Below are positions 1-31,908 of a DNA stretch of 31,908 nucleotides, one piece after another (position 1 is the stretch's first letter; each line of letters starts with the position of its first letter). Source of the stretch: a virus. Made by a program: the position numbers and the translations under genes. The notes beneath the pieces are model-generated. The model worked only from the letters and a program-made list of their open reading frames with translations. It was not told where the DNA came from and did no database searches. The stretch lies in IMG/VR virus record IMGVR_UViG_3300035162_000569, positions 1 through 31,908 of that record; one strand, given 5' to 3'.

Positions 1-115
1 CCGTTAGCCGCCGCTGGGGTACGCCATAATCCAGACCCTATCTCGGTGGTGGTTTGCGCCAATCGCGGAAGCTGGTATGCAATGCCATTCCGCGTCATAC
101 CCGATCTCGGCCAAG
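1..115. repeat. Left copy of terminal overlap (circular contig)
   Basis: Bases 7..115 are identical to 31795..31903 (offset 31788), and bases 1..5 also match. Base 6 differs (A here, C at 31794), and the match breaks after 115 because the right-hand copy lacks 20 bases lying between two copies of CTCGGCCAAG (106..115 and 126..135). The overlap is inside a protein-coding gene and joins its two halves, so I read it as the join of a circular or circularly permuted genome rather than a packaged terminal repeat. The edge differences look like assembly-end errors or population variants. Confidence 0.9.
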
Positions 116-513
116 TCTCCAAGAACTCGGCCAAGCCATCGTCCGCTGTCGCCACTAATGAGTGCTGTGACGTTTTCCATGATTGCGTATCGGGGTTGTA
201 GCTCGTCAATAAGACGGGCGACCTCACTCCACAATCCACTTCGCTCTCCATCGATTCCCGCTTGCTGTCCTGCGTTTGAGATGTCTTGGCAGGGGAACCC
301 TCCGGTAATAACGTCCGGTCTAATTCCGTCAAGAAAAAGTCTGTCTGCTGTGAGCTGTCTGACATCGTCATAAATAGGAACCTCCGGCCAATGGCTGGCT
401 AATACTTTCTGACAGTAAGGCTCTATCTCGCAGAAGGCAACACTCTCAAACCCTGCCCTTTCCAGCCCCAAGCTAAAGCCGCCAATACCCGCAAACAAAT
501 CTAGCACTTTCAT
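4..513 (-). CDS. DNA (cytosine-5) methyltransferase, N-terminal part
   Basis: This is the N-terminal ~168 residues of a Dcm-type C5-cytosine methyltransferase, which transfers a methyl group from S-adenosylmethionine to cytosine in DNA. From the ATG at 513, motif I (DLFAGIGG, residues 5-12) binds the cofactor, PCQ with catalytic Cys75 is motif IV, MENV is motif VI, and RDRVW near the end is motif VIII. The target-recognition region and the last motif are in the right-edge fragment (31450 on). The TAA at 4..6 arises from the single mismatch in the terminal overlap; the other copy reads GAA, so this stop is probably an edge artefact. In-frame upstream starts exist at 552 and 576, but they overlap the small exported protein gene, and 513 begins right at motif I. 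No strong SD is visible before 513. Likely role: protecting phage DNA from host restriction. Confidence 0.9.
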   Translation of the reverse strand: MKVLDLFAGIGGFSLGLERAGFESVAFCEIEPYCQKVLASHWPEVPIYDDVRQLTADRLFLDGIRPDVITGGFPCQDISNAGQQAGIDGERSGLWSEVARLIDELQPRYAIMENVTALISGDSGRWLGRVLGDLAEIGYDAEWHCIPASAIGANHHRDRVWIMAYPSGG

Positions 514-532
514 GCTTTTTTTATTACCACAA

Positions 533-703
533 TTAGCATAGGCGACCGTCATAATTTGGATGGCCTGCCTCACCATAAGTTGCCTGCCACAGATCGACCA
601 TTTTGCAATGATGGGCCTGAGACGCTACCGCGTCGGTGTAGTCTCCCCCGCCAACAACAGACAGGGCCAAGAATATCGCAATTATGAAAATGAAGTAACG
701 CAT
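533..703 (-). CDS. Small exported or membrane-anchored protein (56 aa)
   Basis: A short gene with a very good ribosome binding site (AAAGGAG, 6 bases before the ATG at 703). The product begins MRYFIFIIAIFLALSVVGGG, a classic hydrophobic signal segment or single membrane anchor, followed by a short hydrophilic tail with Cys33 and a terminal Cys, containing HHCKMVDLWQ and GHPNYDGRLC. Small phage proteins with a similar HC-MV-L...G-P-Y...C tail seem familiar from aquatic phages, but I know no function for them. It sits between the PAPS-reductase-like gene (ends 747) and the methyltransferase (starts 513), in the same direction, so it is probably cotranscribed. If exported, the two cysteines could form a disulfide in the periplasm; that is inference. 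Confidence 0.7.
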   Translation of the reverse strand: MRYFIFIIAIFLALSVVGGGDYTDAVASQAHHCKMVDLWQATYGEAGHPNYDGRLC

Positions 704-729
704 AAATTCTCCTTTAATAACGTTTGTTT

Positions 730-740
730 GGCATTATGCC
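730..740 (-). promoter_or_regulatory. Palindrome with CATAAT, possible -10 before the small exported gene
   Basis: On the minus strand GGCATAATGCC is a perfect 11-base palindrome that includes CATAAT (733..738), five of six matches to a -10 box. A weak TTTGCG lies 16 bases upstream, overlapping the end of the PAPS-reductase-like gene. Its position about 30 bases before the ATG at 703 would suit a promoter with operator. The -35 is poor, so this is only a candidate. Confidence 0.25.
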
Positions 741-746
741 TGCCGA

Positions 747-1583
747 TTAATCTCCGCAAAAACACGCAATGGTTTCATCTCCAGCTAGGTCTAGCTGACC
801 CTGCTCTCTGGCAATCATTTGCATTTCTGAATACTTCGGGCGGTCATTGCGCCAAGTAGCCCCTGACTGACGACTCGCAGGCACATCGCGCTCCATCCTG
901 GCCCACCAGTCGGCACTGCTTGGGTCGTCTTGAATGAGGGACTTTATTAAGCCGCCACCCTTCAGGAAGCACAGATCACAGTTTCCGCGAGGTGTCACGC
1001 CATTGACATTAGGTAGGCCAAGGTCAAATGGTTGCTCTGCCCAGAAACGACCGACTGTCTCCTTCGTGACGCCAGCGGCTACTAGCGGCCTTCTGTGAGG
1101 CTCAATCTTTGCCGCTCTGCGCTGCTCGTCTGCCCTGATGCCGACTATCGCCATGTTCTCGCCGTGGGATCGCTTTTCTGCATGGCCTATAGACCAGAGA
1201 TAGTTTGCGATCGTGCGAATCTTTAGCTCAATGGTGCAGAATCGCGCCACAGGGTTGGGTAGGTATTTCTTGGCGTTAATGAGAGCCTCAAACGGCTCAC
1301 CGTCCCTAGCGGCTGTATCGAAATCCACAATCTTCCACCTGTCCTTTGTCTCCTCTGCCCACTCATATTCAAGCCAGACAATGGGAACTTCCCAGTATTT
1401 GCCGCAGTCCCTGACAAACTCCAGTGTCTCCTCTGCCTCCTTGCCTGTATTAGCAAAGGTCACAATGCAGTCATCTGGCAGGCCGTCATTAGCCTCAATG
1501 TAGCGCCAAAGCATATAGGCGCTAGTCCTGCCCCCCGAAAATGATATGCAACTTGGCTCGTTAAGCTCGAAAACTTTTTTGAT
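747..1583 (-). CDS. PAPS-reductase-family protein (PP-loop adenine nucleotide hydrolase fold)
   Basis: This resembles the phosphoadenosine phosphosulfate reductase family common in phages. The PP-loop SFSGGRTSAYML (from about residue 15) binds the nucleotide phosphate, and cysteine motifs CTIELK, CDLCF and a C-terminal ACFCGD are visible. The first ATG in frame (1514) lies after the PP-loop, so the true start must be upstream. No ATG, GTG or TTG exists in frame after the previous stop; by alignment with the duplicated module at 1879..1912 the start codon is ATC at 1583, six bases after AGGGAG, giving 278 residues. Phage members are of unclear role: sulfate reduction, or thio-modification of nucleic acid or nucleotides, have been suggested. 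It lies just upstream of the methyltransferase in the same direction, which fits a modification role but does not prove it. Confidence 0.85.
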   Translation of the reverse strand: MKKVFELNEPSCISFSGGRTSAYMLWRYIEANDGLPDDCIVTFANTGKEAEETLEFVRDCGKYWEVPIVWLEYEWAEETKDRWKIVDFDTAARDGEPFEALINAKKYLPNPVARFCTIELKIRTIANYLWSIGHAEKRSHGENMAIVGIRADEQRRAAKIEPHRRPLVAAGVTKETVGRFWAEQPFDLGLPNVNGVTPRGNCDLCFLKGGGLIKSLIQDDPSSADWWARMERDVPASRQSGATWRNDRPKYSEMQMIAREQGQLDLAGDETIACFCGD

Positions 1584-1598
1584 GTCTATCTCCCTGTA

Positions 1599-1616
1599 AG
1601 GGCCGCTTACGCGGCA
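1599..1616 (-). repeat. Hairpin module copy 1: stop codon in GUAA loop, then SD
   Basis: On the minus strand TGCCGCGTAAGCGGCCCT forms a 5-bp stem GCCGC/GCGGC closed by a GTAA (GNRA-type) loop. The loop contains the TAA stop of the 90-aa gene. The next 18 bases carry the SD and the start of the following gene. An identical 18-base copy is at 1895..1912. Confidence 0.85.
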
Positions 1617-1879
1617 CCTTCTTGATGCACCCTAATGGCCCTTGCAAGACATCTTGCCGGTAGCCCCAGCGAGCCTGCCCAATATTTTTTGTGGGGGCCA
1701 CGTTCTTTACCAATACTTCGGATGCGAGTGGCGTGCAAATAAGCATCAGCAAGCAACTGCGCGAGATGCTCGCTATCAGCGTCAATCCAGTAATTTCGAC
1801 TTGTCTCTTTCAGCACAACTGGCGCTGGCATATTCCGCTTAACGTAATACCTGTAAAAACTTTTTGGTATGCGTATCAT
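1607..1879 (-). CDS. Hypothetical protein (90 aa), basic
   Basis: A complete small gene with ATG at 1879 preceded by AAGGGG at a six-base spacing. The product is basic and aromatic at its N-terminus (IPKSFYRYYVKRNMPAP) and C-terminus (GLPARCLARAIRVHQ), with no membrane segment or recognised domain. The C-terminal half could fold as a small helical nucleic-acid-binding domain, but that is only an impression from composition. The stop codon lies in the loop of a hairpin shared with the upstream 95-aa gene, and the gene is followed directly by the PAPS-reductase-like gene, so the three probably form one transcript. I do not recognise the family. Confidence 0.7.
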   Translation of the reverse strand: MIRIPKSFYRYYVKRNMPAPVVLKETSRNYWIDADSEHLAQLLADAYLHATRIRSIGKERGPHKKYWAGSLGLPARCLARAIRVHQEGAA

Positions 1880-1894
1880 AATAGTCCCCTTGTT

Positions 1895-1912
1895 AGGGCC
1901 GCTTACGCGGCA
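1895..1912 (-). repeat. Hairpin module copy 2: stop codon in GUAA loop, then SD
   Basis: Identical in 18 bases to 1599..1616, again with the stop codon (of the 95-aa gene, 1903..1905) in the GTAA loop of the GCCGC/GCGGC stem. The distance from the stem to the next start codon is also identical in both copies (ATG at 1879 here, ATC at 1583 in copy 1). Confidence 0.85.
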
Positions 1913-2190
1913 GTTAATGATTTATGAAGGAGCTTTGTTTCTGGCATGGTAATTGTTCGCACAGACTTATCGTTTAGTTGGCGCAAACTTGGGGCGTCAC
2001 TTTCAGCGTTTTTGCCATCCCAAAAGTTAGAGACATAAGTGCCGTCTTCTTTCAGCCAAGGCGTCCACACCCCAAGAATATCAAAGCAAGTTTTGCTTTT
2101 GTTTTTGTATTTATAAACCACGCCATAAAAATCAGCGCACATTAACTCATCGCAGGTGGTAGTAACTTTTTCGCCAATTTGATATTTCAT
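1903..2190 (-). CDS. Hypothetical protein (95 aa)
   Basis: ATG at 2190 is preceded by AAAAGGGGAAGATA, a strong SD. The product starts MKYQIGEKVTTTCDEL and looks like a small beta-rich protein (GEKV...GVVYKYKNKSK...GVWTPWLKEDGTYVSNF), resembling short SH3-like or single-domain phage accessory proteins, though I cannot assign a family. There is no signal peptide or membrane segment. It is the first gene after a 146-base gap that holds a likely promoter, so it probably heads the unit 2190 to 747. Its stop codon is in the conserved hairpin loop described at 1895. Confidence 0.7.
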   Translation of the reverse strand: MKYQIGEKVTTTCDELMCADFYGVVYKYKNKSKTCFDILGVWTPWLKEDGTYVSNFWDGKNAESDAPSLRQLNDKSVRTITMPETKLLHKSLTAA

Positions 2191-2227
2191 TATCTTCCCC
2201 TTTTATGTATTTACAAACAACACCTAC

Positions 2228-2256
2228 ACAATAACACTTCCGTTACTAAAGTAAAC
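2228..2256 (-). promoter_or_regulatory. Candidate promoter with overlapping palindrome
   Basis: On the minus strand TTTACT (2250..2255) and TATTGT (2228..2233) are separated by 16 bases, each matching four of six consensus bases. The near-palindrome GTTTACTTTAGTAAC (2242..2256) covers the -35 and resembles GTTACGTTAGTAAC at 5540..5553, suggesting a shared operator. The 95-aa gene starts at 2190. In the remainder of 2191..2336 I see no gene; 2280..2335 is GC-rich with short inverted repeats but has no clear terminator. Confidence 0.4.
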
Positions 2257-2336
2257 AAAAAGTGCAATTTATTTTAATGTTTTTTTAGAGGATAGAAAGC
2301 CGTGAGCAGGGCAGCCCATCGGGGTGGCGCTAGGGA

Positions 2337-2525
2337 TTACTCGTAGTTGGCTACGATTTGCGCGATGAATTCAGCTAGGTCAGGCTTGCTTTCGACAATG
2401 CTTAAATACCGCTCAATAGACAAGCCGCGAGCCTGCGCCAAATGATTGAACACTTCGGGGATCGCTTCGGCGTTTTCAATGTGATGCCGAATCGCAAACT
2501 TTTGCATTTCCTGCACTGGACACAT
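2337..2525 (-). CDS. Hypothetical protein (62 aa)
   Basis: ATG at 2525 follows an excellent SD (GGAGG, five bases before it) and its own extended -10 promoter at 2554..2562. The product is a short, mostly helical acidic protein (MCPVQEMQKFAIRHHIENAE...YLSIVESKPDLAEFIAQIVANYE) with no membrane segment or metal motif beyond His14/His15. A dedicated promoter for a single small gene in an otherwise polycistronic phage suggests a regulatory or host-takeover role; that is inference. I do not recognise the family. Confidence 0.7.
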   Translation of the reverse strand: MCPVQEMQKFAIRHHIENAEAIPEVFNHLAQARGLSIERYLSIVESKPDLAEFIAQIVANYE

Positions 2526-2536
2526 ATGGCCTCCAG

Positions 2537-2562
2537 AATCGTTTGATGTGACGATTATACCA
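2537..2562 (-). promoter_or_regulatory. Extended -10 promoter overlapping an inverted repeat
   Basis: On the minus strand TGGTATAAT (2554..2562) is a perfect extended -10 (TGN plus TATAAT). No good -35 is present at 17 bases, which extended -10 promoters tolerate. The start point would be near 2547, inside a perfect 6-bp inverted repeat AATCGT (2537..2542) / ACGATT (2551..2556) with an 8-base spacer, a plausible operator. The SD and ATG of the 62-aa gene follow within 25 bases. Confidence 0.6.
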
Positions 2563-2576
2563 GAAAAGTTTTTTGT

Positions 2577-2960
2577 TTAGTTGTAACTGATAATTTCATA
2601 ATCTGGGTCGGATTCTTTTTTTTGAAACTCTACTCTGTAGTGCTTGGCGATCTCCTTCCTTATCATTGCTGTGGTCCTGAAAATTGCTCTGGCTTTTTCT
2701 TGTAGCAAATCCATGTGGCCGTGGCCGTACAGCTTGACCAGCCAGTTATTAAACTCAATTGGTTGCTCAGTGAAGTACCTGTGGTGGTGGTGACATAAAG
2801 CCAAACAGTTATCCATTGACCACCTGACGCTCTTCAGTCTCCTGCCGTAAATATGAGCCGCCTCAAGTGTTTCGGTTTTGCCGCAATAACAGCAAGCGGC
2901 GTCTCTTGCCCTAATACATTTGCTGAACCAAACATCAGCCTGATCTCTTTTTACCGCCAT
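2577..2960 (-). CDS. HNH-type nuclease, NinG/Rap-like
   Basis: The 127-residue protein has a zinc-binding HNH core: CCYCG near residues 23-27, AAHIYGR with His36, then DNCLALCHHHHRYF (residues 50-63). Such enzymes nick or cut DNA at a metal-dependent His-Asn-His site. Length, the AHIYGR motif and the downstream LYGHGHMDLLQEKA helix resemble NinG/Rap-type recombination endonucleases that process branched DNA, though a generic HNH nuclease is equally possible. ATG at 2960 overlaps the end of the 62-aa zinc protein gene by 26 bases. It sits near a NinB-like gene, an annealing protein and an SSB-like protein, which fits a role in phage recombination. Confidence 0.8.
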   Translation of the reverse strand: MAVKRDQADVWFSKCIRARDAACCYCGKTETLEAAHIYGRRLKSVRWSMDNCLALCHHHHRYFTEQPIEFNNWLVKLYGHGHMDLLQEKARAIFRTTAMIRKEIAKHYRVEFQKKESDPDYEIISYN

Positions 2961-3123
2961 CGTTTGCGTGAGTCCTTGTGAATTTTCTTTCTCGACCTAT
3001 TGCTTTATCGAACGTGCCACATTGGGCACACAGCCAACCGTGAAGACTTTGCCTCACGTCTTCTAAGAAAATGGGCGCGTTGTCAGTGTTGCACTTCTGG
3101 CACTTCTTCCGGAGTAAATTCAA
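2935..3123 (-). CDS. Small zinc-ribbon-like protein (62 aa)
   Basis: The product contains two cysteine pairs, CQKC near residues 8-11 and CAQC near residues 32-35, the spacing of a zinc ribbon. The C-terminus is strongly basic (GRERKFTRTHANDGGKKRSG), so nucleic acid or protein binding is plausible. The only start that keeps the first cysteine pair is TTG at 3123, which overlaps the preceding 81-aa gene by 41 bases; GGAAGAAG just inside could also matter. Confidence is limited by this start, but the paired cysteines and the overlap with the HNH gene support a real gene. Confidence 0.55.
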   Translation of the reverse strand: MNLLRKKCQKCNTDNAPIFLEDVRQSLHGWLCAQCGTFDKAIGRERKFTRTHANDGGKKRSG

Positions 3124-3328
3124 TTATCAGTTCATCCTCTAACAAAGCATTCTGCCAAATGCCGCTAAACTCTTCTATTGTCATATCAATAGTGACGCCA
3201 TCAGGAAATGTGTCGGTGTAAACCACTGTGTGATTTTTATTACTCAAGTCAGTCACGCAGCCCCCTATCGTTGCAGGATAAAAAACAACAGCCCCATATT
3301 TTGGTAGGCGGCAAGCAATCAACATCAT
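3083..3328 (-). CDS. Hypothetical protein (81 aa)
   Basis: ATG at 3328 overlaps the stop of the phosphoesterase gene by four bases (ATGA), so translation is probably coupled. The product appears beta-rich (VVFYPATIGGCVTDL, HTVVYTDTFPDGVTIDMTIEEF) and ends in a strongly acidic tail (ELIIEFTPEEVPEVQH). No signal peptide or membrane segment is seen. The acidic end could be a protein-interaction tail. Family unknown. Confidence 0.65.
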   Translation of the reverse strand: MMLIACRLPKYGAVVFYPATIGGCVTDLSNKNHTVVYTDTFPDGVTIDMTIEEFSGIWQNALLEDELIIEFTPEEVPEVQH

Positions 3329-4485
3329 GTCCGTGGCCTCACTGTGTGCCTAGCGACCTCGCCAGACTCTTTGTGGTATGTAATAACCTTGGCCCCCCTT
3401 TGAGAAGTGTACCCGCCTCTAGCCGCATACGCATCTCTCGCTGATAGCGTTGGGTGCATTTCAGCAATTGCCCCTCCGTCTTCAATCACCCGCTCATGGT
3501 GATAGTGTCCTGTGTGAATATAACAGGCGTTAGCCTCTCCCCACATTGACCGAAATCTAGGCTCGCTGGCGAACAGCTTATGCAGGTTAGCGAGTTTCAT
3601 TTTGTGGCCGTGGTGAAATCCAAGCATAGTCTTCCCGTGTAGGTGTGCATAATAAGGGAAATCGTTGTCTATGACTGTCAGCCTGGGGTCGTCTGCAAAT
3701 AAGTGTTTCAGATATTTCCTTAGCCAGATGCTCCCAGAAATGTCGTGATTGCCCTCAGCAGACACCACCACGACTTCACCATATCGCCTGAGCATCATTT
3801 TCACTGCCTCGCTCATTACTGACATTGCGAGATCGACGAGCTTACCGTAACGAGTGTCGGCGTCTAAAATGTGGCCGCTTTGAGGTGTTACGCTGAGGAT
3901 GCCGTCCCAATGCAAAAAGTCCCCAAGCTGACAAAGCACTCCAACCCCGGCCTTTGGACTCGCTGCAATCATGTCGTGAATAGCATTTAAAAAAACATCT
4001 CTAGCAATGCCCACGTCCCAATCGTCACCAGTTTCCGCTTCATAGGCGTACATGCCTAAATGGAAATCTGTAATAGTTGTCAGCACTAGCAGGTTATCGT
4101 CTGACTGTGATGGCGCTTTGCTTGGCTTAAATTTAGGCAAACTGCTTTGCGCGTTTTCTAGGCGCTCAACTAATATTTCAAATTGACGCTGCTCATCTGT
4201 TTGGCTCTTTACCCACTGGCGTACTGGCTTGCCATCTTCATTGTAAAACGTAGAAACGCCTTTAATTTTATGACCGTCAGGGACGGGATGAAGCCAATCA
4301 TTGTCCGGACTGTAGCCCAGCCTCGCCGCTTTGTCGGTAACGGTCTGCATGTGGTATTTAACAGAGTCGCGCGTAGTGTCTAGCGCCTTGGCGGCCTGCC
4401 TCTGAGAAAGCCCCTCAATTACGATAGCCATAACAATGCTAGCTTGCTTTTCTGTCGTGCAAAATTGCAACAAGGGATGAGTCAC
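3325..4485 (-). CDS. Winged-HTH plus calcineurin-like metallophosphoesterase
   Basis: The 386-residue protein has two parts. Residues ~8-60 form a helix-turn-helix (EGLSQRQAAKALDTTRDSVKYHM), and residues ~130-386 a calcineurin-like phosphoesterase with all metal motifs: D140-F-H142, GD at 188-189, GNHD at 245-248, HHGH at 291-294 and GHYHH at 326-330. Such enzymes hydrolyse phosphodiesters (nucleotides, nucleic acid ends, cyclic nucleotides) with two metal ions. Fusion with a DNA-binding domain suggests a nuclease or DNA-end-processing enzyme acting on DNA, or a regulator with enzymatic output. The linker (about 100-128) is charged and likely flexible. The gene follows the NinB-like gene by 37 bases and overlaps the next one by 4, so it belongs to the early/middle operon. 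Substrate unknown. Confidence 0.85.
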   Translation of the reverse strand: MTHPLLQFCTTEKQASIVMAIVIEGLSQRQAAKALDTTRDSVKYHMQTVTDKAARLGYSPDNDWLHPVPDGHKIKGVSTFYNEDGKPVRQWVKSQTDEQRQFEILVERLENAQSSLPKFKPSKAPSQSDDNLLVLTTITDFHLGMYAYEAETGDDWDVGIARDVFLNAIHDMIAASPKAGVGVLCQLGDFLHWDGILSVTPQSGHILDADTRYGKLVDLAMSVMSEAVKMMLRRYGEVVVVSAEGNHDISGSIWLRKYLKHLFADDPRLTVIDNDFPYYAHLHGKTMLGFHHGHKMKLANLHKLFASEPRFRSMWGEANACYIHTGHYHHERVIEDGGAIAEMHPTLSARDAYAARGGYTSQRGAKVITYHKESGEVARHTVRPRT

Positions 4486-4522
4486 ATGACCCCCCGCAAA
4501 TCAATGGACAGCCCGAATTTTA

Positions 4523-4924
4523 TCATTTTTTGCCGAAAGGCACGCTGATGTCGTGCTTCTCCGCTAAATGCCTCGCAATAGTTTGATAAATTGTATCAAC
4601 GTCTTTTTTGCCAATGTCCTTCGTGGACACCTTACCGGTTATTGCTTCTTGTACTCGCCTCCAAATATGATCCTTCACTATTGCCATCGTTGGGGTTATC
4701 TCAATAGTCGGCTTTAAAACTTCGCGCATATCTAACCCCATTGCGGCCATTTGATTCGCTACCTCGCGGCAGTAGGCATGTATGGCTCGATTTTGCTTTG
4801 TGGTTCGGGTTGGTTGAACGATTTTAAAACATATATCTTTGTGTTTGTTTGCTTCAATATACGCCAGCAAAGCCCTGCGCTGGTCATCATTGGAAATTGA
4901 CCACCCTTCCCCGTCACTTTGCAT
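4523..4924 (-). CDS. NinB-like recombination protein
   Basis: The product (133 residues from ATG at 4924) matches the NinB family pattern: RTTKQNRAIHAYCREVANQM, then MGLDMREVLKP, a WRRVQEAITGK segment with a KVSTKDI motif, and a C-terminal HLAEKHDISVPF. NinB of lambda (Orf) binds single-stranded DNA and helps load recombinase or annealing protein in phage recombination. A longer in-frame start at 4960 exists, but 4924 overlaps the upstream gene by only 11 bases and follows GAGCGGG, so I prefer it. It works in a gene set with the annealing protein (6328..7044) and the SSB-like protein (6035..6328). Confidence 0.8.
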   Translation of the reverse strand: MQSDGEGWSISNDDQRRALLAYIEANKHKDICFKIVQPTRTTKQNRAIHAYCREVANQMAAMGLDMREVLKPTIEITPTMAIVKDHIWRRVQEAITGKVSTKDIGKKDVDTIYQTIARHLAEKHDISVPFGKK

Positions 4925-5297
4925 ACACCCGCTCCCCGTTTGCAGACATATAGCGGCCATGCTCTTGAAGCATTTTTCTGCGCCATGCCTCGCTATTCAT
5001 AAAGTCGTGAGTGATATCGTCGATTGAATCCCACTGCTTGAGCTTCCGCTTTTCTGTTTCGGCGTTGCCTGCACTGCTGAAGATGGGGGGACTCCCCCCC
5101 GTTTGATTCGCCCTCTTCAGCCAGCTATTAACAAAACGCTCAATCCCTTTTCTTGTTTTTCGCTTGGAAGGGTTGGCATCACACCAGCATGACATAGAGT
5201 CTAGCTCAGAATAGACGTCTATATCTTTATAAGCCTGCTGCCACTTGATGACCTGCTCATCCTCTGGCTCCCAATGCTCTCCGTCTTTTAAAATCAT
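4914..5297 (-). CDS. Replication-associated phage protein (127 aa), replication-organizer C-terminal-like
   Basis: Residues ~20-66 (WQQAYKDIDVYSELDSMSCW, NPSKRKTRKGIERFVNSWL) match the pattern W-x-x-AYP-x-ID-V-x-EL...NP-x-KRKT-x-x-G-x-x-RF-x-x-WL that I know from the C-terminal part of phage replication-organizer and helix-turn-helix replication proteins. Here it stands alone, and the HTH-like part may be the separate gene immediately upstream (5294..5497), as if a fused protein had been split. The rest is charged and low in complexity. ATG at 5297 overlaps the upstream TGA (ATGA). It probably helps assemble the host replisome on phage DNA; this is inference from family and context. Confidence 0.65.
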   Translation of the reverse strand: MILKDGEHWEPEDEQVIKWQQAYKDIDVYSELDSMSCWCDANPSKRKTRKGIERFVNSWLKRANQTGGSPPIFSSAGNAETEKRKLKQWDSIDDITHDFMNSEAWRRKMLQEHGRYMSANGERVYAK

Positions 5298-5497
5298 AAT
5301 GACCACTCCGCTATTTTTACGGTTTCACCATAACGGCTTTCAACTGCAACCATTTTTGTTTTTATCAAATGACCTTTCGCTCGCAATTCACTAATCCTGG
5401 CAGGCGCTTCTAGAACGCCAAGATCATTCCAAGCATTCAGCCTAGTTAATCGGTGACCTGCCTGTAGCCAATGAAGTATTCTTTTTTGCTGTGTCAT
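5294..5497 (-). CDS. Small helix-turn-helix protein (67 aa)
   Basis: From ATG at 5497 (after AAGGGGATAAAT, a strong SD) the product is MTQQKRILHWLQAGHRLTRL..., with GVLEAPARISELRAKGHLIKTKMVAV, a short helix-turn-helix/winged-helix seen as a stand-alone phage protein and as the N-terminal part of some replication proteins. It likely contacts DNA or partners the next gene product (4914..5297), with which it is translationally coupled. A longer in-frame start at 5557 would run through the promoter and palindrome region and has no SD. Autoregulation through the palindrome at 5540..5553 is possible. Confidence 0.75.
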   Translation of the reverse strand: MTQQKRILHWLQAGHRLTRLNAWNDLGVLEAPARISELRAKGHLIKTKMVAVESRYGETVKIAEWSL

Positions 5498-5523
5498 ATT
5501 TATCCCCTTATTAAATTTGAACC

Positions 5524-5553
5524 ATATAACCCTTTTTATGTTACTAACGTAAC
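5524..5553 (-). promoter_or_regulatory. Candidate operator (GTTACTAACGTAAC) and weak promoter
   Basis: Plus-strand GTTACTAACGTAAC (5540..5553) has perfect 5-bp arms GTTAC/GTAAC around TAAC. Read on the minus strand, TTACGT (5547..5552) and TTATAT (5524..5529) are 17 bases apart, a weak promoter for the 67-aa gene starting at 5497. The similar palindrome at 2242..2256 also lies about 50 bases before a gene start. The regulator could be the HTH protein encoded at 5842..6051 or the 67-aa protein. Confidence 0.4.
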
Positions 5554-5559
5554 ACAATG

Positions 5560-5843
5560 CAAGAAGTTATCAACGATGGCGAGCTATGTATGCCGTATCG
5601 AATTTTGTTATCTATCCCCACTACCTGCTCTCGGCAGCGGGAGGCGCATAATAGAGAGGGTCAACTCCGCTCTGAGGTTTTTACATTCCTCAGCCTAACG
5701 CCCGACATACTCTGAGAGATTTGCAACACTGGTGGCAGACCTTGCAATTGTGATAATCTGAACAAGTGGTGATTCTCCCCTTTCGCCACTCATTGGTCTG
5801 ACTCCTAGACTAATACCTCCCCGCCGCGAGGCGGGGTTTTTTT
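5560..5843 (+). ncRNA. Candidate structured RNA in a gene-poor stretch (5498..5841)
   Basis: This is the largest stretch without a recognised gene. On the plus strand it shows a string of possible hairpins: CTGC-TCTCG-GCAG (from 5626), an imperfect GCGGGAG...CTCCGC pairing enclosing the next segment, CTGAGG/CCTCAG with a 10-base loop (5672..5693), AGTGG/CCACT (5764..5789) whose loop contains TTCTCCCCTTT, GTCT/AGAC (5796..5810), and then the intrinsic terminator at 5819. The terminator works only in the plus direction, although the neighbouring genes are on the minus strand, so a plus-strand transcript is implied. The TCTCCCCTTT loop is complementary to the phage's own SD sequences. No promoter is convincing; TGTGATAAT at 5749..5757 is an extended -10-like candidate that would give a ~75-base RNA. 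Boundaries are uncertain. Confidence 0.4.
5819..5843 (+). terminator. Strong intrinsic terminator, plus strand
   Basis: CCCCGCC (5819..5825), GCGA tetraloop, GGCGGGG (5830..5836) and seven T residues (5837..5843). The T tract overlaps the stop codon of the convergent minus-strand regulator gene. There is no T tract in the minus direction, so it ends plus-strand transcripts. Confidence 0.85.
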
Positions 5844-6051
5844 AAGCTCCTTGCCTCACAAACTCATCTACCGACATTTCAAACTGAGATGCAAGCTGTG
5901 CAACTCGAGAAAATTTCAAGTCCTCGCTGTTACGCCATCGCGCAACCTGCACCGGATTAACTCCGATGGCTGTCGCGAGACTTTTGTTGGTTACCCTCTT
6001 CTCGGCCTGCACGCGCCGCAAAGACTGCCCGATATTAAAATGGGATGTCAT
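5842..6051 (-). CDS. Cro/CI-type helix-turn-helix regulator (69 aa)
   Basis: A compact single-domain repressor-like protein. The HTH_3 pattern is clear: LRRVQAEKRVTNKSLATAIG (helices 1-2), then VNPVQVARWRNSEDLKFSRV (recognition helix and following helix) and AQLASQFEMSVDEFV. At 69 residues it is the size of Cro-type proteins, with no separate dimerisation or cleavage domain. Its ATG lies inside the end of the ssb-like gene (17-base overlap), so the two are co-expressed. A good candidate target is the palindrome at 7558..7571, at the start of the early operon it belongs to, giving negative feedback. With no integrase in the genome, a lysogeny-maintaining role is not supported. Confidence 0.85.
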   Translation of the reverse strand: MTSHFNIGQSLRRVQAEKRVTNKSLATAIGVNPVQVARWRNSEDLKFSRVAQLASQFEMSVDEFVRQGA

Positions 6052-6328
6052 CTTCTGCTAACTCCTCAATTGGTTGTTGCTCAGGTTTACTTTCTAGTGT
6101 TTCGCGAGCCGCCTTAATTCCTTTATCGGCCTGCTCTTTCTGCACCTCGTAAGGGTCGTTAAAAAACAGCGTCCCGTCCCAATCTGGATTTGTTGGGATT
6201 AGGTCTAGCTTTGCCACCATACCTTTTTGCCCTTCAAAAAGCGCGCCTACAGTCGCATAGCGGCTTTTCGTCTCTCCGCTTTGCTCGTAGGTTCCTGTTA
6301 TTGCCCTTATGTCTTTAATCTTAGCCAT
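6035..6328 (-). CDS. SSB-like single-stranded DNA-binding protein with DDIPF tail
   Basis: The 97-residue product begins with a compact beta-rich segment (MAKIKDIRAITGTYEQSGETKSRYATVG is its first part) and ends in a charged linker and the acidic tail EELAEDDIPF. That end matches the DDDIPF tail of bacterial SSB, which recruits host replication and repair proteins. It is shorter than E. coli SSB (178 residues), as many phage SSBs are. TAATG links it to the annealing protein gene upstream, a common pairing in which the SSB-like protein covers single strands and the annealing protein pairs them. SD GGAGG lies before the ATG at 6328. Confidence 0.75.
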   Translation of the reverse strand: MAKIKDIRAITGTYEQSGETKSRYATVGALFEGQKGMVAKLDLIPTNPDWDGTLFFNDPYEVQKEQADKGIKAARETLESKPEQQPIEELAEDDIPF

Positions 6329-7044
6329 TAGCCTGTTACCTCCTTCAGTTCTCTTGCTGTCTTTTGGTCATCTTCGGTTAAAACCTCCCAAACTCTTTTC
6401 TTAAATGCCTGCGATATTTCTGCAATCTCATCAAACGTCTGTGCCAAGGCGTAGGCGTCGGCTTTACCAATCGCACTCTTTACCTCACTAACATACGCTT
6501 GAAATTTATCGTCTGCCTTCTTTACCTCTTCCGTGAACAGTTTTTTCCACGCCACTTTCTCGCCTGCGGGGGCGTCATTGTAAACAGCAATATGTCGCTC
6601 TTCACCGATTTCAACCAGCCAATCTTTTAGCGCCATAAAACTTTTAGACTCGACCATTTGCCGCGCTATCGAATAGTCGGTGACCTCTGGCAAATCTTCC
6701 CCTGCGTAAATGTACAATCCCAGCCCCATCAAGCTGATAGCCTTAGCAAGGCATCGCTGCATTGCCGTGTTTACTTGGAAAGCGTTTGGGTTGGTGATCG
6801 GTTTGTTATTATGGTCGAGCACCGGGAGGTAGGCTGTCCGCGTAACCCCGTCTACCGTGATCTTGCACCACACCATCATTGTGCCGTCAGGGTATACAGT
6901 CGGCTCTAGGTTCTCCCAAGTCGCTTCGGGGTATCGTTTCAGCAATTCTTGAACTGCAAAGGCCCAGCTTAGGTAGGTAAACTTGCCTTTTTTCTCGGTG
7001 TGTTCGTTTACATTAACCGCACTTAAAGTTTCCCATGCACTCAT
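6328..7044 (-). CDS. DUF1071-type single-strand annealing protein (Sak/Rad52-like)
   Basis: From ATG at 7044 (after AAGGGGATAAAA) the 238-residue protein begins MSAWETLSAVNVNEHTEKKG and contains the DUF1071 hallmarks: TYLSWAFAVQELLKRYPEA, a GVTRTAYLPVLDHNNKPI strand region and NTAMQRCLAKAISLMGLGLYIYAGEDLP. This family is regarded as a phage recombinase of the Rad52 superfamily that anneals complementary single strands during recombination-dependent replication and repair. The C-terminal ~100 residues are helical and charged and probably bind partners such as the SSB-like protein encoded next. An upstream in-frame start at 7104 would overlap the preceding gene more and lacks the SD. Confidence 0.85.
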   Translation of the reverse strand: MSAWETLSAVNVNEHTEKKGKFTYLSWAFAVQELLKRYPEATWENLEPTVYPDGTMMVWCKITVDGVTRTAYLPVLDHNNKPITNPNAFQVNTAMQRCLAKAISLMGLGLYIYAGEDLPEVTDYSIARQMVESKSFMALKDWLVEIGEERHIAVYNDAPAGEKVAWKKLFTEEVKKADDKFQAYVSEVKSAIGKADAYALAQTFDEIAEISQAFKKRVWEVLTEDDQKTARELKEVTG

Positions 7045-7054
7045 TTTTATCCCC

Positions 7055-7237
7055 TTAATATCCGTGAGTTTTTGATTCGTAATCGTTAGGCTCATTCGGA
7101 TCAATTTCCGGTGGCCCCTGCTCCTTTGCGTACTGACCCGCTTTTAACTTAGCCAGCGCGTCTTCAAGGTTTGCCATCGCTTGCTTTAGCTCGGCGGTGT
7201 CAACCGGCGGAATTTCTGGAATATCAAAATCACCCAT
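7055..7237 (-). CDS. Hypothetical acidic protein (60 aa)
   Basis: ATG at 7237 overlaps the end of the 102-aa gene by eight bases, suggesting coupled translation. The product has a Pro/Glu-rich start (MGDFDIPEIPPVDTAELKQA), a single predicted helix with heptad-like leucines (ANLEDALAKLKAGQY) and a disordered proline-rich end. It may be a small adaptor of the recombination proteins that follow. Not recognised. Confidence 0.65.
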   Translation of the reverse strand: MGDFDIPEIPPVDTAELKQAMANLEDALAKLKAGQYAKEQGPPEIDPNEPNDYESKTHGY

Positions 7238-7538
7238 GATTTTCTACCTCCCAGCAAACCGCCTCGCTGTTGATAATCTCATGGGCATGGCCGCCGCCAA
7301 ACCAAGTGCACTCGCCCACCTTGATTTCGTAAAACGACTCGGTGCTAACGGTGCCGTGAATTTCGTAATGCTCGACGTGCTTAATCACGTTGAAGTTAGC
7401 ATCAACGCTTTCAATTGGAACCAGCACGGTGGCGTAATCAATCCCCTTGCAGTCCCAAAGGTTATCAATGTCAGCGCCAAAGTAAGTGCAAGCACCGTCT
7501 GGCAGTGGCTCTATCGGCCTAATGTTAATTGCAATCAT
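7230..7538 (-). CDS. Hypothetical protein (102 aa), first gene of the early operon
   Basis: ATG at 7538 follows AAAGGGGAGAACTTAG, a strong SD. The protein appears beta-rich throughout (MIAINIRPIEPLPDGACTYF, then TVLVPIESVDANFNVIKHVE, and a GGGHAHEI segment). There are no membrane or metal-binding hallmarks apart from a His-Ala-His. As the first gene after the best promoter in the genome it should be the earliest and most strongly expressed, a position typical of host-takeover genes. Family not recognised. Confidence 0.7.
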   Translation of the reverse strand: MIAINIRPIEPLPDGACTYFGADIDNLWDCKGIDYATVLVPIESVDANFNVIKHVEHYEIHGTVSTESFYEIKVGECTWFGGGHAHEIINSEAVCWEVENHG

Positions 7539-7557
7539 CTAAGTTCTCCCCTTTAAT

Positions 7558-7571
7558 GTTCCACATGGAAC
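7558..7571. promoter_or_regulatory. 14-bp palindromic operator candidate
   Basis: GTTCCA-CA-TGGAAC is a perfect inverted repeat with 6-bp arms. It starts at the predicted transcription start of the minus-strand early promoter, the position where a Cro/CI-type repressor would block initiation. Confidence 0.6.
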
Positions 7572-7577
7572 GCCTTC

Positions 7578-7606
7578 ATTAAAACCTAAAAGGGCAATGA
7601 TGTAAA
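7578..7606 (-). promoter_or_regulatory. Early promoter, sigma70 type
   Basis: On the minus strand TTTACA (7601..7606) and TTTAAT (7578..7583) are separated by exactly 17 bases; each matches five of six consensus bases. The start would be near 7571, giving a ~33-base leader with SD AAGGGGA before the 102-aa gene. The divergent plus-strand gene at 7654 has only a weak promoter candidate (TTAAAG 7610..7615, TGTTAT 7633..7638). Confidence 0.7.
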
Positions 7607-7653
7607 CTTTTAAAGCACAAATTTCACAGATTTGTTATTACGGGAGAGTCAGG

Positions 7654-7869
7654 GTGGATTGGAAAGCAGACCAGATTGGCGGGGCGCACTACAAAGAAAT
7701 GAAAATACAGCCTTTGGAGTATAGCCTTGCGAACGAATTGGGGCCGTGCGAGTCGGCTGTTGTTAAGTACGTTTCTCGCTGGAAGCGCAAAAACGGCATT
7801 GAGGACTTACGAAAGGCACGTCATTACATTGAGGCTCTGATCGATTGGGAAATTAATAAGACCAAATAG
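7654..7869 (+). CDS. DUF3310-family protein (71 aa)
   Basis: The only convincing plus-strand gene. GTG at 7654 follows GGGAG by seven bases. The product carries the DUF3310 signature: IGGAHYKEMKIQPLEYSLAN, a Gly-Pro-Cys-Glu turn, then VVKYVSRWKRKNGIEDLRKA and a final amphipathic helix. Members are small phage proteins sometimes annotated as nucleotide kinase-like; the biochemical role is not established. The gene is divergent from the early promoter and convergent with the endolysin, whose end it overlaps by 17 bases, so sense and antisense transcripts meet here. Its separate orientation suggests independent timing. Confidence 0.85.
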   Translation: MDWKADQIGGAHYKEMKIQPLEYSLANELGPCESAVVKYVSRWKRKNGIEDLRKARHYIEALIDWEINKTK

Positions 7870-8212
7870 CTGGCTGCGGCAAATCTTCAGCCCAATCTAA
7901 ATGGATAAATCGACCCTCCCCGCGCTGGTTTACACCTATGCGGGGGCAACCATGCGCTAAGGCGCTCTCTAAGAGCCTGTGAGCGCGTTCGTAGCTAACC
8001 CCCACATCTACGGCAACCCCAAGGGAATGCGCTCCTACGGCGCTCTTGTGGCGCTCTAGAGGGTGGTTAAGGCAACGATAACCAGAAGTGACGGGGAGAG
8101 GGAAGCCGCAATCACGACGAATGCTGTTAAGTATAGACAAGACCGTTTCATTGAATTTATAAACACCACAACCGCACTGACAGCGCAGTTCGTCTTCACT
8201 AAAGAAGCTCAT
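7853..8212 (-). CDS. Endolysin: M15-family D-Ala-D-Ala-type peptidase
   Basis: From ATG at 8212 the 119-residue protein begins MSFFSEDELRCQCGCGVYKF and shows the M15 zinc site: H62 and D69 in AHSLGVAVDVG, and H104 in FIHLDW, preceded by a SGYRC motif (residues 43-47). It cleaves peptide cross-links or stems in peptidoglycan at the end of infection. There is no signal peptide, so it needs the holin for access to the wall. An upstream in-frame start at 8299 would overlap the holin gene heavily; ATG at 8212 overlaps its TGA (ATGA) and is preferred. Its 3' end overlaps the convergent DUF3310 gene. Confidence 0.9.
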   Translation of the reverse strand: MSFFSEDELRCQCGCGVYKFNETVLSILNSIRRDCGFPLPVTSGYRCLNHPLERHKSAVGAHSLGVAVDVGVSYERAHRLLESALAHGCPRIGVNQRGEGRFIHLDWAEDLPQPAIWSY

Positions 8213-8586
8213 CGTTTTGTAAGTAGTTGTGAGATTTTGTCTGCCCCGCGTATGCCAAAGCTGGCAAAGACTGCGAGGTATAGGAGGTATTGATACCACT
8301 CAGGCAAAGCGTTAAGTTGAGAGAACGCCAACCCCACGCGGTCAATTATATCAGGGTCATTCATTACGACACCATAGATAATGGCAAGGATTGGCAAAGA
8401 CAGAAGGATCGTAAACCACTCATCTTTCCAAGATTGGTTTGTGGCGTCTGCCATCTTAGCTTCCCAGATAGCAGTGTTAGACAATACCTGCATCTGAGCG
8501 GTGTGCTTGGCTTGAGATTTATCGCGCTGGCCTTGAAGCCAGTCAGTTACTAGCCCAGCAACAGGGCCAATTAAGGCGGTAAGCAT
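8209..8586 (-). CDS. Holin, 3TM-type
   Basis: The 125-residue product resembles the 3-transmembrane phage holin family: a first short hydrophobic segment (LTALIGPVAGLVTDWL, ~2-17), a charged linker with NQSWKDEWFTILLSLP, and two further membrane segments (about 57-75, ending in AIIYGVVM, and about 98-114, YQYLLYLAVFASFGI). Holins form holes in the inner membrane and set lysis time. It precedes and is translationally coupled to the M15 endolysin and follows the 72-aa membrane protein (TAATG), the usual lysis arrangement. Confidence 0.8.
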   Translation of the reverse strand: MLTALIGPVAGLVTDWLQGQRDKSQAKHTAQMQVLSNTAIWEAKMADATNQSWKDEWFTILLSLPILAIIYGVVMNDPDIIDRVGLAFSQLNALPEWYQYLLYLAVFASFGIRGADKISQLLTKR

Positions 8587-8804
8587 TATTGCTTGTCTGC
8601 CTTATCGTCTAGCTTTTCAAGAATCTTATCAAGCTTGCCTTTAATTTCTCCGATTTCTCTGTCGTGGGATTGGCGAGCCATGTCCGTTTCAGTACGCAAT
8701 ACCGCAAGCTGTGTTGCATGATCTTGCTGGCGCAAAAACATGAGCCAAACAAAGCCGCCTATTGGCATAACCACCCACTTCAAAACCGCTTCCATCACTT
8801 CCAT
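8586..8804 (-). CDS. Small membrane protein with coiled coil, possible i-spanin or holin accessory
   Basis: One N-terminal membrane helix (LKWVVMPIGGFVWLMFL, ~8-24) is followed by a long charged helix with heptad-like spacing (about 26-72, ending GKLDKILEKLDDKADKQ). That topology, a single anchor plus periplasmic or cytoplasmic coiled coil, is shared by inner-membrane spanins and by small holin-associated proteins. It is encoded directly before the holin and after a lipoprotein, which would fit an i-spanin/o-spanin pair, but the lipoprotein is larger than usual o-spanins. The call rests on topology and position only. Confidence 0.65.
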   Translation of the reverse strand: MEVMEAVLKWVVMPIGGFVWLMFLRQQDHATQLAVLRTETDMARQSHDREIGEIKGKLDKILEKLDDKADKQ

Positions 8805-8818
8805 GTGCCCCGCTCCAA

Positions 8819-9589
8819 TTAATTACAAGTCACTACAACTTGACCTTCGGCGTTTGCGGTTGCTATGCAGCCGCTTTGCTCAGTTGCCATCATGCCTGCG
8901 AATGTAATGTCTCTAGTTACTGAGTAATTTAGCCAATCTGAATTAGCCTCAACCAGAGCGTCCAGCCCATTCTTTCCTGACTGCCCGATCAGCGTCATGC
9001 CGTTCACGCCTAAATTAGTCAGATTGCTCATTCCTGCCGTGCCTAAGTTATTGGCAACATTGAGTCCGGTGGTCGCAATGTCTACATTTGAGTCTATCCC
9101 AGCGGTTCCCAGCGTGACCATTCCATCAACGAATGGCGCGTAATCTACGTTCCCCATAGCCGTGTAGCCAGCGGATGCGGTATTAACAAACGCCCCATAC
9201 AGAGCCTGATTGTCGGCGGACTCAGCATTAACCCGCGCTAGGTCTACTTGGCTGTTGTACTCCGCAACCTTTTTAGCAGAGTCAGCTTGTATCCACATCA
9301 TCCCCAGGGATGAAACTGGAGCGGCAAGGATAGCGCCCCACTGCAATGCTTCAGACTGTTGCGGCAATGGCTGTGCTGACTGCGTGTTAGTCATTGCCAA
9401 AGCCATCACAGCGGCACTGGCAGCCTGCCCGTCACCAGATGAAGCGATGGCAGACAGGGCGTCAAATTTAGCCTGCGCCGCAACTGCGTTAGCCTCGGCG
9501 GTTTTTTGAACCGCTTCATAGTACTGTTGGGTGCTGGCCGAACAGCCTGATAAAGAAACAAATAAAACAGCGAGTATAATTTTTATCAT
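8819..9589 (-). CDS. Lipoprotein, lysis- or tail-associated (256 aa)
   Basis: The N-terminus is a lipoprotein signal peptide (MIKIILAVLFVSLSGC) with lipobox LSGC and lipidated Cys16. The mature part is Ala-rich and helical up to about residue 120, then has a repetitive region of Gly/Ala/Asn motifs (GTAGIDSN, GTAGMSNLTN, GVNGMTLIG) and ends in a pair of cysteines (GCIATANAEGQVVVTCN), possibly a disulfide. It should sit in the periplasm or outer membrane. Placed between fibre-assembly genes and the lysis cassette, it could be an outer-membrane spanin-like subunit or a superinfection-exclusion lipoprotein; neither is shown by the sequence. ATG at 9589. Confidence 0.75.
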   Translation of the reverse strand: MIKIILAVLFVSLSGCSASTQQYYEAVQKTAEANAVAAQAKFDALSAIASSGDGQAASAAVMALAMTNTQSAQPLPQQSEALQWGAILAAPVSSLGMMWIQADSAKKVAEYNSQVDLARVNAESADNQALYGAFVNTASAGYTAMGNVDYAPFVDGMVTLGTAGIDSNVDIATTGLNVANNLGTAGMSNLTNLGVNGMTLIGQSGKNGLDALVEANSDWLNYSVTRDITFAGMMATEQSGCIATANAEGQVVVTCN

Positions 9590-9592
9590 AAT

Positions 9593-9877
9593 TTAGTCCT
9601 GCTTTAAGAGTTTAGCCGCCCTTAACTGGTCAGCCTCATGCGCCTTTTGACAATGGTTTTTTTGGAATACCCAAAACGCAGAGTCTAATAGGATTAACAT
9701 TTTACCCCAAAACCAATCCCGCTTTTGTCTGTAGCTTCTACCAGACAAAGACTCATTAGGGTTATCGCTTAGAAAAATGACGACATTTATTAGCTGAGAT
9801 AGTGCATCACCACAGCGCAACAAATAAACCCCAAGCCCAAAATACCAATCACTACCGCTACCAGTAACGCGCCACAT
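9593..9877 (-). CDS. Conserved phage protein of unknown function (94 aa)
   Basis: ATG at 9877 follows GAGGGGATATTGTT. The product shows a pattern I recognise from many phages: DALSQLINVVIFLSDNPNES, LSGRSYRQKRDWFWGKMLIL and a C-terminal NHCQKAHEADQLR. These proteins have no agreed function; they typically lie near late genes. The hydrophobic stretches are amphipathic helices rather than membrane spans. It is separated by three bases from the lipoprotein gene, so it is cotranscribed with the lysis genes. Confidence 0.75.
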   Translation of the reverse strand: MWRVTGSGSDWYFGLGVYLLRCGDALSQLINVVIFLSDNPNESLSGRSYRQKRDWFWGKMLILLDSAFWVFQKNHCQKAHEADQLRAAKLLKQD

Positions 9878-9905
9878 AACAATATCCCCTCAAACATTTG
9901 GTAAA

Positions 9906-10436
9906 TCACAATCCCTTCGCGAGCGTAAACAGGTCATCAATCTCTTCTTCTGACATTCCCAGTGCAGGCATAAGACCGACAACGAGGGGAGACAGACGCT
10001 CTACTTCAGAGCCATATTCCCACTGGATTTCAGCGGCTTCTTTTTCACCTTCTGGCAAGCCTGCAATTGCCGCATCTACACTCGCTAACAAGCCCTGTTG
10101 TAGCAAGGCCAATCTAGCTTGACGCATACTGCATTTCATGCCCTGCCTTTGGGCCTCTATGGTTTCCTGCACATCCTCTGGATCGCGGTCTACGACAGAC
10201 CACCCTTGAGTCCAAACGCCGTCTATGAGAGTCGGCCCTACGGCCTCCAGTTCCTTATAAACACCGTCAAATTCTGGCTCTGGGTCTACCGTGACAGGAA
10301 CCATATCCCATTCCGCATACTGCTCCGCAGTCATCCCGTCTGGAAATGATGTATTAGGGTTGTCCTGCCTTAACGTATAAAGGTCATACGGGTATTGAAC
10401 AACCGCGCCATTTTCTACTTTTGCATACACGCCCAT
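9906..10436 (-). CDS. Tail fibre assembly-like chaperone (176 aa)
   Basis: The first ~55 residues (MGVYAKVENGAVVQYPYDLY..., SFPDGMTAEQYAEWDMVPVT) match the N-terminal domain of tail-fibre assembly proteins, followed by a GVWTQGWSV turn and a helical C-terminal region with a K/R-x-x-RQARLALLQQGLL motif found in the same group. Such chaperones help trimerise or attach the fibre. It comes right after the beta-propeller fibre-associated gene. ATG at 10436 follows AGGGACTCGCT. Confidence 0.75.
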   Translation of the reverse strand: MGVYAKVENGAVVQYPYDLYTLRQDNPNTSFPDGMTAEQYAEWDMVPVTVDPEPEFDGVYKELEAVGPTLIDGVWTQGWSVVDRDPEDVQETIEAQRQGMKCSMRQARLALLQQGLLASVDAAIAGLPEGEKEAAEIQWEYGSEVERLSPLVVGLMPALGMSEEEIDDLFTLAKGL

Positions 10437-10445
10437 AGCGAGTCC

Positions 10446-12308
10446 CTAGTAAGTTGTCATTGTGTAAAGGCAAGCCTGTTCGTGGCCGCCGCTAACAATT
10501 AGGCTCCTGCCGCCCATGCCTGCGTTAGAGCCACCTAAATTGCGAGTGTTCCACCGCATTTTGCTACCGTTAGCCCCATCTCTTGTAAGCTGTATCTTGC
10601 TTGCCTCTCTAGCGGAGCCTTTAGTTGCGGCGTTCCATGCCGTACTTAGCTCATACTCATCCACGATAATGCGATCATTTTGGGCATCATGCGACGCCCA
10701 GATTAGGCGCGTACCATCTGGACTCCACGCCATCGCGCAAGGATTACCGCCAGCACCCATATTGACAGAATATGTAAGGCTTGCAGTGGGTAGGCTAAAA
10801 GGACTACTGAGAGTCCAGACACGCAAATCACCAGCGAATCCAAAGGCATTTAAAGACCCAGCAACGGCCACTTTTGTGCCATCTGCTGAAACCCACAAAA
10901 AACAGGGATCTGCGGTTGAAGTAAAACCATGCGTGAAAGTTTGACTAAGCACTAAAGTCGTAACATCTGTGTATGTAGACGCTCTAAGCCGCAGCACTGA
11001 TGTTGGCGTCACCACATAGAAATCTTGCCCGTTAGGGCGAACCCACAGATCGCGCAAGCTAGTGCCAGCAATGCTACTAATGTCTGCGCTTTGGAAAGGT
11101 GTCCCGCCGTAACCAACTAGAGCAAAGGGCGTGTTTAAATGAAACTGTTTGATCGTCCCGCCCTCGCTTATCGTGTAAAGCCGTTCGCCGCCTCCTTTGT
11201 AAACGCTGTTTTCGGTACGGTCTTGCTCCATAAAGTCAAAGCCAACAAATTCTGCTCCACTCGTTTGCCCCGCCCTCCAAAGACCCCTCATTGTTGTTGG
11301 GTTTACTTGTAGCGTTTCCTCATCCCAATTCGTTGTCATCTCTATAGAGATCATTTCTAAAGGGAAATGCTTTCGCTCTTCTTTATCGCAAATGGCTACA
11401 TAAATCGTGTCTGCTAAGACAGCGGCAATGTTAGGCACATACGCACTAGTGCTTACGTTATCAAAGTTATTGGATATTTGGTTGTTAAAGTGCGACCCTT
11501 GGTGGGTGTTGCCGTTGGCTAAAATTTTAGTGAACGTGTTAGATGTTTGAAGTGTGAGCGAGCTAATGCTGTACGCGCTGCCAGCGTTGTATCTCGCGAC
11601 ATTCCCTGAGTAGTTAGTGAGGTATAATTTTGTACCACCATCTGCCCATCTCATAGATTCTACGTTGGTTGTTTGGCTTGCTGTAGATTGCGTGACATCG
11701 GCATTTGTAGTCGTCGCGGGAGGAACCCACGCAGTAGACATATTAAACTCTAAAACGGAGTCTGTACTTCTACCCCAAATCCAAAACTTCGCGCCACTGG
11801 GGTGAACCTCTAATGCTCTAGGCCCGGCTTCGGTTGCTCCGCTTGAGTTTCTTAAAGAGCCAGAAGTGTTAATGCTTGATAAGGTGCTTGGATCATAAGG
11901 AGTGGTGCAGGTTCCTATACTAACTTTGTCATTTTGTCGACCAATGTATGCCAGCTTTGTGCCATCGTCTGACATCCACGCGCTTGATAGGTTGCCCTCA
12001 TTAGTAATTTCAACAAGACCAACTAATTCATGGCCCAAAAAGTTGTAAGGCTCACCCAATTTAAAAACCCAAATACCTCCTGTAGTTCCTGTTGAGGCTC
12101 CTCTTCTGGAAACCGCAAGCAGATTTCGCCCACCATTAAAAAGATAAACGTCCTCTACTTCTTGTGCAATAATTGCGTAAGAGGTTCTGAGATAACCGCC
12201 GTCTAAATCTATTAACCCGTTGCGGCCCTCACCTGTGTCTAACCGGAGGCGTGTCGCATCAAACTGTGAGCCACCTAAACTGGCTCTACCCATGCGGTTG
12301 CGTAGCAT
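10446..12308 (-). CDS. Beta-propeller tail fibre-associated protein (620 aa)
   Basis: At least six WD40/NHL-like repeats are visible, with the pattern W-x-x-DGTKL...V...LSTAW: for example WMSDDGTKLAYIG, WADGGTKLYLTN, WVRPNGQDFYVV, WVSADGTKVAVAG and WSPDGTRLIWAS, several followed by an aromatic or STAW-type turn before the next blade. The short N-terminus (MLRNRMGRASLGGSQFDATR) could attach it to the fibre. It begins by a one-base TAATG overlap with the large fibre gene and is followed by a fibre-assembly-like gene, so it is probably part of the receptor-binding apparatus; propellers bind glycans or proteins. No catalytic residues are evident. Confidence 0.7.
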   Translation of the reverse strand: MLRNRMGRASLGGSQFDATRLRLDTGEGRNGLIDLDGGYLRTSYAIIAQEVEDVYLFNGGRNLLAVSRRGASTGTTGGIWVFKLGEPYNFLGHELVGLVEITNEGNLSSAWMSDDGTKLAYIGRQNDKVSIGTCTTPYDPSTLSSINTSGSLRNSSGATEAGPRALEVHPSGAKFWIWGRSTDSVLEFNMSTAWVPPATTTNADVTQSTASQTTNVESMRWADGGTKLYLTNYSGNVARYNAGSAYSISSLTLQTSNTFTKILANGNTHQGSHFNNQISNNFDNVSTSAYVPNIAAVLADTIYVAICDKEERKHFPLEMISIEMTTNWDEETLQVNPTTMRGLWRAGQTSGAEFVGFDFMEQDRTENSVYKGGGERLYTISEGGTIKQFHLNTPFALVGYGGTPFQSADISSIAGTSLRDLWVRPNGQDFYVVTPTSVLRLRASTYTDVTTLVLSQTFTHGFTSTADPCFLWVSADGTKVAVAGSLNAFGFAGDLRVWTLSSPFSLPTASLTYSVNMGAGGNPCAMAWSPDGTRLIWASHDAQNDRIIVDEYELSTAWNAATKGSAREASKIQLTRDGANGSKMRWNTRNLGGSNAGMGGRSLIVSGGHEQACLYTMTTY

Positions 12309-14704
12309 TAGGCAGTACCTACAAACGCGCCGTAAAGCGTTCCATTAACGCGCCATAACTCAATCACGTTATAGCCTAGAGTTTGAAGTACGGGAGCAGA
12401 ACCGCCAATCCATGTAGTCGTAGGCCACGTTACTATGAACCCTGAGCCATCATTAATCATCAGCGTTACAAATTCGCCATTAGAAAGAGACTCTGTAAAC
12501 GTGGTGTTTGCACCTAGCGTCTTGTACTGAATCGTGCCGTTGTTAGGGTTAATCGCCGTACCTGTAAGGCTGTACTGCTGTTCTTGAATTCCATTTTTGA
12601 ACTCAAAAGTACCGTCTGCGGCGATGCGCATGCGTTCTGTGTTGTTAGTACCAAACAGCATATTGCCGTTAGCCTGATTGTACAGATACGTTGTAGAATA
12701 ACCTTGAGTCAACGAGCCTGTTGTAGCGCCATCGGTAACTGCAATCCCACTGTAAGCTCCACCTCCATCTACTGTTAAACCAACATCCACGCCGCCAAAC
12801 TGTCCAACTGTGGTAGTACCAATACCAACATTTCCACCAGCAGATTGAAGAACAAGATTGTATGCGGCGGCTGACGTAAAGTTTTGCGCCTGAATGTATC
12901 CTGCGCCAGTGCCGTCAACACTAAAAGACATTCCATAGCCGCCAGCGATGTTGCTAATTATTGCGGCAGAATTGTTATAGGTTCCGAGTGCTGGGCTTGC
13001 TAATGGGCCAAAGACTTCCAGCTTTGCATTACCATCCCCGCCAATACCAACATTGCGACTGGTGTCTATACTTATAGCGGCCCCGCCAGAAGTGACAATG
13101 TCTAAAGCGCCACTAGCGTTACCAAATGCCACGTCAGTTGCCGTTAGTTTTTCAAAAGCCATGTAAGGGCCAGAGGCACCAATACGGATATTTACAAAAT
13201 CATCTGCCGATTCGTATAACAGTGAATTTGTGTTACCAAATGAAAAATAACTTGCGTGCAACGTTCCGCTAACATCCACATTGCCGTTATTACTGATTGT
13301 AACTAAGTCAGTTGATGCACCACCAAAGGTAAACCCACCGTCCGACGTTCCCGTAGATTGAAAGCCGATCATATTGGTAGAGTTGTTGACGGTTATATCA
13401 AGGTAGGCATTGTCGCCTGTAGTAAACCTTTCAAACCTAGCGATTGGGTCTGTTTCGCCAGTAGAACTCTCTGTGGCTTTAACGTGTAAGCTTGTTGAAA
13501 TTTCTACTTGATTATTAAAAGTAATGATGCCACTGGCGTCAATGTCAAACCCGCTATTGTTATCAACCCTTTTAAAACTTGAAGATTTAATAGTACCCTG
13601 CGATACAAGAGTACTACTAAAAAGTCCGGTTGTGGCTGTAAGACTTCCTGAGAATACTGTGTTCTGGTTTTGATCAATAGTTACTGCCGTAGACGTAGCG
13701 TTGTCGTCGATACCTGTAGAAGTGAATGACGTAGCTAGGTTACCATTAAAATCAAGGTTGCCGCCGAGTTGCGGGGTTGTATCCTCTACAACATTTTGCA
13801 AAGCTGAATCAGCAGTTGTGCCTTGCGCGGCTGTAGCGTAATCAGATGAATCAAACGCCTTAACTTGCGCTAGGTTAGTGACCTCTGAGTCCATTAACGC
13901 GCCAGCGGTTGTGACGTTCGCGGTGTCAGTAACGTCAGCAGATGCCTCTATGCCATCCAGCTTAGTGCCGTCTGTAGCAACATCACGACCATCGACAGTG
14001 CCGGTTAAAGTAATGTCGCCTGAGAACGCGGTGTTCTGGCTTGCATCAATCGTGATCGCGTTGCTTGTAGCGTTGTCGTCAATTCCTGTAGACGCAAAGC
14101 TAGTAATAGTGCCGCCCGAAACATCATCGCCAGTAAGCGCGCGGGCTACTGCCTGGTTAGACCCGTTGCCAATAAACACATTTCCATCGTCAAGATTAGG
14201 TGTGTCGTTGGTACGACCTGCGCCTCCCACCTTAATGGAACCGGCAGAGGCGTGAGGCCGAATGACCTTACCCACGTTTTGAATGAGTGAAGATTCGCCT
14301 GCTGGCTTAGTCGCAGTTATTGCACCTGCCGTCTGTGAAACGTAGACGGTATCGCCAACACTAAAAGCAGACGTATCTAGCTCGTAAAGCGTTCCAAAAG
14401 TGACAATATTTACAGCGGCGTTATTATTTGCGTCCGTTTCTGCAAGCCCATAAGCGGGCATCTTGCTTGAGACGTTAGCATCTGCTTTTGACACAACTGG
14501 GCTATTGCCGGATACGCCAGAAACATAAACCACATCACCTTTAGAGAGCGCCTCACCAGCTTTTGCCGCAAAGATTATCGCACCGGATACATCTACTTTT
14601 GTTTGTACAAGCTCAATAAAGTTTGTATCTACTTCCGCATTAGTTAGGGGCGCACCCTTATTGGTAACGCCTGTCGCAGTTGTTTCGCGAGTTGTAATTG
14701 CCAT
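12308..14704 (-). CDS. Tail fibre protein (798 aa)
   Basis: A long Thr/Ser/Gly/Asn-rich beta protein typical of phage fibres. The N-terminus (MAITTRETTATGVTNKGAPL, then LTNAEVDTNFIEL) is a known start of fibres that repeat a TNAEVDxNF motif. Two near-identical modules follow around residues 203-240 and 330-365 (TGIDDNATSNAITID / TGIDDNATSTAVTID, each followed by QNT-FSG). The middle has NVGIG-type fibre repeats and the end is a small globular domain (about 720-798, FVTLMINDGSGF). No C-terminal chaperone (S74) motif is seen. It probably recognises the host surface together with the propeller protein encoded next. ATG at 14704 follows AGGGG. Confidence 0.85.
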   Translation of the reverse strand: MAITTRETTATGVTNKGAPLTNAEVDTNFIELVQTKVDVSGAIIFAAKAGEALSKGDVVYVSGVSGNSPVVSKADANVSSKMPAYGLAETDANNNAAVNIVTFGTLYELDTSAFSVGDTVYVSQTAGAITATKPAGESSLIQNVGKVIRPHASAGSIKVGGAGRTNDTPNLDDGNVFIGNGSNQAVARALTGDDVSGGTITSFASTGIDDNATSNAITIDASQNTAFSGDITLTGTVDGRDVATDGTKLDGIEASADVTDTANVTTAGALMDSEVTNLAQVKAFDSSDYATAAQGTTADSALQNVVEDTTPQLGGNLDFNGNLATSFTSTGIDDNATSTAVTIDQNQNTVFSGSLTATTGLFSSTLVSQGTIKSSSFKRVDNNSGFDIDASGIITFNNQVEISTSLHVKATESSTGETDPIARFERFTTGDNAYLDITVNNSTNMIGFQSTGTSDGGFTFGGASTDLVTISNNGNVDVSGTLHASYFSFGNTNSLLYESADDFVNIRIGASGPYMAFEKLTATDVAFGNASGALDIVTSGGAAISIDTSRNVGIGGDGNAKLEVFGPLASPALGTYNNSAAIISNIAGGYGMSFSVDGTGAGYIQAQNFTSAAAYNLVLQSAGGNVGIGTTTVGQFGGVDVGLTVDGGGAYSGIAVTDGATTGSLTQGYSTTYLYNQANGNMLFGTNNTERMRIAADGTFEFKNGIQEQQYSLTGTAINPNNGTIQYKTLGANTTFTESLSNGEFVTLMINDGSGFIVTWPTTTWIGGSAPVLQTLGYNVIELWRVNGTLYGAFVGTA

Positions 14705-14724
14705 AAGAGCAAGCCCCTAGTTTA

Positions 14725-15171
14725 TTAAGATGCGTTAAGTGTGATAACCCATGTCACGGACATAGTGTCATCTGCGGCTTTTGTGATCGTTCCAAAAACC
14801 ACGCGACAAAGCATAGTCCCGCTAGTGCTGGCATTAAAGATTCCCGCCTCAACGACGCTGCCCGTCGCATCACCAGCCTCAAACGATGAAACATAGGTAA
14901 TGGTGTTGGTTGATACTGTTGTGCTGTCGAGCGCTTCCCTGGAGCCTAGCAGGGACTCTAAATCCGTATCACCGGCTGCGGCGGCAGTTGAGCCAGAACC
15001 TAAACCCATGTGCGACATTACAGCCTCGCTGGCTCCTTCCATGCGGTCACAAATAAAGTTTAACCCTGCTGACACCACTAGGTTTTTTTCGTGCCGCTCT
15101 TCTTTGATATTTCCGTCTTTGTCTTTGACGGTAATAAAAACATCACCTTTTAGCTTTAATGCATCTTCCAT
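14725..15171 (-). CDS. Structural tail protein, fibre-associated (148 aa)
   Basis: A small beta-rich protein: MEDALKLKGDVFITVKDKDG opens, then RHEKNLVVSAGLNFICDRME, a Gly/Ser/Ala turn (MGLGSGSTAAAAGDTDLESLLG) and strands ending VTWVITLNAS. This layout (N-terminal KGxVxI strand, NLVV..GL, GxGSTAA..D..L) recurs in phage genes next to tail fibres and is usually annotated as tail or virion protein. It lies between the repeat protein and the large fibre. SD GAGG precedes the ATG at 15171. Exact role unknown. Confidence 0.7.
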   Translation of the reverse strand: MEDALKLKGDVFITVKDKDGNIKEERHEKNLVVSAGLNFICDRMEGASEAVMSHMGLGSGSTAAAAGDTDLESLLGSREALDSTTVSTNTITYVSSFEAGDATGSVVEAGIFNASTSGTMLCRVVFGTITKAADDTMSVTWVITLNAS

Positions 15172-15179
15172 AAATCACC

Positions 15180-15989
15180 TCAGAAAGTTCTGCTAATACC
15201 GACGTAGTCCTCTGAAAAGTAACTTAGGTCGCAATAGCCTTGGTTGACAACTAAACCAGAATCGGTGAATACACCGCTGTCTGCGATAGCCTTGGTGCTT
15301 TGTGCGGTACGCACATCGCCTATGTTGATTAGGTTGCTCGTATTCTTAAAAAAATCGGCAGTTTGGTCATCGCCGACTGCTGCCCCGTTAGAATCATCTG
15401 TAACGTTAATTGTATCAGATAGCGCCTTTTCAATGGCATACGCCTGCGCTTCTGACGTAGTAGCAAAGTTTGCTAGATGCTGAGAAAAATCAATAACATT
15501 GCTGTCTGTTAATGCCGCGCTATCGGAAACACTTTTCGTCAGGCTAACAACATGTAAGTCTGTCGAGCCTAGTGAATCGGCAAACCCCCTAGAAAAAGCA
15601 ACAGCGTGTGCGTCTGTTATTGGCAGGTTGTCAGCAAACGCCCTACTAAACGCCTTTTGTATTTCATCTGTAAATGCCGCAGAGTCGCTAGGGTTTTTAT
15701 TAAACTGCGCTGTCTGGCTGTCTGCAGCGCTACCGCTGTCTGCTAATGGCTTGCCCGTGCTGTTGGCGACGCTGTCGGCTGCGCTTGCCGCATCTTCCAG
15801 CGGCTTACCTACCGCTTTAGACTGAAACTCAGAAACCCCAAGCGCTTCCGCGAACGTGCGAATTATTAAAAAATATCCAACGTTTATAGTTTTAATTATT
15901 GGACGTAACGATGTGACTTTCAATATTGGACGTAACGATGTGACTTTCAATATAGCCCGCAGACTTATGATTGTCGCCTTGAGGCTCAT
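15180..15989 (-). CDS. Repetitive tail-associated protein (269 aa)
   Basis: The body (about residues 45-235) is built of ~20-30-residue repeats of the form F-(S/A)-x-x-(F/L)-AD-(S/N)-x-x-x-TD-x-x-x (ADNLPITDAHAVAF, ADSLGSTDLHVVSL, SDSAALTDSNVIDF, SDTINVTDDSN). The C-terminus CDLSYFSEDYVGISRTF ends in a YF-EDYVG motif that I associate with phage tail/fibre proteins. The N-terminal ~35 residues are odd: basic, with ILKVTSLRP twice in tandem from a 27-base DNA duplication (15901..15954). Proteins of this type probably form a fibrous rod. ATG at 15989. Confidence 0.7.
   Translation of the reverse strand: MSLKATIISLRAILKVTSLRPILKVTSLRPIIKTINVGYFLIIRTFAEALGVSEFQSKAVGKPLEDAASAADSVANSTGKPLADSGSAADSQTAQFNKNPSDSAAFTDEIQKAFSRAFADNLPITDAHAVAFSRGFADSLGSTDLHVVSLTKSVSDSAALTDSNVIDFSQHLANFATTSEAQAYAIEKALSDTINVTDDSNGAAVGDDQTADFFKNTSNLINIGDVRTAQSTKAIADSGVFTDSGLVVNQGYCDLSYFSEDYVGISRTF
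15901..15954. repeat. Perfect 27-bp tandem duplication inside a coding region
   Basis: Bases 15901..15927 and 15928..15954 are identical except for the last base. The unit is 27 bases (nine codons), so the reading frame is kept and the protein gains a second ILKVTSLRP. Flanking degenerate units (IISLRA and IIKTINV) suggest further, older copies. Confidence 0.95.
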
Positions 15990-15991
15990 GC

Positions 15992-16324
15992 TTAGAAGTC
16001 CTCGCGTATTACGATAGACACTCGCTCATAAACCGTCTCAATAATGCCGTCGCCAAGAGTAAGCTGCAACTCCCCTTCGTAGTTCCCTCCCGCGACAGTC
16101 GCTAGTTGACCGCCGTCTAGGGAAAAGTACAAATTTCCGTCTTCCAAGTTTGACCCAACATCAGCCGCTGAAAGTGTAAACAAGATCGTAGTTTGGCCGC
16201 TTTTTCTAACCAGCAAGGCAGCAGATCCGCCGCTAACGTCAATGGGCACCCCAGTGTCTTCTCTGGTGACCTTGATATAAATCTGCGGCCCAGTATCGCC
16301 CTGCACTAAATAAATTGTAGTCAC
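15992..16324 (-). CDS. BppU-like Ig-fold baseplate/fibre protein (110 aa)
   Basis: A compact beta-sandwich pattern: MTTIYLVQGDTGPQIYIKVT, GVPIDVSGGSAALLVRKSGQ, TILFTLSAADV and GGNYEGELQLTL with a final YERVSIVIREDF. The opening Q-GDTGP-I-x-V and the (S/T)-x-A-x-LLVRK strand are like the N-terminal domain of baseplate upper proteins that carry fibres in other phages. It starts at GTG 16324, overlapping the TGA of the 187-aa gene. Likely an attachment domain for the fibres encoded downstream. Confidence 0.65.
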   Translation of the reverse strand: MTTIYLVQGDTGPQIYIKVTREDTGVPIDVSGGSAALLVRKSGQTTILFTLSAADVGSNLEDGNLYFSLDGGQLATVAGGNYEGELQLTLGDGIIETVYERVSIVIREDF

Positions 16325-16884
16325 CAGACAATGGCCTCCAGTTCCGCTTGAGTGGTTGATTCGTTAATTTCTTGCCTTAATATTCTACCACGCCCATGAC
16401 ATTCGCTTACATGATTGGCTAGTGCTACGCCTATTTGAACGTACTCTGCCGCTGCAAAGGCTTGAATTGAGTTATCTGCTAGAGTCCATTCTAGAGTTAT
16501 GGTGTCATCTATAGCCGCAAGCTGAATAGCGCCCTGTAGCCTGCGTTGTGAAACCTCATTGCAGTCAAAGGTGTAGCCGCCCCACTCAAACACGCTAAAC
16601 TCTGCTTTTTCCCGCTTGTACTTCATGTGGCTCCAAACTGCGTCCCGAGACTTGTCTAGATCAAACTGCCATTCGCCTTGCTCTACGTTAAACGAAAACC
16701 ATCCCAGCTTAGGCGACTCGGGGCGGCCCAATACCTGCCCGTCTTTAACATACGGAAACTCAGGAACTTCCCCATCAATTAAAATGCAATTTTCGTTTGC
16801 TTCATGTTCTCGCTCAAGACTAAGCCTCGTGCCAGTTCTAATAGCGGTAACCACTCCGCTTTCATCGTAATAAATAAGAGTCAC
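16321..16884 (-). CDS. DUF4376-like tail fibre assembly protein (187 aa)
   Basis: Residues ~68-187 (DLDKSRDAVWSHMKYKREKA, FDCNEVSQRRLQGAIQLAA and LANHVSECHGRGRILRQEIN) match the DUF4376 pattern found at the C-terminus of fibre and fibre-assembly proteins. The N-terminal part (MTLIYYDESGVVTAIRTGTR) resembles a short beta domain that binds tail components. It starts at GTG 16884, overlapping the TGA of gpJ. Probably helps assemble or anchor the fibre. Confidence 0.75.
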   Translation of the reverse strand: MTLIYYDESGVVTAIRTGTRLSLEREHEANENCILIDGEVPEFPYVKDGQVLGRPESPKLGWFSFNVEQGEWQFDLDKSRDAVWSHMKYKREKAEFSVFEWGGYTFDCNEVSQRRLQGAIQLAAIDDTITLEWTLADNSIQAFAAAEYVQIGVALANHVSECHGRGRILRQEINESTTQAELEAIVW

Positions 16885-19877
16885 CGCTTAGTCCCCAAAA
16901 CTGTAATGCCTGTTGTTCCTTTTAATTTATGCTTTGATGACCCTGTAGCGCCTGTGCCATCTGGATGCTCAATCATAGCCTGCACTGTAAATGTGATGCC
17001 AGATGCTACGTTGGCTCCTGTTGGGTACTCTGTGCTGGAAATTAAAACAGCGGGGTATCTTTCTTCTGGAGCAATTGTTGCCAAGCCCCTGCCTGTAAGT
17101 GTCCAAGGGATCCCATTGTTAAAAGTGCCTGAGATCAATATTCGGATGTGACAGCCGCGCCGTGTGCCGGTATTACTTCCGTTATCAGGCAGATTAAAAT
17201 AAGCGTTAGCTATCCAAGCCTCTGGGGCAACATCGTTTGAGCCAGTATCCCAATTAACGGTTACTGACGCCCCAGAAGTCCACACGGTAGGAACCAAGGG
17301 CGTTTCGGTTGCTGTAGTTGTTTGGCCTTCTGGAATGGTTACCGCATTCCCTTTTATCTTTAATGACTCCACAGCTAGGCTATCGATGTTTGCCGTTTCG
17401 ACCGCCAGATTGCCTATTTTTGCGTTTGTAATTAGGCCGTCATTTATTTGCGCGCTTTGCGTGATAACCCCAGAAGTCGCCAGCAAACCTGCCGTAATGT
17501 TGTTTGCCAAAATCTTGCTTGTAGTAATGGCGTTGTTTGTGATTTGTGTAGTAACGACTTGCCCATCTAAATCACTCAAATTAGCTATAGCGGCAGTCCA
17601 CGCAGACCCCGTCCATTTATACAGCTTTCCATCCGTTGTTAGAAAAAATAATCGACCAGCGTCTGAGCTAGTCATGCCGCTAGGCAAAGAGCTTCCGTTT
17701 TGTATTGGGTAAAGCCCTTGGCTTTCAAACAACGTAATAATTCCGTTTTCAAACGCGCTGTTGTCTACGAAATCTGTGGTTGCTTCAACATAAGCAGTGT
17801 ACGCAGACGCGTTGCCTGAAAAATCTACAGCCCTTACTTTGTAATATTTTAGTGTGCCAAACGAATTAACGTAATGAACAAATACCTCGCCGCTTACTAC
17901 CGCCAGATCTTCCCAAGCAGAGCCATTCCACACCTGTATCTCTACTTGCTTTAGGTCGGAAGCGGTAGGGTTTACCCATGAGACAGTGATTTGCTTGTAG
18001 CCGCCGTTAGCTGTCAGGCTTGTGGGCGCGGCAGGCGCGGTAGTGTCGCCAGTTAAAGCGAGTCCGCTGGTATTAAACAAATCCGTAGACTTAACGCCAA
18101 TGACATTAACAGCCCTAACCTTTACCCTGTACTCTGTAGTTGGCGTTTTTAACCCAGTGACAAGTAGTTGTGTCAGCGTTGTGGTGTTAAATATCGTCGT
18201 GTCTGCCTGCTCTGAGCCGCCGCTTAACTCAATTACCTCTACTTCATAATATTCTATAAACCCGTCTGCGGATGCCGTCCAGCTTATTTTTAGCGCTGGC
18301 ACTACTGAGCCATCTTTTGCCAAGCTAGTCGTTTGCGTTAATGACAGATTAGTTGGCGGTGCCACTGTTGTGCCATCGTTTACGGTGGGATCGCTTGGCT
18401 GATTAAAAGGGTCTTCGTCTGCGCTTGCCGTCCAATCATAAACGGTTGAATCTGTCTCTATTGCTTGCACGTTTACAATAATTGCGCCGCCAGACGACAT
18501 TTGAAGATCGTACCCAATCACCTCAAATGCCTTGTTAGTCCAACCCATTCGCGAATTAGTAATGCCTATAAAATCCCCAGCTTTGAATTTAAGCGCTGCC
18601 AGGTTTAAAGGAACATTTACCAAAAGTTGCTGGCGAGACTTTAATAAAGCTATTTTGGCTAACCGTTGCGCCCTTATGTTGTCCGTAACAAACGGCAAAG
18701 GCATATCGAGATAAATCGGGTCGCCGTCTAGCGCAGAGTAGGCTGAAGATATTTTTGCGGGATAATCAACAAGCGTATAGTTTTCTTCTTCAGAGAGAAA
18801 AACGCCTTTAACGCCGTTATACATAGATCGGCGGCTTTGCTTTGTTTGCACAGAAATAGCGCCCACCATCATGGACTCGTCTACGGTTATCGTTGGAGCG
18901 TAGTATTTGGCCGCTTGAGCGAAATACTTTCCATCAACATAACCAATACGCCCGCCCATGCAGGCGGTTAATGCCTCTATGTTTCCTTTAATAACGTTTG
19001 CTGTATCTAGTACGCCATTGCAATGATACCGTTCTTGCGTGCCGCCAGCGTCCAATGTAACGGCTTCCTCACAGACATTCGCTGTAGTATTAAACGCCGT
19101 GTAGTCCATGCCTAGATGAGACTCGCCAAGCCCATAGTACGAATTGGTCATATAGTCGTATAGCGCCAGCGCTGGATTTTGCGACCATTCCCAAGTAGTT
19201 GGGTCAGACGTTCTCTGAGAGCCTGTGCCGCCTATAGTGCTGTCTTTGCGCGGGTCATAAACCTTCTTGCCTTTTATGACTGCTGATATATTTGGCACAC
19301 CTTGGGGAAACTTCTTTCTGTCCTCATCCCAGGTTAGCTTGACTCGCATATATGCTATCCCGTTAAGGATATGAGTGTCGGTGCCCCAGAAGGCAGACGC
19401 GCTACTTAAAGCTGGGTCACCAGTTGTCTGCGTGCCATCATAAAACGCGAAGTTTGCATAACTAGCCCAATCGCTTACATAACTACCGTTTTCGTAGACC
19501 TTTTCATCGTTGAAATAAACAGCTTCATAACCTTCTATTTCATGGCAAGCGAAACAAATAACTAAATACAGGTCTTTGTTTTGGTTTGAGTTGGCGATGA
19601 ACACAACAGCGCCGCCCGTCCTGACTTTGCCATAAATTACTTTTCTAGATGCTGTTGGCTCACGGACAGTTCCCGTAATGCCCTCCATCATCGCGCCAAA
19701 GTCAGGCTTAGGCATTAAAGCCCTACTTAAAACAGACAGCCCTGCACCGATAGCAAACGCCGTAAGCGCCGCCGTAGACATTAGAAACGCACCAAAAGTA
19801 GCAAACGTGCCAGCGGCTACCGCCGCCACCCCCGCGCCGCCCAGCGCCGCTAGTCCTGCAATAGCTGAAACGGCCAT
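16881..19877 (-). CDS. Tail tip protein, lambda gpJ-like (998 aa)
   Basis: The largest gene. The N-terminal ~45 residues are hydrophobic (GVAAVAAGTFATFGAFLMST), as in other gpJ-like and TipJ proteins, followed by the conserved tail-tip part (REPTASRKVIYGKVRTGGAV) and GIAYMRVKLTWDEDRKKFPQ. Residues about 500-700 hold at least two fibronectin type III domains (SWTASADGFIEYYEVEV..., ISWVNPTASDLKQVEI). The C-terminal part has a DUF1983-like segment (ITTSKILANNITAGLL, NAKIGNLAVETANIDSL repeats) and a final beta domain. gpJ caps the tail and contacts the receptor before DNA injection. ATG at 19877 follows directly the stop of the GNAT-like gene. Confidence 0.9.
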   Translation of the reverse strand: MAVSAIAGLAALGGAGVAAVAAGTFATFGAFLMSTAALTAFAIGAGLSVLSRALMPKPDFGAMMEGITGTVREPTASRKVIYGKVRTGGAVVFIANSNQNKDLYLVICFACHEIEGYEAVYFNDEKVYENGSYVSDWASYANFAFYDGTQTTGDPALSSASAFWGTDTHILNGIAYMRVKLTWDEDRKKFPQGVPNISAVIKGKKVYDPRKDSTIGGTGSQRTSDPTTWEWSQNPALALYDYMTNSYYGLGESHLGMDYTAFNTTANVCEEAVTLDAGGTQERYHCNGVLDTANVIKGNIEALTACMGGRIGYVDGKYFAQAAKYYAPTITVDESMMVGAISVQTKQSRRSMYNGVKGVFLSEEENYTLVDYPAKISSAYSALDGDPIYLDMPLPFVTDNIRAQRLAKIALLKSRQQLLVNVPLNLAALKFKAGDFIGITNSRMGWTNKAFEVIGYDLQMSSGGAIIVNVQAIETDSTVYDWTASADEDPFNQPSDPTVNDGTTVAPPTNLSLTQTTSLAKDGSVVPALKISWTASADGFIEYYEVEVIELSGGSEQADTTIFNTTTLTQLLVTGLKTPTTEYRVKVRAVNVIGVKSTDLFNTSGLALTGDTTAPAAPTSLTANGGYKQITVSWVNPTASDLKQVEIQVWNGSAWEDLAVVSGEVFVHYVNSFGTLKYYKVRAVDFSGNASAYTAYVEATTDFVDNSAFENGIITLFESQGLYPIQNGSSLPSGMTSSDAGRLFFLTTDGKLYKWTGSAWTAAIANLSDLDGQVVTTQITNNAITTSKILANNITAGLLATSGVITQSAQINDGLITNAKIGNLAVETANIDSLAVESLKIKGNAVTIPEGQTTTATETPLVPTVWTSGASVTVNWDTGSNDVAPEAWIANAYFNLPDNGSNTGTRRGCHIRILISGTFNNGIPWTLTGRGLATIAPEERYPAVLISSTEYPTGANVASGITFTVQAMIEHPDGTGATGSSKHKLKGTTGITVLGTKR

Positions 19878-20327
19878 TTATTTAACCTTCAATTGCCACA
19901 AATCTTCAATGTGCTCAAAACCCAGATGCTCCAGCACGGGGCCAAAATCTTGTTTCTTTTTGACATTAACATTGATTAGCGAAACGCCCTCTTGCGTTAG
20001 CTCTTGAACCGCAAATTTAATTAAACGAATACCTGCCGTTCCTTTGCGCTCCGCCTTTTTTAAAAACAATACATCGTTATTGGCAAATAAGTGCCTCATG
20101 TAGTGCAGGCTTGGCATCACAATACAGACAAAATATCCAACAAGCTCATCGCCTTTGCGAGCAGTATAGACGCGCAATGCGCCTTGCTCTGCCATGCGAG
20201 AGTATGCATTCCAATTTGGCTCTAGTTTGATGTCATCTTTATGCAGTGCAATCTCTTTCCAGTGCGCTTCAATAAGCGGCTGTATTTCATGCTTTACAGT
20301 GGCGTATGCTTCGTGCGCGAAATCCAT
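19878..20327 (-). CDS. GNAT-like acetyltransferase-fold protein in tail module (149 aa)
   Basis: The protein carries the pattern of phage GNAT-family proteins: YATVKHEIQPLIEAHWKEIA, KLEPNWNAYSRMAEQGALRV, YTARKGDELVGYFVCIVMPS, LHYMRHLFANNDVLFL, a KAERKGTAGIRLIKF (acetyl-CoA-binding R-x-x-G-x-G/A-like) turn and VLEHLGFEHIEDLW. The last glycine of the classic binding loop is replaced by Ala in TAGIR. Similar genes occur in phage tail and injection regions. The substrate is unknown; it may act in the virion or modify a host protein. It follows the hub protein and precedes gpJ in the same operon. Confidence 0.8.
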   Translation of the reverse strand: MDFAHEAYATVKHEIQPLIEAHWKEIALHKDDIKLEPNWNAYSRMAEQGALRVYTARKGDELVGYFVCIVMPSLHYMRHLFANNDVLFLKKAERKGTAGIRLIKFAVQELTQEGVSLINVNVKKKQDFGPVLEHLGFEHIEDLWQLKVK

Positions 20328-20336
20328 GCTTCCTCC

Positions 20337-20984
20337 TTACGGGCGAATCCGTGGGAATCTAGTGTTATATGGAACTGACCCGTTGCCGTAGCTTATTGGG
20401 TTGGCGTCCTTGTCGCCCCAAACAATAGCTTTTTCTTGTATTTGAGAAACGTATTCCAGCCCGTCATCGCTAGGATGGTCAATGCGCTGGTCGTTGTCTG
20501 TATACCTACGGACTCTTGTTTTTTCAAATTCTATTAGTCTGTTTTCTACTGTTACCGCGATGACGCCTGTTGTCCCAGACTCGTTAATAGTCATCGTGTC
20601 CATGAAGCCAGAAAAGACGATTGTTGGACTAGCGATCACGCTGTCATTGCTGTCAAAGCCACCGAGCTTCACGACTAACTCACGACCTTGATAATTTTCT
20701 GTTTTAGCCTTCGCAAGCAGCGGGTCACTAATGCCGCTAAGTTGTACGGTTATACCAGACGCTCTCAATTCAACGTTTTCCGAAACTGTTGAAATAGAAA
20801 GAAGGTTGCCTGCGCCTACATACGTTTTACTGTCATAGGTCAAAGAGCCTACGCCGTTCCACAAATACAAATAACTACTCGGCGCATTAGAGTCAAATAA
20901 TGCCTCTACCAAAATGAGTGGCCTGACCTCAGAAGCAATCGCCATTGCCTCCATGCCACTGCTTAAACCCCTTTCAACAGACAT
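20337..20984 (-). CDS. Tail tip/hub protein, DUF2163-like (215 aa)
   Basis: The sequence shows the pattern of the small hub protein between Dit and gpJ: VRPLILVEALFDSN, LYLWNGVGSLTYDSKTYVGA, a GITVQLSGI segment and a GREL-VVKLG segment, FSGFMDTMTINE, and VTVENRLIEFEKTRVRRYTD. It corresponds in position to lambda gpL or DUF2163/DUF1833 proteins that form the hub ring. ATG at 20984 overlaps the previous stop by one base (TAATG). SD GAGG lies upstream. Confidence 0.75.
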   Translation of the reverse strand: MSVERGLSSGMEAMAIASEVRPLILVEALFDSNAPSSYLYLWNGVGSLTYDSKTYVGAGNLLSISTVSENVELRASGITVQLSGISDPLLAKAKTENYQGRELVVKLGGFDSNDSVIASPTIVFSGFMDTMTINESGTTGVIAVTVENRLIEFEKTRVRRYTDNDQRIDHPSDDGLEYVSQIQEKAIVWGDKDANPISYGNGSVPYNTRFPRIRP

Positions 20985-21526
20985 TAAATAGCCTCTATGC
21001 AGGCAAAACTAAAGCCATAAATACTGGCTTCATTTATGCTCCAGCCAATTTCATTAGACGCCAAGCGCCACACGCCTGACGGCAAAGTAAAGTCTACAGT
21101 TGCACCACTCGCCGCTTGTCGCAACGGCGGCATTACTTTTATCGTAGTGGCGTTTACTATTTCGGTAATGATATGCAAGTGGCCGCTGACGCTGAAATAA
21201 TCACCCACGACAAAAGAGCCGCTAAAGTTCTCGGTTATTTGAGTGGCATTAACAGCCCCTGTCACAGTCCCCGTTACTGACGTAGTGTGAAGCGGGTTGC
21301 CCATCGTGAAAGTTTCTTTCATCCCACGCAGGCCAGCAAAAAAGCCTTCATATTCTTTCGCCTGTGATCTGGTCATTGGAGGCAGTGTTACCTCTGCTTC
21401 CCATCTAACGCCAGGGTGCGAAAACACCTGTTGATCGTAGGTAAAAGTTGATTCTGTCATTGCCGTGGCAGAGCGCAACCGCATGGTCATGCCCTGAATG
21501 CCAACTGTCGTAGGGAAAGCCGCCAT
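20984..21526 (-). CDS. Distal tail / minor tail protein (180 aa)
   Basis: Residues 1-80 (TMRLRSATAMTESTFTYDQQVF, RWEAEVTLPPMTRSQAKEYE, GFFAGLRGMKETFTMGNPLH are successive segments) form a Dit-like beta domain, followed by a strand-rich part (VTGAVNATQ..., VVGDYFSVSGHLHIITEIVN). The end returns to the first domain (WSINEASIYGFSFACIEAI). It lies directly after the tape measure, the position of the distal tail protein that connects tube to tip. Starts in a TAATG overlap with the tape measure stop. Confidence 0.75.
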   Translation of the reverse strand: MAAFPTTVGIQGMTMRLRSATAMTESTFTYDQQVFSHPGVRWEAEVTLPPMTRSQAKEYEGFFAGLRGMKETFTMGNPLHTTSVTGTVTGAVNATQITENFSGSFVVGDYFSVSGHLHIITEIVNATTIKVMPPLRQAASGATVDFTLPSGVWRLASNEIGWSINEASIYGFSFACIEAI

Positions 21527-23217
21527 TACATACCCACCAATGCTTTGCTGTAATTACCGCCTCTCATGCGGGAATCAGCTACCGCCGCCTTTGCACTTTC
21601 AGCAATCTGCGGCATAAGGTTCAGAACTTCAGCGCGTACTGTCTGCGCTACGCCTGTAGAAATGTTGATGGTCTGATTAACTGTTGCGCCGCCGCCCATT
21701 CTGCCGTTCGGTTGTATCTGCCCGCCGGAGGAAGGAATAAATAACTCAGGGCCATTTTCTCCCACAATGTACGGCCTGCCAGCAGAGGCAGGGCCACCAA
21801 CCGCGCGATTTGACATAGTACCGCCGCCGGTTGTGCCGGTTGTGCCTCCGCCGCCACTGCCAAGAGTGCCGATGAAAGTGGTGAGTGCGCCAAATAGCTG
21901 CTGAGTAATATAATATTGAACAGCCATTCTGATAAGGTCATTGATAATACTTCTGGACATATTTTTAAAGGCATCTTTGAAGCTTTTCGCTCCGGTCACA
22001 GCGTCGGCAAACCCGTTTGTGAAAGAGTCCATTGAGGACTTCGTAAACGCTTGCAGGTCTACAACCCCATTCATGCCTTCGATTACAGTTGTTATTGAAC
22101 CGGCAAAAGCATCTAAACCTCGCAAAAGAGGTGCGTACCAAGGCATCTTTGCCGTGACCGTAAGCTCCTCCATGACTCCCTGAGTGACTTCTGCCGATTC
22201 TCTAATAGCTTCAGCAAACTTGTCTATTTGAGCAATTGCCCCACCCAAGCTAATGCTGTTAAGCATTCCAAAATTCGTAAAACTGGTGCCAAGCAGTCTG
22301 TTGCTTGCGTTTTGCACGGCATTAATGACTGCGATGAAGCCGTTGACGCCAGCGATGGTGTCGTTAATAAAACTCTCAAATCCTCTTAGCCCAGAAGACA
22401 AAAGCGAAAGAAACTCTTCAGCAACAAACTTGCCAAAGCTTTCAATTCCCCCCTTTGCTTCTGCCATTACCAAAATAGAATCTGCAAAGGCTAAAGTAAA
22501 CGCCTCAATTGCGGGGGCCATCGCCGCAACCATTTGGCTTGTTACTCCTTTAAATAGCCCCCCTAGCTTTGTGAGCGCATCGTTAGCGTCTTCAACTCCA
22601 GCCGCCGCAGTGCCTGACATTACAAGCCCCAACGATTCGGCCTCGTCAAACATTCCAGACAATCCGTCGCGGCCCTGCCGCAACACATTAATAAGCGCCG
22701 TACCTTCCGAGTCAAACAACTTAAACGCTAACCGCAACTCATCATTACTGTTAGTAACTTCACCGAATGCGTCAGCAAGCGCCAGCATCCGCTTATCAAG
22801 GGGAAGTTGCTGAATAGCCTTGGCATCAATCCCAAGCTCGCGCAATGCGCTAACCGCCTCACCAGTTCCTTGCGCGGCTTCGGCAGTTCTTCGGATAAAC
22901 CGCTGCATAGCCATGTTTAGCGTTTCAGTACTGACTCCAGACAGACTTGCGGAATATTGTAGTTTGGAAAGCGCCTCAGTAGTCGTGCCAATCCTTGAGG
23001 CTGTTTTGGCTAGAGCGTCAGTTGCGTTCAAAGACTGCTTTGTTAAATAGGCGAATCCTGCCACGCCGCCAGCGGCGAGTAATGCAGTTCTCATGCTGAA
23101 AGCTGCGGCGGCTATTCCACCCAACGCCTTGGTCGTGCCGCGCAAAGCAGGCAGGCTCTTGTTGAAAGCCGATATTACTATTTTAATTGGTAATGTTTGG
23201 GCCGCCATCTTTTGCAC
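21526..23217 (-). CDS. Tape measure protein (563 aa)
   Basis: Contains hydrophobic segments, helical regions and typical tape-measure motifs (ALRGTTKALGGIAAAAFSMR, SLSGVSTETLNMAMQRFIRR, the FKDAFKNMSRSIINDLIRMA segment), then a Gly/Thr-rich linker and the conserved end GGPASAGRPYIVGENGPELF. It sets tail length and helps DNA entry. At 563 residues and ~0.15 nm per residue a tail of about 85 nm is expected (inference). The start is GTG at 23217 or ATG at 23208; both overlap the frameshifted chaperone reading frame, which ends at 23183. Confidence 0.9.
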   Translation of the reverse strand: MQKMAAQTLPIKIVISAFNKSLPALRGTTKALGGIAAAAFSMRTALLAAGGVAGFAYLTKQSLNATDALAKTASRIGTTTEALSKLQYSASLSGVSTETLNMAMQRFIRRTAEAAQGTGEAVSALRELGIDAKAIQQLPLDKRMLALADAFGEVTNSNDELRLAFKLFDSEGTALINVLRQGRDGLSGMFDEAESLGLVMSGTAAAGVEDANDALTKLGGLFKGVTSQMVAAMAPAIEAFTLAFADSILVMAEAKGGIESFGKFVAEEFLSLLSSGLRGFESFINDTIAGVNGFIAVINAVQNASNRLLGTSFTNFGMLNSISLGGAIAQIDKFAEAIRESAEVTQGVMEELTVTAKMPWYAPLLRGLDAFAGSITTVIEGMNGVVDLQAFTKSSMDSFTNGFADAVTGAKSFKDAFKNMSRSIINDLIRMAVQYYITQQLFGALTTFIGTLGSGGGGTTGTTGGGTMSNRAVGGPASAGRPYIVGENGPELFIPSSGGQIQPNGRMGGGATVNQTINISTGVAQTVRAEVLNLMPQIAESAKAAVADSRMRGGNYSKALVGM

Positions 23218-23691
23218 TCATTATCTTGAAGTATGCGAGCCACTCGTTAAACTCTGTGACAGAGATTTGCTCTACTTCTTCAATCGTTTTGTGTAGCCGA
23301 TCAGCCAAGGCAATAAGGTTCAGCCTAAACGGATCGGCTATAAGTTTTTTTCCGCTGCCTCAGTTGACTGTATTTGCGCAAACATTTCCTCAGCAATGCC
23401 CGAAATAACAGTTGTTTCTTCACCCATCAAATCAATGCGGTCATCTGCTGCCGTAAACAACTTGTCGCCGCCTTCGTCCTCAGCCTTCATGACTATCAAG
23501 TCAACCATAGATGCCACGGTCGGCGCTTCTAGCACCTTGGGATGCCGTTTTTGCAGCTCGTTTAGGTCGTAGCAAGTAATCGGCCTGCAATACATTTCAA
23601 ACGGGTCATCTGAAGAATCCCCCCATGCTGGCACGATAATCTTGCGGCGCTCTATTGTGCGCCTGTTTCTTAATTCTTTAGCTAATCCCAT
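23183..23691 (-). CDS. Tail assembly chaperone G-T fusion by -1 frameshift (169 aa)
   Basis: Reading frame 0 from 23691 to the slippery site (116 codons), then continuing in the -1 frame from 23344 to the TAA at 23183 gives 53 more residues. The extension starts LIADPFRLNLIALADRLHKT and ends with TEFNEWLAYFKIM, the pattern of the T domain of siphovirus tail chaperones. In lambda the rarer gpGT product bridges the tape measure and tube subunits. The -1 frame is open over its entire length, has no good start codon of its own and ends inside the start of the tape measure gene, as in other siphoviruses. Confidence 0.9.
23294..23350 (-). other. Programmed -1 frameshift site with downstream stem-loop
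   Basis: On the minus strand A_AAA_AAC (23350..23344) is in the right phase (GAA AAA AAC in frame 0). Three bases later a perfect 9-bp stem TAGCCGATC (23340..23332) / GATCGGCTA (23302..23294) encloses a 29-base loop with an inner AGGC/GCCT stem. The frame-0 stop TAG (23340..23338) is the first triplet of the stem. Confidence 0.9.
23338..23691 (-). CDS. Tail assembly chaperone, frame-0 product (117 aa)
   Basis: The gpG-like protein produced without frameshifting: MGLAKELRNRRTIERRKIIV, then DDPFEMYCRPITCYDLNELQ, KRHPKVLEAPTVASMVDLIV and KAEDEGGDKLFTAADDRIDL, ending STEAAEKNL. It resembles tail assembly chaperones of siphoviruses that start with a compact basic-beta part and a helical end. ATG at 23691 follows TAAGGGGAGCAACGC, a strong SD. 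It lies between tail tube and tape measure, the standard location. Confidence 0.9.
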   Translation of the reverse strand: MGLAKELRNRRTIERRKIIVPAWGDSSDDPFEMYCRPITCYDLNELQKRHPKVLEAPTVASMVDLIVMKAEDEGGDKLFTAADDRIDLMGEETTVISGIAEEMFAQIQSTEAAEKNL

Positions 23692-23712
23692 GCGTTGCTC
23701 CCCTTAATTAAT

Positions 23713-24108
23713 TTACGCAGTTGCTTCAGTTACTGCACCGCTGTTTTGAATTGAAAATGATGCTTCAACCATTCCATCAAATGCAGCCGAAATAGTTTTA
23801 CCTGTAACAACTCCGCTAGCGTGATAATACTTTTCGCCGCTTCCAGTGCCAGTTGGGTAAAGCTCCCAAAAAACAGTAGAGCGCTCATCAAACTGAGCCT
23901 GATCGGTAGAGTCCCAGTAAGTTTCAATTGATAGCGTGCTACTGCTCAATCCCGCCAAGTATTCCCTGGCAACGTCACCCATGACTGACTTCTCAATCGT
24001 GTCCGCTGTTGCGTCAAAACTAAATGATCTGACTTCTGCAACTGCGGCCTCTGATCCGTCTGTTTGGCTGATTTTAAAAACGCCACTACTTCCTGCTGTA
24101 CTAGCCAT
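23713..24108 (-). CDS. Major tail tube protein (131 aa)
   Basis: A Thr/Ser-rich beta-sandwich-like protein: MASTAGSSGVFKISQTDGSE, VAEVRSFSFDATADTIEKSV, GDVAREYLAGLSSSTLSIET and AQFDERSTVFWELYPTGTGS, with AFDGMVEASFSIQNSGAV at the end. This layout (E-V-x-S-F...IEKS-x-G...G...T-IE...Q) is the pattern of siphovirus tube proteins that form hexameric rings. It lies before the chaperone pair and tape measure. ATG at 24108 follows GAGGAATTCAGC. Confidence 0.85.
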   Translation of the reverse strand: MASTAGSSGVFKISQTDGSEAAVAEVRSFSFDATADTIEKSVMGDVAREYLAGLSSSTLSIETYWDSTDQAQFDERSTVFWELYPTGTGSGEKYYHASGVVTGKTISAAFDGMVEASFSIQNSGAVTEATA

Positions 24109-24120
24109 GCTGAATTCCTC

Positions 24121-24555
24121 TTATGTTGTGCCGCGAGTAAATGAATAGGTTATCTGTACCGTTATTATAACGCCGCCGACAGGGTCTATACTACCGTCAT
24201 CGACTTCTACGCTGGTTATCTGGGTGTCAATGGCCTTGCCGCCTCGCGTGCGGTCAGCCTCCAAGGACTCCTCAACTGTCTCGACAATCAGATTTCTTGC
24301 CGTGTCAATATTCTTGGCCTTCACAAAGCAAACGAGATCATAGTCAGTGACAGCCATACGCTGAGACATTGAGCCGCCTAACGTACTATCTTCGCGGCTT
24401 TCATTTGACGATCTAACCAATATTGCGGGAAACTGTGCGTTGCTTAATTTGTCAAAATCGAACGGCTCGCGGGTAACGTACTTAATGCGCGTCGGAGTTG
24501 TTGCAGAGCTTAAAACGCTGACAATATTAGCGGCAATGTCCTCTCTAACGCTCAT
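24121..24555 (-). CDS. Tail terminator / minor tail protein U-like (144 aa)
   Basis: An alpha/beta protein: MSVREDIAANIVSVLSSATT, KLSNAQFPAILVRSSNESRE, AVTDYDLVCFVKAKNIDTAR, RNLIVETVEESLEADRTRGG, then strands SVEVDDGSIDPVGGVIITVQ. The pattern (N-terminal helix with R-E-x-I-A, a central ATxP-like strand, D-Y-L-V strand and ELIVETVEESL helix) is that of siphovirus tail terminators that cap the tail tube. ATGA overlap with the upstream gene. Position between neck and tube genes agrees. Confidence 0.8.
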   Translation of the reverse strand: MSVREDIAANIVSVLSSATTPTRIKYVTREPFDFDKLSNAQFPAILVRSSNESREDSTLGGSMSQRMAVTDYDLVCFVKAKNIDTARNLIVETVEESLEADRTRGGKAIDTQITSVEVDDGSIDPVGGVIITVQITYSFTRGTT

Positions 24556-24977
24556 TTTGTGAGCCTCCTAAAATAAACGTCTTGCACCCTCTTCAATTCT
24601 TTTTTTGATAAATCAAAAAACCTGCGAGTGCGATTGTTAAACGCCGCTTTTTTTGAATCTTCTGCCTTACTGAAAAACAACTCGCCCCTTCTTTTGCTGG
24701 CAGTTGCCGTCATGCTATTCATCATTGATCCCCTAAACATCAAATTTGGCGTTGTAGACCTGCCAGACTTAGACCGAAAAGCTTTGTATGCGTTGGAATA
24801 AGGAGCGAATGCCTTCCCATTTACATCTACACCAGCGGACGTGCGCTTTTTTATAATGGTTTGAGCCTGCAAAATAGCCGCAGTCATTGCGGACTTTTCA
24901 CTTTTGGAGTAATCCCGCATTAAAATTCTTAGCTTTTTTGCTGACAAAGCGGCATTGCTGAAAACAGAAAACTGCAT
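24552..24977 (-). CDS. Tail completion / HK97 gp10-like neck protein (141 aa)
   Basis: A basic helical protein with the phage virion morphogenesis motif: KRTSAGVDVNGKAFAPYSNA then YKAFRSKSGRSTTPNLMFRG and SMMNSMTATASKRRGELFFS. The pattern G-x-D-x-x-G-x-x-F-x-x-Y-S...L...G-x-M is that of the gp10/gpG-type head-tail joining proteins. The C-terminus (RRFFDLSKKELKRVQDVYFR) is also typical, with the FFDLS motif. Starts in a TAATG overlap with the connector gene. Acts between head and tail. Confidence 0.8.
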   Translation of the reverse strand: MQFSVFSNAALSAKKLRILMRDYSKSEKSAMTAAILQAQTIIKKRTSAGVDVNGKAFAPYSNAYKAFRSKSGRSTTPNLMFRGSMMNSMTATASKRRGELFFSKAEDSKKAAFNNRTRRFFDLSKKELKRVQDVYFRRLTK

Positions 24978-25390
24978 TATCGGTCAAGCCTGTTCAAAGG
25001 CAGCGGAGTTTTTTCGTCATCCTTAACCTGCCCATCGCCATCAGCATCGTACTCAATGCCATCTGCAAAAACCGCCTCTAGCTCTTGACCATAAAGATTG
25101 CGATAGAAGTCAATCATTTCTAAGAAGCGGTCGTTGTCTATCCAGTTTGTTAGCTTTGGCAGTGCGTACTTCCATAAAACAAGATAGCTGTTTGCCTTCG
25201 TCCACTGCGTAGAGGTCAGCTTTGTGCTGTCCATCTCTCCCGCAATGCCTCGGCGATGCCACCAGCGATTCCGTATCTCTCTAATTAGATCGGCTTCAGC
25301 AGTAGCGTGGTCTTCGATAAAGTTATCGATGCCCAGATCAAGTATGTCTGGCGCAATCTCTTGCAAGTCGTAGTCATTAGAAAAAGCCAT
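24977..25390 (-). CDS. Head-tail connector/adaptor with EF-hand-like loop (137 aa)
   Basis: A helical protein by position the first neck protein (IAPDILDLGIDNFIEDHATA, EADLIREIRNRWWHRRGIAG, TQWTKANSYLVLWKYALPKL and an MIDFYRNLYGQE segment). Residues 115-126 (DADGDGQVKDDE) match a calcium-binding EF-hand loop at positions 1, 3, 5, 6, 8 and 12, so the protein may bind a divalent ion that stabilises the neck. Such a motif is uncommon in head-tail adaptors of model phages. Head-tail adaptor is inferred from position and fold impression. Confidence 0.7.
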   Translation of the reverse strand: MAFSNDYDLQEIAPDILDLGIDNFIEDHATAEADLIREIRNRWWHRRGIAGEMDSTKLTSTQWTKANSYLVLWKYALPKLTNWIDNDRFLEMIDFYRNLYGQELEAVFADGIEYDADGDGQVKDDEKTPLPLNRLDR

Positions 25391-25401
25391 CAGCTCACCA
25401 T

Positions 25402-25512
25402 TTAACCTTTGCGGCCCAGTAGATTTTGTCTAAAACCCCTGCGCCCTTTAATAGGCGTGCGCTTTGGCACGTTGTAGCCCTCAAACCTTTCACCGCAATA
25501 AACAATAGCCAT
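25402..25512 (-). CDS. Small basic protein (36 aa) between capsid and neck genes
   Basis: A short open frame MAIVYCGERFEGYNVPKRTP, followed by a basic stretch (KGRRGFRQNLLGRKG). The YCG... start and the Gly/Arg-rich end recall small phage proteins of unknown function found next to structural genes (…YCG…G…KG). ATG at 25512 lies 9 bases after the capsid terminator hairpin. No clear SD is visible; the loop AAGGAC is too far away. Its placement, start codon and composition make it plausible, but it could be spurious. Confidence 0.5.
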   Translation of the reverse strand: MAIVYCGERFEGYNVPKRTPIKGRRGFRQNLLGRKG

Positions 25513-25539
25513 AAAATGAAAGGGGCCGTCCTTGGCCCC
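25512..25539 (-). terminator. Intrinsic (partial) terminator after the major capsid gene
   Basis: Minus-strand GGGGCC (25539..25534), loop AAGGAC, GGCCCC (25527..25522), then TTTCATTTTAT. It lies eight bases after the capsid stop codon. The T tract is broken by CA, so it probably reduces rather than stops transcription into the neck and tail genes, matching the large need for capsid protein. Confidence 0.7.
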
Positions 25540-25547
25540 GAATACCC

Positions 25548-26384
25548 TTAAAGGGCTGAGTCAAACAGCATCTCAACACCATAAGTGTCGTCAAGCTCGC
25601 CCACGCCGTAAACAGCAGTAGCGGCAAGCTCAAAGGCACGCAGTGATGCGTCACGCTGAGTCTCAAGGTTAAAGTCCTTCTTCATTGCAATCGCCAATCC
25701 TTGTGGAGCGAAGACAGCGGCTTTAGCATCATCGGAGCCGTCGATTGTTACGTTGGCAGACTCGAAGATGTTAATGCCAGCAATCTGACCGACGTAGCCG
25801 GTTCGCATTGCCTCGTTCTGGATGTCGCCGCCATTTGGGTTGGCAAACGTGTTGGTCATGTTGGCCTTCAGTTGATAGGCTTGGAACGGATGCAACACAG
25901 CAGAGTATTGTCCAGGTGCCTTCGCCGCTTTCAGAGTTGCCGCCGCCTTAAAGATGTCAGCCGCAGTAATCTCAGTGCCTGCCGATCCCAGCGTGCTGCT
26001 AAAGCCGTCAAACAAGGCGATCAAGTCTTTGTCGATCTTTGTAGCGATAGCGTTACCCAAAACAGTGCCAAGCTCTGCCGCAGGATTGCCAGCGCCCATA
26101 GCCGCCATATCTGTCAGCGTTACCAAAGCACCAACCTCACCAACTGTGATGTTTACGCTTGAGGTAGATACTGCCGTGTTGGACATATCTGTGCCTTCAG
26201 TCAGGCCAGCCGCCGCAATTGCAGGATACTTTGGCACTTGGATGGTCTTGCCAGCCACGTTGCCAATATCGTAACGAGTTACGAGGCCAAGCATAATTGA
26301 TTGCTCTTCTGCCGTGAAACGAGCCTGCAAGATGATGTTAGCAAACAGGTCGTCAAGAGTTGTACTGGTGGTTTCATTAGCCAT
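25548..26384 (-). CDS. Major capsid protein, HK97-fold type (278 aa)
   Basis: MANETTSTTLDDLFANIILQ begins a protein with the features of short HK97-type capsid proteins: VTRYDIGNVAGKTIQVPKYP, EGTDMSNTAVSTSSVNITVG and EVGALVTLTDMAAMG, a P-domain helix (ADIFKAAATLKAAKAPGQYS), AVLHPFQAYQLKANM, GYVGQIAGINIFESANV and the FAPQGLAIAMKKDFNLETQR strand before the end. It directly follows the scaffold gene and is flanked by a terminator, as expected for the most abundant virion protein. No protease gene is present. ATG at 26384 follows AAAGGAATTTTAAA. Confidence 0.9.
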   Translation of the reverse strand: MANETTSTTLDDLFANIILQARFTAEEQSIMLGLVTRYDIGNVAGKTIQVPKYPAIAAAGLTEGTDMSNTAVSTSSVNITVGEVGALVTLTDMAAMGAGNPAAELGTVLGNAIATKIDKDLIALFDGFSSTLGSAGTEITAADIFKAAATLKAAKAPGQYSAVLHPFQAYQLKANMTNTFANPNGGDIQNEAMRTGYVGQIAGINIFESANVTIDGSDDAKAAVFAPQGLAIAMKKDFNLETQRDASLRAFELAATAVYGVGELDDTYGVEMLFDSAL

Positions 26385-26401
26385 TTTAAAATTCCTTTAA
26401 G

Positions 26402-27076
26402 TTATCGGGCGGCATCTCGCATTTTTTGCTCGCGAAATAACCGCATTCCTTCGTCACCTTTTTCTAGCATTTCCGAGTAACTTAAAGGCTTGCTCGTAGA
26501 ACCTCCAGCCGCCCCGCTTGATCCTGCACCGCCTGACGATGCTTTAACAAAATGCGGGTTAGCCGTTAAAAATTCCGCAACCAGTTCGTTTACTGATAAC
26601 AGATTGCCTGAGTCGTTATATCTAGGCGTCCCATTCTTATCGAATACCTCAACAGTGTTATCTTCAGATAACGTAACGGAGCTTCGTAATAACGCACTCA
26701 CTTGGTCTGGCGATACTGCATTTAGCTTCGACGCCGCAGTTAACAATGACCCGTCAACCAAGGTGCGCTCAAGCTGTCCCTTCAGTGCCGCCCGTTCTTC
26801 GCTGTGCTTGTCAGACATTTGCTTAATGAGGTTTTCATAATCACCGCGATTTTTCTGCTCTTCAACTTGAGCGTGCTCGCGCTGAGTCATTAAATCACGA
26901 ACCTCATTGAGGTCGATCCCGTCTAGCTTCTTGTCAAACTGGCGCTGTTGGCGCGCAATCCTATCAGCCACTATTCGGTCAACTTCATCCTGCGTGAATG
27001 TCTTAACGTCTTGAGACTCTACAGCCTCTGGCTGCACAGCTTCAGTTACTTCTGTTTCCATGATTTCATCGCTCAC
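26402..27076 (-). CDS. Scaffold protein (224 aa)
   Basis: Acidic, helical and Ala/Glu-rich: MSDEIMETEVTEAVQPEAVE, TFTQDEVDRIVADRIARQQR (a DEVDRI-V-x-RI-x-R-Q pattern common in scaffolds), a long coiled-coil (about 60-110, KHSEERAALKGQLERTLVDG), then a Gly/Ser linker (SSGGAGSSGAAGGSTS) and a final helix. It directs capsid assembly and leaves the shell afterwards. It starts at GTG 27076 after GGGAGG. It directly precedes the major capsid gene. Confidence 0.85.
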   Translation of the reverse strand: MSDEIMETEVTEAVQPEAVESQDVKTFTQDEVDRIVADRIARQQRQFDKKLDGIDLNEVRDLMTQREHAQVEEQKNRGDYENLIKQMSDKHSEERAALKGQLERTLVDGSLLTAASKLNAVSPDQVSALLRSSVTLSEDNTVEVFDKNGTPRYNDSGNLLSVNELVAEFLTANPHFVKASSGGAGSSGAAGGSTSKPLSYSEMLEKGDEGMRLFREQKMRDAAR

Positions 27077-27114
27077 GTTACGAACCTCCCAAGGAGTCTA
27101 GTTAGTTTAACAAA

Positions 27115-27168
27115 TTACTTGGATTTTTTCTTTTTCTTCTTTTTCTTGTCTGCGGAATGATATGCCAT
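27115..27168 (-). CDS. Lysine-rich micropeptide (17 aa)
   Basis: ATG at 27168 follows TGAGTGAGGTATTT, where GAGG lies five bases from the start. The whole product is MAYHSADKKKKKKKKSK: eight lysines in a row near its end. It lies in the 99-base gap between the MuF-type gene (ends 27176) and the scaffold (starts 27076) with only seven bases separating it from the former. A long basic peptide made beside the capsid genes might bind DNA or acidic scaffold. It may instead be a translation-attenuating leader, because lysine runs stall ribosomes. Confidence 0.5.
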   Translation of the reverse strand: MAYHSADKKKKKKKKSK

Positions 27169-27175
27169 AAATACC

Positions 27176-27922
27176 TCACTCAAAGTCTGGTGCCCAATGA
27201 TGGCGACAGTTAAAACCACCGGCTACGACAAATGGGCCGCCGTCCCTTTTGCCCTTCCAATCACCCTGCCATGCGGCATTGATCTCATCAATGGTTAGCG
27301 TTTTGCCAACATATTTATCACAATGCTTTCTTGTGACTTCGTCCTTGGGGCCGATATAAACAAACTTTTCAGCGCCAACCTCTAGCGCCATATTGGCATT
27401 TATAGTTCTGTCAAAGTCCATAAGCCCATCATGAACCGCTTGACGAGCGTATTTAGCTAAATCTGACTGTACACTATTCTGTACATTCACGACAGCATCT
27501 GCAAATGTTTGCCCTGTTATGGTCGCTTCATATATCTGCTTGCTGACCACTTCCATGAACTCATCGCCTAACGCTCTATATCCGTTGAACGTAAGCTGCT
27601 GAAGCTGGCTCAATACGCTTTGGTCTAGTCGCGCAAATTCTGAAAATGTTCCCAGTAACGCCTGCGCCTCTTCCGCAACCTCAGAATACTCCGAAACAAA
27701 CGAGTCAACTGTTGCAATATAACGCTCATCGATTGCCTGCCTTACTTGCGTGCGAGCCTGTACTGCCCACTCTAAATCAAAAAGCTGTCCGTCTCTTAAC
27801 GGCGCATCGCGCATGATCTCAACAATGTCACGCTCTAGGCGAGCCAAAGACCTTAAAAGCTCGCGCTGGTGGCCTTCGGCCAGGCTTATTACGTCCTCAA
27901 GCCTATCCGTCTGCGCTGACAT
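27176..27922 (-). CDS. Phage MuF-like head morphogenesis / minor head protein (248 aa)
   Basis: The N-terminal two thirds are long helices (about 1-180). The C-terminal end has the MuF motif: GPKDEVTRKHCDKYVGKTLT, then EINAAWQGDWKGKR and GGFNCRHHWAPDFE, i.e. D-x-x-TR-x-x-C...GG-x-NCRH. It acts with the portal in head assembly and may be ejected with DNA. The N-terminus overlaps the end of the portal gene by 20 bases. No toxin domain is fused. Confidence 0.85.
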   Translation of the reverse strand: MSAQTDRLEDVISLAEGHQRELLRSLARLERDIVEIMRDAPLRDGQLFDLEWAVQARTQVRQAIDERYIATVDSFVSEYSEVAEEAQALLGTFSEFARLDQSVLSQLQQLTFNGYRALGDEFMEVVSKQIYEATITGQTFADAVVNVQNSVQSDLAKYARQAVHDGLMDFDRTINANMALEVGAEKFVYIGPKDEVTRKHCDKYVGKTLTIDEINAAWQGDWKGKRDGGPFVVAGGFNCRHHWAPDFE

Positions 27923-29417
27923 TCTGATCCGCTACCCGCTCCATCAAGGCATCACCGCCTGCAACTTGATCCAAGCCAACCTTTTGACGAACCTCGTTAG
28001 GCGTAACCAATCCGGAATCAATATGATATTTGTATATCTGGGTGGTTTTATCAAAGTCGCCAACCGCAGTAGTTTGCTCATCAATCTCCTTGTGCGCCTT
28101 AACAAGCGTCTCGCCATCTAAGACCAAGTCAGCCACTTGCTTGTCAATCTCTTTTAGAAGGGTCACAGACTTTACGCCTGCGGCCCTAGCTTGCTGAAGG
28201 AATCGCAGCTCTGAGTCATAGTCACGCAAATCAAAAGAGTCAGGGTAGCTGATAGAGACATCGTGCGTCGTGTGATCTTGCCAGTTGCAATAGAAGCCCC
28301 ACAACTGCTCTTCTGCCAACTCTAGAATGTCAGCCTTCTCACTTAACTTTGCATTGAGCATTTGAAACTCTGTCTGCAAAGCAATGCCTGACTGCTTGAC
28401 CGCCTCCGATCCGCGAACTGCGCCCATGTGAGCCATTCGGTTAATAGACTCAACCTTGTCCTGTATCGACGCCCTGATTGCGTCTAAGTTGCCCCCAGAC
28501 GGCTGCATTTGATACGGACGTAGCCCAGCGTCTAGGTCGTCGTTGATGTTGATGATTGAACCGGCCCCTGCACTTGCGTCAGTGTCAAACGTCTTCACTA
28601 GCGTCGGGTGGTTCGATATGCGAATCAATTGCTCAATTTCACTAAGCTCCTGATAGATAGCTTTTTGCATATAAGCAATGTCAGAGATGTCACTGATACC
28701 TATGCCGCGCACTACTGACCTGTTAGCAGGCAAATAGACCGCAGGAATCTTGCCAAGCGGGTTATCAATTAAGTCGACAACCTCATGCTCTGCACCGTCA
28801 TAGCGGATGAGCTTAATGGTGTCAGGCGTCCACTCTCTGAAGTGAGTCACAGAGTGAGTGCCGTCTATACGGTTCACAGACTCGCGTATCTTTAAATAGA
28901 CTAGCTGGTGCCTGCCCGACGGCTGGCGTTCCCACTTCCAATCAAAGACGTTCTCAGGCGTGATTAACGTTACATACGGCCTAATCTCTTGCGCCAACTC
29001 TTCTGCCCTAGTGCCAGCCTGCGAGCGCGGCTTGTCCATCAGCAACCAAACATGACCATATACGCTCGACCATATTTGAGCATCACGCATAAAAGAGTCA
29101 AATGCCTGTCCGTCTAGGTTTGCATCTTTCAAAAACTGCTCAAGCTCTGCGCTGCCTTCCATGCCAGCAAAGTTCCGAGTCGGTAGGACGCGCCAAAGGA
29201 AAGACGAATAGATGTGAATGACATTGCGGCAATGATTATCCAAAGGCGTTAAGCCGATGCGCCGGTCGTATGCCTTAGTGTCTTCGTTTAAATACTGAGA
29301 GAGATATGAGCCGTCTTGATAGTCCTGCCCTCCCATATAGCTCCGCACATAAAACTCCCAGCGGTTAATATTGTTCTCATAGTCAGGATGCTGGTACTCA
29401 ATATCAATATTTATCAT
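27903..29417 (-). CDS. Portal protein (504 aa)
   Basis: From ATG at 29417, which overlaps the terminase stop (ATGA) and follows AGAGGTGG. The protein is of typical portal length and layout: MINIDIEYQHPDYENNINRW, YVRSYMGGQDYQDGSYLSQY, the WRVLPTRNF and WSSVYGHVWLLMDKP regions, PAVYLPANRSVVRGIGISDI and SNHPTLVKTFD. The Y-x-x-HP-x-Y...W start and the helical C-terminal region match the DUF4055/SPP1-like portal group. It forms the dodecameric DNA gate. GTG at 29423 is an alternative start that adds two residues. Confidence 0.85.
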   Translation of the reverse strand: MINIDIEYQHPDYENNINRWEFYVRSYMGGQDYQDGSYLSQYLNEDTKAYDRRIGLTPLDNHCRNVIHIYSSFLWRVLPTRNFAGMEGSAELEQFLKDANLDGQAFDSFMRDAQIWSSVYGHVWLLMDKPRSQAGTRAEELAQEIRPYVTLITPENVFDWKWERQPSGRHQLVYLKIRESVNRIDGTHSVTHFREWTPDTIKLIRYDGAEHEVVDLIDNPLGKIPAVYLPANRSVVRGIGISDISDIAYMQKAIYQELSEIEQLIRISNHPTLVKTFDTDASAGAGSIININDDLDAGLRPYQMQPSGGNLDAIRASIQDKVESINRMAHMGAVRGSEAVKQSGIALQTEFQMLNAKLSEKADILELAEEQLWGFYCNWQDHTTHDVSISYPDSFDLRDYDSELRFLQQARAAGVKSVTLLKEIDKQVADLVLDGETLVKAHKEIDEQTTAVGDFDKTTQIYKYHIDSGLVTPNEVRQKVGLDQVAGGDALMERVADQNVSADG

Positions 29418-30625
29418 GTCCACCTCTGCGGAGACTGTGCCGCATAAGATTTTTTAATTGGGAATAAGTAGTCAACTGCGTACCCTAGCGCGTCATTCAT
29501 GTGGTCAAAGCCGTCTTTGTTGGGCTGGCTTGTTCCTTCTTTGTAAGTATGGCGCTCAAGCGATTCAATAACCTTTTTGCAATTAGGGCTAACAATGAGC
29601 CTGCGCTGGCCGTCTGAAGATAACAGCCTGGCGTTTACCGAATTAATGCGATCACGCACTGCTGTATGCGCCGACCGCACTTTTACGTTAAAACCAGCAT
29701 TCTGCAAAATAGATAAATCTGTCCTGCCGCCTGCGCTGGTCTTGCGCTGTCTTGATGCCGGGTCAGGGTATATTGTAACACTTGCGTTTTGATAACGCTC
29801 TTTGATCTCTGCGACCATTTCATCGGTGTTGCTGCCGAACATTACGATCTCATCGACAACGTGCAAGCGGTCGCCTTTTCTTACCATCACAACGGCTGAC
29901 ATGGGGTCAAGGTTGAAGTCCATGCCTATGTGGTATGCGCCTCGCTCCCCATTAAACTCGCTGACAGAGTGTTCGCGTGCAAAGCCGTAATATATTAAGC
30001 CAGAATAATTAACGAATCGGGCTAGGTACTCTTGATTAAAGGTGCGCTCGTCAAGGTCACGCCTAGCTGACTCAACCTCAAAGTCTGGAACGTGGCCGCC
30101 GTCTAGCGTTGTAAACTGGAACGATGTCCAGCCATCATCGTGGTCTACACCTTTTCCGTAAAGCTCATAGAAATGATTCCGACCTTTTGGGGTTCCGATA
30201 AATAACGCGCCGCCTTGCCTATCAGAAAGCGATGGCCTGATAACCTCATACCATGCCTCTTTACGCATATCTGCAAACTCGTCAAGGACACAGAAGTCCA
30301 ATGCGCGTCCGCGCAAGTTGTCAGGCTTCTCTGCCCCCTTTAGGCTAATAACACTTCCGTTTAACAGAGTGAGAGACAGCGAGGTCTCGTTAGTCTTGTA
30401 AACGTACTCAGGCGGGATTGCCTGTATCAGCATGGCCCAAGCGATTTCTTTTGCGGCTTTATAGGTTGGGGCCACATACCAAACATTCTTGCCCTCGCCA
30501 GAAAGCGCGGACTTCAATAGCTCTGCCGTTGAGAGGAATGTTTTGCCAAAGCGCCTACCGGCCACACATACGCGGAACCGATCATTGGCTTTAAATATAG
30601 CTGACTGCGGCCTAGTCAGTTTCAT
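29414..30625 (-). CDS. terL: Terminase large subunit (403 aa)
   Basis: Two-domain motor: an N-terminal ATPase with Walker A AGRRFGKT (residues 22-29), Walker B FCVLDEF (111-117), and RGRALDF and FIGTPKGRNHFYELY coupling motifs; and a C-terminal RNase H-like nuclease with GMDFNLDPMSAVVMV carrying the first catalytic Asp (about 233) and later VTIYPDPASRQR and MNDALGYAVDYLFP. It translocates DNA into the procapsid and cuts concatemers. ATG at 30625 overlaps the small subunit gene by 14 bases. The slightly compact length (403) is typical of siphoviruses with this Terminase_6-type large subunit. Confidence 0.95.
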   Translation of the reverse strand: MKLTRPQSAIFKANDRFRVCVAGRRFGKTFLSTAELLKSALSGEGKNVWYVAPTYKAAKEIAWAMLIQAIPPEYVYKTNETSLSLTLLNGSVISLKGAEKPDNLRGRALDFCVLDEFADMRKEAWYEVIRPSLSDRQGGALFIGTPKGRNHFYELYGKGVDHDDGWTSFQFTTLDGGHVPDFEVESARRDLDERTFNQEYLARFVNYSGLIYYGFAREHSVSEFNGERGAYHIGMDFNLDPMSAVVMVRKGDRLHVVDEIVMFGSNTDEMVAEIKERYQNASVTIYPDPASRQRKTSAGGRTDLSILQNAGFNVKVRSAHTAVRDRINSVNARLLSSDGQRRLIVSPNCKKVIESLERHTYKEGTSQPNKDGFDHMNDALGYAVDYLFPIKKSYAAQSPQRWT

Positions 30626-30974
30626 CAGGCGTTAGCTGTATCACCACTGGTGGAAGCTCTTGCGCTTCTGGCTGCGATTCTCTCCAGCCTGCCTGAGTCT
30701 TGAGGTAAAAGATTTGTGCAGTTGTGTTGCCGTCAGTAGCGTTTTGCAGCAGTGATTGGCTTACTCTACCAATTGCCTTTGCCCTTCCTTTTTTATAGGC
30801 GGCAGAAACATGCTCATCACGTTGCATAATTGCTCGAAATGTTCTTGTAGGTATACCAAGGTAATCGCATATTTGATCTTGGTTTAACACAGCCGCGAGC
30901 GTTTCTACCTCAGCAACCTGATCGGGCGTTAGCTCTGCCCTTGGCCTGCCCCCAGTGTTCGCTTTACTTGTCAT
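30612..30974 (-). CDS. terS: Terminase small subunit (120 aa)
   Basis: An N-terminal DNA-binding HTH (ELTPDQVAEVETLAAVLNQD then QICDYLGIPTRTFRAIMQRD), a central helix AYKKGRAKAIGRVSQSLLQN, and the end NTTAQIFYLKTQAGWRESQP, which matches the FYLKtqAGW tail of many phage small terminase-like proteins. It recognises phage DNA for packaging and activates TerL, whose gene overlaps it. The start of the product (GGRPRAELTP) is also familiar from the family. ATG at 30974. Confidence 0.8.
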   Translation of the reverse strand: MTSKANTGGRPRAELTPDQVAEVETLAAVLNQDQICDYLGIPTRTFRAIMQRDEHVSAAYKKGRAKAIGRVSQSLLQNATDGNTTAQIFYLKTQAGWRESQPEAQELPPVVIQLTPDETD

Positions 30975-31001
30975 TCTGTAATTAGTCGCCCTGCTTGAAT
31001 T

Positions 31002-31199
31002 TCAAGTCTTTGGTGCCGTTATCGGCAAAGCCCAGAATACGCCCCTGCTATATCCGTCTTGAATTACCTTCGTCTTTAGGTCTTGCTCGCTCATCGGATA
31101 AGTCTCAACTGCTCCGTCATCAAATGCTACCAAATAAGTGCCTTCAGTCTCTGGCATGACAGTCATATCGTGCCAATTAATGACGACGGTCTGTTTCAC
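31002..31199 (-). CDS. Small hypothetical protein (65 aa), DUF551-like
   Basis: From GTG at 31199, overlapping the previous stop (GTGA). The product contains NWHDMTVMPETEGTYLVAFD and AVETYPMSEQD then GVFWALPITAP, a pattern (W-x-x-x-x-x-P-x-x-x-G-x-YLVA-x-DG-x-V) like the small phage DUF551-type proteins that occur in many phages and have no known function. A longer start at 31235 would overlap the 85-aa gene by 40 bases. Lies before the terminase genes. Confidence 0.65.
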   Translation of the reverse strand: MKQTVVINWHDMTVMPETEGTYLVAFDDGAVETYPMSEQDLKTKVIQDGYSRGVFWALPITAPKT

Positions 31200-31453
31200 A
31201 ACTTCCAGGGGCGCGTAACCCACTCGCGCCGCCACAGAATTGACTCATATAACGAGCCCTCATTATGGCTGGCTTCTTTGAGACTTTGCACCATTCTGAT
31301 TTTCTCCTCAGTAACGCCGTAATCAATAGCCGCCCTCGCCTGCCTATAGCTTAGGTCTAACCATTTTGCCACATCGAAAGCCGTAAAGGTATTTTCTTCT
31401 CTTGCCAACAACATCACTAAATGGTCGGGTGCTTGTGCTTTCTTTGTCCTCAC
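31196..31453 (-). CDS. Small helix-turn-helix protein (85 aa)
   Basis: The product MRTKKAQAPDHLVMLLAREE, followed by NTFTAFDVAKWLDLSYRQAR and AAIDYGVTEEKIRMVQSL, has a likely winged helix-turn-helix (FTAFDVAKWLDLSYRQARAAI). It starts at GTG 31453, overlapping the methyltransferase stop (GTGA). It may regulate the methyltransferase or the adjoining late genes, or act with the small terminase subunit in DNA recognition; this is inference. The C-terminus has several tryptophans (WRREWVTRPW). Confidence 0.65.
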   Translation of the reverse strand: MRTKKAQAPDHLVMLLAREENTFTAFDVAKWLDLSYRQARAAIDYGVTEEKIRMVQSLKEASHNEGSLYESILWRREWVTRPWKL

Positions 31454-31902
31454 TGATCTTTCTCCGCGTTCATTATGGCCCTGCCAATCAATTCTGGAAT
31501 TTGCGGCACCACTGCGTTGCCTAGTGATTTAAGTCTGTGTGACCTAGCGGGAACCCCATTAGCCATTCTGTGAATTGCGGGTTCACTGGCCCACCAATCA
31601 CTCGACCGACGGTGTCCTTCTGCAATATGCCGTCTCGATAATATGGGGCTTCTCCGTCTTTGTAGTCTCTTGCGGTCGGGGTAGGCCAATGCGCTGGCGT
31701 GTGCCTCACTTCGTCCACTAGGGTCACTGTCGATTGCCCCGTCTTCCTGCAATGCTCGTAAAACTCCTTGCTCTTTGGCCCCTGACTGCCGTTCGCCGCC
31801 GCTGGGGTACGCCATAATCCAGACCCTATCTCGGTGGTGGTTTGCGCCAATCGCGGAAGCTGGTATGCAATGCCATTCCGCGTCATACCCGATCTCGGCC
31901 AA
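31450..31902 (-). CDS. DNA (cytosine-5) methyltransferase, C-terminal part
   Basis: Continues the methyltransferase from the left edge. The first 36 residues (AEIGYDAEWHCIPASAIGAN, RDRVWIMAYPSGG) are the repeated overlap; here the sequence reads on as ERQSGAKEQG, then a target-recognition region, and the final motif X region LKSLGNAVVPQIPELIGRAI. The TTG at 31902 is not the true start; it only marks the open frame. Upstream of it, a 20-base deletion relative to 116..135 breaks the frame of the full gene. Joining 513..7 to 31794..31450 keeps the frame and gives 283 residues, close to other phage enzymes. Confidence 0.85.
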   Translation of the reverse strand: MAEIGYDAEWHCIPASAIGANHHRDRVWIMAYPSGGERQSGAKEQGVLRALQEDGAIDSDPSGRSEAHASALAYPDRKRLQRRRSPILSRRHIAEGHRRSSDWWASEPAIHRMANGVPARSHRLKSLGNAVVPQIPELIGRAIMNAEKDQ

Positions 31903-31908
31903 GCCATC
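31789..31908. repeat. Right copy of terminal overlap (circular contig)
   Basis: Matches bases 1..115, with one mismatch (31794 C versus A at 6), and then bases 136..140 after skipping 20 bases (116..135) between two CTCGGCCAAG copies. See the left copy. Confidence 0.9.

Follow-up and report, generated by a model that had tools for sequence, protein, structure and literature searches.

The genome analyzed here, a 31,908-nt (31.9-kb) virus record from IMG/VR whose whole length we call the window, belongs to a lambda-like siphophage, as judged from its terminase, portal, major head, tape-measure and J-type tail proteins. Its minus strand carries almost every gene. The subject of this analysis is the gap at 5498-5841, which lies between the start of a winged-HTH gene (5497) and the end of a Cro/C1-type HTH open reading frame (5842), both on the minus strand. 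An earlier note had pointed to a stretch without a recognized gene at 5498-5843, which does exist between these flanking genes, and had proposed that it encodes a single structured plus-strand RNA of ~340 nt. The order of minus-strand genes around the gap is Sak, a small protein, the Cro/C1-type HTH protein, the gap, the winged-HTH protein, a weakly replication-like protein (c1), a NinB-like protein and an exonuclease-type phosphoesterase. The genes closest to the gap are as follows.

6328-7104, minus strand: Sak annealing protein, part of the early gene order
6035-6328, minus strand: small protein adjoining Sak, with an acidic DDIPF-type tail
5842-6051, minus strand: Cro/C1-type HTH protein, CII-like by position (Pfam HTH_26, 1.7e-5)
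5497-5294, minus strand: winged-HTH gene with its own AAGGGGA site, downstream of a four-codon open reading frame
4914-5306, minus strand: replication-related protein c1, with a weak phrog_1032 match

The Cro/C1-type HTH protein matches HTH_26 above the cut-off and the CII-like family phrog_725 weakly (0.0015), and a relative from the same cluster matches Phage_CII at 0.015, which is below the cut-off. Protein c1 matches only the C-terminal part of the phage replication initiator family phrog_1032 (profile positions 194-275 of 281, E 0.0084); its relatives match the same family at 0.0016-0.0026, which is also weak. Because c1 corresponds to the C-terminal part of an initiator family and a separate winged-HTH gene lies beside it, the initiator may be split. 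Acidic DDIPF-type tails are also present on small Sak-adjacent proteins of relatives (clusters c7 and c28), and the c7 protein matches phage single-strand-binding families. On the far side of Sak, a DUF3310 gene on the plus strand (7654-7869) diverges from the early operon, and the interval between them (7540-7653) contains the palindrome GTTCCATGTGGAAC, which could be the operator for early promoters that diverge here.

To determine which strand of the gap is structured, we analyzed both. The stretch at 5499-5846 folds better than its shuffles on the plus strand (z -2.4) and on the minus strand (z -2.8), so the short stems described earlier are present, but once the two strands are compared separately the plus strand retains only 5765-5836, the minus strand receives 5709-5536, and most of the stems belong to a minus-strand RNA. 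The proposal that all of 5498-5843 is one plus-strand RNA draws on the advantage of the whole plus strand over its shuffles. It is refuted by positions 5725-5576, which covary as a minus-strand RNA (G-U to A-C ratio 202:4), and by the placement of the promoter of the terminated RNA at 5749-5757; we regard it as extremely improbable. What the earlier note had seen as a plus-strand sRNA with its own terminator is upheld by comparison with relatives, but is confined to the last ~80 bases (5764-5843). Its suggestion that the stretch might be a leader or an origin was a fair guess for the remainder. The sequence comparisons thus give good support to two separate RNAs on opposite strands, sRNA B on the plus strand and element A on the minus strand, of which element A is the more unusual.

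Relatives of the window that were found via the neighboring proteins revealed that conservation within part of the gap exceeds that of the flanking sequence. In one pair (L002 and L003), 85% identity extends over 150 bases of the gap while the flanks are lost. A 23-base motif taken from the conserved part recovered at least 119 stretches of viral contigs, and element A is present in every one listed. In total, it occurs in at least ~130 IMG/VR contigs of uncultivated phages, with one copy per locus. Its features in the window are the following.

5581-5714, minus strand: element A, ~130 nt, comprising CAGAG, helices P1-P5 and a pseudoknot (alignment A1)
5709-5703 with 5595-5589, minus strand: P1, which closes element A; 5 of 7 pairs changed on both sides, 99.2% paired
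5702-5698 with 5647-5643, minus strand: P2, stacked inside P1
5672-5693, minus strand: P3 hairpin; 4 of 6 pairs with double changes
5653-5668, minus strand: P4 hairpin, loop UUGACCCU; 93.6% paired
5616-5642, minus strand: P5 hairpin, loop GAGAGCA; 5 of 7 pairs with double changes (helices 5 and 6)
5630-5627 with 5584-5581, minus strand: pseudoknot joining GAGC of the P5 loop to GCUC; 100% paired

The structure is supported by abundant compensatory changes among the 70 distinct sequences of alignment A1. RNAalifold predicts 26 pairs, 16 of which show such changes, and in the full structure named above, including P4 and the pseudoknot, 98.7% of the pair cells are standard. Double changes affect 18 pairs and 244 cells, as compared to 62.7 cells after shuffling, and pairing falls to 34-43% when the partners are slid by 1-3 columns. 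The direction of the RNA is also apparent from these data: reading the other strand would turn the 202 G-U cells into A-C mismatches, of which the minus strand has only 4, so element A is an RNA of the gene strand. The pseudoknot, which did not form part of our covariance model (R1), varies in a similar manner. Within A1, an A-U pair is replaced by U-G in 5 sequences, and outside the training set the pairings GAGU/GCUC (L219, L221) and GAGU/ACUC (L217, L223) trace a path from C-G through U-G to U-A. A second pseudoknot, between UUGAC in the P4 loop and GUCAA, is perfect in the consensus but fails in variants when A1 is examined by eye, and was rejected. Conserved coding frames are absent across element A: whichever frame and strand is read, 49-70 of the 70 sequences contain stop codons, and the length, at 134-137, changes in single-base steps and follows no triplet rule. 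The unpaired core is near-invariant.

Individual loci depart from this common form. One (L220:3212-3407, minus strand) carries an element A with an enlarged P3 arm and several extra hairpins, together with GAGA and GAAA loops like those of large structured RNAs. Seven others (L084, L086, L087, L091, L093, L097 and L216) have the minority P4 sequence ACGACGAUACYUGNGAGUG in place of GGAGUUGACCCUCU; this alternative occurs in close and distant phages, as if the arm had been exchanged.

Searches were made both with the covariance model and with sequence. For the window, R1 gives a score of 159 bits (E 4e-42). Two additional motifs, taken from the central part of the element, added 14 previously unused loci (set A3). 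R1 scores all 14 at 132-181 bits, and their covariation statistics are the same as those of A1, with the caveat that the A3 alignment was fitted to the model. None of the 4227 families of Rfam 15 matches at its gathering score, and permissive E-values (window and L102) yield sub-threshold matches only, mostly over the terminator. By blastn, four representatives have no match among phages (50,697 phage records for the stretch, E up to 1) and one representative has none among plasmids; the few alignments at E 0.7 span 28 bases and are due to chance. R1 also has no match in 369 genomes of one class, a run made without a positive control and hence uninformative, and three motif matches in bacterial genomes are due to chance, as the rest of the element is absent. 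Other Sak-bearing contigs (L006-L081) lack element A, and by annotation the gene order around Sak differs in the cultured phage Venkman and two Manatee Spring phages. By comparison with Rfam, cultured phages and plasmids, element A thus apparently constitutes an undescribed structured RNA family.

The sequence immediately downstream of element A on its own strand suggests how the element is connected to the operon.

5536-5557, minus strand: P6 hairpin with a GUUA tetraloop, downstream of element A in the same sense
5530-5535, minus strand: conserved SD-like AAAGGG (AAAAGGG), after P6
5511-5525, minus strand: possible four-codon leader open reading frame, ATG GTT CAA ATT TAA, read from the sequence

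A hairpin is found at the place of P6 in 81% of 62 distinct leaders, as compared to 2.8% of shuffles; its stems are interchangeable and its loops are mostly GNNA or CUUG. AAAGGG follows in 90 of 97 loci, and in many relatives it serves as the predicted SD of the first gene, which begins ~10 bases later. The context in relatives is fixed (Sak, SSB-like, HTH, the RNAs, c1, NinB, phosphoesterase, NinG), but the first gene after the leader is interchangeable, belonging to different families in different phages. We therefore favor element A as a cis-acting leader. Element A, P6 and the SD-like AAAAGGG together form a leader on the operon strand, with a first gene that changes from phage to phage, and element A would act within it to set expression of the replication and nin genes whichever gene stands first. 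This independence from the gene that follows argues against a gene-specific riboswitch.

Alternatively, element A might act on transcription itself. In the lambdoid phage HK022, putRNAs of ~70 nt with two stem-loops, encoded by putL and putR near the early promoters, suppress termination without a protein (PMC9378689). Element A could similarly modify RNA polymerase as a nascent RNA and suppress termination or pausing through the downstream operon. It resembles the putRNAs in being a structured, gene-independent candidate cis RNA of early transcripts in a lambda-like phage, with a single direction and near-invariant unpaired bases. However, element A, at ~130 nt, folds differently, into five helices plus a pseudoknot, and is present as one copy in the middle of the operon. 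In addition, it has no intrinsic terminators nearby downstream to overcome, as strong sense-strand terminators are almost absent within 6 kb on either side of it; this scarcity argues against a put-like function, with the reservation that Rho-dependent terminators are invisible to the scan. We consider this alternative improbable.

The plus strand presents a different picture. The features of sRNA B in the window are the following.

5749-5757, plus strand: extended -10 promoter of sRNA B, TGTGATAAT, predicted from sequence
5764-5843, plus strand: sRNA B, ~80 nt, in an oop-like position; start site placed from the -10
5765-5790, plus strand: hairpin 1, with the anti-SD loop UUCUCCCCUU
5793-5813, plus strand: hairpin 2, with the loop GACUCCU
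5819-5843, plus strand: intrinsic terminator, CCCCGCC-GCGA-GGCGGGG (5819-5836) followed by T7

The strong plus-strand terminator that had been noticed earlier is confirmed as the best on that strand in 1-9000. It is also a recurrent landmark. Across 87 distinct loci, 74 strong antisense terminators were counted in the 6 kb around element A, and 66 of these fall within 500 bases just upstream of it. The terminator of sRNA B is present in 66 of the 87 loci, and no other strong terminator is common within that distance. The relatives share the same build of a -10, two hairpins and a terminator, and the three-hairpin fold is common to them and the window, where the segment has a z of -5.7. Because the MAFFT alignment used for comparison (A2) misplaces stems, pairs in sRNA B were listed by hand from folds. 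Hairpin 1 keeps its CCCC(U)U loop on stems that vary (AUCGUAUG/CAUACGAU in L004, GUGUGGUG/CACCACAC in L105), and the stems of hairpin 2 change with compensation around a conserved (A)CUCCUA loop. The anti-SD C-rich motif is present in all 46 distinct bodies of sRNA B, as compared to 22.1 after shuffling (maximum 31). G-U cells outnumber A-C cells by 10:3 on the plus strand, which folds better than its complement in 36 of 48 cases. Although this strand evidence is weaker than that for element A, the sequence data as a whole support a plus-strand sRNA well.

The promoter assigned to sRNA B is also conserved in its -10. Six relatives (L082, L099, L105, L110, L113 and L167) retain the form TGTGATA(A)T, and most others have TGTATACT or TGTATAAT; a consensus -35 was not found, nor did a simple sigma-70 scan detect a promoter. 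Upstream of the -10, many relatives have direct repeats with a 10-bp period (match 0.416, versus 0.24-0.29 at other spacings), which are not clear in the window. Tandem repeats of this period (e.g. GGGGTGTCTA and GTTGTAACGA) abut the -10 in L128, L140, L095 and L111, and their sequences differ from phage to phage. Lambda CII binds repeats spaced 10 bp. By analogy, the repeats may be the site of an activator or repressor, possibly the CII-like protein.

These repeats, together with the neighboring genes, also bear on the possibility that element A is an origin RNA. Transcription through element A, or the RNA itself, would then prime or activate replication, the promoter of sRNA B would be pO-like, and the sRNA might matter little. 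Since element A adjoins a replication-related gene, c1, whose C-terminal match is to an initiator family, such a role has to be weighed, and the repeats beside the promoter of sRNA B could be part of it. In lambda, moreover, pO affects the activity of ori-lambda, and oop RNA itself seems to be of little importance there (PMC3985674). The c1 match is weak, however, 10-bp-period repeats abutting a -10 fit an activator or repressor site as well, and an SD-like end with interchangeable first genes is better accommodated by a leader. We judge an origin RNA to be unlikely, though less so than a put-like one. A parallel can also be drawn with ColE1, whose RNA I and RNA II are two overlapping RNAs from opposite strands. 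Like these, sRNA B and element A derive from opposite strands near a possible origin, but they are adjacent, divergent and non-overlapping.

The lambda pO precedent is also relevant to sRNA B, whose promoter and terminator might merely fire and stop, with effects limited to local unwinding, interference or insulation. The failure to find a target is in keeping with this. However, a mere terminator would need no further hairpins, and the loops are conserved, the stems compensate and the anti-SD motif is universal among the distinct bodies. That sRNA B is not a functional RNA is, in our estimate, about as doubtful as an origin role for element A, or marginally more so. The anti-SD loops suggest instead that sRNA B may resemble trans-acting sRNAs that block SDs. 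As described earlier, the sRNA has a C-rich loop, TTCTCCCCTTT (5773-5783), and this is complementary over 11 nt without a mismatch to AAAGGGGAGAA, which precedes the gene at 7538. AAGGGGA occurs 10 times, as compared to 3.5 expected; leaving aside the complement of sRNA B itself, 6 of the 8 other sites on the minus strand are immediately followed by an ATG a short distance downstream. Pairing with SDs is thus a possible role of the sRNA. Its loops are anti-SD-like in all relatives, but duplex scans of whole operons are noisy and yield no recurrent target. The leader SD, an attractive candidate in view of the CCCUU loops, was rejected, as its predicted pairing with sRNA B is no better than with shuffled sRNA B (median p 0.35).

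The other proposed role, an antisense RNA of the regulator operon, is best considered by comparison with OOP of lambda. OOP acts as an RNase III-dependent antisense RNA on the cII-O mRNA (PMC5869508, PMC3985674); its terminator is tO, its overlap with cII measures 52 bases, and it suppresses that gene (PMC5869508). Similarly, sRNA B is short and antisense, lies between replication genes and an HTH gene that is CII-like by position, and has its terminator at the end of the upstream gene, and a predicted unit of this kind (promoter motif, terminator and context) is found in the window and most relatives. In contrast to OOP, it has conserved C-rich anti-SD loops and a large structured RNA beside it on the other strand, and it lacks a sequence match (blastn, E up to 1, 50,697 phage records). 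Its overlap with the upstream gene is also far smaller, as the T-run ends at 5843 and the HTH stop codon occupies 5842-5844, leaving ~2 nt. The position suggests an antisense RNA to the regulator and replication operon, but many relatives have HTH_39 or other genes upstream of the RNAs, and with such varied upstream genes and so short an overlap, direct repression of the CII-like gene through its coding sequence does not fit. An OOP-like action could at most operate through the intergenic part of a read-through transcript, or through the SD-like loops.

Taken together, these results lead us to propose that the stretch is a control module made of two RNAs, placed where cII is followed by the replication genes in a lambda-like early operon. 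Its architecture alone, meaning the two elements with their strands, structures and operon context, is very probable from the comparative sequence data; when the proposed roles are included, we rate the whole as having somewhat better than an even chance. In this model, sRNA B, which runs antisense to the operon from an extended -10 of its own to a terminator that coincides with the HTH stop codon, would serve as a counter-transcript like OOP. As it is fully complementary to a read-through transcript between the HTH gene and element A, a duplex could form there and be processed; the C-rich loops of sRNA B may, in addition, mask SDs on phage mRNAs. Counted against the model are the absence of AAAGGG from 7 of the 97 loci, the lack of a recurrent target of sRNA B, its overlap of only ~2 nt with the HTH open reading frame, and pairing with the leader SD that is no better than that of shuffles.

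Element A has been seen in uncultivated phages, and no cultured-phage or plasmid record matched among those searched. That its unpaired core is near-invariant, that it has a pseudoknot and that it does not depend on which gene follows all suggest that it binds a general host machine. It is conceivable, at somewhat less than even chance, that element A represents a new class of pseudoknotted phage RNA whose core acts on such a machine (the candidates being RNA polymerase, the ribosome or the replication apparatus) irrespective of the gene that follows, in a module with a divergent anti-SD sRNA. The pairing of element A with an oop-like sRNA at the operon junction known from lambda suggests that RNA control at this switch point exceeds the lambda model in both complexity and distribution.
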